From Sphingomonas sp. Root720 (GTDB lineage: Bacteria; Pseudomonadota; Alphaproteobacteria; Sphingomonadales; Sphingomonadaceae), in the NCBI RefSeq assembly GCF_001428605.1, contig NZ_LMID01000010.1, forward strand, positions 227,195 to 291,194: a DNA stretch of 64,000 nt. Reading direction: 5' to 3'. The notes under the pieces are model-generated. The model searched no databases and was not told the origin of the DNA. It saw only the letters and a program-made list of their open reading frames with translations. Below are positions 1 to 64,000 of this stretch, in pieces. The translations under genes were made by a program, and so were the position numbers. Position 1 is the first letter of the stretch; each line of letters starts with the position of its first letter.

Positions 1-50
1 CGGCGCTGACGGGCGCCCGGTGGGTCGACGTCTGCCAGCCGCCCGCGTGA
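1..50 (+). CDS. C-terminal end of an unidentified protein (partial)
   Basis: The first 50 bases carry the last 15 sense codons of a rightward reading frame ending in TGA at 48-50 (C-terminus ALTGARWVDVCQPPA). A hairpin terminator follows within 16 bases, which supports this being a real gene end. Fifteen residues are too few to name the product. The next gene converges on it from the other strand. Confidence 0.35.
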   Translation, partial: ALTGARWVDVCQPPA

Positions 51-65
51 CGCAGCGCATCAAAA

Positions 66-97
66 AAGGCCGGCGGAGCATGGCTCCCGCCGGCCTT
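66..97. terminator. hairpin terminator between convergent genes
   Basis: A GC-rich stem AAGGCCGGCGGAGC is paired, with one bulged base, to GCTCCCGCCGGCCTT around a 3-base loop. A run of six A lies just to the left, giving a U-run for leftward transcripts. It sits between a rightward gene tail and the leftward MliC-like lipoprotein gene, so it probably ends transcripts from both sides. Confidence 0.7.
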
Positions 98-116
98 CGT
101 CATGATGGGAAAGGGA

Positions 117-497
117 TCAGGCCTTGCAGCTCTGCGACGGCTTGCCCGGCGCGGCGATGTCGACCTGCGGACCGTCGCCGCTGATCGAATAGCCTTCGGC
201 GACGTAGGGCTTGCCGGCTTCGGCTGCCGTCAGCGGCACGCCGGCTTCTTCCTTCTTGGTCTTGTAGGCAGCCGTGTTGTTGCTGAAGAAATCGACATAA
301 ACCAGGCTGCCGTCCTTGCAGCGATAGGTGCGGCTGGCGGTCACCATCGGCGGCAGCTCGACCGGCGCAGCGGCGTTCAGCGTGGCAGCATCGGGATCGT
401 CGTTCCCGGCGGTGACGGTTTCGGGCTTGCCGCAAGCGGTGAGCACCAGGGCGGTGCCGAGAAGCGCGGCGGCGGTGAGGCGGAAGTGGTTTTTCAT
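117..497 (-). CDS. MliC-like lipoprotein
   Basis: 126 aa. The N-terminus is a lipoprotein signal peptide with lipobox LTAC, the modified cysteine being residue 22, so the mature protein should be a lipid-anchored envelope protein. The C-terminal 65 residues (YRCKDGS, then YVAEGYSISGDGPQ, then a final cysteine) resemble the membrane-bound C-type lysozyme inhibitor fold: an early YxC, a late SC, and a short domain that is mostly beta. Inhibition of host or predator lysozyme would be the family role, but the match is weak and read by eye. The region between lipobox and domain is low complexity. Monocistronic, ending at the hairpin at 66-97. Confidence 0.55.
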   Translation of the reverse strand: MKNHFRLTAAALLGTALVLTACGKPETVTAGNDDPDAATLNAAAPVELPPMVTASRTYRCKDGSLVYVDFFSNNTAAYKTKKEEAGVPLTAAEAGKPYVAEGYSISGDGPQVDIAAPGKPSQSCKA

Positions 498-580
498 AAC
501 GAGCGGTGTCTTGGAGTCCTTGGGTGCAGTGCGTCAAGTACAGGCTGCCGATGAAGGGCCCATGAACATGCGAATTTCGA

Positions 581-1123
581 TCAATCTCGGCGGAATTCGG
601 CTATCGGTTCTAAAAATCCACGCAGTCCGACCCATTTTTCGCGCTTTTCGGCCAGTGATCGGGTGAAGGCGGGGCTGCTGGAGGGCAGGTCGACCAAGGC
701 GATTCCCTGCGGCGCGCCGATCATCCGCCGGCCGAGTCGCGCCGCGGTTCCGCCGTTGAAACCGATCGCGCGGAGCGATGGCAAGCTCGCGACCAGGGCC
801 GCCAGGTCGTTAGGCCGATGATCGCGGATCGCCGCGTCGAGGCTGCCGTCGCGGACGGCGTCCGCGACCACGTCCCAGAGGCCGACGCCCGATGCGAGCA
901 GCCGGGCGAGCCGCGCCTGATAATCGAGCAGGTGGAAATCCTCGTCGCCGACCAGCGCGCCAGTCAATCGCCAGAACTGGTTCTGGGGATGAGCGTAATA
1001 GCGCTCGGCGCGCAACGACGCCTCGCCGGGCAGGCTGCCGAGCAGGAGGAGGCGGGTATCGGCGGAGACCACCGGGGGGAAGCTGGACTTGCGCGCTTCG
1101 GAAGGCGTCCTGGGACCGGTCAT
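581..1123 (-). CDS. DNA-deoxyinosine (hypoxanthine) glycosylase, uracil-DNA glycosylase superfamily
   Basis: About 180 aa. The opening LLLLGSLPGEASL, the PQNQFWRL segment and the late DLPSSSPAF motif fit the family 6 branch of the uracil-DNA glycosylase superfamily, whose members mainly remove deoxyinosine from DNA. The predicted role is base excision repair of deaminated adenine in the cytoplasm. The open frame extends upstream to a TTG at 1165, but the ATG at 1123 gives a product starting just before the first beta strand, as is usual in the family, so I prefer it. It is divergently oriented to cysK, with about 100 bp between them. Confidence 0.75.
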   Translation of the reverse strand: MTGPRTPSEARKSSFPPVVSADTRLLLLGSLPGEASLRAERYYAHPQNQFWRLTGALVGDEDFHLLDYQARLARLLASGVGLWDVVADAVRDGSLDAAIRDHRPNDLAALVASLPSLRAIGFNGGTAARLGRRMIGAPQGIALVDLPSSSPAFTRSLAEKREKWVGLRGFLEPIAEFRRD

Positions 1124-1227
1124 CGGACGGACATGGGGTGGAAGGCCGCCCGTCACAAGCGGCAAAGACTGTCGCCAAAGAGAAGCTATGTTGGCAAGCG
1201 CCGCGCCGCTCGGCTAGGCTTGGCGAC

Positions 1228-2226
1228 ATGGCACATGACACGATAGCGCCCGACGCGCTCGCCCTGATCGGCAATACCCCTCTCGTCCGACTGAAGGGCC
1301 CCAGCGAGGCGACCGGCTGCGAGATCCTCGCCAAGTGCGAGTTCATGAATCCCGGCGGCTCGGTAAAGGACCGCGCCGCGCTGGCGATCATCACCGACGC
1401 CGAGGAGCGCGGCCTGATCGCGCCGGGCGGGATCATCGTCGAGGGCACCGCCGGCAACACCGGTATCGGCCTTGCACTGGTCGGCAACGCGCGCGGCTAC
1501 CGCACCATCATCGTGATGACCGACACCCAGAGCCAGGAAAAGCAGGATACTCTACGCGCGCTGGGTGCCGAGCTGGTGCTGGTGGCGCCGACCGCCTATT
1601 CGAACCCCGCCCATTATGTGCACACTTCGCGTCGGATCGCCGAGGATACCCCCGGGGCTCTCTGGGCGAACCAGTTCGACAATACGGCCAATCGGCTTGC
1701 CCATATCCGCACCACCGCGCCCGAGATCTGGGCGCAGACCGGGGGCCGGATCGACGGCTTTACCTGCGCGGTCGGCACCGGTGGCACGCTGGCGGGCGTC
1801 GGGCTGGGCCTCAAGGCGTTCAACGAGGACATCGTCATCGGCCTGACCGATCCGCACGGTGCCGCGCTGTACAATTATTTCGCCCATGGCGAGCTGAAAG
1901 CCGAAGGGTCGAGCATCGCGGAGGGCATCGGCCAGAGCCGCATCACCGCCAATCTCGACGGCGCGCCGATCGACACCCAGTTCCGCATCTCCGACGAGGA
2001 AGGTCTCGAGCAGGTGATCGCTCTGCTCGGCAGCGAGGGGCTGTGCGTCGGCCTGTCGTCGGGCATTAACGTCGCGGGCGCGATCGCCCTAGCCCGGGAA
2101 CTGGGTCCGGGCAGGACGATCGTCACTATCCTGTGCGATTCGGGAATGCGTTACCTGTCGTCGCTGTTCAATCCGGCCTGGCTGGAGGCCAAGGGCCTGC
2201 CCGTCCCCGCATTGCTGCGCCGCTGA
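1228..2226 (+). CDS. cysK: cysteine synthase A (O-acetylserine sulfhydrylase)
   Basis: 332 aa, normal length for the family. It makes cysteine from O-acetylserine and sulfide with pyridoxal phosphate. The cofactor lysine is K47 in GGSVKDR. The substrate loop GTAGNTG and the phosphate-binding loop VGTGGTLAG are intact. The C-terminus LCDSGMRYLSSLF is typical. The open frame runs far upstream, but homology starts at the ATG at 1228 (MAHDTIAPDAL, then the conserved IGNTPLVRL). It appears to be a single-gene unit divergent from the DNA glycosylase. No T-box or riboswitch-like structure is obvious upstream. Confidence 0.93.
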   Translation: MAHDTIAPDALALIGNTPLVRLKGPSEATGCEILAKCEFMNPGGSVKDRAALAIITDAEERGLIAPGGIIVEGTAGNTGIGLALVGNARGYRTIIVMTDTQSQEKQDTLRALGAELVLVAPTAYSNPAHYVHTSRRIAEDTPGALWANQFDNTANRLAHIRTTAPEIWAQTGGRIDGFTCAVGTGGTLAGVGLGLKAFNEDIVIGLTDPHGAALYNYFAHGELKAEGSSIAEGIGQSRITANLDGAPIDTQFRISDEEGLEQVIALLGSEGLCVGLSSGINVAGAIALARELGPGRTIVTILCDSGMRYLSSLFNPAWLEAKGLPVPALLRR

Positions 2227-2332
2227 CGCGGGCCAGGCGACCGTCTGCCCCGTCGTCTGGAGGCGGAGAGATATTGACGATTGACCTCGACCCGAGGCTG
2301 GCGGACATTGGCGTCATGGGGATCTTCGCCTG

Positions 2333-2569
2333 ATGCAGCGCGTGCGGATCGGTATCACCGGACTTGCCGTCGTCTTCCTGATCGTCCTGCTGGCGGCAGC
2401 GGTCGTAGGCTTCCGCTCGAAGGAACGAAGCGGCGAGGCGAACTCGATCGCCGAGAGCGATAACAGCACCAAGTCTGCCCCCGCCGATCCGCTCGCCGAG
2501 CTGGGCGTGGCTCCCGGGGGCACGTCGGGCGAGAGCGCCGCGACTCAAGGCAAGGACACGGAACGCTGA
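2333..2569 (+). CDS. small single-pass membrane protein, unknown function
   Basis: 78 aa starting at ATG 2333. Residues 7-26 form one strongly hydrophobic segment (GITGLAVVFLIVLLAAAVVG) followed by a basic stop-transfer FRSKER and a polar, acidic, Ser/Ala/Gly-rich tail. This is the layout of a bitopic inner-membrane protein with a short periplasmic or cytoplasmic tail. I do not recognise a family. It lies 106 bp after cysK and 369 bp before mraZ on the same strand, and may be cotranscribed with cysK. Confidence 0.6.
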   Translation: MQRVRIGITGLAVVFLIVLLAAAVVGFRSKERSGEANSIAESDNSTKSAPADPLAELGVAPGGTSGESAATQGKDTER

Positions 2570-2938
2570 TTCCGTTCGCCGCGCGGCGAACCCAAGCTCC
2601 GGTCGCCTGACGGCGGGGGTCGGCCCCGAAAATCGCCGCCCATCTTTTCGACAAACTTATCCACAGGGAGCCACTGCGGCATCCCCGGCGGATTCCTGCG
2701 CTTCCGCGAGTTTTTCCCCGATCCACGCCGTCCCTTGCTCTCCCTGGAATCCACAGCCGAATCCATGAAAAACCATGAAGTGGTATAAAAACCCTTTGAA
2801 ATGGCGGGCCGACCCAAGTACACCGCAATGGTGAAATGGGGTGGGGAGTATCGCTTGGCGCATTGACGCCTCCCGCCGGCCCGAAAGGGCGGCGCGGTCC
2901 CGGCGGTTCTTCCCTCGTTCTAACTGGGGTATGCGTCG
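2570..2938 (+). promoter_or_regulatory. promoter region of the dcw cluster, with DnaA box and GANTC sites
   Basis: 369 bp with no gene. It contains a perfect 9-bp DnaA box TTATCCACA (2657-2665), three GANTC sites (2691-2695, 2747-2751, 2759-2763), an A/T-rich stretch with TATAAA at 2784-2789, and TGGGG repeats at 2837-2841, 2842-2846 and 2925-2929. MraZ autoregulates by binding TGGGN repeats upstream of its own gene, but the spacing here is not the regular 10-bp pattern of Escherichia coli, so an MraZ operator is only possible. The DnaA and GANTC motifs suggest cell-cycle input. Confidence 0.5.
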
Positions 2939-3466
2939 GTGGCGGCGGGTGGTGCGGTCTTCAATGACGTTCATTTGAACGGCGTGGACCTGAAAGGGCG
3001 GGTATCGCTCCCGGCTGCCTTTCGTCAGACGATCGACATCCGTTCGGGATCTCCCAAGGTCGCGTCGGGCCTCGGTCGCACGCTGCGCATGACCTTCAAC
3101 GCGACGCTGAAGTGCATCGAGGTCAGCGACGGCCTGCAGATCGCCGAAACCGAAGAGCAGATGAACGCGCATGCCCAGCGCGTCTCCGAACAGACGGGCG
3201 AACTGATGGGCGACGTGCTCGACCGGCTCGAATCCGAGACCTTCCCGCTGCTGAAGGACGTCAATTTCGATGCGGCCGGCCGCATGGTGCTGCCCGACCG
3301 GCTGCGCGCCAAGGCCCAGATCGGCACAGATGCCTTCTTCGTCGGCCGCGGCCGGCGTTTTCGCATCTGGAGTCCGGACGTGCTGCGCGATGCCGCGGGG
3401 GGCGAATCCGGCGACGTGCTCGAAGAAATGGAAGAGCTGCTCGCCAAGCGGAAGGAGCGCGGATGA
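2939..3466 (+). CDS. mraZ: transcriptional regulator MraZ
   Basis: 175 aa. Two SpoVT-AbrB-like halves: the first contains [12 protein letters not shown] and the second [13 protein letters not shown], each matching the MraZ DxKGRV(S/V)LP signature. The protein forms a ring that binds repeats in its own promoter and tunes the division cluster. The start is GTG 2939; no ATG exists in frame before the first conserved strand. It is the first gene of the dcw cluster and its TGA overlaps the ATG of rsmH. Confidence 0.92.
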
Positions 3467-4431
3467 TCCCGGCCGCGCCCCATGTTCCCGTCCTGCTCGA
3501 CGAGGTCGTCGCCGGTCTCGATCCCGTAGCCGGCGAGACCCATGTCGACGGCACCTTCGGAGCGGGCGGCTATACCCGCGCCCTGTTGCGCGCGGGCGCA
3601 CGCGTCTACGCGTTCGACCGCGATCCCGACGCGATCGCCGAGGGTCGCGCGCTGGAAGACGAGCATGACGGCCAGCTTATCCTGGTTCCCGAACGCTTCT
3701 CCCGCATGGCCGAGGCGCTGAGCGAACGCGGCGTCGACCAGGTCGACGGCGTGACGCTCGACATCGGCGTGTCGTCGATGCAGCTCGACCGCGCCGACCG
3801 TGGCTTCTCCTTCCAGGCCGACGGACCGCTGGACATGCGGATGGACAAGAGCGGCATGAGCGCCGCCGATTTCGTCAATACCGCCGACGAGGCCGAGATC
3901 GCCGACGTCCTGCACGACCTGGGCGAGGAACCGCGCGCACGGCGTGTCGCACGTGCGATCGTCCAGGCGCGGCCGATCACGCGGACGTCCGAACTGGCCC
4001 AGGTCGTGCGCCGCGCGCTCGGCCACAAGCCGCACGAAAAGAAGGACCCCGCGACCCGCACCTTCCAGGCAATCCGCATCCACCTCAACGCCGAGCTCGA
4101 AGAGCTCGAGCAGGGGCTTGCCGCCGCCGAGCGTGTGCTGCGTCCGGGCGGGCGGCTGGCGGTCGTCTCCTTCCACTCGATCGAGGACCGGATCGTGAAA
4201 CGTTTCCTGCGCGATCGCAGCGGCGCCACGCCGGCCGGTTCCCGTCACCTTCCAGATGCGCGCGCCGGGGGGCCGCGTCCCAGCTTCGAGGCCGTCGCCA
4301 AACCCGTTCGCGCGGGCGAGGCCGAACTCGTCCGTAACCCCCGGTCCCGCTCGGCGACGTTACGCGTCGCCCAGCGGACCGAAGCAGCGCCATGGGGCCT
4401 CGCGCCCAAGAAGGAAGGACGTCAGGGATGA
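3463..4431 (+). CDS. rsmH: 16S rRNA (cytosine-1402-N4)-methyltransferase RsmH (MraW)
   Basis: 322 aa. It methylates N4 of C1402 in 16S rRNA using S-adenosylmethionine. The N-terminal [10 protein letters not shown], the SAM loop [14 protein letters not shown] and the later [11 protein letters not shown] block are all present. The start ATG 3463 overlaps the mraZ stop by ATGA, and the stop overlaps ftsL in the same way. Second gene of the dcw cluster. Confidence 0.95.
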
Positions 4432-5042
4432 TCACGAACCGCTTCAAGGAAGTGGTCTGGACAGGCGGCATCTGCGTCGCGGCCCTCTCCTTCTACATGA
4501 TCTCGCAGACGGTCGCCGCGAAGCGGGCCGAACTCGCGGGGGTCGAGCGCAAGATCGCATCGACCCATCAGGAGATCCGCCGCCTGCGAACCGAGATCGA
4601 CACGCGCGGCGGCCTGGCGCAGATCGAGAAGTGGAACCAGAGCGTCTACGGCCTGCAGGCGCCGGGGCCCGAACAGTTCGTGACCAGCTCGGTCCGGCTG
4701 GTCGCGCTGACCCAGCCGCGGCAGCTGCCGCTCGACCCCGCGATCGTGGCCAGTCATGGCGCGCTCGACAAGGTCAGCTACGACCGGATCGAGGACAGGG
4801 TGATGGACGCGCCCGCCGATCGCACCGTGGCGGCGGCTCCGCATGTCGTCGCGCCGCCGCCGCAGCCCGCGCTGCGCCAGGCCAATTATGTCCAGCCCAG
4901 GCCATCGGCGCTGGCCCCGCAGGCGTCACCCGTGCATGAGGTCGCGGAACGCAAGCTGGTCCGCGCGGTAAGGCTGGACGACAACTTTCTCGACGGTCTC
5001 GTCGAAGATGCACCGGCCCGTGCGCGCAAGGGGAAACAATGA
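4428..5042 (+). CDS. ftsL: cell division protein FtsL
   Basis: 204 aa, long for FtsL. A short cytoplasmic N-terminus, one membrane span (about residues 10-25), then a coiled-coil stretch ([20 protein letters not shown]) typical of FtsL, which partners FtsB and FtsQ in activating septal wall synthesis. The last 100 residues are a Pro/Ala/Gln-rich extension without recognisable domain. ATG 4428 overlaps the rsmH stop, and its own TGA overlaps the ftsI ATG. Identified by topology and position more than by sequence. Confidence 0.88.
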
Positions 5043-6778
5043 ACGCGATCGCCGCCGGGCTTGCCCAGCCGCGCGACCGCGCCCTCGCCAAGACCAACGA
5101 TAGCGTCCGCATCGCCCATTATCGGCTGATGGTACTGATGCTGTTGTTCGCGCTGATGGTCGGCGTGATCGCGCTGCGCCTGCTCTACCTCGCGGTGTTC
5201 GACGCGCCCGATCGCACCTCCAGCGTGGCGGCCACCGGCCCGCGCGCGGACATCACCGATCGCAACGGCGTCGTGCTGGCAGCGACGATCAAGGGAATCA
5301 GCCTCGCCATCCGCCCTCCCCGCGTGATCGGCGACAAGGATCGGCTCGCGGTCGAGCTCGCCCGCCTCTTCCCCAATCGTACCGCCGAAGAATATCGCCG
5401 GATCCTGGGCGGACGCCGCAAGTTCGTCTACCTCGAGCGCGGCGCGACCCCCGCCAAGATCCACGCCGTCCGCCTGCTGGGCGAGCCGGCGATCGAGGAG
5501 GTTCCCGAGCCCAAGCGCTTCTATCCGCAAGGTACGATGGCCAGCCAGGTTATCGGCTACATGGATATCGGCGGCGTGCCGGTGAGCGGGATGGAGGCGT
5601 TTCTCGACAAGCGACTGACCAGCACCGCCAATAGCGGCCAGCCGGTCGAGCTGTCGATCGACAGCCGCGTACAGGCCGCGCTCGAAAGCGCCATCCGGGC
5701 ATCGGCGGAGAAATATCTCGCGGTCGGCGGCGCGGGCATCGTGCTCGACGTCCACACCGGCGAGGTGCTCGCCATGGCCTCGCTACCGGTGTTCAACTCG
5801 AACGCGCCGGGCCTGATCCCGGTCGGAACCGATCCGCTGCGTCCCGACGCGCGCTACAACCGGGCGGTCAGTTCGGTCTACGAACTCGGTTCGACCTTCA
5901 AGGTGCTGACGATGGCCAATGCCATCGAGCATGGCGTGATCACCGATTTCGGCAAACGCTACGACGCCACCGCCCCGCTCCAGGTCGGCGGCTTCCGGAT
6001 CAGGGACGACCATCCCGAGAACCGCTGGATGTCGGTGCCCGACATTCTGATCCATTCGTCCAACATCGGCACCGCCCGGATTTCCGAGGAGGTCGGGCTG
6101 GAGCGCACCCAGGCGTTCTTCCGCCAGCTCGGCTTCGACCGGGCAGCGGAGCTCGAGCTCGGCGCGCTCGGCAAACCGCTCTGGCCGGGCTATTGGGCAC
6201 GCACCACCTTGATGACGGTCGCCTATGGCCATGGCATCGCGGTGAGCCAGCTCCATCTGGCCAATGCCTATGCGGCGATGGTCAACGGCGGCATCCTGCG
6301 GCCGGCGACGATGCTGAAGCGGGCGCCGGGCCAGATCCCGAAGGGCAAGCGCATCATTTCCGAGCAGACCAGCTACCGGGTCCGCCAGCTGATGCGCCTC
6401 GTCGTCGACGAAGGCACTGGCAAGGGCGCCAACATCCCGGGCCTGCGGGTCGGCGGCAAGACCGGCACCGCCGAGAAGAACCTCAACGGCCGCTATATCC
6501 ACAGCAGCCTCGTCACCACCTTCGCCGCCGCCTTCCCGATGGACGCGCCGCGCTACGTGGTCATCGTGACGATGGACGAGCCGAAGGGCATCCCCGAAAC
6601 CTACGGCTTCCGCACCGCCGCCTGGAACGCGCTGCCGGCGGTGAAGGCCGTCATCGCCCGGATCGGCCCGCTGCTCGGCGTCATTCCCGATCCCAGCAAG
6701 GACATCGACGTCTCCGACATGATGCCGTTCGTCTACAAGCCGAAAGAGAAGGACGAGGGGGTCCATGCGATTGACTGA
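5039..6778 (+). CDS. ftsI: peptidoglycan D,D-transpeptidase FtsI (penicillin-binding protein 3)
   Basis: 579 aa. Septal transpeptidase that crosslinks peptidoglycan in complex with FtsW. An N-terminal membrane anchor (about 29-53), the dimerisation/pedestal domain, then the penicillin-binding domain with all three active-site motifs: STFK (S285), SSN (340-342) and KTG (474-476). Length and motif spacing are normal for class B PBPs. It starts inside ftsL (ATGA) and its last 14 bp overlap murE. Confidence 0.96.
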   Translation: MNAIAAGLAQPRDRALAKTNDSVRIAHYRLMVLMLLFALMVGVIALRLLYLAVFDAPDRTSSVAATGPRADITDRNGVVLAATIKGISLAIRPPRVIGDKDRLAVELARLFPNRTAEEYRRILGGRRKFVYLERGATPAKIHAVRLLGEPAIEEVPEPKRFYPQGTMASQVIGYMDIGGVPVSGMEAFLDKRLTSTANSGQPVELSIDSRVQAALESAIRASAEKYLAVGGAGIVLDVHTGEVLAMASLPVFNSNAPGLIPVGTDPLRPDARYNRAVSSVYELGSTFKVLTMANAIEHGVITDFGKRYDATAPLQVGGFRIRDDHPENRWMSVPDILIHSSNIGTARISEEVGLERTQAFFRQLGFDRAAELELGALGKPLWPGYWARTTLMTVAYGHGIAVSQLHLANAYAAMVNGGILRPATMLKRAPGQIPKGKRIISEQTSYRVRQLMRLVVDEGTGKGANIPGLRVGGKTGTAEKNLNGRYIHSSLVTTFAAAFPMDAPRYVVIVTMDEPKGIPETYGFRTAAWNALPAVKAVIARIGPLLGVIPDPSKDIDVSDMMPFVYKPKEKDEGVHAID

Positions 6779-8216
6779 CCTGGTCGCCGGCGTTCCGGCC
6801 CTGCTCGACGCGGGCATCGGCGACGCGCGGGTCACCGGCTTCGCGATCGACCATCGCAAGGTTGCGCCGGGAACGGTGTTCGGCGCCTTCAAGGGCAGTC
6901 GCTTCAACGGCGAGGATTTCATCGCGCAGGCCGTCGCCGACGGCGCGATCGCGATCGTCTCCGCCCCCGGCGTCGCGGTCGACGGCGCGCTGCATCTCGC
7001 CGATGCCGAGCCCCGCCGGCTGTTCGCGCAGCTCGCCGCGCGCTTCTTCGCGCCCTTTCCCGATACGACGATCGCGGTCACGGGCACCAACGGCAAGACC
7101 TCGACGGTCGAGCTGACCCGCCAGCTGTGGCGGATGGCGGGCTTCCATGCCGCATCGATCGGCACGCTCGGCGTCACCACGGCCGACGACCAGGTGTCCA
7201 CCGGGCTCACCACGCCCGACATCGTCACCTTCCTGTCGAACATGGCGGGACTGCGGAAGGAAGGCGTCACCCACGCCGCGTTCGAGGCGTCGAGCCATGG
7301 CCTGTCGCAGTACCGCACCGAAGGACTGCCCGTGCGCGCGGCGGCCTTCACCAATCTGAGCCGCGACCACCTCGATTATCACGGCACGATGGACGATTAT
7401 TTCGCGGCCAAGCTGCGGCTGTTCACCGAAGTGGTGGACCAGGACGGCGCGGTCGTCCTCTGGGCGGACGACCCGAGATCGGCCGACGTGATGGCCGCGG
7501 TTCGCAAGCGTGGCGTGCGATTGCTCAGCGTGGGTTCGGCCGGGGAGGCAATCCGCCTCGTCGAACGCACGCCCACCGCGCTCGGCCAGACCCTGCGGCT
7601 CGAGGTCGACGGCGCGGCGCGCGACGTCAAGCTGCCGCTGATCGGTGCCTACCAGGCCGCCAACGCGCTGGTCGCGGCGGGACTCGTCATCGCCACCGGC
7701 GGCGATATCGGTCTGACCCTGGCCAACCTCCAGCGGGTCGCACCGGTACGCGGCCGCCTCGAACGCGCCGCGATCAGCAGGACCGGCGCCCCGATCTATG
7801 TCGACTATGCCCATACGCCGGACGGGCTGGAGGCCGCGATCCAGGCGCTGCGCCCGCACACCGCCGGCCGGCTGATCACCGTGTTCGGCGCGGGCGGCGA
7901 TCGCGACACCGGCAAGCGTCCGCTGATGGGCGAGGTCTCGACCCGGCTGTCCGACCGGACGATCGTCACCGACGACAATCCGCGCAGCGAGGACCCGGCC
8001 ACGATCCGTCGCGACGTAATGGCCGGCGCGCGGGGCGCCATCGAGATTGGCGGCCGGCGCGAGGCGATCGCCGCCGCCATCGCCGAGGCGCAGGCGGGCG
8101 ACATCGTCCTGATCGCGGGCAAGGGCCATGAGCAGGGCCAGATCGTCGGCGCCGGGGACCAGATGCGCGTCCTGCCGTTCGACGACGTCACCGTCGCGCG
8201 GGAATGCGCGGCGTGA
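6765..8216 (+). CDS. murE: UDP-MurNAc-L-Ala-D-Glu:meso-diaminopimelate ligase MurE
   Basis: 483 aa. Adds the third stem residue to the peptidoglycan precursor in the cytoplasm. The P-loop TGTNGKTS lies near residue 106. The specificity motif DNPR (about 404-407, followed by SEDP) is the diagnostic for meso-diaminopimelate rather than lysine. It overlaps the 3' end of ftsI by 14 bp and the start of murF by up to 13 bp. Confidence 0.96.
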   Translation: MRLTDLVAGVPALLDAGIGDARVTGFAIDHRKVAPGTVFGAFKGSRFNGEDFIAQAVADGAIAIVSAPGVAVDGALHLADAEPRRLFAQLAARFFAPFPDTTIAVTGTNGKTSTVELTRQLWRMAGFHAASIGTLGVTTADDQVSTGLTTPDIVTFLSNMAGLRKEGVTHAAFEASSHGLSQYRTEGLPVRAAAFTNLSRDHLDYHGTMDDYFAAKLRLFTEVVDQDGAVVLWADDPRSADVMAAVRKRGVRLLSVGSAGEAIRLVERTPTALGQTLRLEVDGAARDVKLPLIGAYQAANALVAAGLVIATGGDIGLTLANLQRVAPVRGRLERAAISRTGAPIYVDYAHTPDGLEAAIQALRPHTAGRLITVFGAGGDRDTGKRPLMGEVSTRLSDRTIVTDDNPRSEDPATIRRDVMAGARGAIEIGGRREAIAAAIAEAQAGDIVLIAGKGHEQGQIVGAGDQMRVLPFDDVTVARECAA

Positions 8217-9619
8217 ACGCCCCGCTCTGGACCGCTTTCGACATCGCCGCCGCGACCGACGGCGAGGTGCATGGCGATTTCCGCGCGGACGGGGTGGCCT
8301 TCGACTCGCGGGAGATCGGCGCGGGCGACCTGTTCGTCGCCCTGAAGGGCGAGACGACCGACGGCCACCGCTTCCTCGACAATGCTTTTGCCTCCGGCGC
8401 GGCAGGCGCGATCGTCTCCGACGCGTGCAGCGGGCCGCATGTCCGCGTCGCCGACACCACCATGGCGCTCGACGCGCTCGGCGCGGCCGCCCGCGCGCGG
8501 ATGGCGGGGAAGGTGATCGGCGTCACCGGGTCGGTCGGCAAGACCGGGACCAAGGAAGCGCTCTATGCCTGCCTGGACCGCGCCTTGCCCGGACGCGTCC
8601 ACCGCTCGGTCAAGAGTTACAACAATCATACCGGCGTTCCGCTCAGCCTGGCACGCATGCCGGCCGATACCGCGGTCGGCGTGTTCGAGATGGGGATGAA
8701 CCATGCCGGCGAGCTGGCGGCGCTGACCCGCCTCGTCCGCCCGCATGTCGCGATCGTTACCGCCATCGCGCCCGCGCACAGCGCCTATTTCGCGAGCGAA
8801 GCCGATATCGCCGACGCCAAGGGCGAGATATTCCAGGGCCTGGAGCCCGGCGGCGTCGCCATCATCCCGTATGACAGCCCGCACCGCGACCGGCTCATGG
8901 CGGCCGCGAAGCCCCATGCCGGCCGGATCCTGACCTTCGGCACCGACCACAAGGCCGATGTCCACGCGCAAGATGTGATCCCGCTCGACAAAGGCACGCT
9001 GCTGTCGCTGGTCCTACCCGATGCCGAGCTAACCTTCACGGTCGCTCCGCCGGGCGGGCATTGGGTATCGAACGCGATGGCGGTGATCGCCGCGGTCTGG
9101 GCGGTGGGCGGCGACCTCGCTGCCGCCGGCCTCGCCTTCGCCGAGATGGAAGGGCTGGCCGGCCGCGGCCAGCGCAGCATCGTTGCAGCCGGCACGGGCG
9201 AAGCGCTGCTGATCGACGAAAGCTATAACGCCAACCCTGCATCGATGGCCGCGACCATCAAGGTATTGGGCAACGAAAAGGCCGACCGCCGCATCGCCAT
9301 TCTCGGCGAGATGCGCGAGTTGGGTAGCGGATCGGCCGCCTATCATGCCGACTTGGCCGGTCCGCTCCGCGATGCGAAGGTGGATTTCGCTCTGCTCGTC
9401 GGATCGGAGATGACGGCGCTCGCGAACGCCCTTGAGGGATGGATCGAATTCGCGCATGTGCCCGACGCCGACGCAGCGATCGAGTCGATAGAAGCGATGA
9501 TCGCGCCCGGCGACGCCATATTGATCAAGGGATCCAACGCGATCGGCCTGTCGCGTCTCGTTGCGCATCTGCGCGCGCGGGACGGCACCGGCGAAAGGAC
9601 AACATGCTCTACCTGTTAG
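8204..9619 (+). CDS. murF: UDP-MurNAc-tripeptide:D-Ala-D-Ala ligase MurF
   Basis: 471 aa from ATG 8204. Adds the D-Ala-D-Ala dipeptide to complete the UDP-MurNAc-pentapeptide. The Mur ligase P-loop reads [15 protein letters not shown], followed by [10 protein letters not shown], the usual MurF context. A GTG at 8213, overlapping the murE stop as GTGA, is an equally good start that would remove three residues and match the junction style of the cluster. The stop overlaps mraY by 16 bp. Confidence 0.95.
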
Positions 9620-10674
9620 CCGAACAGCTCGGGTTTCCGGGCGTGCTTAACCTCATCCGCTACATCACCTTCCGCGCGGGGGCCGCAGCGCTGACCGCAT
9701 TGTTCATCGGCCTGATCATCGGACCGGGCTTCATCGGCTGGCTCCGCGTGCGTCAGGGCAAGGGCCAACCGATCCGCGCCGACGGTCCGCAGACTCATCT
9801 CGCCAAGGTCGGCACGCCGACGATGGGCGGGCTGCTGATCCTCGTCTCGGTGATGCTGTCGCTGCTGCTATGGATGGACCTCAACAACCGCTACGTCTGG
9901 GCCTGCATCGGCGTGACCCTCGGCTTCGGGCTGATCGGGTTCCTCGACGATTACGACAAGGTCAAGAAGCGCAGCCATCATGGCGTTTCCGGCAAGGTCC
10001 GCCTCGCCGGCGAGTTCGTGATCGCCGGCCTCGCGAGCTGGCTGATCGTGTCGGGCAACGGCACCCAGCTCTACGTTCCCTTCTATAACGGGCCGGTCAT
10101 CGACCTCGGCGCCTTCTACGTCGTCTTCGCGGCCTTCGTGATCGTCGCCTTCGGCAATGCCGTTAACCTGACCGACGGCCTCGACGGACTGGCGATCATG
10201 CCGGTGGTCATCGCCAGCCTCGCCTTCTTCGTGATCGCCTATCTCGTCGGCAATGCCAAATTCGCCCAATATCTAGGTATTCCGCACGTCCCGGGCGCGG
10301 GTGACCTGACGATATTGACGGCGGCGATCATCGGCGGCGGCCTCGCCTTCCTGTGGTTCAACGCGCCCCCGGCCGCCGTCTTCATGGGCGATACCGGCAG
10401 CCTCGCGCTCGGCGGCGCGCTCGGCGTCATCTCGGTCGTCGCGCATCACGAAATCGTGCTGGCGATCGTCGGCGGGCTGTTCGTCATGGAGACGATCTCG
10501 GTCATCCTGCAGGTGTTCTTCTACAAGCGGACCGGACGGCGGATCTTCCGCATGGCGCCGATCCACCATCATTTCGAACAGCTCGGCTGGAGCGAACCGA
10601 CCGTGGTGATCCGCTTCTGGATCATCTCCTTCGTCCTCGCGCTCGCCGGTCTCGCCACGCTGAAGCTGCGGTGA
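9604..10674 (+). CDS. mraY: phospho-MurNAc-pentapeptide translocase MraY
   Basis: 356 aa, polytopic membrane enzyme that transfers phospho-MurNAc-pentapeptide to undecaprenyl phosphate, giving lipid I. Family signatures present are [22 protein letters not shown] and [12 protein letters not shown], plus the HHHFE block near the C-terminus. About ten membrane spans. The ATG at 9604 lies within the end of murF; the frame is open upstream, but that part is the murF shadow. The stop overlaps the murD GTG. Confidence 0.95.
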
Positions 10675-11951
10675 TCACGAGTCCCGCCTTTGCCGGCAAG
10701 ACCTATGCCGTGCTCGGGCTGGCGCGCTCGGGCGTGGCGACGGTCGAGGCGCTGCAGGTGAGCGGCGCCGAAGTGACCGCGTGGGACAGCCGGGAAGAGG
10801 CGCGCGGCCAGGTGACCGGAGTCCGTTTCGCCGATCCCATCGACATGGACCTGACCGGCTATGCCGGCGTCGTCGTCTCGCCCGGCGTTCCGCTCAACAA
10901 GCATCCGATCGCCGGCCATGCGGCGAGCTTCGGCGTGCCCGTCATCGGCGACATCGAGCTTTTCGCCCAGGCGCGGCCCTCGCTGCCCGACCACAAGGTG
11001 GTCGGCATCACCGGGACCAACGGCAAGTCGACCACCACCGCCCTCATCAAGCATATCATCGAGACCGCGGGCGTGCCGACCCTGATGGGCGGCAATATCG
11101 GCCTGCCGATCATGGGCCGCGATCCACTACCGGCGGGCGGCGTCTATGTGCTCGAGCTGTCGAGCTACCAGATCGACCTCAGCTTCAGCCTGGACTGCGA
11201 CGTCGCGGTGCTGACCAATATCACTCCCGACCATCTCGATCGCTATGACGGCTTCGCCGGCTATGCGGCATCGAAAGAGCGGCTGTTCGCGATGCAGTCT
11301 CCGGGCCATGCCGCGATCATCGCGGTCGAGGACGAACCGAGCCGCGCGATCGCGACGCGGCGACCCGGCGCCATCGGCGTACGATCGACCGACGCCGGCG
11401 GCGGCCAGCAGGACTGGCCCGCGCTCCAGGGTCCGCACAACGCCCAGAACGCAGCCATCGCCATCCGGGTCGCCCGCGCACTCGGCATCTCCCAAGCCGC
11501 CATAGACGAGGGGCTCGCCACCTATCCCGGCCTGCCCCACCGGATGCAGCGGATCGCCGAGAAGAAGGGCGTGTTGTTCGTCAACGACAGCAAGGCGACC
11601 AACGCCACCGCCACCGCTCCCGCGCTCGGAGCCTATCCGCGGATCCACTGGATATTGGGCGGCCTGCCCAAGACCGACGACCTCGACGACTGCGCGCCGT
11701 ACTTCGACCATGTCGCCGCCGGTTACACGATCGGCCAGGCTGGTCCGATGTTCGCCCGCATCCTGCGCGCGGCGGGCAAGCCGGTGGTGGAGAGCGGGAC
11801 GCTAGACCAGGCGGTGGCCGATGCCGCCGCGGCGGCGCGACCGGGTGAGGTCGTCATGCTGTCGCCCGCCTGCGCCTCGTTCGACCAGTTCAGCGATTAT
11901 GAGGCACGTGGCGACGCTTTCCGTCGCGCGGTGGAGGGGCTTCCGCTATGA
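10671..11951 (+). CDS. murD: UDP-MurNAc-L-alanine:D-glutamate ligase MurD
   Basis: 426 aa. Adds D-glutamate as the second stem residue. The N-terminal Rossmann-like UDP-binding domain ([10 protein letters not shown]), the P-loop [14 protein letters not shown] and the NDSKATN block in the C-terminal domain are intact. GTG 10671 overlaps the mraY stop (GTGA), which fixes the start; homology does not extend further upstream. The stop overlaps ftsW by ATGA. Confidence 0.94.
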
Positions 11952-13171
11952 ACGTCGCAGTGTCCTTCGACTCGTCCGTGCCCTCGCCCTCCCCGCCCTC
12001 GCCTTTCAAGCGCTCGCGTTTCGGACGCGGCAAGCGCACGCCGATCGCGCGCTGGTTCTGGGAGATCGACCGTGTCCTCCTGCTGCTGGTGACGATCCTG
12101 ATCGGTGTCGGCCTGATCGCCGTCGCCGCCGCCTCGCCCGCCGCCGGGGTCCGCTATTCGGGCACGGGCGTCACCGTCGCGCCACGTCACTATTTCTGGA
12201 TGCAGCTCGGCTGGACCGTGATCGCGGTACCCGTGATGCTCGCCGTTTCGGCCCTGCCGGTGCAGATCGCCCGGCGCGGCGCGCTGATCGGCGGCATCCT
12301 CTTCCTGACCCTGCTGGCGCTGGTGCCGATCGTCGGCAGCACCGCCAACGGCGCCACACGCTGGATCTCGCTCGGCCCGGCCAAGCTCCAGCCGTCCGAA
12401 TTCCTGAAGCCGATGTTCGCCGTCGGCATGGCTTGGCTCTTCTCGCTGCGCGCCCGCAACCCGGGCCTGCCCTTCGCGATGATCTCGGTCGTGCCGATGG
12501 CGCTGGTCGCGGTGCTGCTGATGAAACAGCCCGACTTCGGTCAGACGGTGATCTTCGTGTCGGTCTGGATCGTCCTGCTGATGCTGTCGGGCGCCTCGCT
12601 CAAGCTGCTCGGCATGCTGGGTGCGGGCGGTCTCGCGGCGATCGTGTCGGCCTATTTCTTCTATTCGGTCGCGACCGAGCGCATCAACAAATTCCTGTTC
12701 AAGCAGGGCGATACCTATCAGGTCGACCGCGCCCACGCCACGCTGACCAACGGCGGCCTGCTCGGCACCGGCCCCGGCGCGGGAACCGAGAAGTTCACCC
12801 TGCCCGAACCGCACACCGATTATATCTTCTCGGTGATCGGCGAGGAATTCGGCCTGATCGCCTGCATCGCCATCGCGTGCCTCTACCTGGCGATCGTAGC
12901 GCGGGTCAGCTTGCGCCTGCTGCGCGAGGAGAACGATTTCCTGCTGCTCGCCTCGGCCGGCCTGGTCTCGCAGTTCGGGTTGCAGGCCCTGATCAACATG
13001 ATGGTCAATGTCGGCCTCGCCCCGTCCAAGGGCATGACCCTGCCATTCATCAGCTATGGCGGCTCGTCGATGATCGCGCTGTCGATCGGCATGGGTCTGC
13101 TGCTCGCCTTCACCCGCGAGAACCCCCATCTCAAGGAAGCGACCTACACGGTGCGGTGGAACGGCAGATGA
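11948..13171 (+). CDS. ftsW: peptidoglycan glycosyltransferase FtsW
   Basis: 407 aa, SEDS-family polymerase that extends septal glycan strands together with FtsI. About ten membrane spans. Signatures: KQPDFGQT, the GTGPGAGTEKFTLPEPHTDYIFSVI stretch (cited here as GTGPGAG then HTDYIFSVI) and the late LPFISYGGSS. A 38-residue Pro/Ser/basic cytoplasmic N-terminus precedes the first span. Both junctions are ATGA overlaps. Confidence 0.95.
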   Translation: MNVAVSFDSSVPSPSPPSPFKRSRFGRGKRTPIARWFWEIDRVLLLLVTILIGVGLIAVAAASPAAGVRYSGTGVTVAPRHYFWMQLGWTVIAVPVMLAVSALPVQIARRGALIGGILFLTLLALVPIVGSTANGATRWISLGPAKLQPSEFLKPMFAVGMAWLFSLRARNPGLPFAMISVVPMALVAVLLMKQPDFGQTVIFVSVWIVLLMLSGASLKLLGMLGAGGLAAIVSAYFFYSVATERINKFLFKQGDTYQVDRAHATLTNGGLLGTGPGAGTEKFTLPEPHTDYIFSVIGEEFGLIACIAIACLYLAIVARVSLRLLREENDFLLLASAGLVSQFGLQALINMMVNVGLAPSKGMTLPFISYGGSSMIALSIGMGLLLAFTRENPHLKEATYTVRWNGR

Positions 13172-14328
13172 AGGTGACGCGACACTTCGTCCTCGCGGCG
13201 GGCGGTACCGGCGGCCATATGGTCCCCGCGCACGCTCTGGCGGCCGAGCTGATGCGGCGCGGCCACCGGGTCGCGCTGGTCACCGACGAACGCGGCGCAC
13301 GCATCCCCGGCCTGTTCGACGGAGTCCAGACCCACATCATCCCGGCCGGGAGGCTCGGCGGCGGCCCGCGCGAATGGCTGAAGGCCTTCCGCGACATCCG
13401 CGCCGGCACCGCGATGGCGCTCCAGCTCTATTCGACCTTCGAGCCATCGGCGGTGATCGGCTTCGGCGGCTATCCCGCGCTGCCCGCGCTGCGCGCCGGC
13501 TTCAGGCGTCGCATTCCCACCGTGATCCACGAGCAGAACGCCGTGCTGGGCAGGGTCAACCGGCTGGTCGCGGGCAAGGTCGACGCGATCGCCACCGCCT
13601 ATCCGGTCGTCCAGCGGCTCAAGCCCAAGTTCGAGGACAAGACCGTGCTGGTCGGCAATCCGGTGCGCGACATCGTCCGCGACATCCGCGACCAGCCCTT
13701 CCCCGATCTCGGCCCCGACAGCATCTTCCGCGTGCTGGTGACCGGTGGCAGCCAGGGCGCCTCGATCCTGTCCGACGTGGTGCCCGACGGGCTCGCGCTG
13801 CTGCCGCAAGGTTTCCGCCGCCGCCTGCAGGTGACCCAGCAGTGTCGGCCCGAGGATATCGAGACGGTGCGCAGCAAATATAAGGTGCTGGGCATTCCCG
13901 CCGACCTCGCCACCTATTTCACCGACCTGCCCGAGCGGCTGGCCTGGGCCCATCTGGTGATCGCCCGCGCAGGCGCCTCGACCATCGCCGACATCAGCGT
14001 CGCGGGCCGGCCCGCCATCCTGATCCCGCTGCCGTCCGCCGCCGACGATCACCAGACCGCCAACGCCCGCGAGCTCGCGCAGGTCGGCGGCGCGCGTGCG
14101 ATCCGGCAGGAGAATTTCACGCCGCAGGAACTCGCCAAGCAGATGCAGAAGCTGGCGCTCGATCCGCAGGCTTTGATCAACGCGGCCAAGCGCGCGCGCA
14201 GCGTCGGTCGCCCCGACGCCGCCGAGGCGTTGGCCGACCTCGTCGAGCGGATCGGCCCCGATCCGATCGTCGAGCCCATCCCCGTGGAAAAACTGGAACT
14301 TCGTCCCTTGAAAGGCGCATTCGCATGA
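13168..14328 (+). CDS. murG: UDP-GlcNAc:lipid I N-acetylglucosaminyltransferase MurG
   Basis: 386 aa. Peripheral membrane GT-B enzyme that makes lipid II. The glycine-rich loop [12 protein letters not shown] near the N-terminus, [12 protein letters not shown] and the donor-binding region [11 protein letters not shown] are typical. ATG 13168 is set by the ATGA overlap with ftsW; the much longer frame upstream is antisense or shadow sequence. It also overlaps murC by ATGA. Confidence 0.95.
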
Positions 14329-15746
14329 AGGGTGTCGCAACCGACATCGGCACCATCCATTTCATCGGCATCGGCGGCATCGGCATGTCCGGCATCGCCG
14401 AGGTGATGCACAATCTGGGGTACAAGGTGCAGGGCAGCGACGTGGCCGAGGGCTATGTCGTCGAGGGCCTGCGCGCACGCGGCATCCCGGTGATGATCGG
14501 CCACAAGGCGGAGAATCTGGGCGACGCCGCCGTCGTCGTCACCTCGACCGCGATCAAGCGCGGCAATCCCGAAGTCGAGCTGGCGCTGGAGAAGCGCGTT
14601 CCCGTCGTCCGCCGCGCCGAGATGCTGGCCGAGCTGATGCGGCTGAAGTCGACCGTCGCGATCGCCGGCACCCACGGCAAGACGACGACCACCTCGATGG
14701 TCGCCGCACTGCTCGACGCGGGCGGGGTCGACCCGACCGTGATCAACGGCGGCATCATCAACAGCTACGGCTCCAACGCCCGGCTCGGCGCGTCGGACTG
14801 GATGGTGGTCGAGGCCGACGAGAGCGACGGCAGCTTCCTGCGGCTCGACGGGACGATCGCCGTCGTCACCAACATCGATCCCGAGCATCTCGACCATTAT
14901 GGCTCGTTCGACAAGGTGAAGGATTGCTTCGTCGAGTTCGTCGAGAACGTCCCCTTCTACGGTGCCGCGCTGCTCTGCATCGATCATCCCGAGGTGCAGG
15001 CGATCATCCCCCGGGTGCGTGACCGCAAGGTCGTCACCTATGGCTTCTCGGCGCAGGCCGACGTGCGCGGCGACAACGTCACCCCGGTTCCCGGCGGCAA
15101 CCGGTTCGACGTGGTGGTCCGCAACCGCGACGGCGAGACGCGGCGGATCGAGGGGGTCACCCTGCCGATGCCCGGCCGCCACAACGTCCAGAACGCGCTG
15201 GCGGCGATCGGCGTCGCGCTGGAGATGAACATTGCGGACGAGATCATCGCCAACGGCTTCGCCAAGTTCGGCGGGGTAAAGCGGCGCTTCACCAAGGTCG
15301 GCGAGGTCGCGGTCGGCGACGGCATCGCGACCGTTATCGACGATTACGGCCATCACCCGGTCGAGATCCGCGCGGTGCTGGCCGCCGCGCGCGAGGGCGC
15401 CAGGTCGAAGGTGATCGCGGTGGTCCAGCCGCACCGCTATACCCGGCTGCGCGACCTGATGACCGATTTCCAGACCGCGTTCAACGATGCGGACAGCGTC
15501 TACGTCGCCCCGGTCTATCCGGCCGGCGAGGCACCGATCGAGGGAATCGACGCGGCGGCGCTCGTCGCCGGGCTCAAGCAGCGCGGTCATCGGTCGGCGC
15601 AGGTGATCGCGGGGCCGGAGGCGCTCGCCTCCGCCCTATCGGCGGCGATCGGGCCGGACGACATGGTGATCTGCCTGGGCGCTGGTGATATTACGAAGTG
15701 GGCGGCGGGGCTTTCGACGGCGATAGCCAAGGAGAAGGCACAATGA
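14325..15746 (+). CDS. murC: UDP-MurNAc:L-alanine ligase MurC
   Basis: 473 aa. First amino-acid-adding step of the peptidoglycan precursor. [15 protein letters not shown] at the N-terminus binds UDP-MurNAc, [12 protein letters not shown] is the P-loop and [10 protein letters not shown] is the conserved C-terminal block. Normal length. ATGA overlaps at both ends: with murG, and downstream with a 66-codon gene rather than directly with murB. Confidence 0.96.
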
Positions 15747-15943
15747 CCGATTTCTTCGGACCCTGGAAAGTGCTCCAGGACCAGGCGATGCACATGCACA
15801 AGACCGCGGTCGACGCCGCGTTCAAGGCGATGGGCAGCGGCGAGCAGTTCGACAATGCTGCCAAGGCGGCCAAGGACCTCGCCGACATGCAGGTCAAGGC
15901 GTGGGAACGCTGGATGGCGATGTGGGGCCTCGAGAAGAAGTGA
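15743..15943 (+). CDS. 66-aa uncharacterised protein between murC and murB
   Basis: Starts at ATG 15743, overlapping the murC stop (ATGA), and its TGA overlaps the murB GTG (GTGA), so it is wired into the cluster by translational coupling on both sides, which argues for a real gene. The 66 residues are predicted to be nearly all alpha-helical and amphipathic, with no signal peptide or membrane span; it begins [12 protein letters not shown] and ends [13 protein letters not shown]. The helical Ala/Lys/Met-rich pattern is faintly reminiscent of phasin-type proteins, but I do not recognise a family. Context suggests a cytoplasmic role linked to wall precursor synthesis or division. Confidence 0.75.
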
Positions 15944-16857
15944 ACCTGGTAGCCGGCAGCACATCCCCTCCGTCCCTGCCGCGCGTGCGCGGCCGGCTGA
16001 CGGCGGATGCGCCGCTGGCGCCGCTCGTCTGGTTCAAGAGCGGGGGCGCCGCCGAGTGGTTGTTCGAACCCGCCGACGTCGACGATCTGTGCGATTTCCT
16101 GGCCGCGCTCGACCCGGCGGTGCCGGTGATGGGCCTCGGCCTCGGTTCCAACCTGATCGTGCGCGACGGCGGCGTCCCGGGCATCGTGGTCCGTCTCGGC
16201 AAGGCGTTCGCCAAGGTCGAGCGGCTGGACGCGACGACCCTGCGCTGCGGCGGCGGGGCGAGCGGCATCCTCGTTTCATCGTCGGCGCGCGACGCGGGCA
16301 TCGCCGGGGTCGAGTTCCTGCGCTCGATCCCCGGCACGGTCGGCGGCTTCGTCCGCATGAACGGCGGCGCCTATGGCCGCGAGGTCAGGGACGTGCTCGT
16401 CGCGGCGGACGTCGTCCTGCGATCGGGCGAGCGCAGGCAACTGGGGTTGGCCGAGCTGGGCTACACCTATCGACACAGCGATCTGCCCGAGGGGGCGATC
16501 GTCGTGAGCGCGACCTTCCGCGGCGAGGCCGGCGACCCCGCCGCGATCCAGGCCGAGATGGACCGGATCGCCGCCGAGCGCGAGGCCAGCCAGCCGCTGC
16601 GCAGCAAGACCGGCGGTTCGACCTTCAAGAACCCGAACGGCCACAAGGCCTGGCAGCTCGTCGACCAGGCGGGATGCCGCGGCCTGACCCGCGGCGACGC
16701 GCAGGTCAGCGAGAAACATTGCAATTTCCTGCTTAACCTCGGCGCGGCCCGCTCGGCCGACATCGAGGCGCTGGGCGAAGAGGTACGGGACAAGGTGAAG
16801 GCGAAGACGGGCGTGACCCTGGAGTGGGAAATTCAGCGCGTGGGGGTGAGCCGGTGA
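15940..16857 (+). CDS. murB: UDP-N-acetylenolpyruvoylglucosamine reductase MurB
   Basis: 305 aa. FAD-dependent reduction that yields UDP-MurNAc. The FAD-binding motif LGLGSNLIVRDGG, the SIPGTVGG block and the GSTFKNP catalytic region (serine proton donor) identify it. Length fits type I MurB. GTG 15940 overlaps the stop of the 66-aa gene. After murB the cluster is interrupted by a 121-bp spacer holding a REP doublet. Confidence 0.95.
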   Translation: MNLVAGSTSPPSLPRVRGRLTADAPLAPLVWFKSGGAAEWLFEPADVDDLCDFLAALDPAVPVMGLGLGSNLIVRDGGVPGIVVRLGKAFAKVERLDATTLRCGGGASGILVSSSARDAGIAGVEFLRSIPGTVGGFVRMNGGAYGREVRDVLVAADVVLRSGERRQLGLAELGYTYRHSDLPEGAIVVSATFRGEAGDPAAIQAEMDRIAAEREASQPLRSKTGGSTFKNPNGHKAWQLVDQAGCRGLTRGDAQVSEKHCNFLLNLGAARSADIEALGEEVRDKVKAKTGVTLEWEIQRVGVSR

Positions 16858-16870
16858 TCCGCCATCCTCT

Positions 16871-16958
16871 TTACCCGTCATGCCAGCATAGGCTGGCATC
16901 TCATGAGATGATCGATGCGCGCCTCTCCGGAGACCCCAGCCTTCGCTGGGGTGACCGA
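16871..16958. repeat. REP-like inverted doublet between murB and ddl
   Basis: Two hairpins in inverted orientation. The left is ATGCCAGC-ATAG-GCTGGCAT (16880-16899). The right is ACCCCAGC-CTTC-GCTGGGGT (16933-16952). Read on the minus strand, the right copy has the same form as the left: GTCA, stem, AGGCTGG stem, TCTC. The same architecture recurs at 29292-29372. Such doublets are typical of REP/BIME elements mobilised by RAYT proteins; no such gene is in the window. It is the only sizeable spacer inside the wall-synthesis part of the dcw operon. Confidence 0.7.
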
Positions 16959-16978
16959 TTTGGTTTTGAGGTGAGCAA

Positions 16979-17920
16979 ATGACCCACGTCCCCCTTCACA
17001 TCGTCGTCCTGATGGGCGGCTGGTCGTCCGAGCGCGAGGTGTCGCTGACCTCGGGCAACGGCGTCGCCGACGCGCTGGAGAGCCTGGGCCACAAGGTCAC
17101 GCGGATCGACATGGACCGCGACGTCGCGTTGCGCCTGGCCGAGGCGAAGCCCGACGTGGTGTTCAACGCGCTTCACGGCACGCCGGGCGAGGACGGCACC
17201 GTCCAGGGCATGATGGACTTGATGGGCCTGGTCTACACCCATTCGGGCCTCACCACCTCGGTCATCGCGATCGACAAGGAACTGACCAAGCAGCAGCTCG
17301 TCCCCCATGGCATCCGCATGCCCGAAGGAAAGGTCGTCGAGAGCGAAAGCCTCTACGCCGGCGACCCGATGCCGCGCCCCTATGTGCTCAAGCCCGTCAA
17401 CGAAGGTTCGTCGGTCGGGGTCGCGATCATAAAAGAGCGTGACAATCATGGCGCGCCGATTCATCGTGACTCGCATGGCCCGTGGCAGACCTTTCCGACC
17501 CTGCTTGCCGAGCCCTTCATCCGGGGGCGCGAGCTGACCGTCGCGGTGCTCGGCGATCGCGCCCTGGGCGTGACCGAGCTGGTCCCCAGCAGCGGCTTCT
17601 ATGACTATGAAGCCAAATATACCGACGGGCTGACGACCCATATCTGCCCCGCCGACATCCCCGACGACATCGCCGGCGCGGCCATGCGGATGGCGCTCGA
17701 TGCGCATCGGCTGCTCGGCTGCAAGGGCACGTCGCGGTCCGATTTCCGCTGGGACGACGAACGGGGCGAGGCCGGGCTCTACCTGCTCGAGGTAAACACC
17801 CAGCCAGGCATGACCCCGCTCAGCCTCGTGCCCGAACAGGCGCGCCATGTCGGCATGACCTATGCCGATCTCGTCCAGGCTATCGTCGACGAGGCGCTGG
17901 CCGCGAAGGAAAGATCATGA
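16979..17920 (+). CDS. ddl: D-alanine:D-alanine ligase
   Basis: 313 aa ATP-grasp enzyme making D-Ala-D-Ala for MurF. GGWSSEREVSLTSG at the N-terminus, EGSSVGV in the ATP-grasp domain and LEVNTQPGMTPLSL near the C-terminus are canonical. ATG 16979 has a good ribosome binding site (GAGGTGA) just upstream, consistent with independent initiation after the REP spacer. The stop overlaps ftsQ by ATGA. Confidence 0.95.
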   Translation: MTHVPLHIVVLMGGWSSEREVSLTSGNGVADALESLGHKVTRIDMDRDVALRLAEAKPDVVFNALHGTPGEDGTVQGMMDLMGLVYTHSGLTTSVIAIDKELTKQQLVPHGIRMPEGKVVESESLYAGDPMPRPYVLKPVNEGSSVGVAIIKERDNHGAPIHRDSHGPWQTFPTLLAEPFIRGRELTVAVLGDRALGVTELVPSSGFYDYEAKYTDGLTTHICPADIPDDIAGAAMRMALDAHRLLGCKGTSRSDFRWDDERGEAGLYLLEVNTQPGMTPLSLVPEQARHVGMTYADLVQAIVDEALAAKERS

Positions 17921-18831
17921 AGGCGGCGCGGGCACGCTCCACCGACCGGCGACCGCGGGTGGCGGCGCCGGCGAAGCGCGCGTCCGCGCGGCGCAAGCCT
18001 TCCGCCATCGCGCGCGCGGTCGAACAGCTTCCCATTTCGCGCGAGGCCTTGCGCAGGCTGGGCAACTGGACGCTCGGCATCGGTATCGGCGGCGGGGTCG
18101 TCGCCGGCTTGATTGCGATGGGCCTGCCGCAGATGATCGGCCTGCTGATCGCCGACGGGATCGGCGATGCCGGCTTCAAGGTCCGCAACGTCGAGATCCT
18201 CAATCGCCGCCAGGTGGACAGCGCCTTCGTCTACGACGTGGCGATGCGCCAACAGGCCCGACCGATGCCGCTCGTCGACCTCGACGGGACGCGCGCCGAG
18301 CTGATGAAGATGGGCTGGATCGCCGATGCACGGGTCTCTCGCCGCCTGCCCGACACGCTGGTGGTCGACATCGTCGAACGCGTGCCCGCCGCGATCTGGC
18401 AATATCAGCACCGGCTCGCGCTGATCGACAAGGACGGCGTCGTGATCGGCCCGGTCGACGATCGCGCCATGCCCGATCTGCCTGTCGTGGTCGGCCCGGG
18501 CGCCAACCGCCGCGCGACCCAGCTCGCCGCGTTGATGGCGGCGGCCCCCTCGCTCAAGCCGCTGGTCACCGCCGCGAGCTGGCAGGGCGACCGGCGCTGG
18601 GACATCATCTTCCAGTCGGGCGAGAAGCTGATGCTGCCCGAAGGCGACCAGGAAGCGGCCAAGGCGTTGGCCTTCTTCGCGCAGGAGGACCGGCGCGCCG
18701 GGATGCTCGGCAAGGGGCTGGTATCGATCGACCTGCGCGATCCGAGCCGGATGGTTGCGCGCATGTCGCGCGAACCCGGCAGCAAGATCGAGCCGGCGGC
18801 CCCGTCCCTCAGCGCGAAATCGGTAACATGA
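17917..18831 (+). CDS. ftsQ: cell division protein FtsQ
   Basis: 304 aa bitopic protein linking FtsA/FtsZ-side events to the FtsBL-WI complex. A basic cytoplasmic tail of about 50 residues, one membrane span (about 51-70), a POTRA domain starting near FKVRNVEI, then the FtsQ domain with VVDIVERVPAAIWQ. The start overlaps ddl (ATGA), with a 34-bp gap before the preferred ftsA start. Confidence 0.92.
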   Translation: MKAARARSTDRRPRVAAPAKRASARRKPSAIARAVEQLPISREALRRLGNWTLGIGIGGGVVAGLIAMGLPQMIGLLIADGIGDAGFKVRNVEILNRRQVDSAFVYDVAMRQQARPMPLVDLDGTRAELMKMGWIADARVSRRLPDTLVVDIVERVPAAIWQYQHRLALIDKDGVVIGPVDDRAMPDLPVVVGPGANRRATQLAALMAAAPSLKPLVTAASWQGDRRWDIIFQSGEKLMLPEGDQEAAKALAFFAQEDRRAGMLGKGLVSIDLRDPSRMVARMSREPGSKIEPAAPSLSAKSVT

Positions 18832-18865
18832 GGCGGACATGGCTATTTTGGGGAAGGGTATAGCG

Positions 18866-20125
18866 ATGTCACAGGCACGCAATGACGGGCTGATCACGGC
18901 CATCGACATCGGATCGTCGAAGATCTCGGCGCTGATCGCGCGCGCCGACGACCAGGGCGAGCTGGAGGTGCTCGGCACCGGCCAGCGCGAGAGCCGGGGC
19001 GTGCGGCGCGGCTACATCGCCGACATGGAAGCGACCGAAGGCGCGATCCGCGAGGCCGTCGAGCAGGCGGAGACGATCGCCCGCATCAATATCGACCATG
19101 TCTGGGTCAGCTTCTCGGCCGGCGGGCTCGTCAGCGACGTAGCCCAGGTCGAGGTCGACCTCGGGGGCGTCCAGATCGAGCAGAAGGACATAGACGAACT
19201 GCTCCACCAGGGCCGCCGCTCGCTCAACCCCGAGGGCCGCATGGTCCTCCACGCCCAGCCGACGCTCTACACGCTCGATGGCCTCAACGGCGTCAAGAAT
19301 CCGCTCGGCCTGCATGCCGATAAGCTCGGCGTCGAGATCCACGTCATCGCCGCCGAGCCGTCCCCCGTCCGCAACCTCGCGCTCTGCGTACGTTCGGCGC
19401 ATCTCGGCGTCCGCTCGATCGTCGCCTCGCCGATCGCGACCGGCGTTTCCTGCCTTACCGATGAAGACCGCGAGATGGGCATCGCCCTGGTCGAGATGGG
19501 CGCCGGTGTCACGAATGTCTCGCTGTTCGCGGGCGGTCTGCTGGTCGGCCTCGCCTCGCTGCCGATGGGCTGCGCCGACATCACCGACGACATCGCCTCG
19601 GCCTTCAACATTCGCCGCGCGCAGGCCGAGCGGCTGAAATGCGTCCACGGATCGGCGCAGAACAGCCCGCGCGACAATCACGAGATGCTGGAGATCGGCT
19701 CGCCCGAGGAGGTCGCCGACGGCGCCGAGCCACCGCGCATCAGCCGTGCCCAGCTGATCCAGGTGATCCGCCAGCGGCTCGACCACTGGATGGACGCGGT
19801 CGCCAAGGCGCTGACCGATCTCGGCTATGTCGGCCCGGTCGGGCGGCAGGTGGTGCTGACCGGCGGCGGCGCCGAACTGCGCGGCATCGCCGATTATGCC
19901 CAGGGGGTCCTCGGCCGCAGCGTCCGGATCGGGCGGCCGCGCACCCTATCGGGCCTGCCAGACGCGCACAGCGGCCCCGGCTTCGCGACCCTGGTGGGCC
20001 TGGCCCAGGTCGCCGCGACCAATCCGGCCGAACTGCGCCCCTTCGCGGCCGAACAGGCGATCCACCGGCCGCAGCCCATGGGGCTCGTCGGGCGGCTCAT
20101 CGCGGCGGTGAAGACGGGCTATTGA
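18866..20125 (+). CDS. ftsA: cell division protein FtsA
   Basis: About 419 aa. Actin-like ATPase that tethers FtsZ to the membrane. DIGSSKISALIA is the phosphate-1 loop, and LTGGGAELRG is the late adenosine motif. The C-terminal GLVGRLIAAVKTGY is an amphipathic helix of the membrane-targeting type. Two starts are possible: ATG 18866, with GGGAAGGG seven bases upstream, which I prefer because homology begins here, or ATG 18839, which adds nine residues and has its own GAGG. Last gene before the ftsZ promoter region. Confidence 0.94.
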   Translation: MSQARNDGLITAIDIGSSKISALIARADDQGELEVLGTGQRESRGVRRGYIADMEATEGAIREAVEQAETIARINIDHVWVSFSAGGLVSDVAQVEVDLGGVQIEQKDIDELLHQGRRSLNPEGRMVLHAQPTLYTLDGLNGVKNPLGLHADKLGVEIHVIAAEPSPVRNLALCVRSAHLGVRSIVASPIATGVSCLTDEDREMGIALVEMGAGVTNVSLFAGGLLVGLASLPMGCADITDDIASAFNIRRAQAERLKCVHGSAQNSPRDNHEMLEIGSPEEVADGAEPPRISRAQLIQVIRQRLDHWMDAVAKALTDLGYVGPVGRQVVLTGGGAELRGIADYAQGVLGRSVRIGRPRTLSGLPDAHSGPGFATLVGLAQVAATNPAELRPFAAEQAIHRPQPMGLVGRLIAAVKTGY

Positions 20126-20264
20126 TCGTGTCGGCCCCTGTCCCACATCGGTTAACCTCGAAAACTGTGGATAGGACAACTTTTCGCGTGATTCGGCGAA
20201 TCGCGTCTGGCAAGATTCAATCCACGTGTTGCTTGGGCCGGCATGGCCGCCAGGGAGAAAATCT
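20126..20264 (+). promoter_or_regulatory. ftsZ promoter region with near-consensus DnaA box and three GANTC sites
   Basis: 139 bp between ftsA and ftsZ. TGTGGATAG at 20166-20174 matches the complement of the DnaA box at eight of nine positions. GANTC sites lie at 20190-20194, 20198-20202 and 20214-20218, three within 29 bp where base composition predicts roughly one per 300 bp. In Caulobacter, ftsZ transcription depends on DnaA and on CcrM methylation of GANTC sites; the same logic is inferred here. A ribosome binding site AGGGAGAA precedes the ATG at 20265. Confidence 0.6.
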
Positions 20265-21749
20265 ATGACGATCGAGTTCATGCGCCCCCAGGTCGATGAG
20301 CTGAAACCCCGCATCAGCGTGATCGGCGTAGGCGGAGCAGGCGGAAACGCGGTCGCCAACATGATCGGTGCCGACGTCCAGGGCGTCGACTTCATCGTCG
20401 CCAACACCGACGCGCAGGCGCTGAACGCCTCGTCGGCGGAGCGCCGCATCCAGCTCGGCCTGAAGATCACCCAGGGCCTGGGTGCAGGCAGCCGTCCCGA
20501 AATAGGACGGGCGGCCGCCGAGGAGACCCTCGAGCAGGTCGAGAAGGCACTCGAAGGATCGCACATGTGCTTCATCGCCGCGGGCATGGGCGGCGGCACC
20601 GGCACCGGTGCCGCGCCGGTCATCGCCAAGGCGGCGCGCGACCGCGGCATCCTGACCGTCGGCGTCGTCACCAAGCCGTTCAGCTTCGAAGGCAATCGTC
20701 GCATGCGTTCGGCCGATGCCGGCATCGAGGAGCTACAGAAGCACGTCGACACGCTGATCGTCATTCCGAACCAGAACCTGTTCCTGATCGCCAACCCGAA
20801 CACGACCTTCAAGGAAGCGTTCCAGATGGCCGACCAGGTCCTCCAGCAGGGCGTGCGCGGCATCACCGATCTGATGGTCATGCCCGGCCTCATCAACCTC
20901 GACTTCGCCGACGTCCGCTCGGTGATGAGCGAGATGGGCAAGGCGATGATGGGAACCGGCGAAGCCACCGGCGACAACCGCGCGATCGAGGCGGCCGAGA
21001 AGGCGATCGCCAATCCGCTGCTCGACGGCGTCAGCCTCAATGGCGCGAAGGGCGTCATCGTTTCGATCACCGGCGGCGACGACATGCGCCTGCTCGAGGT
21101 CGACGAAGCGGCCAATCATATCCGCCAGCTCGTCGATCCGGACGCGAACATCATCTGGGGTTCGGCTTTCAACAACGAGCTCGAGGGCCGCATCCGCGTC
21201 TCGGTGGTCGCCACCGGCATAGAGGTCGATGTCGCGACGATGCCCGAACCGTCGAAGAGCTTCAGCTTCCCGCCGCGCACCCCGATGCGCGACGAAAAGT
21301 CGGTCGCCGTGCCGCAGGCGGCCCCGGCGCCGCAGGCCGAGACCCCCGCTCCGCAGCCGCAGGCCGCCGCGTCGGACACTCCGGCGGCACCGGCCGCCCC
21401 GGCCCCGGCCGAAGAGAAGATCGTCCTCGAGGCGCCCGAGCAGCCCACCGCCGCCGAGCCGCTGGAGCTGACCAACCTGTTCAACGACGAGCTTCTGCTG
21501 CAGCCGGAATCGGCCATGCCGACCCCGGCGGCGGAAGGTCCTTCCGAAGAGGAAGCCGCACCGCAGGGCAATCGCCGCTGGGTGACCGATGCCGAGCCTG
21601 CCCGCCGCCCGTCGGGTGCCGGCGCGACCCTGTTCGAGCGCATGTCGAACATCGCGCGCGGCGCCGCCAAGGCCCAGGTCGAGGGCGATGAGCGCGGCAA
21701 CGACGATGCCGATATTCCGCGTTTCCTGAACCGCCAGAGCAACCAGTAA
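20265..21749 (+). CDS. ftsZ: cell division protein FtsZ
   Basis: 494 aa. Tubulin-like GTPase that forms the division ring. The tubulin signature GGGTGTG is at residues 109-115, and the T7 loop region [11 protein letters not shown] is intact. The globular domain ends near residue 325; a Pro/Ala-rich linker of about 150 residues follows, then the C-terminal peptide DIPRFLNRQ that binds FtsA. ATG 20265 has a good ribosome binding site; the upstream in-frame ATG at 20226 lies in the regulatory region and is rejected. Ends the dcw cluster with a hairpin at 21762-21793. Confidence 0.97.
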
Positions 21750-21761
21750 TTGCGCATTATC

Positions 21762-21793
21762 GATACGCCCGTGCCAGTCGGCGCGGGCGTATC
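21762..21793 (+). terminator. hairpin terminator after ftsZ
   Basis: GATACGCCCGTGCC, loop AGTC, then GGCGCGGGCGTATC: 14 base pairs with one G-U pair, 12 bp after the ftsZ stop. The following TCGTTT is only a weak U-tract, so termination may be partial. Confidence 0.7.
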
Positions 21794-21862
21794 TCGTTTC
21801 GGCGTTCTGTTTGGGTTCAGCTCTTGCGCGCGATATGGCGGATATCCGAGAGCGATGTGCCC

Positions 21863-23284
21863 ATGAACAGATTTTCCCTCGTCAGCCTGCTCGCGCTGGC
21901 TTCCACCTTCCTCGTCGTCACGCCCGCCGTCGGCCAGATGGATTCGACCTCGGCCAGCGAGGAACCGTTGATCACCGACCCGATGGCGTCGGCTCGCGAT
22001 GCGATGGCGCGCGGCGATCCCGCCGAGGCGCTGGCACGTTATCTGCGCGTGCTGGCGCGCGATCCCGGCGATCTCGACGCACTGTCGGGTGCCGGATCGG
22101 CGGCGCTGGCGGTCGGCGATGCCGATGCCGCCATCAATTTCTTCGTGCGGGCCGAAAAGATCTCGCCGCGCGACGGCCGCATCAAGGCAGGCCTGGGTTC
22201 AGCGCTGATCCAGAAGGAGCAACCCCGCGCTGCGCTCCGCCTGTTCGACAATGCCACCGACCTGGGCGTCCCGCCGGTCGACGTCGCGCTCGATCGCGGC
22301 CTTGCCTATGATCTCCGCGGCGACAACCGCAAGGCGCAGGCCGAATATAACCTGCTGCTCCGCACCCGCGCCGACCCCGAGGCGACCCGCCGGCTGGCGC
22401 TGTCCCTGGCGATGAGCGGCGACAAGGTCGGTGCGCTCGCGGTCCTCGACCCGCTGCTGCAGAAACGCGATATCGCGGCCTGGCGCGCGCGCGCTTTCGT
22501 GCTGGCGATGACCGGTGACGCGCCCGGTGCCGAATCGGCCGCTTATGCGGTGCTGCCGCGCTATCAGGCGGATGCACTCAAGCCCTTCCTGTCGCGCCTG
22601 CCCGCGCTCAAGGCTGCCGAGAAGGCCGCAGCCGTCCATTTCGGCCATTTCCCCGAGGACAAGGTCCCGATGGAAATGGCGCAGGTCAGTCCCGTCCCCT
22701 CGTCCAAGGGTTCGCCCATGTCGGTCACGGCCCCGGCCGCGACATCGTCTTCGACCCGTCCGCGCTTCGACGGCAACGGCCGACTCGTGCTGAAGGCCGA
22801 TACGAGCACCGCCAAGGCGGGTTCGTCGACGCCGGCCGCAGCCAGCAGCGCCGGCGATACGCCCTCGCCGCAACAGGCCGTCGCGGAACAGAAGGCCGCC
22901 GACGAGCGCAGCCTGGCCGAGGACCGCCGCGCCGCCCAGCGCAAGGCGGCCGCCGAAAAGGCCGCCGCCGAGAAGAAGGCCAAGGCACAGGAAATGGCCA
23001 AGGCCCGCAAGGCCAGCCCCGAGCGCTATTGGGTCCAGATCGCCAGCGGCGCCTACAAGCCCGATCTCGACAAGGAGTGGAGCAAGCAGAAGAGCAGCCA
23101 TGGCAAGCTGCTGGCGGGCAAGACCCCGTGGACCACGCCCTACAAGGCGACCAACAGGCTGCTGATCGGCCCTTTCCCGAGCAAGGAAGCCGCCCAGGAC
23201 TATGTCAACGACGCCCGCGCCGGCGGACTGAGCAGCTTTCCCGTCACCACCTCTCCTGGACAGAAGGTGGAACGGATCGATTAA
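21863..23284 (+). CDS. secreted TPR and SPOR domain protein
   Basis: 473 aa from ATG 21863. A signal peptide of about 25 residues ends at AVG-Q. Residues ~50-250 are tetratricopeptide-like helical repeats (for example ARDAMARGDPAEALARYLRV). A low-complexity Ala/Lys stretch with coiled-coil character follows. The last 80 residues, beginning ERYWVQIASGAY, form a SPOR domain, which binds glycan stripped of stem peptides at the septum. A periplasmic division or wall protein is inferred from the domain and from lying right after ftsZ. The exact role is unknown. Confidence 0.8.
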   Translation: MNRFSLVSLLALASTFLVVTPAVGQMDSTSASEEPLITDPMASARDAMARGDPAEALARYLRVLARDPGDLDALSGAGSAALAVGDADAAINFFVRAEKISPRDGRIKAGLGSALIQKEQPRAALRLFDNATDLGVPPVDVALDRGLAYDLRGDNRKAQAEYNLLLRTRADPEATRRLALSLAMSGDKVGALAVLDPLLQKRDIAAWRARAFVLAMTGDAPGAESAAYAVLPRYQADALKPFLSRLPALKAAEKAAAVHFGHFPEDKVPMEMAQVSPVPSSKGSPMSVTAPAATSSSTRPRFDGNGRLVLKADTSTAKAGSSTPAAASSAGDTPSPQQAVAEQKAADERSLAEDRRAAQRKAAAEKAAAEKKAKAQEMAKARKASPERYWVQIASGAYKPDLDKEWSKQKSSHGKLLAGKTPWTTPYKATNRLLIGPFPSKEAAQDYVNDARAGGLSSFPVTTSPGQKVERID

Positions 23285-23369
23285 ACCGCCCGATGTTCGC
23301 GTGAAGGCCACGCGATTCATCGGAAGCGAGGCAAAGCCCCCGAGGCGGATCGGCGCTCTCGCCACAAGA

Positions 23370-23387
23370 CTGTCATACAGACGTAAC
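23370..23387 (+). promoter_or_regulatory. possible Pho box
   Basis: CTGTCATACAGACGTAAC: the first 7-mer is an exact Pho-box half (CTGTCAT), followed by a 4-base spacer and a degenerate second half. It lies about 40 bp before the ATG at 23425, a sensible distance for PhoB activation of that small secreted protein. Only one half-site is convincing. Confidence 0.25.
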
Positions 23388-23424
23388 AGCCATGCCGCAT
23401 CAGCGTCACCGAATCGGAGACGCC

Positions 23425-23661
23425 ATGACCCGCCTGCTCGCTGCCGCCCTGCTGTTCCTTGCCGCCCAACCCGCGCTCGCGGTTCCCGGCCAGCCGCGGC
23501 TTCCCGTGGAGAAGTCCCCGCCGGTCGATCGCATCTACCCGGAATTGGCGATCGAGGGCGAAGGCTGGCGCGGGCTGCTTCCGATCATGCTGATGAACGT
23601 CGAGCAGGCCACCCGCGCGCGGACGGCGGGCGCCGCCGATACGAGCCGCGAGACAAGATAG
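23425..23661 (+). CDS. short secreted protein, unknown function
   Basis: 78 aa. A clear Sec signal peptide (TRLLAAALLFLAAQPALA, cleavage before VPG), leaving about 57 mature residues rich in Pro, Arg and Ala with no cysteine. No family recognised. ATG 23425 is chosen because it begins exactly at the signal peptide; an in-frame ATG at 23392 would add eleven polar residues. A possible Pho box lies upstream. dgt follows 36 bp later. Confidence 0.5.
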   Translation: MTRLLAAALLFLAAQPALAVPGQPRLPVEKSPPVDRIYPELAIEGEGWRGLLPIMLMNVEQATRARTAGAADTSRETR

Positions 23662-23697
23662 TCGACTTGGGCCGCGCGGTCGGCCATCACGGCGCCG

Positions 23698-24861
23698 ATG
23701 CCGACGCTTGCTCCCTACGCTTCCGATCCCTCCCGCAGCCGGGGCCGCTTCCACATATTGGGCGGCGGCGAGACGCGCGGGCCGCGCGATGCCTTCCAGC
23801 GCGATCGCGACCGGATCATCCATTCGATCAGCTTCCGCCGCCTGCGCCACAAGACCCAGGTGTTCGTCGCGCCCGATGGCGACCATTACCGCGTCCGGCT
23901 GACCCACAGCCTGGAGGTCGCGCAGATCGGCCGCACCGTCGCCCGCGCGCTCGGCCTCAACGAGGATCTCACCGAGGCGCTGTGCCTGGGCCACGACATC
24001 GGCCATCCGCCGTTCGGCCATGCCGGTGAGGAAGCGCTCCAGACCGCGATGGCCGGGGCGGGCGGCTTCGACCACAATGCCCATACGCTGCGGATACTGA
24101 CCCGGCTCGATTCCCCCTATCCCGCGCATGACGGGCTCAATCTGAGCTGGGAAACGCTGGAGGGGCTCGCCAAGCATAACGGCCCGGTGCGCAAGCGGAC
24201 CTGGGCAATGGCGGAGGTCGACGGCGAATGGCCGCTCGACCTCGACAGCTGGGCGGGCGCGGAGGCGCAGGTCGCGGCTCTGGCCGACGACATCGCCTAT
24301 GACAATCACGATATCGACGACGGCGTGCGCGCGGGACTGCTGACGCTCGAACAGGTGCTCGAGGATTCGCTGATCCGGTCGAACTGGGATCGCGTCCGCG
24401 CGCGCTATCCCGATGTCGCGCCGGCCCGGCTGATCGGCGAACTGGTGCGCGAGCAGATCGGCTGCATGGTCAACGACCTGCTCGACGAGAGCCGCCGCCG
24501 GCTCGACGAGGCCGCCCCCCGTTCGGTCGAGGACGTTCGCGCGGCGGGCCGGCCGCTGATCGGCTTTTCGGAGCCGATGGCCGCACGCGAAAAGGCGCTG
24601 ACGCGTTTCATGTACGCCAATCTCTACCACCATCCGCAACAGCTCGACATCGCCGTGCGGATGGGTTCGGTCATTGCCGGGCTGGCTGCCGCCTACAAGG
24701 CCGATCCCCGGCTGATGCCGGACAAGTGGCGCGAGACCCTGCCCGCCGACGAGCCCGGCCTTACTCGCCATATCGGCGACTTCATCGCTGGAATGACCGA
24801 TCGCTACGCCCTGTCCCGCTATCGGGATCTCGTCGGACCCATCTCCACCGAAGGCTTCTGA
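23698..24861 (+). CDS. dgt: deoxyguanosinetriphosphate triphosphohydrolase-like protein
   Basis: 387 aa HD-domain enzyme that removes triphosphate from dNTPs. The histidine/aspartate metal ligands sit in RLTHSLEV and [12 protein letters not shown]. Length matches the type 2 Dgt subfamily of alphaproteobacteria. It starts at ATG 23698 and its TGA overlaps the ATG of the M28 peptidase gene by one base. In many alphaproteobacteria dgt is followed directly by argS; here a peptidase gene lies between them. Confidence 0.9.
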
Positions 24862-26699
24862 TGCATCGGACGATCGCCCTGGTAGCTGCCGTTGCCGGCG
24901 CCCTGATCTGGGCGATCATCGCGGTGTTGCCCCCCGCCCCGCGCGGTGCCGATGCGCCGCTGGACGCTTTTTCGGCTGGACGGGCCTTCGCCGACGTTGC
25001 GGCGATCAGCCAGGCACCGCGACCGGTCGGATCGCCGGGCCATGCGCGGACCCTCGCTTATCTGACCGCCCGGCTGCACGGCCTGGGCGCCGAGGTGAGC
25101 GAACAGGCCGTGCCGCTGAAGGGCAAGTCGCTGGCACGGCTGCACCAATGGAGCGGCCGCCCCGAAAAGGGAGTCGTCGCGCGCAACCTCATCGGCGTCA
25201 TTCCGGGCAGGGACCGGGCGAAACCGGCGCTGATGCTGATGGCGCATCATGACAGCGTGTGGGGATCGCCGGGTGCCGGCGACGATGCGATGGCCGTCGC
25301 CGCGGCGCTGGAAGTCGCGCGCGCGATCGGCGCGCGAGGGCGGCCGGAACGCGACCTGATCCTGCTGTTCACCGACAGCGAGGAGATCGGGCTCGACGGC
25401 TCGATCGCCTTTTTCGACAGGCATCCGCTCGCACGGCGGACCGGCGCGATCATCAACATGGAGGCGCGCGGCGCTGGCGGCCGCGCCAACATGTTCGAGA
25501 CGGGCCCGGGCAACGGCGCGATGATGCGACTCTATGCCGACCAAGTCGATCGCCCGGCCACCAATTCGCTGTCGGTGCTGATCTACGACCTGATGCCCAA
25601 TTACACCGACTATACGATCGCCAAGCGCAAGGGCATCGCCGGTTTCAACCTGGCGGTGCTGGACCGCGGCTATGCCTATCACTCGCCGCTGGCGACGGTG
25701 GCGGCACTCGATCCGGCATCGCTGCAGGACATGGGCGACCAGGCGCTGGCGCTGGCCTCCGCGCTCGCCTTCGCGACCGAAATGCCGGCGCGCAGCGAGA
25801 ATGCCGCCTTCTCCGATCTGCTCGGCCGGGTCACGATCGTCTACCCGGCCAGCACGGGATGGGCGCTGCTGGCGATCGCGGCGGCGCTGATCGGGCTGGC
25901 CCTGAGGCGCCATCGCCCCTCCTTCGGCCGGGTCGGCGGCGGCGCGGTCCTGGTCGGCGCGATCCTGCTGCACGGTGCCCTGCTGCTGACCGCCATCAAC
26001 GCCCTGTCGGGCAGCGGCGGCGCCAATTATTACGACCGGCTCGCCGCGCTTCCCCGGCTGGAGACGATCGCGGGCCTGCTCGTCGCCGCGCTCCTGCTGC
26101 TGGTTCCGCTGGCCCGCCGCACCGAACCGCCGATGCTGGCCATCGCGCCAGCCATGGCGGTGATGTGGGCGGGCGTCTTCTGCGACGGACCGCTGGTGAC
26201 GCTGCTGCCGCTCGGTATCTCCGCGATGCTCGCCGCATGGTTCCTGCCCGACGAGGAGGAGGGCGGACCCGTCGCCGCGATCCTGCTCCTGCTGCTCGCC
26301 GGCATCGTCGTCCAGGCGTTGCAGCCCACCGCCGGGCCGCTGTTCCACTGGCCGCTGCTGCTCGGCGCGGTCGCGTTGGCGGCGCGGGCCTGGCTGCCCG
26401 CACGGGCGGGGCTGGCGACGACCGCGCTCTGCATGGCGACCGGCGTCGGCCATCTGCTGGCGCAGGCGCACTTCATCTTCCTCGGCATCGGTGCCGAGCT
26501 TCCGGCGGTAATGATGGTCCTGCTGTTCGCCGGCCTGCCGCTGATCCTGCCGTTGCTGCCCCGCGCCGTGCCGCGCTGGATTCCGGCGGGGGCGTTGGCG
26601 GCGGCCCTGATCGTCGCGCTCTGGGTGCGGCTCGATCCGATAGCACCCTCGATTCCCGTCTACAGCCTGTCCGAGGGCGGCAAGAAAACAAGGGACTGA
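24861..26699 (+). CDS. M28 family zinc peptidase with multi-span membrane domain
   Basis: 612 aa. An N-terminal membrane anchor, then an M28 aminopeptidase domain (about 40-300) with metal and catalytic residues in MAHHDSVWGSPGAGDD and FTDSEEIGLDG (Glu-Glu pair). From about residue 330 the protein is a run of roughly eight membrane spans, like vacuolar/ER M28 membrane proteases. The peptidase domain should face the periplasm. Substrate unknown. The start ATG 24861 overlaps the dgt stop by one base, so the two are cotranscribed; argS follows after 58 bp. Confidence 0.82.
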   Translation: MHRTIALVAAVAGALIWAIIAVLPPAPRGADAPLDAFSAGRAFADVAAISQAPRPVGSPGHARTLAYLTARLHGLGAEVSEQAVPLKGKSLARLHQWSGRPEKGVVARNLIGVIPGRDRAKPALMLMAHHDSVWGSPGAGDDAMAVAAALEVARAIGARGRPERDLILLFTDSEEIGLDGSIAFFDRHPLARRTGAIINMEARGAGGRANMFETGPGNGAMMRLYADQVDRPATNSLSVLIYDLMPNYTDYTIAKRKGIAGFNLAVLDRGYAYHSPLATVAALDPASLQDMGDQALALASALAFATEMPARSENAAFSDLLGRVTIVYPASTGWALLAIAAALIGLALRRHRPSFGRVGGGAVLVGAILLHGALLLTAINALSGSGGANYYDRLAALPRLETIAGLLVAALLLLVPLARRTEPPMLAIAPAMAVMWAGVFCDGPLVTLLPLGISAMLAAWFLPDEEEGGPVAAILLLLLAGIVVQALQPTAGPLFHWPLLLGAVALAARAWLPARAGLATTALCMATGVGHLLAQAHFIFLGIGAELPAVMMVLLFAGLPLILPLLPRAVPRWIPAGALAAALIVALWVRLDPIAPSIPVYSLSEGGKKTRD

Positions 26700-26757
26700 C
26701 CTTTTCCATTCCATCCGCTAAGGCGACGCTCCACCATTTCTTCCCGCGGATTTTGCC

Positions 26758-28488
26758 TTGACCACGCTCTACGCCAGCTTTGCCGACCGGATCGATACCG
26801 TCCTCGACGACCTCGAGGGCAGCGGCGCGCTGCCCGCCGGCCTCGATCGACGGAATGTCACGGTCGAGCCGCCGCGCGATCCGGCGCATGGCGACCTTGC
26901 CACCAATGCGGCGATGGTGCTGGCGAAACCCGCGGGCACCAACCCCCGTGCGCTGGCCGAACTGATCGTGCCCAAGCTGGCCGCCCTGCCCGAGATCGCG
27001 AGCGCCGAGGTGGCGGGCCCCGGCTTCATCAACGTGCGCCTGACCGAGCAAAGCTGGCGCGACGAGCTGGCCGGCATCCTGTCCGCGGGCGCCGACTACG
27101 GCCGCTCGACGCTCGGCGAGGGCAAGGTCGTGAACGTCGAATATGTCTCGGCCAACCCGACCGGGCCGATGCACATGGGCCATTGCCGCGGTGCCGTGGT
27201 CGGCGACGCTCTAGCGGCGCTGCTGGAGTTTGCCGGCTACGACGTCACCCGCGAATATTATGTCAACGACGCCGGCGCGCAGGTGCAGACGCTCGCCCGG
27301 TCGGCGCATCTGCGCTACCGCGAGGCGCTCGGCGAGACGGTCGAGATTCCCGAGGGCTTCTATCCGGGCGACTATCTGGTCCCGATCGGCCGGGCACTCG
27401 CCGCCGAATTCGGCGACGCCTATGTCGGCGAGCCCGAGAGCGACTGGCTCGACATGTTCCGCGAGAAGACCGTCGCGGCGATGATGGACATGATCCGCGC
27501 CGACCTCGCCCTGCTCGGCATCGAGCATGCGGTGTTCGCATCCGAGGCGGCGGTCCAGAAGGCGGGCCGGGTCGATGCGGCGCTCGATCGGCTACGCGCC
27601 GAGGGCCTCGTCTACGAAGGCACGCTCGAGCCGCCCAAGGGCGAGCTTCCCGACGACTGGGAACCGACCGAGATGACCCTGTTCAGGGCGACCGCCTTCG
27701 GGGACGACAGCGACCGGCCGGTGAAGAAGTCGGACGGCGGGCTGACCTATTTCGGCACCGACCTCGCCTATCATGCGCAGAAGGCCGAGAAGGCCGACAT
27801 GCTGATCGACATCTGGGGCGCCGATCATGCTGGCACCGTCAAGCGGATCAAGGCGGCGGTGCAGGCGCTGACGGGCGGCAAGGTCGCGTTCGACGTGAAG
27901 CTGGTCCAGATGGTCCGGCTGCTGCGCGGCGGCGAGCCGGTCAAGATGTCGAAGCGCTCGGGCAGCTTCGTCACCCTTGCCGACGTGGTCCGCGAGGTGG
28001 GCAAGGACGTCGTCCGCTTCACCATGCTGACCCGCAAGGCCGACGCGCAGATGGATTTCGACTTCGCCAAGGTGGTCGAGGCGTCGAAGGACAATCCGGT
28101 CTTCTACGTCCAGTATGCCCATGCGCGCGGCCGTTCGCTGCACCGCCGCGCGGCGGAGGCGGGTATCGACCTGGCTCCGGCCGCCGACCTGACCCTGCTC
28201 GATGCGGAGGAGTTGGCGTTGGTCAAGTTCGCGGCGCAGTTCCCGCGGATCGTCGAGGGCGCGGCGCAGGCACACGAGCCGCACCGGATCGCCTTCTACC
28301 TCTACGATCTCGCGGCGACGTTCCACGCATTGTGGAACCGGGGCAACGACGACCCGGCCCGTCGCTTCCTGCTCTCCGACAGGCCCGAAATGACGCGGGC
28401 CCGTCTGGCGCTCAGCGACGCGATCGGGCAGATTATCCGCAATGGTCTCGGCGTCATGGGCGTCACCGCTGCGGAGGAGATGCAGTAA
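26758..28488 (+). CDS. argS: arginyl-tRNA synthetase
   Basis: 576 aa class I synthetase. The HIGH-like motif is HMGH in [12 protein letters not shown] and the KMSKS-like loop reads KMSKRSG. The N-terminal Add1 domain and the C-terminal DALR anticodon domain are present. The start is TTG 26758 (reading MTTLYASF), weakly supported by a ribosome binding site; no ATG lies at the domain boundary. Its TAA overlaps the next ATG by one base. Confidence 0.94.
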
Positions 28489-29288
28489 TGACCGATTATT
28501 CGCGCGACAGGCTCGGTCCCCAGGACGAGGACCGCCTGCCGTGGCTCGAACCGGTCGAGGAAGAGTTCGACGAAGGCGGCGTCAGCACCGGCCGGCTGAT
28601 CATCTGGCTGGTCGCGGCGCTGATGCTGGTCGCGCTGCTCATCGGCGGCTATTTCTGGCTGCGCGGCGGTGACCGGGCGACTTCGGGCGACGGTGCGCTG
28701 ATCAAGGCGCCCGACAGCTATTACAAGGAACGGCCCGGCGAGACCTCGGCCCCGGTCGGCGAGGACGAAATCGTCTACAGCGCCAGCAAGGGCAACGAGG
28801 TCGAAAGCGTGATCGACACCAGCGGCGCGGCGGAAACGCCGGTCAATATCGATCGGCCGCGCGCCGAGGCGCCGGTCGCGACGACGGCGATCCCGCCCTC
28901 CGCATCGGCCAAGACGCCCGCCGCCCCTACCGCCGGACCGGCCGTTCCCAAGCCGCTGCCCACCGTCGAGCAGCCCCTCGCGAAGCAGGCGGCCAAGGCG
29001 CCCGAATCGAAGCCAGCCCCGCCCAAGGTCGCGGCGACGCCCGCTCCCGAACCGGCCTCGGGCGGATCGATGGTCCAGCTGGGCGCCTTTTCGAGCCAGG
29101 CGAAGGCCAATGCGGCGTGGAAGACGCTGTCCGGCCGCTTCTCCTTCCTGTCGAGCCTCACCCAGTCGGTGGTGCCGGTGCAGTCGGGCGACAAGACGCT
29201 CTACCGGCTGCGCGCCAGCGGCGGCAATGCCGGCGACATCTGCCGCCGGCTGAAGACCGCGGGCGAGAGCTGCTCGGTGATCGGATAA
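28488..29288 (+). CDS. SPOR domain membrane protein
   Basis: 266 aa. An acidic cytoplasmic N-terminus, one membrane span (about 36-60), a long Pro/Ala/Lys-rich periplasmic linker and a C-terminal SPOR domain (from about GSMVQLGAFSS) containing a cysteine pair. Bitopic SPOR proteins of this shape bind denuded septal peptidoglycan, as FtsN and DedD do. Coupled to argS by one base of overlap; the argS-SPOR-nagZ-scpA-scpB-tat order is common in alphaproteobacteria. A REP-like doublet follows. Confidence 0.85.
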   Translation: MTDYSRDRLGPQDEDRLPWLEPVEEEFDEGGVSTGRLIIWLVAALMLVALLIGGYFWLRGGDRATSGDGALIKAPDSYYKERPGETSAPVGEDEIVYSASKGNEVESVIDTSGAAETPVNIDRPRAEAPVATTAIPPSASAKTPAAPTAGPAVPKPLPTVEQPLAKQAAKAPESKPAPPKVAATPAPEPASGGSMVQLGAFSSQAKANAAWKTLSGRFSFLSSLTQSVVPVQSGDKTLYRLRASGGNAGDICRRLKTAGESCSVIG

Positions 29289-29291
29289 AAC

Positions 29292-29372
29292 ACGTCGTTC
29301 CGGCGAAGCCGGGTCTCGTGAGCAGCGCGGCGCGTGAGCCTCCTGAGACCCCGGCCTGCGCCGGCTGACGGA
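29292..29372. repeat. REP-like inverted doublet between SPOR gene and nagZ
   Basis: Left unit GTCGTTCCGGCGAAGCCGGG then TCTCG (29294-29318). The right unit, read on the minus strand, is GTCAGCCGGCGCAGGCCGGG then GTCTC. The two face each other around a GC-rich spacer. The architecture is the same as the doublet at 16871-16958, with a diverged stem sequence. It lies directly before nagZ. Confidence 0.65.
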
Positions 29373-29393
29373 CCAACAGGGAAACCCGCGACG

Positions 29394-30407
29394 ATGACGC
29401 CCTTGTTCCTCGGCATGGCCGGAACCACGCTTTCCGACGTCGAGCGCGGCTTCTTCCGCGACCTCGATCCGGCCGGCTACATCCTGTTCAAGCGCAACGT
29501 CGCCGATCGTGCGCAGCTTCGCGCTCTGACCGATGCGCTGCGCGAGATCGCGGGCCGCGACGACCTGCCGATCCTGATCGACCAGGAGGGCGGCCGCGTC
29601 GCGCGGATGCAGCCGCCCGAGTGGCCGGCCTTCCCCAAGGCCGAACTGTTCGACCGACTCTACGACATCGCGCCGATGACCGCGATCGAAGCCGCCCGCC
29701 ACAATGCCCGTGCGATCGCCGCCACCCTGGCCGAAGTCGGCATCACCGTCGATTGCCTGCCGCTGCTCGACGTCCGCCAGCCGGGTGCGCACGACATCAT
29801 CGGCGACCGCGCGCTGGGCGCCGAACCGATGCGGGTCGCGGCGATGGGCCGTGCCGTGATCGAGGGTCTTCGCGACGGCGGCGTGGTCGGCGTCGTCAAG
29901 CATATCCCGGGGCATGGCCGGGCGATGGCCGACAGCCATGTCGAACTGCCCGTCGTCGAGGCGGACGACGATGCGCTGGAAACCGATCTCGAACCATTCG
30001 CCGCCCTTAACGACGCACCGATGGCGATGACCGCGCACGTCGTCTACCCGGCCTGGGATGGCGAACAATGCGCCAGCCTGTCGGCCAAGGTTATAGGGGG
30101 GATCATCCGCGGCCGGATCGGCTTCGACGGGCTGTTGATGTCGGACGACCTCGGCATGCACGCGCTGACCGGCGATTTCGGCGAACGCGCGGCGGGCGTG
30201 CTCGCCGCCGGCTGCGACATCGCCCTTCACTGTTCGGGCGACATGGCCGAGATGGAGGCGATCGCCGCCGCGGTCGGCGCGATCGACGAGTTGGCCAAGG
30301 CCCGCCTCGACCGGGCGATGGCGACCGTCGCTGGGGCGAGACCGGATAGATCGGCCGAGGAATCGATCGCGAAGCGCGACGCACTGATGGCGGTGCTGCC
30401 CGCCTGA
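29394..30407 (+). CDS. nagZ: beta-N-acetylhexosaminidase NagZ
   Basis: 337 aa family 3 glycoside hydrolase that removes GlcNAc from recycled anhydro-muropeptides in the cytoplasm. IDQEGGRVAR, the catalytic-loop KHIPGHGRAMADSH (His/Asp acid-base pair) and the nucleophile region LLMSDDLGM are all present. ATG 29394 begins at the conserved N-terminus; an upstream in-frame start lies in the REP spacer. No signal peptide, as expected. Confidence 0.93.
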   Translation: MTPLFLGMAGTTLSDVERGFFRDLDPAGYILFKRNVADRAQLRALTDALREIAGRDDLPILIDQEGGRVARMQPPEWPAFPKAELFDRLYDIAPMTAIEAARHNARAIAATLAEVGITVDCLPLLDVRQPGAHDIIGDRALGAEPMRVAAMGRAVIEGLRDGGVVGVVKHIPGHGRAMADSHVELPVVEADDDALETDLEPFAALNDAPMAMTAHVVYPAWDGEQCASLSAKVIGGIIRGRIGFDGLLMSDDLGMHALTGDFGERAAGVLAAGCDIALHCSGDMAEMEAIAAAVGAIDELAKARLDRAMATVAGARPDRSAEESIAKRDALMAVLPA

Positions 30408-30517
30408 TGACCGCGCCTCCTTTCATGCCAGCGTAAGCCGACGCGACGATCCTGATGGAAGGCCGCGCGATCCGGATGACTGTTCCCATCCTTCTGGAAT
30501 CCTGATTTACTCCGCTT

Positions 30518-31291
30518 ATGGGGGACGACGAGGACAATTTCGACCTGCCGCTGTCGGAAGCGCACGCCGATGGGGTGCTGACGCTCGACATCGACGGCTG
30601 GGAAGGACCGCTCGACCTGCTGCTCAGCCTCGCCCGCGCGCAAAAGGTCGACCTCGCGAAGATATCGATCCTCGCCCTGACCGAGCAATATCTGGCCTTC
30701 ATCGACGGTGCCAAGGCGCTGAAGCTGGAGATCGCGGCCGATTATCTGGTGATGGCGGCCTGGCTCGCCTATCTCAAATCCTGCCTGCTGCTTCCGAAGG
30801 ATCCCGAGGTCGAACCCAGCCCCGAGGAACTGGCGCTGCGTCTCCAGCTGCGCCTTCAGCGGCTGCAGGCGATGCGCGAGGCCGGGGCCCGGCTGATGGG
30901 GCGCGACCGGATCGGCCGCGACGTGTTTGCGCGGGGTGCGCCCGAAGGGCTGAAGGTCGTGCGCAAGCCCGCCTGGGATGCCAGCCTCTACGACCTGATC
31001 TCGGCTTATGGCATGGTCCGCGCCCGCGCCGAGGAGACCGTTCATATCGTTCAGCGGCGTCCGGTGATGACCCTCGACCAAGCGATCGAGCGGGTGTCGA
31101 TGATGGTCGGCGCGGTAATCGACTGGACCAGCCTCGAGGCCTTCCTGCCTCCGGGCGCGTCGGGCGAATATCGGCGCTCGGCGCTGGCATCCAGTTTCCT
31201 CGCCGCGCTCGAACTGGCCCGGCAGGGCCGTGTCTCGCTGCAGCAGGAAGCCGCCTTCGCTCCGCTCATGCTCCGGAGCGCCACGGCATGA
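30518..31291 (+). CDS. scpA: segregation and condensation protein A
   Basis: 257 aa kleisin that bridges SMC heads for chromosome segregation. The N-terminal GWEGPLDLLLSLAR motif and the C-terminal winged-helix region are typical. The start is ATG 30518. The 110-bp upstream spacer holds a degenerate fragment similar to half of the REP element but no clear promoter. The stop overlaps scpB by ATGA. Confidence 0.92.
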   Translation: MGDDEDNFDLPLSEAHADGVLTLDIDGWEGPLDLLLSLARAQKVDLAKISILALTEQYLAFIDGAKALKLEIAADYLVMAAWLAYLKSCLLLPKDPEVEPSPEELALRLQLRLQRLQAMREAGARLMGRDRIGRDVFARGAPEGLKVVRKPAWDASLYDLISAYGMVRARAEETVHIVQRRPVMTLDQAIERVSMMVGAVIDWTSLEAFLPPGASGEYRRSALASSFLAALELARQGRVSLQQEAAFAPLMLRSATA

Positions 31292-31875
31292 TCGACGAAC
31301 CCGACGACCTGCTCCGCGCCCTCGAAGCCGCACTGTTCGCAGCCGAGGGGCCGATGAGCCCGGCCGAGCTGATGACGGTGATCGGCGCCGACGGGCTGGG
31401 CGACGCCCTCCCCCGGCTGGCTGCGCTCTATGCCGGGCGGGGCATCGAGTTGGTCGAGCGCGGCGGCCGCTGGCATTTCCAGACCGCGGCCGATCTCGCC
31501 CATATCCTCCGCCGCACCCGCGAGGAGCCCCGCAAGCTGAGCCGGGCCGGCATCGAGACGCTCGCGATCATCGCCTATCACGAACCCGTCAGCCGCGCCG
31601 AGATCGAGGCGATCCGGGGCGTGCAGATATCGAAGGGCACGCTGGACGTGCTGCTGGAGGCGAGCTGGATTCGTCCCGCCGGACGGCGCGAGACGCCGGG
31701 CCGGCCGCTCCTCTATGCGACGACGCCGAGCTTCCTCACCCATTTCGGCCTGTCCAGCCGCAGGGACCTGCCGGGGATCGCCGATCTCAAGGCCGCCGGC
31801 CTGCTGGATCCGGTCGACCTCGCTTTCGAACAATATCAGATGGAAACCGGGAGCGATTCCGAAGAGGAGGAATGA
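31288..31875 (+). CDS. scpB: segregation and condensation protein B
   Basis: 195 aa. Tandem winged-helix partner of ScpA. Conserved segments are RALEAALFAAEGPMS, ALAIIAYHEPVSRAEIEAIRG (cited by its core YHEPVSRAEIE) and TTPSFLTHFGL. An acidic Glu/Ser tail ends the protein. Translationally coupled to scpA. A 159-bp spacer with a hairpin separates it from tatA. Confidence 0.93.
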   Translation: MIDEPDDLLRALEAALFAAEGPMSPAELMTVIGADGLGDALPRLAALYAGRGIELVERGGRWHFQTAADLAHILRRTREEPRKLSRAGIETLAIIAYHEPVSRAEIEAIRGVQISKGTLDVLLEASWIRPAGRRETPGRPLLYATTPSFLTHFGLSSRRDLPGIADLKAAGLLDPVDLAFEQYQMETGSDSEEEE

Positions 31876-31970
31876 CGGCGTTTGCGCGGCCCTTGGGGCG
31901 TTCGGCCGTCACCATCCCGTCACACTCGGGCCTCATGGAGCGCTATCCGTTCCCGCCGACGGCTCCGATG

Positions 31971-31992
31971 ATCCGCAAGGCCCGTTGCGGAT
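31971..31992. other. perfect hairpin upstream of tatA
   Basis: ATCCGCAA, loop GGCCCG, TTGCGGAT: eight perfect base pairs in the scpB-tatA spacer, ending 42 bp before the tatA ATG. No U-run follows, so it is more likely an operator or an mRNA structure than a terminator. Confidence 0.35.
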
Positions 31993-32034
31993 GGAGTGGT
32001 CAGGCCCTAAATGACCCCATCAAGGAGATTCCCC

Positions 32035-32292
32035 ATGGGTAGCATGAGCATCTGGCATTGGCTCGTCGTCGGCGTCCTCGTATTGCTGTTGTTCGGCAAG
32101 GGTCGCTTTTCCGACATGATGGGCGACGTCGCCAAGGGCATCAAAAGCTTCAAGAAGGGCATGACGGAAGAGGACGAAGCGACTCCGCCGGCTCCGCAGC
32201 AACCGACGGCCCGCCTTCAGCAGCAGCCCCCGCTCGAGCCGAACCCCGACGCCCGGCTTCAACCTATGCAGGACGATCGGCCCAAGAGCTGA
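32035..32292 (+). CDS. tatA: twin-arginine translocase subunit TatA
   Basis: 85 aa. An N-terminal membrane helix, then the conserved [20 protein letters not shown] hinge and amphipathic helix, then a Pro/Gln-rich tail. TatA forms the size-adjusting pore of the Tat exporter of folded proteins. ATG 32035 follows AAGGAG at good spacing. First gene of tatABC. Confidence 0.95.
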
Positions 32293-32321
32293 TCCTCGCG
32301 AGGCCACCGGCGCCATAAGCG

Positions 32322-32735
32322 ATGTTGGACGTCGCCCCCACCGAACTGCTGCTCGTCGCGCTCGTCGCGCTCGTGGTCATTGGACCCAAGGACTTGCCGC
32401 GGGCGATGCGCTTCGTCGGCCAGTGGGTTGCCCGCGCGCGCGGCGTCGCGCGGCATTTCCGCTCCGGCATCGACGAGATGATCCGCCAGGCCGAACTCGA
32501 GGAAATGGAAAAGAAATGGGCGGCCGAAAATGAGCGCATCATGCGCGAGCATCCGCCCCAGCCGCAGATGATCGAGGGCGAGATGCTGCCGCTCGCCGCG
32601 CCTGCGGAACATGCGCCGCCTCGCCAAGATCCCGGTGACGGAGCGCCGCCGCAAGGCGGGCCGGGCGATCTTTCGTCCGCTCCCGCCGGCCCCGACCAGC
32701 CGGTCCTGCCGCTCGTCGCACCCCGACAACCATGA
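32322..32735 (+). CDS. tatB: twin-arginine translocase subunit TatB
   Basis: 137 aa. A TatA-like N-terminal helix with VIGPKDLPRAMRFVG, then a long amphipathic helix (residues ~30-70) and an acidic/Pro-rich tail, which is the TatB layout. It forms the substrate receptor with TatC. 29 bp after tatA; the stop overlaps tatC by ATGA. Confidence 0.93.
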   Translation: MLDVAPTELLLVALVALVVIGPKDLPRAMRFVGQWVARARGVARHFRSGIDEMIRQAELEEMEKKWAAENERIMREHPPQPQMIEGEMLPLAAPAEHAPPRQDPGDGAPPQGGPGDLSSAPAGPDQPVLPLVAPRQP

Positions 32736-33493
32736 ACGATATCGACGAGAGCCGCGCACCGCTGCTCGATCATCTCCTCGAACTGCGTCGCCGCCTGCTG
32801 ATGGCCGCGGCAGCACTCGCGGTGGCGTTCGGCATCTGCCTCTATTTCGCGCGCCCGATCTTCGCCTTCCTCGTCCAGCCGCTGCTGCGCGCCGGCCAGG
32901 GCAAGCTGATCTACACCCAGATCTTCGAAGCCTTCTTCGTCGAGATCAAGGTGGCCTTCTTCGCGGCGATGATGCTGTCCTTCCCGGTCATCGCCAACCA
33001 GGTCTGGCAATTCGTGGCCCCCGGACTCTACCGCAACGAGCGGAGGGCACTGCTGCCCTTCATCTTTGCGACACCGGTGCTGTTCCTGTCGGGGGCCGCG
33101 CTCGCCTATTATGTCGCCATTCCGGTCGCGTTGCACTTCCTGCTCGGCTTCCAGGGCAATCTGGGCGGCGTCCAGCAGGAAGCCCTGCCCGGCGTCGGCA
33201 ACTATCTGTCCTTCGTGATGCAGTTCCTGTTCGGTTTCGGCCTGTCCTTCCTTTTGCCGGTGCTGTTGATGCTGCTCGAACGGGCCGGGGTCGTTACCCG
33301 CAAGCAACTGGTCGGTGCCCGGCGCTATGCGATCGTCGGCGCCTTCGCGATCGCGGCGGTGCTGACCCCGCCTGATGTCGGCTCGCAGTTACTGCTCGCG
33401 GTGCCGCTCGTCGTCCTCTACGAATTGGCGCTGATCGGCATCTGGTTTACGGAGCGACGCCGCAAGGCCGAAGAAAAGCCCGAGACGGTCTGA
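32732..33493 (+). CDS. tatC: twin-arginine translocase subunit TatC
   Basis: 253 aa with six membrane spans. PLLDHLLELRRRL at the N-terminus and FVAPGLYRNERRALLPFI in the first periplasmic/cytoplasmic region are hallmark TatC segments that bind the twin-arginine signal. Coupled to tatB. A hairpin that includes the stop codon ends the operon. Confidence 0.95.
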   Translation: MNDIDESRAPLLDHLLELRRRLLMAAAALAVAFGICLYFARPIFAFLVQPLLRAGQGKLIYTQIFEAFFVEIKVAFFAAMMLSFPVIANQVWQFVAPGLYRNERRALLPFIFATPVLFLSGAALAYYVAIPVALHFLLGFQGNLGGVQQEALPGVGNYLSFVMQFLFGFGLSFLLPVLLMLLERAGVVTRKQLVGARRYAIVGAFAIAAVLTPPDVGSQLLLAVPLVVLYELALIGIWFTERRRKAEEKPETV

Positions 33494-33503
33494 CCGTCCC
33501 GGG
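33479..33503 (+). terminator. hairpin terminator after tatC
   Basis: CCCGAGACGG, loop TCTGA, CCGTCCCGGG: ten pairs with one mismatch, spanning the tatC stop codon. Poor U-tract (CTGTTCC), so possibly a weak terminator. It may also limit antisense reading from the convergent entericidin gene. Confidence 0.5.
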
Positions 33504-33553
33504 CTGTTCCATGAATAAGGTCGCCGCCCGTCGGCGGCTATCGTAGCGAACGG

Positions 33554-33694
33554 TTATTTGGAATCGTCGGCGGCGTCGCTGACTGCCCGGCCGGCTGACG
33601 AGACATCCTGGCCCGCGCCTTCGACCGTATTGCACGCCGCGACGGCGAGAAGCGAGAGACTGACAAAGGCGACGGCGATGGTGCGTTTGAACAT
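33554..33694 (-). CDS. entericidin EcnA/B family lipoprotein
   Basis: 46 aa. A signal peptide with lipobox (VAAC, cysteine 21), followed by NTVEGAGQDVSSAGRAVSDA, the classical entericidin core with its VxGxGxDVxxxGxAV spacing. Small amphipathic lipoproteins of this family are stress-linked envelope proteins, called antidote or toxin in enterobacteria. ATG at 33694, TAA at 33554-33556. It is convergent with tatC. A role in the stress response is suggested by the adjacent general stress locus and by family habit, not by a visible EcfG promoter. Confidence 0.85.
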   Translation of the reverse strand: MFKRTIAVAFVSLSLLAVAACNTVEGAGQDVSSAGRAVSDAADDSK

Positions 33695-33832
33695 GGCGAA
33701 CCTTCCTGCATGATCTGAAACTTCCTTGGCGGAAGTTGCGTCGGATCAATGCTTGCTGGGCGGCTTTGTTCCCGACCTGTAATAGATCGGACGACGCTCT
33801 TTTTGCGATTTCAAGGGGTTGCCCAAAAAGTT

Positions 33833-33874
33833 GGGCCCGGACGCATTTACGGGGGGGATAATGCGACCGGGCCC
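33833..33874. other. long inverted repeat, candidate structured RNA or operator
   Basis: Arms GGGCCCGG-A-CGCATT (33833-33847) and AATGCG-A-CCGGGCCC (33860-33874) pair over 14 of 15 positions around a 12-base G-rich loop. Immediately to the left, GCCCAA-AAAG-TTGGGC (33821-33836) forms an alternative overlapping hairpin. This lies in the 295-bp gene-free spacer between the entericidin and the stress kinase. The competing folds suggest a small RNA or a switch; no promoter was identified. Confidence 0.4.
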
Positions 33875-33925
33875 TTGTCAAGCGGATAGCGGGAGCGGGG
33901 GGGGCAAAGCATCGCTATCCGAACA

Positions 33926-33951
33926 AAAAACGGCCCGCCGCTTCCCGGGTT
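33926..33951 (-). terminator. probable terminator of the stress sensor kinase gene
   Basis: On the minus strand, CCCG-GGAAGCGG-CGGG is followed by CCGTTTTTTG, a short stem and a six-U run about 40 bp after the kinase stop. The stem is short, so moderate confidence. Confidence 0.45.
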
Positions 33952-33989
33952 CCAACCCTCGCGAAATTTTTTCCGCCTTCCGCTAGCCC

Positions 33990-35531
33990 CTAGGAATGGA
34001 CGCTGATCTGGATCTCGAAACGGCCGGTCCGCAGGTCCTGGGTCAGCGGCGCGCGGAACTGGCGTGCGATGCCGGTCACCACCCGTTCGAAGCGGCCGAT
34101 GGCGGGATAATTGTCGAGCGCACCTTCGGCCATGCCCACCGTCTCGATCCGCAGGTTGGCGCGATCGGGCAGGTCGGTCGCCTCGAGCGAGATCAGCACC
34201 GAGCCCTGCGGATTGCAGTGCATCAGCAGTTCGACGACCTCGGTGATCAGGAAGGCGGTCGGCACGGCGACATCCTGCGTCACATAGACATCGACCAGGT
34301 TGAGGGCGATGGGCATGCCGGCGGCGGCGGCGGGCGCCGATGCCCTGAGCGAGGTCGCCAGTTCCCCGGCCAGCGCGCGCACCGATACGCCTCTGTTCTC
34401 CTCCAGCTCGGCATAGTGGTTGCGGTGGACGACGGCGAGCGCATCGACCCGACGCTGGATCGCGCCATAGGCATCGGCGACCGCACCTTCGGCCCCGCGG
34501 GCATGCAGATTGATCAGGCTGGAGACGACCTGCAGATTGTTCTTCACGCGATGATGAACCTCGCGGGTCAGGCGGGTCTGACGGGCAAGGCCATCCTCCA
34601 GTTCCTGCTCATGATCGTGGATCCGCGCCGCGACGGCGGAGAAACTTTCGGCGAGGTCGCGGATCTCATGGCTAGGCGTCGTGAGCCGTGGCAGGCGCAG
34701 GGGCGTGCGACTACCCTGCCAGGCGTCGATCGACCGTTTCAGCTGGCTGAGCGGGAGCAGCAGCAGCCGGTTGACGATCAGCCATCCCGTGAAGGCGGCG
34801 GTGGCCCACATCAGCAGCGGCAGCAGGACCACCAGCACCGTGCGGGCCCGAGCCGGCGCCAGCCGATATTCGGCGATGAGCGCGAGGCGTCCGTCGGCCA
34901 GCGGCTGCGACAGGCGCATTATGTCCTTTTCCGCCGTGTCGCCCAGATCGATGAGCACGACCCGGGCGTCGCCCTGTCGAAGGATCATCCTGTTGAGCGG
35001 CAGCCCGCCGCCCGCGCCGAGGGTGAGGCGGATGGTATCCAGCGGGATGTCTGCTTCGAACAGCAGGCTGCCGTCCGGGCGGGCCGAGGTGAAGCGGAAG
35101 GCCCTGCGCTCGACATCAAGCCAGACATGGTCGACGCTGGGATCGACCGCAGCGATCCTGTCGATCGGCTTGCCGTAGGACTGGCAGATTTTGCGCTTCA
35201 GCCCATCGAACACCGCGATCGGCGGCCGGCCGCTGCGGTTGAAACGCGCCTGGCGCGCGATTGCCGTGCAAAGGTAAGAGGCTGGCTGCTCGCTGGCGAC
35301 CGGCGCCCGAACGGCGTTGAAGCCTTGATCGAGTACCGCGTCTATCCGCGTGGCATAGAAGGCCGTGGTCGTCTGGGCCGCCGTCCGCTGTTCGATCGAG
35401 GCCGAGCGCGCCAGGTCGAGCGAGGTCAGCAGGGCAATGAATCCCAACGGCAGCATGGCCGCCGACAGAATCAGCAGCATCTTCGTGCCGGTGGAGAGAT
35501 GGGCGAAAGAGAGTTTGGCCGGCTGCTTCAT
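33990..35531 (-). CDS. HisKA_2 (HWE-like) sensor histidine kinase of the general stress response
   Basis: 513 aa from ATG 35531. Two membrane spans (about 18-40 and 250-272) flank a periplasmic sensor region of roughly 210 residues. A HAMP-like linker follows, then the phosphoacceptor box REVHHRVKNNLQVVSSLINLH (cited by its core EVHHRVKNN), the HisKA_2 type found in kinases that phosphorylate PhyR. The ATPase domain that follows is degenerate: I see no clear N box or G boxes, which in related loci marks phosphatase-biased proteins such as PhyP. It lies next to nepR on the same strand, so it probably sets PhyR phosphorylation in either direction. Confidence 0.8.
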   Translation of the reverse strand: MKQPAKLSFAHLSTGTKMLLILSAAMLPLGFIALLTSLDLARSASIEQRTAAQTTTAFYATRIDAVLDQGFNAVRAPVASEQPASYLCTAIARQARFNRSGRPPIAVFDGLKRKICQSYGKPIDRIAAVDPSVDHVWLDVERRAFRFTSARPDGSLLFEADIPLDTIRLTLGAGGGLPLNRMILRQGDARVVLIDLGDTAEKDIMRLSQPLADGRLALIAEYRLAPARARTVLVVLLPLLMWATAAFTGWLIVNRLLLLPLSQLKRSIDAWQGSRTPLRLPRLTTPSHEIRDLAESFSAVAARIHDHEQELEDGLARQTRLTREVHHRVKNNLQVVSSLINLHARGAEGAVADAYGAIQRRVDALAVVHRNHYAELEENRGVSVRALAGELATSLRASAPAAAAGMPIALNLVDVYVTQDVAVPTAFLITEVVELLMHCNPQGSVLISLEATDLPDRANLRIETVGMAEGALDNYPAIGRFERVVTGIARQFRAPLTQDLRTGRFEIQISVHS

Positions 35532-35592
35532 TCGCGAGCGCGATTCGTCCCTTCGGCCCGACCCGTCCAAAAGGGGACTGCCGAGGGCATGA

Positions 35593-35802
35593 TCAATCTA
35601 GCTTGTTCAGCAGATCCAGGAATTCGGCCGGAATGGCTTCATCGACCGTCTGGGAATAGACAGAACGCAATGCCGCACCGACCGACGCGTCTCGCGTAGG
35701 ATCGCTCTTACGCTTCCTGGTCGCTTTGCTGCCACCGGTGTCGTTTGCCGGCTTGCCCGACTGTTCATGATTAGCCAACCGGCCCACGCCCCTGAGCTGC
35801 AT
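35593..35802 (-). CDS. nepR: anti-sigma factor NepR
   Basis: 69 aa from ATG 35802. The C-terminal half (VGAALRSVYSQTVDEAIP then FLDLLNKLD) is the NepR core of two helices that hold EcfG inactive until phospho-PhyR takes NepR away. The variable basic N-terminus is usual. In-frame TTG and GTG codons upstream (35823, 35814) are less likely starts. Divergent from phyR, with a likely EcfG-type promoter at 35910-35935; the kinase gene follows on the same strand. Confidence 0.9.
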   Translation of the reverse strand: MQLRGVGRLANHEQSGKPANDTGGSKATRKRKSDPTRDASVGAALRSVYSQTVDEAIPAEFLDLLNKLD

Positions 35803-35909
35803 TTTGTTGTCCACACTCTCCAATGTAACGGCTTTCAGACACCGCCGCGCTTGGATCGACCCGGATGCGTATCATTTTACACGGTCTGGTAAAACGGGCA
35901 TCAAGCATG

Positions 35910-35935
35910 AAACAAAAAACTCTTCCGTTGGTTCC
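35910..35935 (-). promoter_or_regulatory. nepR: probable EcfG-type promoter of nepR
   Basis: On the minus strand, GGAAC, 17 bases, then GTTT. EcfG sigma factors recognise GGAAC-N16/17-CGTT-like promoters. The -35 is exact and the -10 lacks the leading C. It points at nepR about 110 bp downstream, giving an autoregulated anti-sigma factor. Confidence 0.5.
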
Positions 35936-36072
35936 ATAACAGGAATGTCTCTTTTTACACATTCGCCAACGGAAGCCCTGGGTGACTTCCGCAATACCGG
36001 TGGGGCTGCTATCTCCCTGCCCGTGTGGCGGCAGTACACCCGCAGCAATGAATCCAGGGAGTTTTGATACCC

Positions 36073-36867
36073 ATGTCGCTCGGCCAGAAACTTGCTCCCC
36101 ATTTGCCTTTCCTGCGTCGCTACGCCCGGGCGCTCACCGGCAGCCAGAGCCATGGAGACAATTATGTGCGGGCCGCGCTCGAGGCGATCGTCGCTTCGCC
36201 CGACGACTTCCCCAGCGACGTCGACGTCCGCGTCGGGCTTTACCGCACCTTCCAGGCGATCTGGAATTCGACCAATTACGACGAGATGGAGTCTCCGACC
36301 GCAGATGCCGAACGCGAGGCGATAGCCCAGGCCCGGCTCAACACCATCACGCCGCTCTCGCGCCAGGCCCTGTTGTTGACCGCGATGGAGGGATTCACCG
36401 TCGCGGACACCGCCTATCTCATCGAGACGACCCCTGAGGAGGTGGAATCGCTGGTTGCCGACGCGATCGCGGAGATCGATCGGCAGACCCGGACCGACGT
36501 GCTGATCATCGAGGACGAACCGATCATCGCGATGGACCTGGAGACGATCGTTCGCGATCTCGGCCATGCGGTCAGCGGCGTCGCCGTGACGCGCGACGAG
36601 GCGGTCGCGCAGGCCCATGCCCACCGGCCCGGCCTCGTCCTCGCCGACATCCAGCTCGCCGACGACAGCTCGGGCATCGACGCGGTGAAGGACATCCTGG
36701 CCGAGTTCAGCGTGCCGGTGATCTTCATCACCGCCTTCCCCGAACGCCTCCTTACCGGCGAGCGGCCTGAACCCACCTTCCTGATCACCAAGCCGTTCCA
36801 GCGATCGACGGTGAAAGCCGCGATCAGCCAGGCGCTGTTTTTCGACGCGGCCACGATCGAAGCCTGA
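36073..36867 (+). CDS. phyR: general stress response regulator PhyR
   Basis: 264 aa. Residues 1-135 are the sigma-like domain (sigma-2-like and sigma-4-like parts) that mimics EcfG and captures NepR. Residues ~143-260 are a receiver domain with acidic pocket IIEDEP and phosphoacceptor D192 in LADIQ, with a late lysine in ITKPF. ATG 36073 fits the AGGGAG upstream; a TTG at 36064 is too close to it. Divergent from nepR; ecfG follows on the same strand. Confidence 0.95.
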   Translation: MSLGQKLAPHLPFLRRYARALTGSQSHGDNYVRAALEAIVASPDDFPSDVDVRVGLYRTFQAIWNSTNYDEMESPTADAEREAIAQARLNTITPLSRQALLLTAMEGFTVADTAYLIETTPEEVESLVADAIAEIDRQTRTDVLIIEDEPIIAMDLETIVRDLGHAVSGVAVTRDEAVAQAHAHRPGLVLADIQLADDSSGIDAVKDILAEFSVPVIFITAFPERLLTGERPEPTFLITKPFQRSTVKAAISQALFFDAATIEA

Positions 36868-36895
36868 AGAAAGTCGTTTCGCTCACGGTCTTGTT

Positions 36896-36920
36896 GGAAC
36901 CGCCCTGTCGGGCGATCGTT
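36896..36920 (+). promoter_or_regulatory. ecfG: EcfG-dependent promoter of ecfG
   Basis: GGAAC at 36896-36900, 16 bases, CGTT at 36917-36920: an exact match to the general stress promoter consensus, 29 bp after the phyR stop. It implies transcription starting near 36926, so ecfG must start translation at 36973 or later and is probably autoregulated. Confidence 0.8.
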
Positions 36921-36972
36921 GGGGTTCGGGAATGGACGGCATGCGTCGTCCCGCCTGGACAACGGGGATCGG

Positions 36973-37668
36973 ATGGCAGCACTCGCCCGTGCCGCGATGG
37001 CAGCAGACGCTTCAGCTGGGGTAGCAGATCATATGGATGACGAGGAGCAGGAGCTCGACGGCGTCGAGGCGCCGCGAGGCGAACTCATCGCCCTGTCCGA
37101 CGACGAGTTCAAGGACGAGCTTTCGCGGGTAATCCCTCATCTCCGCGCCTTCGGGCGGTCGCTCTCGGGCAACCGCGATCTGGCCGACGATCTCGTCCAG
37201 GAGACGCTGATGAAGGCCTGGGCGGCGCGCAAGCGCTTCCAGGCGGGCACCAACATGCGCGCATGGACCTTCATCATCCTGCGCAACCTGTTCCTGTCGC
37301 AGATGCGCCGCGCCCGTTTCCGCGGCGAATGGGACGAGCATACGGCGAACAAGCTGCTGGCGGCCCCTGCCTCGCAGGACCGCCATATCGAACTCGCCGA
37401 TATGCAACGCGCCCTGATGCACCTGCCCCAGCCGCAGCGCGAGGCGCTGATCCTCGTGGGTGCCGGCGGCTTCGCCTATGAGGAAGCCGCCGAAATCTGC
37501 GGCTGCGCGGTGGGAACCATCAAGAGCCGGGTCGCCCGTGGCCGCGCCGCGCTCGAGCAGCTTCTCGACCAGGGCCAGTTGCCGTCTCGCCGCGAGCACA
37601 AGACCGATCCGTCGACGACCACGCTCCAGCAGATCATGGCCGACGTCGACCTTCTCAGCAAGGAATAG
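36973..37668 (+). CDS. ecfG: general stress sigma factor EcfG
   Basis: 231 aa from ATG 36973 (ATG 37033 is the alternative). ECF sigma of group 15: region 2 with DLVQETLMKAW and MRAWTFIILRNLF, region 4 with LPQPQREALILV and CAVGTIKSRVARGR. No C-terminal extension domain. It directs transcription of stress genes when PhyR sequesters NepR. The upstream open frame from 36919 covers the promoter and is rejected. The stop codon sits inside a perfect 16-bp tandem duplication (37654-37685). Confidence 0.94.
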   Translation: MAALARAAMAADASAGVADHMDDEEQELDGVEAPRGELIALSDDEFKDELSRVIPHLRAFGRSLSGNRDLADDLVQETLMKAWAARKRFQAGTNMRAWTFIILRNLFLSQMRRARFRGEWDEHTANKLLAAPASQDRHIELADMQRALMHLPQPQREALILVGAGGFAYEEAAEICGCAVGTIKSRVARGRAALEQLLDQGQLPSRREHKTDPSTTTLQQIMADVDLLSKE

Positions 37669-37685
37669 GCTCAGCAAGGAATAGG
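37654..37685 (+). repeat. 16-bp tandem duplication at the ecfG stop
   Basis: CTCAGCAAGGAATAGG occurs twice in direct succession (37654-37669 and 37670-37685). The first copy carries the last codons and stop of ecfG, and the second repeats them beyond the stop. It looks like a recent slippage duplication with no coding effect. Confidence 0.9.
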
Positions 37686-37693
37686 AAATCGGG

Positions 37694-37711
37694 GGCGGCC
37701 TGTAGGCCGCC
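37694..37711. terminator. hairpin terminator after ecfG
   Basis: GGCGGCC, loop TGTA, GGCCGCC, then TCTTT, 26 bp after the ecfG stop. Also placed to end the leftward nepR-like transcript. Confidence 0.65.
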
Positions 37712-37780
37712 TCTTTCCATGAACGCCGTTTTGGGGCCGTCGCGGTCGCCGGACGCATCCCAAAGCTGTCCGCTCCCGTT

Positions 37781-37969
37781 TTACTTGGCGTCGAGCTTCG
37801 ACAGTAGACCCATCATTTCATCGGGCAGACCGTAGCTGTCAGGACCATAAGCGAGCCGCAGGGCGTTGCCGATGCCTTCATAGCGCTGCGGCGCCTGAAC
37901 CGTCCGCGAGGGACGCAACCGCGCCTGCGAGGTCATATGCGAGGGCGTCCGCTTTTCCATGACTAACAT
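37781..37969 (-). CDS. second NepR-like anti-sigma factor
   Basis: 62 aa. The last 35 residues (YEGIGNALRLAYG then LPDEMMGLLSKLD) follow the NepR core pattern G-aLR-aY...lPdem..LLskLD seen in nepR at 35593-35802. It should bind EcfG or PhyR. The N-terminus is basic and variable. The ATG at 37969 has in-frame alternatives at 37960 and 37936. It converges on ecfG and is divergent from glnE. A possible EcfG-like promoter (GGAAA-N16-CGTT, minus strand, 37970-37994) overlaps the first start and would favour the later ones. Confidence 0.75.
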   Translation of the reverse strand: MLVMEKRTPSHMTSQARLRPSRTVQAPQRYEGIGNALRLAYGPDSYGLPDEMMGLLSKLDAK

Positions 37970-38035
37970 AACGCAATAGACTCGGCATGTTTCCCAATGT
38001 TGCGCTCCCGTTCAAATTGCCTATGCGATGAAGCA

Positions 38036-40726
38036 ATGGTCACGCACGTCGATAAGCATATTTTTTCCAATGCGTTGGAAAGGATAAGGGAATTTTCGCC
38101 TTTCCTGTCGGGTCTCTCCGGCCGTTTTCCCGCCATCGTGGCGGCTGTACGGGACGAAGGGCTGGACCGCGCGATCCGCGACGGGCTCGCCGCCGAGCAA
38201 TCCGACGATATCGGCAAGATGCTGCGCCGACAGCGGCAGATAGTGTCGCTGGCCACGGCCTTGGCCGATCTGACGGGCATCGCGACGTTGGAAGAGGTTG
38301 TCGCGCATCTGTCGGCGTTCGCCGATCACGCGCTCGATACCGCGGTCCGCGCCGCCATAGTCGAGCGCACGCCTGACGCCGCACCGCGCGGTTTCGCGGC
38401 TCTGGCGCTGGGCAAGCATGGTAGCCGGGAGCTCAACTATTCGTCCGACATAGACCCGATTCTGATCTTCGATCCCGCGACCCTGCCGCATCGACCGCGT
38501 GAGGAACCAGTCGAGGCCGCGGTCCGCATCGCCCGGCGGGTCGTCGAGCTGCTGCAGTCGCGCGACGAGCATGGCTATGTTTTCCGGGTCGACCTGCGGC
38601 TACGTCCCTCCCCGGAGGTTTCGCCGCTCGCCCTGCCCATCGATGCCGCGCTCAGCTATTATGAATCGGCGGCGCTGCCCTGGGAGCGGGCCGCCTTCAT
38701 CCGCGCTCGCGCGGCCGCCGGCGACACGGCACTGGGGCAGGATTTCCTCGACGCAATCCGGCCGTTCGTCTGGCGCCGCTCGGTCGATTTCGGCGCCGTG
38801 CGCGAGATCAGACAGATTTCCCGCCGCATCCGCGACCATTATTCGCAGGGACAGGTGCTCGGGCCCGGCTACGACCTGAAGCGCGGCCGCGGCGGCATCC
38901 GCGAGGTCGAGTTCTTCACCCAGATCCACCAGCTGATCCATGGTGGACGGGAGCCGCAGCTGCGCGCGCCCGCGACGCTCGACGCGCTGCGCGCTCTCAG
39001 CGAGGCGGGGCGGATCGAACCGGCGGTCGCCGCCGATCTGGCCGAAGCCTACCGGCTCTACCGCACCGTAGAGCATCGGCTGCAGATGGTCGACGATCAG
39101 CAGACCCATCGGCTACCGAAGCAGATCGAGGCGCTCGACAATGTCGCGCGGCTGCACGGCCTCGACGATGGCCGGGCGCTGGTCGAGCTGCTGCGCCCAC
39201 ATGTCGACCGGGTCGGGTCGGTCTATGATGGCCTCGACAATGACGGCGAGGCGCGGCTTCCGGTCCAGCCCGACCAGCTCGAAACCGCATTGCAGCAGGC
39301 GGGCTTCGCCGATCCCCGCGCCGCCCGGTTGCGGATCGAGGTGATGCGCGACGGCAAGAGCCGCTCGCTAAGGACCCCGGTGGCGCAGGAAGCGCTCGAA
39401 GCGATGCTGCCGACCCTGATCGCGGCGCTGGGCAAGGCACCCGAACCACAGGACGCACTCAACCGCTTCGAGGACCTCGTCGCCGGCTTGCCCAGCGCGA
39501 TCAATCTGTTCCGCCTGCTCCAGGCCCGCCCCGCCCTCGCCCGCGCCCTTATCGACGTGCTGAGCCACGCGCCGACGCTGTCCCAGGCGCTGGGCCGGCG
39601 TCCCGCCCTGCTCGACGGACTGATCGACGCGACCGCACTGGCGGCGCCGCCCGCCCAGGAGGAGCTGATCGTCGAGTTCCGCGATGGCGAGCGCAGCGAC
39701 AGTTACGAACAACTGCTCGACAGCGTCCGCCAGCGCGTCGGCGAACGGCGATTCGCCCTCGGTGTCCAACTGATCGAGGCAGTGTCAGATCCGCTCGACG
39801 TCGCACAAGGCTATGCGCGGGTGGCCGAAGCGGCTCTCGCCGTGCTCACCGACGCGACCGTCGCCGAGTTCGAGGAGAATCACGGCAGGGTACCGGGCGG
39901 GGAACTGCTGATCGTGGCGCTGGGCCGGCTGGGCGGCGGTGCGCTGACCCATGCTTCCGACCTCGACATCGTCTATCTGTTCAGCGGCGGCTTCATGGCC
40001 GAATCGGACGGCCCCAGGCCGCTGGGCGCCACCACCTATTTCAACCGGCTGGCGCAGCGCGTGTCAGCCGCCATGTCGGTACCGACCGCGGCGGGCCCGC
40101 TCTACGAGGTCGACACGCGGCTGCGGCCGTCGGGCACCCAGGGGCCGCTGGCCGTGTCGGTCGAAGGTTTCGCCCAATATCAGCGCGAGAGCGCCTGGAC
40201 CTGGGAGCATATGGCGCTGACCCGCGCGCGGACGATCTTCGGATCGCCACCCGCCCGCGCCGAGGTCGACGCGATCATCGCCGAGGCGCTCGGCCGCGAG
40301 CGCGATCCGACCGTATTGCTGGCCGACGTGGTCAAGATGCGGAGCGAAGTCGCCCGCCACAAGCCGCCGTCCAGTCCCTTCGACGTCAAGCTTATCGACG
40401 GCGGCCTGGTCGACGCGGAGTTCACGGTGCACCTGCTCCAGCTGCGCCATCGCGTCGGTTTCGATCCGCGGCTGCGCACCGCGATGCGTCTACTCGTCGA
40501 CCAGGGGCTGCTCGATCCGGCACTGATCCCCGCGCATGAGCTGCTGACCCGGATGCTCGTCACCCTGCGGCTGGTCTCCCCCGCATCGACCGCGCCGCCG
40601 GAGGCGTCGCGGGCGCTGGTCGCACGTACCTGCGGACAGGAGGATTGGCCGTCCCTGGTTAAGGCCTATGAAACCGCACGCGGACTGATCGGCGGCGAGT
40701 GGAGAAGGGTGTCGTCCGCGGGCTGA
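38036..40726 (+). CDS. glnE: bifunctional glutamine synthetase adenylyltransferase/deadenylase GlnE
   Basis: 896 aa from ATG 38036 (ATG 37997 also in frame). It controls glutamine synthetase by adding or removing AMP. The N-terminal nucleotidyltransferase domain (deadenylase) has SSDIDPI with D138 and D140; the C-terminal one (adenylylase) has ASDLDIVY with D642 and D644, joined by a helical linker. Both domains and the GlnD-PII-UTase-like helices are complete. It is followed 228 bp later by a shorter paralogue on the same strand. Confidence 0.93.
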   Translation: MVTHVDKHIFSNALERIREFSPFLSGLSGRFPAIVAAVRDEGLDRAIRDGLAAEQSDDIGKMLRRQRQIVSLATALADLTGIATLEEVVAHLSAFADHALDTAVRAAIVERTPDAAPRGFAALALGKHGSRELNYSSDIDPILIFDPATLPHRPREEPVEAAVRIARRVVELLQSRDEHGYVFRVDLRLRPSPEVSPLALPIDAALSYYESAALPWERAAFIRARAAAGDTALGQDFLDAIRPFVWRRSVDFGAVREIRQISRRIRDHYSQGQVLGPGYDLKRGRGGIREVEFFTQIHQLIHGGREPQLRAPATLDALRALSEAGRIEPAVAADLAEAYRLYRTVEHRLQMVDDQQTHRLPKQIEALDNVARLHGLDDGRALVELLRPHVDRVGSVYDGLDNDGEARLPVQPDQLETALQQAGFADPRAARLRIEVMRDGKSRSLRTPVAQEALEAMLPTLIAALGKAPEPQDALNRFEDLVAGLPSAINLFRLLQARPALARALIDVLSHAPTLSQALGRRPALLDGLIDATALAAPPAQEELIVEFRDGERSDSYEQLLDSVRQRVGERRFALGVQLIEAVSDPLDVAQGYARVAEAALAVLTDATVAEFEENHGRVPGGELLIVALGRLGGGALTHASDLDIVYLFSGGFMAESDGPRPLGATTYFNRLAQRVSAAMSVPTAAGPLYEVDTRLRPSGTQGPLAVSVEGFAQYQRESAWTWEHMALTRARTIFGSPPARAEVDAIIAEALGRERDPTVLLADVVKMRSEVARHKPPSSPFDVKLIDGGLVDAEFTVHLLQLRHRVGFDPRLRTAMRLLVDQGLLDPALIPAHELLTRMLVTLRLVSPASTAPPEASRALVARTCGQEDWPSLVKAYETARGLIGGEWRRVSSAG

Positions 40727-40886
40727 TTGAAAAATCGCCTGTAAACAGGGGATCGTTGCGTCCCCGGCATCGAAATTCGGGACAATATGGTACCCGGATT
40801 TTAACCAGTCTCACGCACCCGAGCTTAAAGACTCGCTGCTATTCCCAACATCATTGAAGTGTGTGTTGCGTAGCGTGAGAAAATCG

Positions 40887-40958
40887 ATGGTCGTATTCAT
40901 CGACGGGCGCCCCTGCGTATCGGGGCGCCCCCTTTTCCTCGACCGGGTGCGGTCATGA
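40887..40958 (+). CDS. possible 23-codon leader peptide before the half-length glnE paralogue
   Basis: ATG 40887 to TGA 40958 encodes MVVFIDGRPC plus 13 more residues. The TGA overlaps the ATG of the downstream gene (ATGA), as in translationally coupled pairs. A strong terminator-like hairpin (40905-40930) lies inside the frame, so translation of the leader would disturb its folding, as in attenuation. No convincing ribosome binding site is seen, and there is no codon bias to prove translation. Confidence 0.35.
   Translation: MVVFIDGRPCVSGRPLFLDRVRS
40905..40936 (+). terminator. intrinsic terminator or attenuator upstream of the half-length glnE paralogue
   Basis: GGGCGCCCC, loop TGCGTATC, GGGGCGCCC, then CCTTTTCC: nine perfect GC pairs with a short U-run. 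It ends only 19 bp before the ATG at 40955. It could terminate glnE transcripts, but its position implies that the paralogue is reached only by read-through or anti-termination. Confidence 0.7.
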
Positions 40959-42880
40959 GGCACGAACCCACCATCCGGGTATCGGCCCCCCATGTCGCCG
41001 AACCCGCCGCCGACCGCGGCCCCGGTTCGGCCCAGTTGCTCGCCGAACTGGAGCGCCGCTGTCTCGGCCTGAGAACCCAGCCGGGCGCCGGGCGGATCGA
41101 TGCCCTGTTCGCAAGACTCGACGCGTTCGCGGTCCAGGCCGCCGACCTGATCGCCAAGCTGGCCGATCCCGCCGCCTTGTCGCCGTCGGCCCGCCGGTGC
41201 TTCGAGCGCGCGCATGCCGATCTCGGCGAGGCGTTCGGCGACGTCGAACGGCTGCTGACGCTCCCCACGAGGCTCGGCATCCCGACCGCCTGCTTCAGCG
41301 AGGACATGCTGGCCGCGACCGCGATGATAGCGATGCTGGCCCCGGTCCGCGCCGATGCCGATCGCCTGCACGAGACCCTGTCGCGCGAGATGCGCGCGCT
41401 GCTCCATCCCGACACGGACGATGCGCTCGAGGCCCGGCTGGTCGATTCGGGCTTCGCCGACCCGCTGCGCGCCGCGCGCCGAATGCGCGGCTGGCAACAG
41501 GAGACGTCGACCGATCGGGCCGAAAGCGATGCGCTCGACGCACTGCTGCCCGCCATGATCGACGCGCTCGAACGCTATCAGGACCCCGATACCGCCCTGG
41601 CCGCCTTCGACGAGATCGTCGGCCGCCTGCCCGCCGACATCGCCCTGTTCGCGCCGCTCCGGGCCAGGCCCGCGCTGTTGCGGTCGCTGCTCGGACTGCT
41701 CGGCCATGCGCCGGATCTGGCGCGTCACCTGATCGCCCAGCCCGCGCTGATCCGCCGGCTGATCGATGGCAGCGCATTCATACCGCTGTCCCCGCCTGCC
41801 GATCTCGACACCGAGTTCGGCCATTTGATCGGCGCCGACGACCGGCAGGCGGGCCATCTGCGCATCGCCCAGGCAATCGACGCCCACCGCTTCGGCCTCG
41901 GCCTGCGGCTGATCGAGCGGAAGGCCGATCCGCTCGATATCGCCGCAGCGCACGGCTATCTCGCCGAAGCGGGCCTGCGGACCATGGCCGACGACGCGCT
42001 CTCGCGCATGCGCGAGAAACACGGCGTCGTGCCGGGGTCGGAACTGGTCGTTCTCGCGCTGGGCCGCTTTGGCGGCGGCGCGCTGACCGGCCGGTCCGAC
42101 CTCGATATCGTCTACCTGTTCACCGGCAATCACCGCGTGCAGAGCGACGGCCACAAGCCACTCGACGCCAATGAATATTATTGCCGGGTCGCGCAACAGA
42201 TCACCAACGCGATGGCGACCGTGACGACCATGGGGCCCCTGTACGAGATCGACACGCGGCTGCGCCCTTGGGGCGCGAAGGGGCTGCTCGCCTGTTCGGT
42301 CGAGAGTTTCGAGCGCTATCATTTCGAAAGCGCCTGGACCTGGGAGCATATGGCGCTGACCCGCGCGCGGCCGGTCTACGGATCGGATGCCGCACGCAAG
42401 GCGGTCAAGGCGATCGTCGGGCGCCGCCTGCGCCAGCCACGCGACGGCAACGGCTTGCTGCTCGATGCCGTCAAGATGCGGCGCGACATCGCCCGCCACA
42501 AGCCGCCGCAGGGGCCGTTCGACGTCAAGCTGGTACGCGGCGGGCTGGTCGACCTCGAGTTCGCCGTCCATGTGAACCAGCTCGGCCGCCATGTCGGCAT
42601 CCATCCCCACCTGCGCACCGCGATCCGCGCCCAGGTCAAGGCCGGGCTGCTCGATCCGGCCGTGGCCGGCGCGCATGAGACGCTGACGCGGCTGCTGGTG
42701 GTGCTGCGCCTGCTGTCGCCGCACGGCCGGGAGCCCGCGCCCCAGCAGCGGTCGACGATTGCCCGCGCCTGCGGCTACGACCATTGGGAGCGGCTCGAGG
42801 CCGATTATGGCGCCGCCCGCGTCATCGTCCAGGAAAGCTGGCAGGCCACGGTCGCGCGGGCGATGACCGGGGGCGGTTGA
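40955..42880 (+). CDS. half-length GlnE paralogue: C-terminal adenylyltransferase domain only
   Basis: 641 aa. Residues ~150-641 align with residues ~450-896 of the neighbouring GlnE, covering the helical linker and the C-terminal nucleotidyltransferase domain with intact SDLDIVY (D382, D384), DTRLRPWG and WTWEHMALTRAR. The N-terminal deadenylase domain is absent, replaced by about 150 residues of unrelated helical sequence without GSRE or DID motifs. The frame is intact over its whole length, so it is not a decayed pseudogene. It should adenylylate a target, glutamine synthetase or another protein, without being able to reverse it. Tandem duplication with loss of one domain is the likely origin. 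Confidence 0.82.
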   Translation: MRHEPTIRVSAPHVAEPAADRGPGSAQLLAELERRCLGLRTQPGAGRIDALFARLDAFAVQAADLIAKLADPAALSPSARRCFERAHADLGEAFGDVERLLTLPTRLGIPTACFSEDMLAATAMIAMLAPVRADADRLHETLSREMRALLHPDTDDALEARLVDSGFADPLRAARRMRGWQQETSTDRAESDALDALLPAMIDALERYQDPDTALAAFDEIVGRLPADIALFAPLRARPALLRSLLGLLGHAPDLARHLIAQPALIRRLIDGSAFIPLSPPADLDTEFGHLIGADDRQAGHLRIAQAIDAHRFGLGLRLIERKADPLDIAAAHGYLAEAGLRTMADDALSRMREKHGVVPGSELVVLALGRFGGGALTGRSDLDIVYLFTGNHRVQSDGHKPLDANEYYCRVAQQITNAMATVTTMGPLYEIDTRLRPWGAKGLLACSVESFERYHFESAWTWEHMALTRARPVYGSDAARKAVKAIVGRRLRQPRDGNGLLLDAVKMRRDIARHKPPQGPFDVKLVRGGLVDLEFAVHVNQLGRHVGIHPHLRTAIRAQVKAGLLDPAVAGAHETLTRLLVVLRLLSPHGREPAPQQRSTIARACGYDHWERLEADYGAARVIVQESWQATVARAMTGGG

Positions 42881-42929
42881 AGTCGGCCTTCGCATCGGCT
42901 TAAGGGTCGCGTGACGAAGGAGACATGAG

Positions 42930-43391
42930 ATGCTCAACGAAGGCGACAAGGCCCCGAACGTGACGCTCGACCTGCCCGACGGCAGCAAGACGAGCGTCGC
43001 CGAAGAGGCTGGCAAGATCCTCGTCCTCTATTTCTACCCTAAGGACGACACGCCAGGCTGTACGACCGAGGCACAGGGCTTCTCCGCGCTGGCCGAGGAT
43101 TTCGCCCGCGCCGGCGCCACGATCATCGGCATATCCAAGGATACGCCGGCGAAGCACCAGAAGTTCATCGACAAATATGGGCTGGAGCTGCGCCTCGCCT
43201 CCGACGTCGATGGCAGCGTATGCGAAGCCTATGGGACGTGGATCGAAAAGACGCTCTACGGCCGCAACTATATGGGCATCGACCGGGCGACCTTCCTGAT
43301 CGGCAAGGACGGTGCCATCGCCCGCATCTGGCGCAAGGTGAAGGTCAAGGGGCATGCCGAGGCGGTGCTGGCCGCCGCACAGGCGCTATAG
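42930..43391 (+). CDS. bcp: thioredoxin-dependent peroxiredoxin (BCP/PrxQ family)
   Basis: 153 aa. Reduces peroxides in the cytoplasm. The peroxidatic cysteine is C44 in DTPGCTTEA. The usual PrxQ resolving cysteine five residues later is a glutamine (Q49); the only other cysteine is C98, so it may work as a 1-Cys or atypical enzyme. Start at ATG 42930 after GGAGA. The last 6 bp overlap the stop of the convergent PepSY gene. Confidence 0.9.
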   Translation: MLNEGDKAPNVTLDLPDGSKTSVAEEAGKILVLYFYPKDDTPGCTTEAQGFSALAEDFARAGATIIGISKDTPAKHQKFIDKYGLELRLASDVDGSVCEAYGTWIEKTLYGRNYMGIDRATFLIGKDGAIARIWRKVKVKGHAEAVLAAAQAL

Positions 43392-44441
43392 CCGCCGCTT
43401 CGGCCGCCGGAACCAGAAGCTCCACACCGCGAGGCTGCCGAGCAGCGCGAGCGCCAGGCCTGACAGGGTCATCACGATCCTCCAGCCCAGGCCGCCCACC
43501 TTGGCCGCGTGTAGCGGATAGAGCATGTTGTAACCCCGGACCTGCCGGCCGAAGCTGCGCGCATCGCGCGCCGCGACCAGCCGCCCGCTGTCGGCCGCGA
43601 ACCACAGCATCGTCCGCCCGTTGGGCAGCCATTCCTCGGGCTGGCGCATACGGATCGCGATAAGCCCGCTGTCCTTGCGCGGCAGGGCGAGCAGGCGGAT
43701 TTCGGCATCGGGGAAACGGGCATGAGCACCCCGAACGATCGCGGCCCAGTCGACCTTGTCCGACAGGGGCACGCGGAGCGGCTTCGGCGCTTCGAGGCTC
43801 TTCTCGACCGCAGCCGACGTGCCGGGACCGAACGCCGCTCCCGCGACCGGGCGGAAGATCATTACCGTCCCGGTGTAGAGCGAGAGCAGCAGCAGCGGCG
43901 CGACGACGATGCCGAGATCGCGATGATGGCGCACGATCCCCGGCCGGGTGAGCCGGCGCGGCCACAGCCGGAACTCGAAGGTCCTGCGCATCCGCCACCA
44001 CAGGACCACCCCCGACATGACGAAGAACAGCCCGCACAGCCCGGCGATGCCGATCACCACTTCACCGATGTCACCCGCGAAGAGGTGATGGTGGAGATCG
44101 AACAGCCAAAGTTCGGGCCGCTCCCACTGGCTGTCCCAGCGGCGGACGATCGCACCCGCCTGGTCGGCATAGGCGCCCGCGCCTTCGGTATAGGACAAGC
44201 GCAGCAGGCCGAAGCCGTCGCTGGCATAGAGGATGCTCTGCGGTCGGACGGCGGGATCGGCCATCAGTCGCGCGGTCGCGACCGCGAGCGCGGCCGGATC
44301 GGCGACCCGCGCGTCGGCCGCATGGGGCAGCGCGATCCAGGCATCGCGATGGACCAGGATCGCGCCGGTGAGCCCGAGCAGGGCGAGCACCAACCCGATC
44401 AGGCCGCCCGTCCAGCGGTGCAGCGTGTCGAGCAGTTTCAG
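43386..44441 (-). CDS. PepSY-domain inner-membrane protein, probably iron uptake associated
   Basis: About 350 aa, PepSY-associated membrane type with four spans: the first near LVLALLGLTGAILVH, one after DIGEVVIGIAGLCG, one in LGIVVAPLLLLSLYTG and the last before WFRRPKRRL. Such proteins are usually paired with TonB-dependent siderophore receptors and act in ferric reduction. The first standard start codon in frame is TTG 44393, but that removes the conserved LLDTLHRWTGGLIG leader of the first span. Reading from a CTG at 44441, which overlaps the receptor stop as CTGA, restores it, so I use that start as tentative. Confidence 0.7.
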   Translation of the reverse strand: MKLLDTLHRWTGGLIGLVLALLGLTGAILVHRDAWIALPHAADARVADPAALAVATARLMADPAVRPQSILYASDGFGLLRLSYTEGAGAYADQAGAIVRRWDSQWERPELWLFDLHHHLFAGDIGEVVIGIAGLCGLFFVMSGVVLWWRMRRTFEFRLWPRRLTRPGIVRHHRDLGIVVAPLLLLSLYTGTVMIFRPVAGAAFGPGTSAAVEKSLEAPKPLRVPLSDKVDWAAIVRGAHARFPDAEIRLLALPRKDSGLIAIRMRQPEEWLPNGRTMLWFAADSGRLVAARDARSFGRQVRGYNMLYPLHAAKVGGLGWRIVMTLSGLALALLGSLAVWSFWFRRPKRRL

Positions 44442-46636
44442 AAGCGATAGTCCCAGCCGAGGGTCAAGGTGCGCCCGCGCCCCGCGAAATAGGCGAGGTT
44501 ATCGGTCGGAAGCCGGGTGTCGCTGCTGTAGTCGATATATTGCCTATCGAACAGGTTCTGGACGCTGAAGCTCAGGCCGCCGAGCTTCGTCTGGTAGCGG
44601 ACCGACATATCGGTCAGGTTATAGCCGCCGAAATTGTTGCGCGGATCGGGGTTCGCCTTGCCGTGGAAGGTGCGCGACAGATAGAAATTGGTCTGCACCA
44701 GCGCCGACAGAGGCCCGCTATTGTAGCTGGCCGACAGGTTGAGCCGGTCGGGCGAAATGTTGGCGCCGTCGAGATCGGTGTCGACGACGCCGTCCGGATT
44801 GGCGGTGTCGCTGTCATAGCGGCCCTTGATCATGGCATAGCCGACGCCGACCTTCAGACCTTCGACCGGCGTCTGGGTACGCAGGTTGACCTCCAGCCCC
44901 TCGATCTCGACGCGCTGGCGCTGGACGTCGAAGATGCGATCGGGCCGGGCGATCAGCAACTGCCCCTTGTCGCTGGACGACCAGAAATAGGTGACCGAGG
45001 CGTCGATCGGACCGCGCTTCACCTCGAGCCCGAGCTCGCGGTTGTTCGAGACGATCGGGCTGACGTCGGCGAAGGTGTCGATATCGATGCCGGGTCGGTT
45101 CACGGCGCGGGTGATGCGGCCGATATCGGGTACGGTGAAGCCCTCCGCATAGCTGGCATAGGCGCGGATCCCCTGCCACGGCTCGAAGATGATGCCGCCA
45201 TTGAGCAGCACATCGTCGAACTTCGGCTTGCCGCCCGCCACGTCGACGCCCCCGAAGGTCGCCGGGTTGGGCGGCGTGCCGGTGGCGGTGGTGGAGGCGA
45301 GCGTATGATAATCGGCGATCTTGATCTGCACATTCTCCCAGCGCGCGCCGCCGGCGAAGCGCAGCTTGCCGTCGAACAGGCCTAGATTGAGCTGCGCGAA
45401 TGGCGCCAGGCTGCGGAAATCGCTGGGCGGCACCCAGACGCGACCGGTCGCAATCAGCCGCTGCTCGGTCTTGTCGAACAGGGTATCGAGGCCGAGGATC
45501 GCGGTCAGCGCCTCGAATCCGGGCACGGCGCGCTCATAGCTGAACTTGGCGCCCAGCTTGCGCGAGCGGTTCTGCGACTGATCGAACAGGGTGCCGATCG
45601 GTTCGATCGTGGGATCCTGGAAGGTCGCCTGCTTCGCGAACTCTCCGCCGAACGTGTCGCGGGTACGGTTGAAGAAGAACTGGGTGACCAGATTGCCCCC
45701 GGCAAGCTCGGTATCGGTATAGGTCAGGGCGACGCTTTCGGTACGGCTGGCGGCGGGCTTGCCCGGAGGCTTTGCCCGCACCGCGCTGGTCGGCACGCCG
45801 GTCAGGCGATTGCCGTCGATGGCGCGGTAGTCGCCATCGCCCTCCATCTCGAACCGGCTGGCGATCAGATCGAGCCGGGCGCTGCCCGACACAGCATAGC
45901 CGAGCCGCGTGAAAAAATTCGTAGTCTTCGAATCCTGTGTTTCGCCCTGCGTCAGGTTCAGGCCGACCCGGCGCCCGTCGCCGTCATAATAGACGCCGCG
46001 CTTTTCGTAAGTGGCGCCGATCGTCACATCGAAATCGCCGGCCTTGTACTGGACGAGGCCACCGGCCTTGCCGCCGATGCCGTCCTTGCTGAACCCGTCG
46101 TCGGCGGTGCCCTGAAGCAGCACTCGGCCGGAAATACCGTCCTGCGTCGGGATACCGACCGTCACCTGGTTGACGATGCCGCCGGTGCCGCCGATCCCCT
46201 GCAACGCGTTCGAACCGTAGATCAGCTCGACCCGGTCGATGAAGAAACCGTCGATCGTGAAGCCGTCGCGGCTACCGTCGCGCAGCGGCGTCGACTGCGG
46301 AATGCCGTTGATCGCGTAGAGCGGCGAACGGCCGCGCAGCGTCTCGCCCGCGCCGGACAGCTTCTGCCGGGTCGGCGAGAAGGACGGCGTGAGTGCCGCG
46401 ACCGCATCGTTCACCGATCCCGCTATGGCGATCTGCCGGTCGAGATCGGCCTTGCCGATGACGTCGACGGTCAGCGGCAGCGCGTTGGCGGGCAGGATGC
46501 TGCGCGCGGCGGTGACGACGATGTCGTCCCGGATCGCTTCAGTACCGGCTTCGGCATCGGGACCGGCCTGCGCGAGTGCCGGCACGGCGATGGCCAACGC
46601 GGTCATGGACGCGGCGATACGGAGCGAGCGGATCAT
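44438..46636 (-). CDS. TonB-dependent outer-membrane receptor
   Basis: 732 aa from ATG 46636, with GGGGGAAAG upstream. Signal peptide ending ALA-Q, a TonB-box-like DDIVVTA at about residue 38, a plug domain (LRGRSPLYAINGIPQ; GSNALQGIGGTGGIVN) and a beta barrel ending in the outer-membrane terminal aromatic residue DYRF. Overall it resembles ferric-siderophore receptors of the FhuE/FecA type. The paired PepSY protein supports iron. Upstream (46684-46702) the minus strand carries TGATAATCACTTGCAA, with one GATAAT hexamer like half a Fur site, a weak hint only. Confidence 0.88.
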   Translation of the reverse strand: MIRSLRIAASMTALAIAVPALAQAGPDAEAGTEAIRDDIVVTAARSILPANALPLTVDVIGKADLDRQIAIAGSVNDAVAALTPSFSPTRQKLSGAGETLRGRSPLYAINGIPQSTPLRDGSRDGFTIDGFFIDRVELIYGSNALQGIGGTGGIVNQVTVGIPTQDGISGRVLLQGTADDGFSKDGIGGKAGGLVQYKAGDFDVTIGATYEKRGVYYDGDGRRVGLNLTQGETQDSKTTNFFTRLGYAVSGSARLDLIASRFEMEGDGDYRAIDGNRLTGVPTSAVRAKPPGKPAASRTESVALTYTDTELAGGNLVTQFFFNRTRDTFGGEFAKQATFQDPTIEPIGTLFDQSQNRSRKLGAKFSYERAVPGFEALTAILGLDTLFDKTEQRLIATGRVWVPPSDFRSLAPFAQLNLGLFDGKLRFAGGARWENVQIKIADYHTLASTTATGTPPNPATFGGVDVAGGKPKFDDVLLNGGIIFEPWQGIRAYASYAEGFTVPDIGRITRAVNRPGIDIDTFADVSPIVSNNRELGLEVKRGPIDASVTYFWSSSDKGQLLIARPDRIFDVQRQRVEIEGLEVNLRTQTPVEGLKVGVGYAMIKGRYDSDTANPDGVVDTDLDGANISPDRLNLSASYNSGPLSALVQTNFYLSRTFHGKANPDPRNNFGGYNLTDMSVRYQTKLGGLSFSVQNLFDRQYIDYSSDTRLPTDNLAYFAGRGRTLTLGWDYRF

Positions 46637-46725
46637 CTTTCCCCCTTTGGATTCGGGGGAGCCGCTAATCCCTCTTTCTCTCAGTTGCAAGTGATTATCA
46701 GTAGCGTCCGATCCGCAAAGACCGG

Positions 46726-47202
46726 TCAGCCGGGCAGGTGATCGCGAAAAGCCTCGATTACCTGGGCGTAGAGATCCCGCTTGAACGGAACGATCAGGTC
46801 GACCAGCTCGCCGGCATCGACCCACTTCCACGCGCGGAATTCGGGCTCGGCCGTCTCGAGGTCGACGTCGGCGTCGGTGCCCAGGAACCGGGCGACGAAC
46901 CAGTGCTGCGCCTGCCCGCGATAACGGCCGCCCCATATCTTGCCCGTCAGCTCGGGCGGCAGATCATAGAGCAGGACATCGGGCGCCCTGGCCAGGATCT
47001 CGACGAGTTCCGCCCTGATCCCGGTCTCCTCCTCGAGCTCGCGCAGCGCGCCGGCCTCGGGCTCCTCGTCGGGGTCGAGGCCACCTTGGGGCATCTGCCA
47101 GGCTTCGAGCGCGCTATCGATCCGCTGCGCCACGAAAACCTTGTCGTCGCTGTTGAGCAGCATGATCGCCGCCGCCGGACGGTAGGGGAGCGTCTTCTTC
47201 AC
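46726..47202 (-). CDS. rppH: RNA pyrophosphohydrolase RppH (Nudix)
   Basis: 158 aa Nudix hydrolase that removes pyrophosphate from 5' triphosphate mRNA ends and so starts decay. The Nudix box GGLDPDEEPEAGALRELEEE (last part REL-EE-TG) is complete, preceded by WQMPQGG as in RppH. GTG 47202 overlaps the stop of the upstream esterase gene (GTGA). Diadenosine polyphosphate hydrolysis is the alternative activity of the family. Confidence 0.9.
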   Translation of the reverse strand: MKKTLPYRPAAAIMLLNSDDKVFVAQRIDSALEAWQMPQGGLDPDEEPEAGALRELEEETGIRAELVEILARAPDVLLYDLPPELTGKIWGGRYRGQAQHWFVARFLGTDADVDLETAEPEFRAWKWVDAGELVDLIVPFKRDLYAQVIEAFRDHLPG

Positions 47203-48149
47203 GGCCGATATTCCTCGATCATCGCCTTGAATGCCGCCAGGCAGCCACGCAGATCCTCCTCCGACGAGGGGATGGCCCGGCGCAGGGTAAGCCAGCCGTG
47301 GATGTTGCCCTTGGCCTCGCGATAGACGACGGGCACGCCCGCCTCGATGCACGCCATCGCATAGGCCCGCCCCTGGTCGAGCAGCGGGTCGAGTGTCGCC
47401 ACGGAGACCAGCGCGGGCGGCATGCCGCGCTGGTCTCCCACGCGTGGCGACGCCCGCCAGTGCTGGAAATCGGGTGCATAATGGCCGTTGAACCAGCGCA
47501 GCGTATCGAGGCTGAGCATATAGCCCTCACCCAGCCGCTCGGTCGACGGATAGCGCTTGCGCAGGTCGACAGCCGGATAGAGCGGCCAGATCGCGATCAC
47601 CGGCAGCGGCGCCGGATGGTTGCGCAATGCCATGGCGGTGATGATCGTCAGGGTGCCGCCCGCGCTGTCGCCGCACAACGCCAGGGCGTTGAAGCGCCGC
47701 CCGAACAACATGCCCTGCTCGGCGATCCAGCGGGTCGCATCCTCGCAATCGTCGGGACCGCCGGGCCACGGATGCTCGGGCGCCAGCCGATAGTCGATCG
47801 ACAGCACCGGCAGGTCGAGCCCGATCGCGATGTCCGCCGCCGCCGCGTCGTACAGCTCGATGTCGCCGAGCACGAAGCCGCCGCCGTGAAAGAAGACGAC
47901 CAGCGGCCCTTCCCCGCGCTCGGGGCGCGGGTCGTAGAAGCGGGCCGGGATCGAGCGACCGTCATGGGTGGTAATGAACAGGTCCTCGCGGGTCGCGACC
48001 GGCGGGCTGTCGACATCGGCGACGGCCCGCATCCGGGCCGACATCGCGCGCGCCGTCGGCGGATCGAGTTCATGCGTCTTGGGGCCTTCGCGACTGTTGA
48101 GGTCATCGAGAAAGGCGCGGACGTCGGGGCGGACAAATTCCTCGTTCAT
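47199..48149 (-). CDS. alpha/beta hydrolase, hormone-sensitive-lipase (GDXG) family esterase
   Basis: 316 aa. Oxyanion motif HGGG (in VVFFHGGGFVLGD), nucleophile motif GDSAGG, and downstream acid and histidine (LDPLLDQG; NIHGW). These are the hallmarks of family IV bacterial esterases that cleave short acyl esters. No signal peptide, so cytoplasmic. It shares a 4-bp overlap with rppH and is divergent from the deacetylase-like gene with only 35 bp between them. Confidence 0.85.
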   Translation of the reverse strand: MNEEFVRPDVRAFLDDLNSREGPKTHELDPPTARAMSARMRAVADVDSPPVATREDLFITTHDGRSIPARFYDPRPERGEGPLVVFFHGGGFVLGDIELYDAAAADIAIGLDLPVLSIDYRLAPEHPWPGGPDDCEDATRWIAEQGMLFGRRFNALALCGDSAGGTLTIITAMALRNHPAPLPVIAIWPLYPAVDLRKRYPSTERLGEGYMLSLDTLRWFNGHYAPDFQHWRASPRVGDQRGMPPALVSVATLDPLLDQGRAYAMACIEAGVPVVYREAKGNIHGWLTLRRAIPSSEEDLRGCLAAFKAMIEEYRP

Positions 48150-48184
48150 GGCTTCCCATCGGCAAAATCGGATAAGGTGGCAAG

Positions 48185-49132
48185 ATGCTGCACGTCGTTC
48201 ACCACCCTCATTATGTCGCGCCGGCCGCGTCGGGAAGCGGCTTCGCCTTCGACAAATATGGCCTGGTGATGCAGGCGATCGAGGAAAGCGGCGCCGATCC
48301 GGTCCTCCACCGGCCCGAACCGATGCCGCACGCGTGGATCGAGGCAGTCCACGATCCCGATTATGTCGCCGAGGTCGCGGCCAGCCGGGTGCCGCCGCAC
48401 AAGACGCGGCGGATCGGCTTCCCAGTCACCGAGCGCGTGACGCGGCGCGCGTTCCTCGCCCCCGGCGGCACCTGGCTCGCGGCGAAGCTCGCGCTGGCGC
48501 ACGGCTATGCCGCCAACAGTGCGGGGGGTAGCCACCACGCGATGGCCGACACCGGTGCGGGCTATTGCGTGTTCAACGATCTCGCCGTCACCGCCAACCG
48601 GCTGATCGCCGAGCGCGATGTCGGGCGGATCATGATCGTCGACCTCGACGTCCACCAGGGCGACGGGACAGCGGTGCTGATGGCGGGACGGCCCGACATC
48701 TTCACCTTCTCGATCCACGGCGAGCGCAACTTCCCCGCACGCAAGGCGCGTTCCTCCTTCGACCTCGCGCTGCCGGACATGACCGGCGATGCCGATTACC
48801 TCGCGGTGCTGGCTGGCCATCTGCCCGCCGCGATCGATGGTTTCCGTCCCGACCTGATCCTCTACCAGGCTGGGGTCGATCCGCACCGCGACGATCGACT
48901 CGGCCGCCTCGCCCTCAGCGACGATGGCCTGCGCCGGCGCGATCGCTTCGTGATGCGGCAAGCGCGAGAGCGCGACATCCCGCTGGCCAGCGTGCTCGGC
49001 GGCGGCTATGGCGACGACCGCCTCGAAGTGGCACGACGGCATGTCCGCTCGATCCTCGCCCTGTACGGGGCCTTCCGGGAAATCGACGCTCCGGACGGTG
49101 CCGGAGCTGCTGGAGCGCTGGACTGGATCTGA
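48185..49132 (+). CDS. histone-deacetylase-like amidohydrolase (class II type)
   Basis: 315 aa arginase/deacetylase fold enzyme. [19 protein letters not shown] holds the catalytic histidine pair, and [10 protein letters not shown] the zinc ligands, with [14 protein letters not shown] further on. Bacterial relatives deacetylate acetylpolyamines, acetoin-related or other N-acetyl substrates; the substrate here is not predictable. The TGA overlaps the ATG of the DUF455 gene by one base, so the two are cotranscribed. Confidence 0.85.
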
Positions 49133-49977
49133 TGGTCTCCGACATCTCGGCCGCCTGCCGGGCCGTCCTCGACGAAGCCCAACCGCTCGCCAAGGTGAAG
49201 GCGGCTCGCCGGGCGGCCCGCGAGTGGCGCCTCGGCCGAACCGCCTGGGGCTTCGGCACGGCGATGCCCGATCGTCCGGCGCGCACCGGCCGGCCGCCGT
49301 TGCTACCGCCCTCGCACATGCCAAAGCGCGGCCGTGCCGGATCGCCACGGGCGCGGATCGCGATGCTCCATGCGCTCGCCCATATCGAATATGTCGCGAT
49401 CGACCTCGCCTTCGATCTTGTCGGGCGGTTCGGCGGGCATTTCCCCCGCCGCTTCGTGGACGATTGGGTCGCGGTCGGTGCCGAGGAGGCAATGCACTTC
49501 GCACTGATCGAACGGCGGCTGATTGCATATGGTGCACGCTACGGCGACCTGCCGGCGCATGACGGCCTGTGGGAGGCGGCAGCGGAAACGGCGCATGATC
49601 CGCTGGCGCGGCTGGCGGTGGTGCCGATGGTGCTCGAAGCCCGGGGCCTCGACGTAACCCCTTCTCTGATAAGCCGTTTCGACGCCGCGGGCGATGACCG
49701 GTCGGCGCGGATCATGCGCCGGATCGCCGAAGACGAGGTCGACCATGTCGCGGCCGGAGTCGCATGGTTCCGATTCTTGTGCGACGCAGCGCGAATCGAT
49801 TGCGTGCAAAGTTGGCAATCGATGGTCCAGCTACACTTCCGGGGACCGGTTAAACCTCCGTTCAACGACTCGGCGCGCGATAGGGCCGGTCTGACGAAAG
49901 AGATGATGGTCGGGGTTGCCGCCCCCCACGATCTTTCTCACAACCCCACCAGTCGCGTGAGGGGGGGCAATTCCTGA
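49132..49977 (+). CDS. DUF455 ferritin-like protein
   Basis: 281 aa. Four-helix ferritin-like arrangement with Glu/His metal-type motifs: HALAHIEYVAIDLAFD, EEAMHFALIE, EARGLDVTP and EDEVDHVAAG. DUF455 proteins resemble tRNA-modifying MiaE-like or other di-iron enzymes, but no function is established. It starts one base within the deacetylase-like gene. The coding end contains a C-rich/G-rich inverted repeat (about 49917-49972) that may act in termination. Confidence 0.8.
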   Translation: MVSDISAACRAVLDEAQPLAKVKAARRAAREWRLGRTAWGFGTAMPDRPARTGRPPLLPPSHMPKRGRAGSPRARIAMLHALAHIEYVAIDLAFDLVGRFGGHFPRRFVDDWVAVGAEEAMHFALIERRLIAYGARYGDLPAHDGLWEAAAETAHDPLARLAVVPMVLEARGLDVTPSLISRFDAAGDDRSARIMRRIAEDEVDHVAAGVAWFRFLCDAARIDCVQSWQSMVQLHFRGPVKPPFNDSARDRAGLTKEMMVGVAAPHDLSHNPTSRVRGGNS

Positions 49978-50042
49978 CGTCGGCGTAACAGGGTCCGACC
50001 GGGCATCCGGTTCGGACAAAGCGTTCCGATGTCGGGGGAATT

Positions 50043-50729
50043 ATGCACCTGGTTTCTATTCTTCTGACGGGTCTGCGCCTGCTCGCCCGACCGATCTCTT
50101 CGGTCCAAACGAAGCTCTTCGCCGCAGCATTGCTGCTGACGGCGTCTACCGCGCCCGCCCTGGCACAGGACGGCAACCTCAATACAAACGCCCAGGCCGC
50201 CGCCAAGTTCCAGGCCATCTTCCTTTCCTGGAAAAAGCTCGACACGGTCAACGTCGCCGCCACGGGCGCAATTTCGATTCCGTCGATCCTGCCGATCGCG
50301 AAGTTCACCTTCTCCAGCGCCTTCGGCGTCCGGTCCGATCCGTTCGCCGGCTCTGCCGCGATGCACGCCGGCATCGATCTGGCCTCGCCCAGCGGTACCC
50401 CGATCTATGCGACCGCCGACGGCATGGTCGATCGCGCCGAATGGTCCGGCGGCTATGGCAACATGGTCGAGATCGAGCATGGCAAGGGCATCTCGACCCG
50501 CTACGGTCATATGTCGCGCATCGCCGCCCATCCGGGCCAGCGGATCAAGCGCGGCGATCTGATCGGCTATGTCGGCTCGACCGGCCGCTCGACCGGCAAC
50601 CATCTCCATTATGAGGTCCGCATCGACGGCCGCGCCGTCAACCCGATGCCCTTCCTGCAGTCGGCCAACTACATCATGGCCGTCAACGAGCAGAATTCCG
50701 ACATCGCGCAGGGTGGTCCCGAGGATTGA
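50043..50729 (+). CDS. secreted M23 (LytM) family metallopeptidase
   Basis: 228 aa. A signal peptide of about 42 residues ending ALA-Q, then a LytM domain with zinc ligands in MHAGIDLA (H..D) and HLHYEV, and catalytic RYGHMS. It should cleave peptidoglycan peptide crosslinks or, if regulatory, activate amidases. No coiled coil of the EnvC type is seen. ATG 50043 follows GGGGGAATT. It ends at the terminator at 50764-50795. Confidence 0.88.
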   Translation: MHLVSILLTGLRLLARPISSVQTKLFAAALLLTASTAPALAQDGNLNTNAQAAAKFQAIFLSWKKLDTVNVAATGAISIPSILPIAKFTFSSAFGVRSDPFAGSAAMHAGIDLASPSGTPIYATADGMVDRAEWSGGYGNMVEIEHGKGISTRYGHMSRIAAHPGQRIKRGDLIGYVGSTGRSTGNHLHYEVRIDGRAVNPMPFLQSANYIMAVNEQNSDIAQGGPED

Positions 50730-50763
50730 TCCTCCCGATCCGGCTGGGATAAAAAAGGGAAAA

Positions 50764-50795
50764 GGCCGCCGGCGATTGTCGGGGGCCTTTTTAAT
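50764..50795 (+). terminator. intrinsic terminator after the M23 peptidase gene
   Basis: GGCCGCCG, loop GCGATTGT, CGGGGGCC, then TTTTT, within 40 bp after the stop. A textbook stem plus U-run. Confidence 0.85.
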
Positions 50796-50810
50796 CCCTA
50801 TCTTCGGGCC

Positions 50811-51146
50811 ATGGATGCAATGCCCGACATCGACCTGACCCCGTCCGCCGCGGCGCGGGTCGCCCTCATCGCCAGCAAGACCGGCAAACCCGCGATCCTG
50901 CGGCTGGCAATCGACGGCGGCGGCTGCGCGGGCTTCCAGTACAAGTTCGAGCTGGCCGAGGCCCCCGACGACGACGACACCGTCGCAACCCGCGACGGCG
51001 TGACCCTTGTGGTCGATCCGATGAGCCTCGACCTCGTGCGCGGCGGCGCGGTCGATTATGTCGAATCGCTCGGCGGCGCCGCCTTTCGTGTCACCAATCC
51101 CAATGCGGCCTCGGGCTGCGGCTGCGGTTCGAGCTTCTCGGTCTGA
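50811..51146 (+). CDS. erpA: A-type iron-sulfur carrier (ErpA/IscA family)
   Basis: 111 aa HesB fold. The three cluster-binding cysteines are in GGCAGFQY and SGCGCGSSF. It delivers Fe-S clusters to client enzymes in the cytoplasm. ATG 50811; ATG 50820 is also possible. In many alphaproteobacteria this gene sits beside dgt; here it stands next to the exonuclease gene, 26 kb from dgt. ErpA versus IscA cannot be settled by eye. Confidence 0.88.
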   Translation: MDAMPDIDLTPSAAARVALIASKTGKPAILRLAIDGGGCAGFQYKFELAEAPDDDDTVATRDGVTLVVDPMSLDLVRGGAVDYVESLGGAAFRVTNPNAASGCGCGSSFSV

Positions 51147-51257
51147 GCTCAGCCGACCCGCATCATTCTCGCTTATCGACGTCACCGCGCCGGCGTGACG
51201 GCCATCATTTGTGACGCAATGGGTGACGGTGCGCTTCCGCCGCGCTATCCCGCTCCG

Positions 51258-52034
51258 ATGAAGATCGCGACGTTCAACATCAACGGGATCAAGGCCCGCC
51301 TCCCCCGCCTCGTCGAGTGGCTCGAGCAGAAGTCGCCCGATGTCGCCTGCCTGCAGGAGATTAAGACTTCCGACGAGACCTTTCCGATCGCCGAGATCGA
51401 GGCCGCCGGCTACGGCGCCATCTGGCACGGGCAGAAGGGCTTCAACGGTGTCGCCATCCTCGCCAAGGGCGCCCAGCCGGTCGAGCGACGCAAGGGTCTG
51501 CCCGACGATCCCGACCCCAGCCACAGCCGCTATATCGAGGCCGAGGTGAACGGGGTGATCGTCGCGTCGATCTACCTGCCCAACGGCAATCCGCTGCCGG
51601 GCCCCAAGTTCGACTACAAGCTCGCCTGGTTCGACCGGCTGATCGGCCATGCCGCCGACCTGTGGACCGAAGAGATGCCGGTGGTGTTGGCCGGTGACTA
51701 TAATGTCATCCCTACCCCATCGACCGACGACGTCTTCTCCGAACGCGCGATGGCGAGCGACGCGCTGACCCAGCCCGAAAGCCGGGCCGCCTTTCGCCGC
51801 CTCTGCCATGCGGGCTGGACCGACGCGGTCCGCACCATTCATCCGCACGGACCCGTCTATACCTTCTGGGATTATCAGGCGGGTGCGTGGCAACGTGATG
51901 CCGGCTTCCGCATCGACCATCTGATGCTGAGCCCGGCGGCCGCGGACCGGTTGAACAACGCCGGCGTCGACAAGGACACGCGCGCGCTCGAGAAGGCCAG
52001 CGACCATGCGCCGACCTGGATCACCCTAAGGTAA
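51258..52034 (+). CDS. xth: exodeoxyribonuclease III (AP endonuclease)
   Basis: 258 aa. Base-excision repair nuclease of the Xth family. MKIATFNINGIKAR, LQEIKT, GDYNVIP and the late SDHAPTW are the metal and catalytic motifs. ATG 51258 starts at the conserved N-terminus; an in-frame start at 51195 would add 21 residues without homology. A 111-bp spacer separates it from erpA. Confidence 0.93.
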   Translation: MKIATFNINGIKARLPRLVEWLEQKSPDVACLQEIKTSDETFPIAEIEAAGYGAIWHGQKGFNGVAILAKGAQPVERRKGLPDDPDPSHSRYIEAEVNGVIVASIYLPNGNPLPGPKFDYKLAWFDRLIGHAADLWTEEMPVVLAGDYNVIPTPSTDDVFSERAMASDALTQPESRAAFRRLCHAGWTDAVRTIHPHGPVYTFWDYQAGAWQRDAGFRIDHLMLSPAAADRLNNAGVDKDTRALEKASDHAPTWITLR

Positions 52035-52097
52035 TTGCGCAACCGTTCCGTCTCGATTCCGGTATAAGGTCGAAAGACCAAGGGAGTGGGGACTCAT

Positions 52098-52835
52098 ATG
52101 GTAGACCGGATCGATTCCTCGCGGGCTCGGACGCCCGAGCGCCGCTTCTTCGCGGTGATGGCGGCGACGATGGTGGCGACCATCATCATCGGTTTCCTGC
52201 CGAGCTATTTCCTCCGCGGCCTCGTCAGCTTCGGACCCCCGCCACCATCGCTGACGCCGCTGGTCCATCTGCACGGCACATTGTTTACCGCCTGGATGCT
52301 ACTGTTCCTCGTACAGGTCTTGCTCGTCACCGGCGGCCGTCGCGACATTCACCGCAGGCTCGGCATCGCGGCGATCCCGTTGCTGCCCGCGATGATCGCC
52401 GTCGCGACGCTGAGCGGCCTCCATCAGGTCGGGCGCGCCTCCGGTCCACCGATCGTCCCGCCGCTGAGCTGGCTGTCGATCCCGCTACTAGGCGTGCCCG
52501 TATTCGGCGGCCTGATCGCCGCCGCACTGGTCAAGCGCAACGACCCTGCCAGCCACAAGCGTTACATGGTCCTAGCCATGATCGAGATGACGAGCCCCGG
52601 CCTGGGACGCTGGCCATGGCCCGCCTTCATTCCCGGCCCGGTCGTCCTGTTCGGTTTCAGCGACCTGTTCCTGCTCGCGCTGATCACGTGGGATCTGAAG
52701 CGATATGGCAGGGTCCACCGCGCGACCGCGATCGGCGGCGCCTGCCTCGTCGGATCGCAGGCGATCCGGATCGCGGTGTGGCAGACCGAACCCTGGATCG
52801 CCTTCGCGCGCTGGGCGGTCGGCCTTATCGGCTGA
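52098..52835 (+). CDS. polytopic membrane protein, unknown function
   Basis: 245 aa with about seven predicted membrane spans (first near FFAVMAATMVATIIIGFLP, then HLHGTLFTAWMLLFLVQV and further spans at roughly even spacing). Histidines HLHG in span 2 and RRDIHRRLG in the next loop recall haem- or copper-binding small membrane proteins, but no family is secure. ATG 52098 is preferred over a GTG at 52086 because AAGGGAGTGGGG precedes it. Convergent with the DUF1244 gene, 4 bp apart. Confidence 0.65.
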   Translation: MVDRIDSSRARTPERRFFAVMAATMVATIIIGFLPSYFLRGLVSFGPPPPSLTPLVHLHGTLFTAWMLLFLVQVLLVTGGRRDIHRRLGIAAIPLLPAMIAVATLSGLHQVGRASGPPIVPPLSWLSIPLLGVPVFGGLIAAALVKRNDPASHKRYMVLAMIEMTSPGLGRWPWPAFIPGPVVLFGFSDLFLLALITWDLKRYGRVHRATAIGGACLVGSQAIRIAVWQTEPWIAFARWAVGLIG

Positions 52836-52839
52836 GGCC

Positions 52840-53136
52840 TCAGCCTGCCTTGTTCCTCGCGACGCTCGCCTCCATCCGGGCGAGCTGCTCGGAAGTCGCG
52901 GGCGGCTGCTTGGCCTTCCATTCCGAATAGGGCATCGCATAGACCGCCTCGCGCGCGGCATCCTTGTCGACCGCGCCCGCCGAACCCTCGGCGAGCCAGT
53001 CCGACAGACAATTTCGGCAGAAGCCGGCCAGTCCCATCAGGTCGACATTCTGCACATCGTCACGATGCTGGAGGTGGCGGACCAGCCGGCGGAACGCCGC
53101 GGCCGCATGCTTGTCGTCGATATCGTCGATCGTCAT
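52840..53136 (-). CDS. DUF1244 family protein
   Basis: 98 aa. FRRLVRHLQHRDDVQNVDLM and LAGFCRNCLSDW are the diagnostic conserved blocks of DUF1244, a small soluble cytoplasmic family of proteobacteria with two invariant cysteines and no assigned function. It ends a leftward run of six genes; 10 bp separate it from the LysE gene. Confidence 0.88.
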   Translation of the reverse strand: MTIDDIDDKHAAAAFRRLVRHLQHRDDVQNVDLMGLAGFCRNCLSDWLAEGSAGAVDKDAAREAVYAMPYSEWKAKQPPATSEQLARMEASVARNKAG

Positions 53137-53146
53137 CCCACTCTCC

Positions 53147-53779
53147 TCAACGTTCGCGCCACGCCAGTAGCGACAGCCCGAACAGGATGAACAGCGCGCC
53201 GCTTACCCGGCTCAGCTGGCGTTGCCATTCGGCGCGGCGAAGATAGCGGGCCAGGGTGCGCCCGCCGGTCGCATAGGTCATATACCAGCCCGACTCGATC
53301 ACCACGAAGGTTGCCAGCAGGATCGCGAATTGCGGCCCCTTGGGAAGCGCAGGAGCGATGAACTGGGGGAAGAAGGCCGCGGCGAAGATCAAGGCCTTCG
53401 GATTGCTGAGGCTGATCAGGAAACCGGCGCGGAACAATTCGCCCGGCGTCCTACGTTGCGGCTCGATCGCATCGGACGCAATGTCGATCGGCGCACCCTC
53501 ATCCCGCCATGCCTTGACGCCGATCCAGATCAGATAGGCCGCGCCCATGATCTTGATCGCCGTCAGCAACTGCGGCAAGGCGGCGAGCAGCGCGCTCATT
53601 CCCATCGCCGACAGGCCGAACAGGCAGAGCAGCGCCAGCATGCACCCAGCCATGGTGAAGATCGCCCGGCCGAAGCCGTGCCGCATGCTCTGGGTCATGA
53701 CGTGCAGCATATTGGGCCCCGGCATCGCCGAGATCACAAAGGTCGCACAGACGAAGATCCACCAGATTTGCAGCGACAT
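53147..53779 (-). CDS. LysE/RhtB family amino-acid exporter
   Basis: 210 aa with five to six membrane spans. The N-terminal AMPGPNMLHVMTQSMRHG is the family signature (PGP then G), and SLSNPKALIFAAAFFPQF is the conserved middle block. Family members export basic amino acids, threonine or homoserine lactones; the substrate is not predictable. 23 bp after the ceramide-synthase-like gene on the same strand. Confidence 0.88.
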   Translation of the reverse strand: MSLQIWWIFVCATFVISAMPGPNMLHVMTQSMRHGFGRAIFTMAGCMLALLCLFGLSAMGMSALLAALPQLLTAIKIMGAAYLIWIGVKAWRDEGAPIDIASDAIEPQRRTPGELFRAGFLISLSNPKALIFAAAFFPQFIAPALPKGPQFAILLATFVVIESGWYMTYATGGRTLARYLRRAEWQRQLSRVSGALFILFGLSLLAWRER

Positions 53780-53802
53780 CGGTGCTTCCCATGAGTCGGG
53801 GA

Positions 53803-54951
53803 TCAGAGATCCTTGGCGTAGATGCGATAGACCTTGTTGATCCGGCTATCGATGGTCTCGGCGATCGATCGCATCCCCTGATTGTCCTCGAGGATCCAGC
53901 CGATCTCGCTGCGGCTGGCGCCGTAATTGGCGATCGAATCGCGGCGGATATATTCGATCATCATGAAGGCCAACTGGCTCGCGAGGCGGGTCGCCTGCAG
54001 CTTCTTGACGACGCCCATCAGCGGAACCCGCATGGTCTTCACCTGGGGCTTGCGCAGCCGAAGGAGCAGCTTCGCCCAGCCGAAGGGGAACAGCCGCCCG
54101 TCGAGATCGGCGGTCAGCTCGTTGAGGTCGGGCAAGGTCATCATGAAGGCGACCGGTTCGCCATCGACCTCGGCCACGCGGATCAGGTCCTCGAACACGA
54201 CCGGCTTCAACTTCTTGCCGGTATAGGCGATCTCGCTCGGGGTGATCGGAACGAAACCCCAATTGTCCGACCAGGCATCGTTGAGGATCGACAGGATCAG
54301 CGCGGCTTCCTCGTCGAAGCGGCTCTTGTCGACCTTGCGGATATGGATGCGCGAATTTCGTTCGCCCGACGACACGATCCGCTGCACCAGCGGCGGGAAA
54401 TCCCCGGTGATGTCGAGCTCATAGCACAGGAGATCCTTGATCCCCTTGTAGCCGAGCGGCTCGACCCAGCCCTGATAGGCGGCATTGTGATGGCCCATCA
54501 TCACCGTCGGCGGGTGATCATGGCCCTGCACGAGCAGGCCAGGCTCTTCCCAGATAGAGCAGCTGAGCGGCGCCATGACGCTGGTCATGCCCTGGTCGCG
54601 CAGCCATTGCTCGGCCCGTGCGATCAGCGCGGTGGCGATCTCCTGGTCGGCCGCTTCCAGCAGGCCCCAATTGCCGATGCCCGGGCCGCCACCCTGCTCG
54701 ACGGGCATCGACAGCCACAGATGATCGATATGCGCCGATATCCGACCGACCAGTTTCCCGCCGCGCTCGGCGAGGAAGAGCTGCTGGTCGGCATGCTCGT
54801 AGAAAGGATTCTTGCCGGGCGTGATCAGCTCGAGCGCCTCCATCCGCAACGGCGGCACCCAGTTCGGATCACCTGCGTTGAGCGTGAAGGCCAGTTCGAC
54901 GAAGCGCTTCCGGTCCGCCTTGCCGGCGGCGGGACGGATGAGGAGAGACAT
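53803..54951 (-). CDS. GNAT-fold protein, probable bacterial ceramide synthase
   Basis: 382 aa. The opening RKRFVELAFTLNAGDPNWVPPL and the NPFYEHADQQLFLAERGGKLVGRIS block match a GNAT-related family of about 380 residues that includes the Caulobacter ceramide synthase bCerS, which acylates the amino group of the long-chain base. The acetyltransferase-like core is N-terminal; a second GNAT-like half (EVDGEPVAFMMTLPDLNE) follows. No membrane span. Its ATG overlaps the stop of the upstream hydroxylase gene (TGATG), so both are made together. Linkage to serine palmitoyltransferase 9 kb away supports a sphingolipid role. The generic annotation is N-acetyltransferase. Confidence 0.68.
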   Translation of the reverse strand: MSLLIRPAAGKADRKRFVELAFTLNAGDPNWVPPLRMEALELITPGKNPFYEHADQQLFLAERGGKLVGRISAHIDHLWLSMPVEQGGGPGIGNWGLLEAADQEIATALIARAEQWLRDQGMTSVMAPLSCSIWEEPGLLVQGHDHPPTVMMGHHNAAYQGWVEPLGYKGIKDLLCYELDITGDFPPLVQRIVSSGERNSRIHIRKVDKSRFDEEAALILSILNDAWSDNWGFVPITPSEIAYTGKKLKPVVFEDLIRVAEVDGEPVAFMMTLPDLNELTADLDGRLFPFGWAKLLLRLRKPQVKTMRVPLMGVVKKLQATRLASQLAFMMIEYIRRDSIANYGASRSEIGWILEDNQGMRSIAETIDSRINKVYRIYAKDL

Positions 54952-55715
54952 CAGTGCGGGATGCGCTGGCTCGGATGGCCGGTCGCGACACCGCCCGACA
55001 GTTGCGCGACCCGGGGATAGCGCCGGGCGACCTCGGGCGTATAGCCGAGGTTGAACACCGTCTCGCTCTTCTTCGCCTTGTCGATCCGCTCGTAATAGGT
55101 GCCGAACAGCCGATCCCAGAAATAGTTAGTGATGCCGAAATTGCCGCGCTCGTCATGAAAGTGATGCGCCATGTGGCGGGCCTTCATGTTCACCACCCAC
55201 CGCTGCTTCGGCTTGTAGGCCAGGTGCTGGATGCAGTGGAAGAATTCGTAGACGCAGGTCGTGATCAGCCCGGTCGCGAAGGCGGCCAGCGCCGCGCCGG
55301 TGCCGCCGATCGCATAGCCGATCGGAGCGGTTGCGAGCGCGATCGTCGGCAGGGTCGTGTGGAGCGCACCGAACAGGATTTCGAGCCGGTTCGGATCCTG
55401 GTGATGATCGTAATGGATACGCTTCCAGGTCGCGGCCAGGAAGGGCACCTTGAACATCCAGCGGCTGTGCAGCACCCAGCGGTGCAGGCAATACCAGACC
55501 AGCGGGTAGACGAACACCGATACACCGATCGCCGCCAGGGTCGGCAACACCGGCGCGGGATAGCGGAAGAACAGCCCGATCGCGATCGCAGCGCTGAGCA
55601 GATAGCCCATGATCGCCGGATATTGGAAATAGGCGATCACCAGCTCGCGCAGCGTCATGCGGTCGAGATGGTGGTCCTTCGCCCAGAAGGCGGGCTTGAT
55701 GGCCGACAACTTCAC
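54951..55715 (-). CDS. fatty acid hydroxylase/sterol desaturase superfamily membrane protein
   Basis: About 254 aa from GTG 55715, which has GAGG six bases upstream; the open frame continues to TTG 55814, and an internal ATG lies at 55658. Four membrane spans and the eight-histidine di-iron pattern: HRWVLH, HYDHH (IHYDHHQD), EFFHCIQH and MAHHFH. This is the superfamily of fatty acid 2-hydroxylases and sphingoid C4 hydroxylases. Sphingomonad glycosphingolipids carry 2-hydroxymyristate, and the gene is coupled to the ceramide-synthase-like gene, so N-acyl 2-hydroxylation is the favoured role. Substrate unproven. Confidence 0.78.
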   Translation of the reverse strand: MKLSAIKPAFWAKDHHLDRMTLRELVIAYFQYPAIMGYLLSAAIAIGLFFRYPAPVLPTLAAIGVSVFVYPLVWYCLHRWVLHSRWMFKVPFLAATWKRIHYDHHQDPNRLEILFGALHTTLPTIALATAPIGYAIGGTGAALAAFATGLITTCVYEFFHCIQHLAYKPKQRWVVNMKARHMAHHFHDERGNFGITNYFWDRLFGTYYERIDKAKKSETVFNLGYTPEVARRYPRVAQLSGGVATGHPSQRIPH

Positions 55716-55816
55716 GCAAAACCTCGATTTCGAAAGCGCCCCGGGTGAGGCTCCAATATGGGATCGCGGTCTGGATTGGCAATGCGGCGCTTTTGCGACC
55801 GTTCGGCGTCGCAAAG

Positions 55817-56911
55817 CTATTCCTCGGTCCGAATCAGCACCGTTTCTCCGATCAGCAGGAACAGCAGGAAGGGCGCCCAGGCCGCCAGAAAGGGTGGATA
55901 GGCGCCGAGATTGCCCATCGCCAACGCGAAATTATCGGCGACAAAATAGGCGAAGCCGAGCGCCATGCCGATCACCGCGCGGATGAACAGATGGCCCGAG
56001 CGGGCGAGACCGAAGGCGGCGACGGCCGCCAACAGCGGCATCAGTACCGCCGACAACGGCCCCGAGAGCTTGTGCCACAGGCCGGCACGCAGCGGCCCCG
56101 TCGGACGGCCGGCGGCTTCGAGATCGGCGATCGCGGTGCGCAGCTGCAGGATCGACTTGGATGCCGGATCGACGTTGGACAGGGTGAAGCGGTCGGCGGT
56201 CACCCCCCGGCCGAAATCATAGGTCGGCAGCTGGGTCGTGACACCGCGTTCGACATCGAAACGGCCGGCTCCGGCGATCCGCCACACGCCGCCCGTCTGG
56301 AAGGCACGGCTGCCCTTGACGATCGCGACGAGACGGCCGCCCGTGCGATCGTAGACGGTGATGTCGCGGAGCTGCGCCTGCGTTCCCCGGCCATGCACCG
56401 CGATCGCATGGATCAGGTCGTCGCCGTCGCGTACCCAGACGTTGGGGACGATACCGCGATCGCGGGGGATCAGGCCGTAATCGGCATCCTGCCACGCGCT
56501 CAGCGTCGCGGTGGCGCGCGCCACGACCCGTTCGTTGAAGGTGAACGACAGGATGGCGACGCCGAGGCTGGCCACCACCAGCGGCGCCAGGATCTGGTGG
56601 GCGGAAATGCCCGCCGCCTTCATCGATACGATCTCGCTGTTCTGGTTCAGCGTGACGAAGGTGATGAGGGTGGCCAGCAGCGCCGCAAAGGGCAGGAAGC
56701 GGGCGATGATCTGAGGCGTGCGCAGGGTGACGTAGATCCACAGCTGCGCGTCGCCATTGCCGGGATAGGCAAGAATGTCCCCCGATTCCCCCAGCAGGTC
56801 GAGCGCCATCAGAACGATCACCAGCGCCGCCAGCACCGCCGCGAAGCGGACGAGGAACATCCGGGCCATGTAGAAGGTCATCGTCGGCGAGGCGAAGAAG
56901 GAGATATTCAC
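55817..56911 (-). CDS. lptG: LptG-type (YjgQ) permease
   Basis: 364 aa. Three spans, a periplasmic beta-jellyroll domain (about 130-260) and three more spans: the LptF/LptG layout. SEIVSMKAAGIS is the coupling-helix region that contacts the LptB ATPase. GTG 56911 overlaps the lptF stop as GTGA and fixes the start. LptB2FG normally extracts lipopolysaccharide from the inner membrane; in an organism expected to carry glycosphingolipid instead, the cargo may differ. Confidence 0.88.
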   Translation of the reverse strand: MNISFFASPTMTFYMARMFLVRFAAVLAALVIVLMALDLLGESGDILAYPGNGDAQLWIYVTLRTPQIIARFLPFAALLATLITFVTLNQNSEIVSMKAAGISAHQILAPLVVASLGVAILSFTFNERVVARATATLSAWQDADYGLIPRDRGIVPNVWVRDGDDLIHAIAVHGRGTQAQLRDITVYDRTGGRLVAIVKGSRAFQTGGVWRIAGAGRFDVERGVTTQLPTYDFGRGVTADRFTLSNVDPASKSILQLRTAIADLEAAGRPTGPLRAGLWHKLSGPLSAVLMPLLAAVAAFGLARSGHLFIRAVIGMALGFAYFVADNFALAMGNLGAYPPFLAAWAPFLLFLLIGETVLIRTEE

Positions 56912-58110
56912 GCGGCCTCCTTCCGGCCGAAGCGGACCCAGCGTCCGACCGCCTTGAACGCCTTGTCGGCACCGCGTTCGAGTGCGCCGATCGGCTGACC
57001 GCCGGGGACGTGGGCGATCGTACGATACATCCACCATACCAGTGCCGCGAAGAACAGGAAGGGCACCCATAGCGCGATCAGCGGATCGATCCGGCCGAGC
57101 GCTGCGACCGAGGCGGCATATTCGTTGATCTTGTGCTGGGTCACGATCATCACGATCGACAGGAAGACGCCGAGGGCGGAGGAGGAGCGCTTGGGCGGAA
57201 TGGCCAGCGCGAGCGCCAACATCGGCAGCAGGAACATCGTCGCCACCTCCACCAGGCGGAAATGGAATTCCGACCGGAATTGGGCACGCTGCTTCGCCGG
57301 GGTCTTCGCCTGGTGCGCGGTCACCACCAGTTCTGGCATCGTCATTTCAAGATCGCGGCCGCCGCGCTGGCGAAAGGCTTCCATCTTCGGCAAGTCGATC
57401 GGCAGGTCGTGGCCCACGAACTGGAGGACGCGCGGCTCCTTGAACTGCGGCGCGTCGTGGACGAGCACGCCCTTCTGGAGCCGCAGGATGATCGTGTCGG
57501 GATCGTCGGTAGCCAGGAACTGGCCATGTTCGGCGGTCACCGCCAGGCTCTTCCCATCCTTCGATTCGGTCATCACGAAGATACCCGAAAGCTCGCGCCC
57601 CCCTTCGCGGCTGCTTTCGACGCGAATCGTCATCCGCTTTCCGAGCTTGGTGAATTCGCCGACCTTGATCGATGCGCCGAGCGCGCCCGAACGCAGCTCG
57701 AAGCGCAACCCCTCATAGGCATAGCGCGAATAAGGCTGGACGAAGCCGACTATGGCAAGATTGAGGAGAGCCAGGGCGACCGCGTAATAATAAGGCACGC
57801 GCAGCAGCCGGCCGTAGCTCATACCCACCGCGCGCAGGACGTCGAGCTCGGACGACATCGCTAGCCTGCGGAAGGCAAGGAGGCAGCCGAGCATCAGCCC
57901 GATCGGGATGCCGAGCGACATATATTCCGGGATCAGATTGGCGAGCATCCGCCAGACGACGCTGACCGGCCCGCCTTCCGACACCACGAAATCGAACAGC
58001 CGCAGCATCTTGTCGAGCGTCAGCAACATCGCCGCGATCACCAGCGTCGCGATCAGCGGCGTCGCGATAAGCCGGGCGACATAGCGGTCGGTAAGCGTGT
58101 CAAATCTCAA
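56908..58110 (-). CDS. lptF: LptF-type (YjgP) permease
   Basis: 400 aa. Six spans around a periplasmic jellyroll domain (about 130-270), as in LptF. SSELDVLRAVGMSYGRLLRVP is the coupling-helix region. The start is TTG 58110 (reading MRFDTLTDRYVARL), with only a weak ribosome binding site; no ATG or GTG is available near the N-terminal helix. Cytoplasmic C-terminal tail of about 35 basic residues. Which of the pair is F or G was assigned by order and length. The first gene of the leftward run, divergent from the DUF2141 gene with 117 bp between. Confidence 0.87.
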   Translation of the reverse strand: MRFDTLTDRYVARLIATPLIATLVIAAMLLTLDKMLRLFDFVVSEGGPVSVVWRMLANLIPEYMSLGIPIGLMLGCLLAFRRLAMSSELDVLRAVGMSYGRLLRVPYYYAVALALLNLAIVGFVQPYSRYAYEGLRFELRSGALGASIKVGEFTKLGKRMTIRVESSREGGRELSGIFVMTESKDGKSLAVTAEHGQFLATDDPDTIILRLQKGVLVHDAPQFKEPRVLQFVGHDLPIDLPKMEAFRQRGGRDLEMTMPELVVTAHQAKTPAKQRAQFRSEFHFRLVEVATMFLLPMLALALAIPPKRSSSALGVFLSIVMIVTQHKINEYAASVAALGRIDPLIALWVPFLFFAALVWWMYRTIAHVPGGQPIGALERGADKAFKAVGRWVRFGRKEAA

Positions 58111-58227
58111 GTTTTCGACGCCCCGTGACCATGTTCTGGCCGCAATCGCAGCCCACCTTCCGACTCATGGGGGCAGTGTGCCGGCCATGCGTTCGCGCAG
58201 GCTATAGCTTCCAGGAGTAATGAGGTC

Positions 58228-58746
58228 ATGTCGAAACTTGTGGTTGGGATGGTTGGACTCTCGCTTGTGGCGGCAATGCCGGCCGCGGCAGGGGCGGCCG
58301 TGCTCGGCCCCGATTCGGCCGCCTGCAACGGCGGCGGCCCCGCGATGCTGGTCCATGTCGATGGTTTCAAGAAGCGCACCGGCACGCTTCGCGTTCAGTC
58401 CTATGGCGGAAACCCGACCCGCTATTTCGAAAAGGGCAGTTGGTTGCGCCGCATCGATGTGCCCGTCCCGCCCTCGGGCGCGGTCGATGTCTGCGTCCCT
58501 GTCGGGGCCAATGGCAGCTACGCCGTATCGGTGCGCCACGACATCGACGGATCGGGCAAGACCGGCATGAATGACGGCGGCGGCATGTCGGGCAATCCGA
58601 GGCTTTCGCTGATGGACGTGATCTTCCGGCGCAAGCCGGCCCCCGACAAGGTGCAGGTGAACGTCCACGGCGTCACCCAGGTCCCCGTCACTCTCAATTA
58701 TGTCCAGGGCGGCTCCTTCGGTCCGCTCGCGATGGCGTCGCGCTGA
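58228..58746 (+). CDS. secreted DUF2141 protein
   Basis: 172 aa. A signal peptide of about 22 residues (ending AGA), then a beta-rich DUF2141 domain containing VPPSGAVDVCVPVGANGSYAVSVRHDIDG (core YAVSVRHDIDGSGKTG) and NDGGGMSGNP. Function of DUF2141 is unknown; members are periplasmic or surface proteins. It lies between the LptF gene (divergent) and the lipid kinase gene, two bases before the latter. Confidence 0.8.
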   Translation: MSKLVVGMVGLSLVAAMPAAAGAAVLGPDSAACNGGGPAMLVHVDGFKKRTGTLRVQSYGGNPTRYFEKGSWLRRIDVPVPPSGAVDVCVPVGANGSYAVSVRHDIDGSGKTGMNDGGGMSGNPRLSLMDVIFRRKPAPDKVQVNVHGVTQVPVTLNYVQGGSFGPLAMASR

Positions 58747-58748
58747 CG

Positions 58749-59720
58749 ATGGCGGCGGTCGCGCTCCTCTCCAATCCACGCTCGACGGGCAACCTGTCGA
58801 TGCTGCCGCGGATGCGGAGCTTCTGCGCCGCGCACAGCGATATCTTCCATTATGAGGTCGAATCGGTCGAGCAGATCGGCGAGGCGCTACGCACCATTGC
58901 CCGGGTCAATCCCAAGGTGCTTGTGGTCAATGGCGGTGACGGCACGGTGCAGGCCGCATTGACCGAGCTCTATCTGGGCAATTATTTCGACGGCGCGCCG
59001 CCGCCGGTGGCGGTACTGCCCAACGGCAAGACCAACCTGATCGCACTCGATCTGGGCGCGGTCGGCGATCCGATCGCCGCGCTCGAACGCGTGATGGAGA
59101 TCGCCCGCAGCGGCATCGAGGACCATGTCGTCGTACGCGAGCTGATCGCCCTGTCGGACGGCGCCGACGGCACCCGTCCGGTGCTGGGAATGTTCCTCGG
59201 CGGGGCCGGCCTCGCCGACACCATCCTCTATTGCCGCAACAAGATCTATCCGCTGGGTCTGCCCAACGGCATCAGCCATTTCCTGACCGCGATCGCGGTG
59301 CTGGCGACCTTGATCCTGGGCATCCGCTCCGCCTTCCTGCCGCCCGCCGCCCGCCCGATGAAGGTGTCGATGATGCGGCACGGCCAGTTGCAGGGCCGCT
59401 TCTCGCTGCTGATCGTCACCACCTTGCACAAGCTGCTGCTGGGTAGCAGCACCGGCGGCACGGCGACTTCGGGCGCGCTCCAGATGATGGTGGTCGAGCA
59501 GCGGCCGCTGCCGCTGCTGCGTGCCTTGTTCGCCGGATTTCTGGGGCGCGTCGGTCGCGATCGCATGGACGGCGTGCATTTCGAGCGCGGCGACGAGATT
59601 CGCATCGAGGGCGACCGCTCGAGCGTGATCCTGGACGGCGAGATCTTCCAGGCGGATACCGGCCGGCCGATCGTCCTCAAGACCACGCCGCCGGTGCCCT
59701 TCCTGCGCCTCGCCGCCTGA
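58749..59720 (+). CDS. diacylglycerol-kinase-family lipid kinase, probable ceramide kinase
   Basis: 323 aa. The catalytic-domain signature VVNGGDGTVQAALTEL and the following VLPNGKTNLIA place it in the DAGK catalytic (DAGKc) superfamily of ATP-dependent lipid kinases, which includes diacylglycerol, sphingosine and ceramide kinases. The C-terminal lobe has DGEIFQ, typical of the fold. Linkage to ceramide genes makes ceramide, or another long-chain base lipid, the likely acceptor. A related kinase acts in anionic sphingolipid synthesis in Caulobacter. Undecaprenol or diacylglycerol remain possible substrates. Start ATG 58749. Confidence 0.78.
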   Translation: MAAVALLSNPRSTGNLSMLPRMRSFCAAHSDIFHYEVESVEQIGEALRTIARVNPKVLVVNGGDGTVQAALTELYLGNYFDGAPPPVAVLPNGKTNLIALDLGAVGDPIAALERVMEIARSGIEDHVVVRELIALSDGADGTRPVLGMFLGGAGLADTILYCRNKIYPLGLPNGISHFLTAIAVLATLILGIRSAFLPPAARPMKVSMMRHGQLQGRFSLLIVTTLHKLLLGSSTGGTATSGALQMMVVEQRPLPLLRALFAGFLGRVGRDRMDGVHFERGDEIRIEGDRSSVILDGEIFQADTGRPIVLKTTPPVPFLRLAA

Positions 59721-59732
59721 ACCGGGCAGCCC

Positions 59733-60656
59733 ATGACCCTCGAAGCGCTGGTGGCGGCGGAACTGGCAGAGCCTGTGGATCCGCGCGTCGCCGCCATGGC
59801 CGCGGCGATCGCGCAGCGCTACGGAACCGCGTCGCGCGCCGTCCTTTTCTACGGTTCCTGCCTGCGCGAATCGAATCTCGACGGGCTGATGCTCGATTTC
59901 TACCTGGTCGTCTCGGACTATGGCCAGGCTTTCGGAACGGGCTGGTTCGCCCTTGCCAACCGCCTTCTGCCGCCCAATGTCTTCCCCTTCGAGCATGACG
60001 GGCTGATCGCCAAATATGCGGTGCTGAGCGAGGCGGATTTCGCTCGCCTCGCCTCGTCGGCGACGCTCAACGTATCGGTATGGGCGCGCTTCGCCCAGCC
60101 GTCGCGACTCGTCTGGGTCGCCGATGTCGCGGCCCGCGAGGCTTGCATCGCCGCGGTGGGCCTCGCCGCTCCCGCCCTGCTCTCAGCGGCCAGGCCGATG
60201 CTGCCCGAACGCATCGCCATCGGGCGACTGTGGGCAGAGGCGTTCGCGCTGACCTACGCGGCCGAATTGCGCGCCGAGCGCAAGAGCCGCGCCGGCTCGG
60301 TGGCCGACGCCGATCCGGATCGCTATCGCCGCTTCACCGCTCCCGCCCTCGCCGCCGCAGGAATCGGCGCGACGATCACCGGCGACGAGGTGGGCTTCAC
60401 CCATCCCCCGACACCCGCCGAACGCAGCATCGGGGAGCGGCTCTGGGCCAGGCGGCGGCGCGAAGGCAAGGCCCTCACCCTAGCCCGCCTGGCAAAGGCC
60501 AGCACCACCTATGCCGGCGGGATCGACTACCTTGCCTGGAAGATCAACCGCCACGCGGGCGCCGCGATCGAGATCAAGCCCTGGCAGCGCCGCTGGCCGA
60601 TTCTCGGCGCGATCAGCCTGCTGCCAAGACTGCTCGCCGGGGGGGCGGTGAAGTAG
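59733..60656 (+). CDS. Tam41-like nucleotidyltransferase
   Basis: 307 aa. AVLFYGSCLRESNLDGLMLDFYLVV fits the YGSxx...(M/L)xDF pattern of Tam41, the mitochondrial CDP-diacylglycerol synthase of the nucleotidyltransferase superfamily (core YGS then LDF). No membrane span except a weak C-terminal hydrophobic stretch. By analogy it would transfer CMP from CTP to a phospholipid-like phosphate. Twelve bases after the lipid kinase gene, it could convert its phosphorylated product, for example ceramide 1-phosphate, to a CDP-activated form. That substrate is a hypothesis; an ordinary phosphatidate cytidylyltransferase role is the alternative. Confidence 0.62.
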   Translation: MTLEALVAAELAEPVDPRVAAMAAAIAQRYGTASRAVLFYGSCLRESNLDGLMLDFYLVVSDYGQAFGTGWFALANRLLPPNVFPFEHDGLIAKYAVLSEADFARLASSATLNVSVWARFAQPSRLVWVADVAAREACIAAVGLAAPALLSAARPMLPERIAIGRLWAEAFALTYAAELRAERKSRAGSVADADPDRYRRFTAPALAAAGIGATITGDEVGFTHPPTPAERSIGERLWARRRREGKALTLARLAKASTTYAGGIDYLAWKINRHAGAAIEIKPWQRRWPILGAISLLPRLLAGGAVK

Positions 60657-60667
60657 GCGGCCTGGTT

Positions 60668-62659
60668 CTACGCCGCCTGCGAGTTCGACAGTTCGCCACG
60701 GCGTTCGATCGCGCGGGTGACGGCGTTGCCCAGCGCTGCGATGGTGAAGGGTTTGCGCAGCACTTCATGGCCTGCGAAGTCGTCGCTCTGCCCAGCCTCG
60801 CCGACATAGCCGGTAACGAACAGCACGGCGATGCGCGGATAGTCCCGGCCGATCGTCGCAATCAGTTCGGGACCGGTCATGCCGGGCATCATCACGTCGG
60901 TCAGGATGAGGTCGAAGCGCGAATTTTCGGCCAGGATGGCCACGGCCTCCTCGCCCGAGGCGCAGGCGCGGACCATATGCCCGAGCTCGGCCAAGCCGGC
61001 GCGCGTCGATGCCTGGACGCGAGGGTCGTCCTCGACCAGCAGGATCGAGAGTGAACCGGTGTTCGGCCGCACGGCGTTGACGGCGTCGGTCACGCTCCGC
61101 TCGGCCGCGATCCCCCGATAGCGCGGCAGGTACAACGAGATGGTCGTGCCCTTGCCGACCTCCGAGTCGACGCGGACATCGCCATGCGACTGACGAACGA
61201 AGCCGAAGATCTGGCTGAGGCCGAGGCCGGTCCCCTTGCCGACCGGCTTGGTCGTGAAAAACGGCTCGAACGCGCGCGCGAGGACCTCCGGCGGCATCCC
61301 GCAGCCGGTATCGGTGACGGCGATGCGGACATAGTCGCCCGGTTTGATGGCGGTCGAATCGGTGCCGCCGATCGCGACATCGGCGACCGATATGCCGAGC
61401 CGTCCCGCCCCTTCCATCGCGTCCCGCGCGTTGACGGCGAGGTTCAGGATCGCGTTTTCGAGCTGGTGTGCATCGGCCCAGATCGGCCAATGCGCCTCGG
61501 TGGTGTCGACATCGACGGTGATGCGTTCGCCCAGGGTCCGATCGAGCAGGACGTTCATCCCCGCGACGAGCCGTGCGGGCTGCACCGCATCGGGCAGCAG
61601 CGGTTCGGCGCGGGCGAAGGACAGCAGCCGCCGGGTCAACGCCGCCGCGCGGTCGGCTCCCTCCATCGCGCCGTCGAGATGGACGCCCGCCTCGGCCGGA
61701 CGCTGGGCGATCTTGCGCCGCGCGAGATCGAGGCCCCCCACCACCACCGCGAGCATGTTGTTGAAGTCATGTGCGATGCCGCCGGTAAGCTGACCGACCG
61801 CTTCCATCTTCTGGGCCTGGGCGAGTTGGGCCTCGGCGCGCGCGCGGGTCTCGCTCTCCTCGCGCAGCCGGCTATTGGCCTCGCTCAACTCGCGGGTGCG
61901 TTCGGCGACGGCCGTCTCGAGCTGCGTGGCGCGATCGAATTCCACCTCGGCCTGCTCGGCGGCATGGGCGCGCTGCGCCGCCGCCGCCGCCGCGAGCCAG
62001 CCGAGCAGGATGGCGAGGCCCATCAGCACGAGGCCGAGGACCGACAGCAACGTCGCGAAGCCGTTGGCCCGCTCGGCCGAGAAGAAGGTATCTTCGGACC
62101 GCTGGCCCAGGCGGGTCCGCTCGTTCGAGGCGATGCTTTCGAGAGTCGCTGAAATGGCGACGACATTGGGGGATTCGCCGGCCTTGTTGAACATGCCGAT
62201 CGCGTACCAGCCCTTGCCGACATTGGCGAAGGAGGCGGCTGCCGCCAACTCCTTGTCGCGTTCTGCCGCCAGTCGCTCGAGCTTCCGGACCAGCTTCCTC
62301 TGTTCGGGCTGGCCTGCGACCAGCCTGTCGAGCTGGCGCAGCTGGCTGATCGCGCGGCGCCATTCGTCATAATAGATGGTGCCGACCCGACGATCGCCGC
62401 TCACCACATAGCGCCCCAGCGCCGCCTCCGACCGCGCCAGCGACGCGTCGAGCGAGCGGGTGAGCACCATGATGTCGTAGCTGTGCTGCTCGCGCTGCAA
62501 AGCCTCGTCGCGCGCGTCGTTCGAGCGCGCGACCATGGCGACCACCGCGATCAGCAGGCCCAGCGCCACGACGGCGAGGACGGCAGCCGCGAGCACGCGC
62601 TGCGCCGCGGGGGACACACCCCGCTTCAAGGCGTCGGGAGAGAACGTCGCCATCATCAT
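60668..62659 (-). CDS. hybrid sensor histidine kinase/response regulator
   Basis: 663 aa. Two membrane spans (about 19-43 and 202-225) enclose a CHASE3-like sensor of roughly 155 residues. Then a coiled coil, HisKA with the phosphoacceptor in [11 protein letters not shown], HATPase with N box [11 protein letters not shown] and G boxes DTGCGM and GTGLGL, and a C-terminal receiver domain with LTDVMMPGM. No output domain, so signal leaves by phosphotransfer. It lies between the Tam41-like gene (convergent, 11 bp) and spt, and may regulate the sphingolipid genes, though nothing in its sequence says so. Confidence 0.9.
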
Positions 62660-62716
62660 CTTGTACCGTAGCCGCAGCGACGGGCAAAGCCACTAACCGG
62701 ACGAACCGTTGAAAGC

Positions 62717-63922
62717 TCAGGAGATGACCCCCGTTGCCCTCCCCGCGCTTTCGAACATGCCGAGGATACGGTCGACCTGCTCGTCGCTATGTTCGGCACA
62801 TAGCGAGCAACGAAGCAGGAACATGCCCGCCGGCGTCGCCGGAGGCCTGGCGGTGTTCACATAGAGCCCTGCTTCGAGCAGCCCCTGCCACAGGCCGACG
62901 GCCTGAGCCATGTCGGTCAGGATCACGGCGATGATCGCCGACTGGGCCGATTCGGTCCCGAGCTTGTAACCCATGTCGCGCAGCCCCTGGTGCAGGCGGC
63001 GGGAGTTCTTCCACAGATGGGCGCGCTTTTCGCCGGCGTGCATCAGCTTGCGGATCGAAGTCGCGGCAGTCGCGACCACCGACGGCGGCAGCGAGGCGGT
63101 AAAGACATAGGGACGGCAGACGAGGCGCAGCACCTCGAACTTGGGATGGTTCGAGACGCAGAAGCCGCCGACCGTTCCGACCGACTTGGAGAAGGTGCCG
63201 ACGACGAAGTCGATATCGGCCTCCACCCCGGCCTCCTCGAACACGCCGCGGCCATGCTCGCCGAAGAAGCCCATGCCATGGGCTTCGTCACAGAGGATCA
63301 TCGCACCATGCTTCTTGGAGACGGCGACCATTTCCTTGAGCGGGGCGATGTCGCCCATCATCGAATAGACGCCCTCCAGGACGACGAGCTTGCCCGCCTC
63401 GGGCGGAAGACGGCCCAGCCGCTTGTCGAGATCCTCGACCGAATTATGACGGAAGCGTACGATCTCGGCGTTGCCGAGCCAGCAGCCGTCGTAGATCGAC
63501 GCATGGCTGTCGGCATCGAGGATGATGTAATCGCCCTTGCCGGCGATCGTGGAGATCATCCCGAGATTGGCCTGATAGCCGGTCGAGAAGACGATCGCGT
63601 GCTCGGTTCCGTAGAACTCCTTCAGCGCTTCCTCGCACTCCTTGTGGCCCTGATAGGTGCCGTTGAGCACGCGGCTGCCGGTCGTGCCCGAGCCGAATTC
63701 GTCGAGCGCCTTCTTGCCGGCCGCGATGACGTCCGGGTCGAAGGTCATGCCCATATAGTTGTAGGTGCCGAGCAGGATGGTCTTCCTGCCGTTGATCATT
63801 GCCTCGGTCGGCGACAGCACCTCGTCCATCACGATCGCGTACGGGTCGCGTACCCCGGTGGCGAGCAGGGCCTCGCGCTCGGCGATCAGCGGGTCGAACT
63901 TGGAAAAGAGATCGGTCGCCAA
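62717..63922 (-). CDS. spt: serine palmitoyltransferase
   Basis: 401 aa fold-type I PLP enzyme. It condenses serine with an acyl thioester to 3-ketosphinganine, the first step of sphingolipid synthesis. GTYNYMGMTFDPDVI, DADSHASIYDG (stacking histidine), DEAHGMGFFG, and the PLP lysine in GTFSKSVGTVGGF; the late ARPPATPAG arginine binds substrate. It matches the soluble sphingomonad enzyme closely over its whole length. The start is TTG 63922, two bases after the stop of an acyl carrier protein gene, so it is coupled to it. Confidence 0.95.
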   Translation of the reverse strand: MATDLFSKFDPLIAEREALLATGVRDPYAIVMDEVLSPTEAMINGRKTILLGTYNYMGMTFDPDVIAAGKKALDEFGSGTTGSRVLNGTYQGHKECEEALKEFYGTEHAIVFSTGYQANLGMISTIAGKGDYIILDADSHASIYDGCWLGNAEIVRFRHNSVEDLDKRLGRLPPEAGKLVVLEGVYSMMGDIAPLKEMVAVSKKHGAMILCDEAHGMGFFGEHGRGVFEEAGVEADIDFVVGTFSKSVGTVGGFCVSNHPKFEVLRLVCRPYVFTASLPPSVVATAATSIRKLMHAGEKRAHLWKNSRRLHQGLRDMGYKLGTESAQSAIIAVILTDMAQAVGLWQGLLEAGLYVNTARPPATPAGMFLLRCSLCAEHSDEQVDRILGMFESAGRATGVIS

Positions 63923-63924
63923 GG

Positions 63925-64000
63925 TCAGCCCCGCAATTTGGCTACGGCGTCGACCAGCTGGCCGACGGTTTCGATCTCGGCCTGCATGTTCATCGTGATG
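63925..64000 (-). CDS. acyl carrier protein (partial, C-terminus only)
   Basis: The last 24 codons (beginning ITMNMQAEIETVGQLVDA) of a leftward gene that runs off the window end. Helix 4 pattern (E-I-x-T-V-x-x-L-V-x-x-V) is that of acyl carrier proteins. Ends two bases before spt. A dedicated acyl carrier protein gene beside spt is known in sphingomonads and implies that acyl-ACP rather than acyl-CoA may feed the enzyme. The serine attachment site lies outside the window. Confidence 0.8.
   Translation of the reverse strand, partial: ITMNMQAEIETVGQLVDAVAKLRG

Follow-up and report, generated by a model that had tools for sequence, protein, structure and literature searches.

The closest described counterpart of the locus reported here is the Caulobacter crescentus cluster CC_1152-CC_1168, in which CpgB and CpgC have been placed genetically in ceramide phosphoglycerate synthesis; S. 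wittichii has largely good orthologues, spread over its genome (PMC11324152, in the sections drawn on here). With both the Caulobacter cluster and the S. wittichii orthologues published, a locus of this kind is already known, and its least expected part is a hydroxylase of the yeast and animal ceramide-hydroxylase kind. In Caulobacter, ceramide hydroxylation is ascribed to CC_0202, a protein of the DesA family whose loss leads to colistin resistance (PMC11324152, citing other work). An annotated 'sphingolipid/fatty acid hydroxylase' is mentioned beside the finding of Spt in Rhodothalassium (PMC11762602, in the part considered), so that the gene has been glimpsed before; among the papers listed by a literature search that covered few subscription papers, none was recognised as describing a locus of this kind with a gene of the FA2H type.

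Organization of the locus

The window is a stretch of 64,000 nucleotides from Sphingomonas sp. Root720 (contig NZ_LMID01000010.1), and the locus occupies its right end, where all of the genes named by the initial annotation for 53803-64000 are intact open reading frames in the order given, the acyl carrier protein gene crossing the window edge:

53803-54951, minus strand: CerS-like GNAT N-acyltransferase, candidate bacterial ceramide synthase (PF00583, E 1.7e-5)
54951-55814, minus strand: candidate Scs7/FA2H-type ceramide (N-acyl) 2-hydroxylase (PF04116, E 1.5e-21)
55817-56911, minus strand: LptG permease (TIGR04408, 286.1 bits, cut-off 240)
56908-58110, minus strand: LptF permease (TIGR04407, 240.2 bits, cut-off 230)
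58228-58746, plus strand: DUF2141 protein (PF09912, E 1.2e-13)
58749-59720, plus strand: CpgB-like putative ceramide kinase, DAGK_cat (PF00781, E 1.5e-12)
59733-60656, plus strand: CpgC, 307 aa, proposed CTP:ceramide-1-phosphate cytidylyltransferase (Tam41 fold, without a Pfam match)
60668-62659, minus strand: CHASE3/HisKA/HATPase/REC hybrid histidine kinase (PF05227, PF00512, PF02518, PF00072)
62717-63922, minus strand: Spt, serine palmitoyltransferase (NF047603, 799.5 bits, cut-off 670)
63925-64000, minus strand: 3' end of acpR, dedicated acyl carrier protein (PF00550, E 1.3e-9); the last 76 bases lie inside the window, and the whole gene (L005:120-362) runs past its edge

The LptG gene, as read by eye, begins with a GTG at about 56911 that overlaps the LptF stop codon. 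The genes spt, acpR, cerR and cerS lie together, cerS and cerR being assigned by family and position only; the CerS-like GNAT gene, next to LptG, is the positional counterpart of CC_1154 (CerS) in the published Caulobacter map (PMC11324152).

We consider it quite likely that these genes provide a Rhizorhabdus-like sphingomonad with ceramide and anionic sphingolipids, all enzymatic activities being predicted from sequence. Spt, fed by its dedicated acyl carrier protein, would form 3-ketosphinganine, the GNAT CerS would N-acylate it, and the keto group would be reduced by CerR, a candidate for which is encoded just past position 64000, in keeping with the initial view that the reductase lies outside the window. 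The Scs7/FA2H-type di-metal hydroxylase, holding the place that a DesA-type enzyme has in many relatives, would add a 2-hydroxyl to the N-acyl chain; CpgB would phosphorylate the ceramide, and CpgC would use CTP to activate ceramide-1-phosphate, a step towards ceramide phosphoglycerate. LptF/LptG would finally pull the finished sphingolipids from the inner membrane for the outer membrane. Gene families and synteny support the linked pathway first proposed for these genes, from ketosphinganine synthesis through N-acylation, hydroxylation, phosphorylation and activation to inner-membrane extraction.

Spt has a match in 112 of 118 genomes of the order (E <= 1e-100). Linkage of the locus genes is far above chance: of 80 named loci picked for their hydroxylase, 75 also have CerS or LptG within the stretch, and similar gene sets are grouped in other families of the order too, where the arrangement Spt-CpgC-CpgB-DUF2141-LptF-LptG-[flippase]-hydroxylase-CerS is seen; a Roseomonas plasmid carries a similar cluster. 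The linkage is not universal, since several spt stretches from the window's own family hold, of the genes sought, only spt and acpR. The hybrid kinase, which the initial annotation had counted as part of the locus, is present but accessory, as at a threshold of at least 250 bits it is found in the order set only in stretches of the window's own family (11 genomes).

The hydroxylase gene

At TGATG the stop codon of the hydroxylase and the start codon of CerS overlap, and the two genes may be translationally coupled; the hydroxylase start is uncertain and could be the TTG at 55814 or lie further on, as far as the ATG at 55658. The best PDB match of the protein is yeast Scs7 (4zr1, E 8.1e-11, residues 97-241), with no other superfamily member returned, and ten histidines in the pattern HX4H-HX2HH-HX3H-HX2HH, aligned with Scs7, are present in all 125 hydroxylase sequences over 200 aa. 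Scs7 has a cytochrome b5 domain, for which the window hydroxylase has no Pfam match. The hydroxyl is predicted to be placed at the 2-position of the acyl chain.

The gene is directly followed by CerS in 24 of the 28 hydroxylase-positive order genomes, the remainder being G039 and G085, with no CerS in the stretch read, and two further positives whose stretches lie outside the count; in the class sample it adjoins CerS in 17 of 19 stretches. Pairwise distances of hydroxylase and CerS correlate (r 0.86, 114 sequences of each), as do those of hydroxylase and Spt (r 0.775), with CerS and Spt higher (0.894). All 20 hydroxylase-bearing genomes of the class sample are among the 25 with Spt, and one order genome (G014, 97% complete, 800 contigs) has the hydroxylase and no Spt match.

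The locus had been suggested as the central sphingomonad pathway, and for the hydroxylase this does not hold generally: the gene is found in 28 of 118 order genomes and, within the family of the window, in four of 35, and is therefore not 'the' central sphingomonad hydroxylase. The order divides into 20 genomes with the hydroxylase only, 88 with a DesA-type gene only, eight with both and two with neither, the last being 69% and 67% complete. In 19 genomes, all of them lacking the hydroxylase, the slot upstream of CerS holds a DesA-type gene, and among the 24 genomes with the hydroxylase in that slot six have a DesA-type gene elsewhere; the window genome has no PF00487 match. Three of the 25 Spt-bearing class genomes have neither type (G182, G239 and G187, the last 82% complete).

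The Fisher (3e-14) and hypergeometric (1e-22) values for this pattern disregard ancestry and are not taken as a measure of its strength. When ancestry is taken into account by means of a quick Spt tree, with eight supported independent pairs, the DesA-type gene goes the opposite way in 5.3 pairs on average and the same way in none (median p 0.0625); when three weak DesA hits are scored absent, it goes the same way in one pair (p 0.22). The exchange is thus suggestive only, and it is not absolute, as eight of the 118 genomes carry both families. The DesA-type enzyme, which is unrelated and sits in the same position in many relatives, probably does the same job.

The PF04116 superfamily also includes sphingoid C4-hydroxylases and sterol enzymes, and the window enzyme might accordingly act on the sphingoid base (C4, phytoceramide-like), with the DesA-type enzyme making the 2-hydroxyl where both occur, as two different reactions would permit in the eight genomes with both. 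We regard this as unlikely, because the nearest relative with a solved structure, Scs7, is a ceramide acyl hydroxylase, and because 20 of the 22 DesA-lacking genomes have the hydroxylase, the other two being those noted above as 69% and 67% complete, which fits one shared reaction. Ceramides of two Novosphingobium species, whichever hydroxylase these strains carry, are annotated as d18:0/14:0(2OH) and similar (PMC13318209).

CpgB, CpgC and the DUF2141 protein

CpgB adjoins CpgC in the window, as CC_1160 adjoins CC_1161 (PMC11324152, same sections), and family, order and fold point to orthology with these genes. The phosphorylation and activation steps of the initial annotation are supported by family and synteny, but by homology would belong to the ceramide phosphoglycerate branch. 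Its 'Tam41-like' call for CpgC has strong fold support from the predicted model, but none from Pfam: phmmer against the PDB returned nothing for this protein, a profile search gave one weak match to another nucleotidyltransferase (E 0.39), and the Tam41 family model matches neither the window CpgC nor appears among the matches of 24 members. We therefore speak of a Tam41-like fold and not of a Tam41 member.

The DUF2141 protein goes with CpgB; in 67 named loci with LptF, it is found in 36, CpgB in 35, and both in 33. Its model is beta-rich (pLDDT 87.7) and has no significant match among PDB folds (best E 0.011), and its N-terminus, by eye, resembles a signal peptide.

Glycosphingolipid is a known major lipid of sphingomonads, and 12 named stretches longer than 15 kb have no CpgB beside their Spt, LptF, LptG, hydroxylase and CerS genes; it may lie elsewhere in those genomes. 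It could be argued from this that the locus makes mainly glycosphingolipid, with the kinase and Tam41-like genes serving glycosylation or lipid recycling; we find this quite unlikely, as none of the genes in 53803-64000 encodes a glycosyltransferase, as initially stated, and the Caulobacter genetics assign CpgB/CpgC to ceramide phosphoglycerate. Both lipids may well draw on the ceramide steps and on LptFG.

LptF, LptG and export

The window genome has just two PF03739 matches, LptF and LptG themselves, and no match to LpxC, so that the pair does not stand as second copies beside an LPS pair, and the host probably lacks LPS. We infer that the LptFG cargo is sphingolipid. The cargo is not readable from sequence, and the permease might carry another glycolipid, its position in the locus being incidental; this is very unlikely, given that this is the only pair found in the genome, that LpxC has no match there, and the like placement of LptF/LptG in other families and in the Roseomonas plasmid cluster. 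The sphingolipid route to the outer membrane is thereby testable, probably free of an LPS background.

Source of the 2-hydroxyl group

Available descriptions of the order list C14:0 2-OH with its predominant acids, in an 'and/or' statement, and 2-OH data for Rhizorhabdus itself were not found in the literature examined. Two candidate sources of the 2-hydroxyl on sphingomonad sphingolipids appear in that literature, a Sphingomonas P450 acting on fatty acids (PMC10002949) and the Caulobacter DesA-family gene (PMC11324152), and the cerS-overlapping hydroxylase gene makes the question directly testable. That a peroxygenase P450 (P450SPalpha/CYP152 type) supplies the 2-hydroxyl on free fatty acids, leaving the hydroxylase another lipid substrate, is highly improbable: fatty acid 2-hydroxylase P450s have been cloned from Sphingomonas species (PMC10002949, in the part used) and the window genome gives 21 PF00067 match rows, but the 20 P450 loci covered have canonical heme motifs (18 by script, two by eye) and no CYP152 stretch, by a weak motif test, and the hydroxylase adjoins cerS and in the class sample is found only with Spt.

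Taking the parts together, we lean towards the view that alphaproteobacterial loci have one ceramide-hydroxylase slot by cerS, filled by either of two unrelated metalloenzymes, an Scs7/FA2H-type or a DesA-type one, the former being commoner across the class but having been replaced at this position on more than one occasion within the window's order. On this view the window enzyme would be the host's N-acyl 2-hydroxylase, and the whole Lpt permease of that host would be given to sphingolipid export. FA2H is a human disease gene, and its bacterial relatives come with a natural alternative for comparison.

Comparison with known systems

The window hydroxylase shares the PF04116 core, with ten histidines that align to those of Scs7, and the sphingolipid context with yeast Scs7, with mammalian FA2H and with homologues from myxobacteria (PMC10002949, as far as drawn on); it differs in lying in a bacterial cerS operon and in having no cytochrome b5 match, and its activity is predicted. 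As proposed, the window enzyme and Caulobacter CC_0202 would both hydroxylate the amide-linked acyl chain, whereas the Pfam families differ (PF00487 for CC_0202, to judge from its description as 'DesA family', and PF04116 here; PMC11324152). CpgC is 13% identical to the mitochondrial and bacterial Tam41 CDP-DAG synthases (7ecd, 6ig4), without a sequence-family match, and its proposed substrate would be ceramide-1-phosphate where theirs is phosphatidic acid. With the Caulobacter cluster CC_1152-CC_1168, as mapped in the sections of PMC11324152 used here, the window locus has in common spt, acpR, counterparts of cerR and cerS, CpgB, CpgC and LptF/LptG; it differs in having no cpgA, cpgD or LicD-like gene, three genes on which CPG2 depends, in the CHASE3 hybrid kinase beside spt, in an LptFG pair that is the only one found where that of the Caulobacter cluster is a second one, and in the Scs7/FA2H-type hydroxylase between lptG and cerS.

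Gene content and the hydroxylase

The window (G000, contig C10, positions 227195–291194) lies in a draft genome of 5.59 Mb. Its host is a Rhizorhabdus-like sphingomonad, since of the named loci the one in Rhizorhabdus histidinilytica has the nearest hydroxylase (91% identity) and an identical gene order. The genes listed in the initial annotation are all intact open reading frames of the expected families, and the reductase predicted to lie just beyond position 64000 has a candidate there, CerR, by family and position only. The genes following spt beyond the window edge (stretch L005; proB and obg identified by eye) are, in order:

acpR
Pycsar effector family protein, L005:498–1040
CerR candidate, 301 aa, NAD(P)-binding epimerase-like, on the same strand as spt
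proB
obg

The Pycsar effector family protein matches PF18967 (E 4.2e-26) and PADLOC PycTM (E 4.4e-15) and is found beside acpR in further loci too; within a sphingolipid locus it may belong to the cell envelope instead of acting as a defence effector. A LysE-type exporter gene (53147–53779) follows CerS and is present in six Rhizorhabdus-like loci (L078–L083), whereas none was seen in the remaining named stretches.

The hydroxylase gene (54951–55814, leftwards) lies between LptG and CerS, its stop codon overlapping the CerS start as TGATG. The 287 aa product, whose true start is uncertain, matches PF04116; among solved structures its best match is Scs7 of yeast (E 8.1e-11), which hydroxylates the very-long-chain fatty acids of ceramides. 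Ten histidines that align with those of Scs7 (HX4H, HX2HH, HX3H, HX2HH) are present in 125 of 125 sequences, including that of the window. Among 80 named loci kept from at least 578 hydroxylase relatives, CerS or LptG accompanies the gene in 75, and CerS is on the hydroxylase strand in 72 of the 73 with CerS. Of the five with neither, L108 contains spt, the hybrid kinase and cpgC, L122 contains a flippase, L116 has none of the genes sought, and L152 and L138 are described below. In Roseomonas mucosa (L046) the hydroxylase is similarly between lptG and cerS inside a sphingolipid cluster, although cerR and aasR were not seen in that stretch; the cluster sits on a large plasmid, and the hydroxylase is present in 11 Roseomonas plasmid records.

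The family is also found away from sphingolipid genes, in a low-oxygen island on a Sphingomonas plasmid (L047) with Crp/Fnr, hemN, truncated haemoglobin, universal stress protein, AdhP, and hcp genes. Part of this set accompanies the hydroxylase in Sphingomonas sp. TDK1 (L152), and only AdhP and a metal-ATPase relative do so in S. echinoides (L138), perhaps an island of the same kind. An O2-using enzyme amid low-oxygen genes, as at L047 and L152, is a puzzling association. A contig labelled Bacillus sp. 2B10 (L092) has a sphingomonad LptF-LptG-hydroxylase-CerS stretch, probably reflecting contamination or a wrong label.

Distribution and exchange beside cerS

In the order sample of 118 genomes (thresholds E <= 1e-100 for Spt and E <= 1e-15 for the hydroxylase), Spt is present in 112, including all 95 genomes of good quality. 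The hydroxylase is present in 28, of which only G014 (97% complete, 800 contigs) has no Spt match. Some hydroxylase-negative genomes have instead a DesA-type (PF00487) protein in the slot beside cerS; the window genome has zero PF00487 matches anywhere. A profile built from five slot proteins (A3) matches in 96 genomes, three of them weakly, such that 20 genomes have the hydroxylase only, 88 the DesA-type only, eight both, and two neither (G104 and G106, 69% and 67% complete); two DesA-type-negative genomes were identified by subtraction.

We fetched 121 stretches from the order set, some genomes contributing two, and 83 contain CerS. Among the families sought, the gene directly upstream of CerS is the hydroxylase in 24, LptG in 23, DesA-type in 19, a flippase in 16, and DUF2141 in one. 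Four further genomes are hydroxylase-positive: in G039 and G085 the stretch read lacks CerS, and those of G010 and G042 fall outside this survey. The hydroxylase is absent throughout the 19 genomes with DesA-type in the slot, and six of the 24 with the hydroxylase there have DesA-type elsewhere. Where LptG or the flippase adjoins CerS (39 genomes), DesA-type matches somewhere in 37, two weakly; the remaining two are G104 and G106. The slot DesA-type gene is opposite in strand to CerS in 11 cases, all in the window's own family (f1), in which G000 (the window genome), G030, and G053 have the hydroxylase instead. It is on the same strand in eight, all in another family of the order (f5), in which six other genomes have the hydroxylase with otherwise equal gene order. 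This reads as exchange in place.

Taken plainly, hydroxylase and DesA-type are very strongly associated, although related genomes do not count as independent cases. A quick tree of 112 Spt proteins requires a minimum of 13 changes for the hydroxylase and 15 for DesA-type. Across eight supported independent pairs differing in hydroxylase, DesA-type differs in the opposite direction in a mean of 5.3 and never in the same direction (median p 0.0625); counting the three weak DesA hits as absent gives one same-direction pair and p 0.22. Corrected for ancestry, the exchange is thus suggestive. The remaining support comes from the shared slot, the shared partner gene, and the role in hydroxylating ceramide acyl chains reported for a Caulobacter DesA-family gene (PMC11324152, citing other work), of which the slot DesA is a putative orthologue. 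Hydroxylase distances correlate with those of CerS (r 0.86, 114 sequences of each) less closely than do those of LptG (0.91, 96), and with Spt (0.775, 64) less closely than do those of CerS (0.894, 60); some independent movement is therefore likely.

In a class sample of 190 genomes, Spt is present in 25 and the hydroxylase in 20, all within those 25, so that the Scs7/FA2H type is the commoner Spt companion; it adjoins CerS in 17 of 19 stretches read. DesA-type occurs in four class genomes, two of them with the hydroxylase and two among the five Spt-bearing genomes lacking it; the other three have neither (one 82% complete). The hydroxylase, and the apparent swapping of it for an unrelated family in the slot next to cerS, merit a bench test.

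Site of hydroxylation

Canonical heme motifs are present in the P450 loci read from the window genome, and a weak motif test showed no CYP152-like one among them. Sphingomonas is reported as a source of cloned P450 fatty acid 2-hydroxylases, and myxobacterial FA2H homologues as functional (PMC10002949). Ceramides with 2-hydroxymyristate are annotated for two Novosphingobium species (PMC13318209, in the accessible text of which 'hydroxylase' has zero occurrences). On this evidence the N-acyl 2-position is the preferred site, the sphingoid base being the main rival.

Comparison with the Caulobacter cluster

The majority of the locus genes belong to an already known system. For the Caulobacter cluster CC_1152–CC_1168, mutants in ceramide and phosphosphingolipid synthesis have been published, along with a list of orthologues in Sphingomonas wittichii and Zymomonas; the ceramide kinase CpgB is encoded there by CC_1160, and ceramide phosphoglycerate requires CC_1161 (CpgC) (PMC11324152). 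The mechanism of CpgC is described as unidentified (PMC12275187; PMC13228409). By family, order, and orientation, the window kinase and 'Tam41-like' protein are the predicted CpgB/CpgC pair, which would reassign these two genes from glycosphingolipid to anionic phosphosphingolipid synthesis. The gene cluster described in the initial annotation is confirmed, and its interpretation is supported in part. DUF2141 (58228–58746) accompanies CpgB, both being present in 33 of 67 named loci, although in Caulobacter CC_1157, a possible counterpart, is counted as probably unrelated (PMC11324152).

LptF2/LptG2 of Caulobacter are proposed exporters (PMC11324152). The window genome has just two PF03739 matches, both in the LptF/LptG pair of the sphingolipid locus; unlike in Caulobacter, then, this pair does not come in addition to a second LptFG. 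LpxC has no match in this genome, in a search positive in four of 14 controls, including Escherichia coli and Caulobacter, and sphingolipid is the likeliest candidate cargo. This single LptFG pair, in a genome where LpxC has no match, also merits a bench test.
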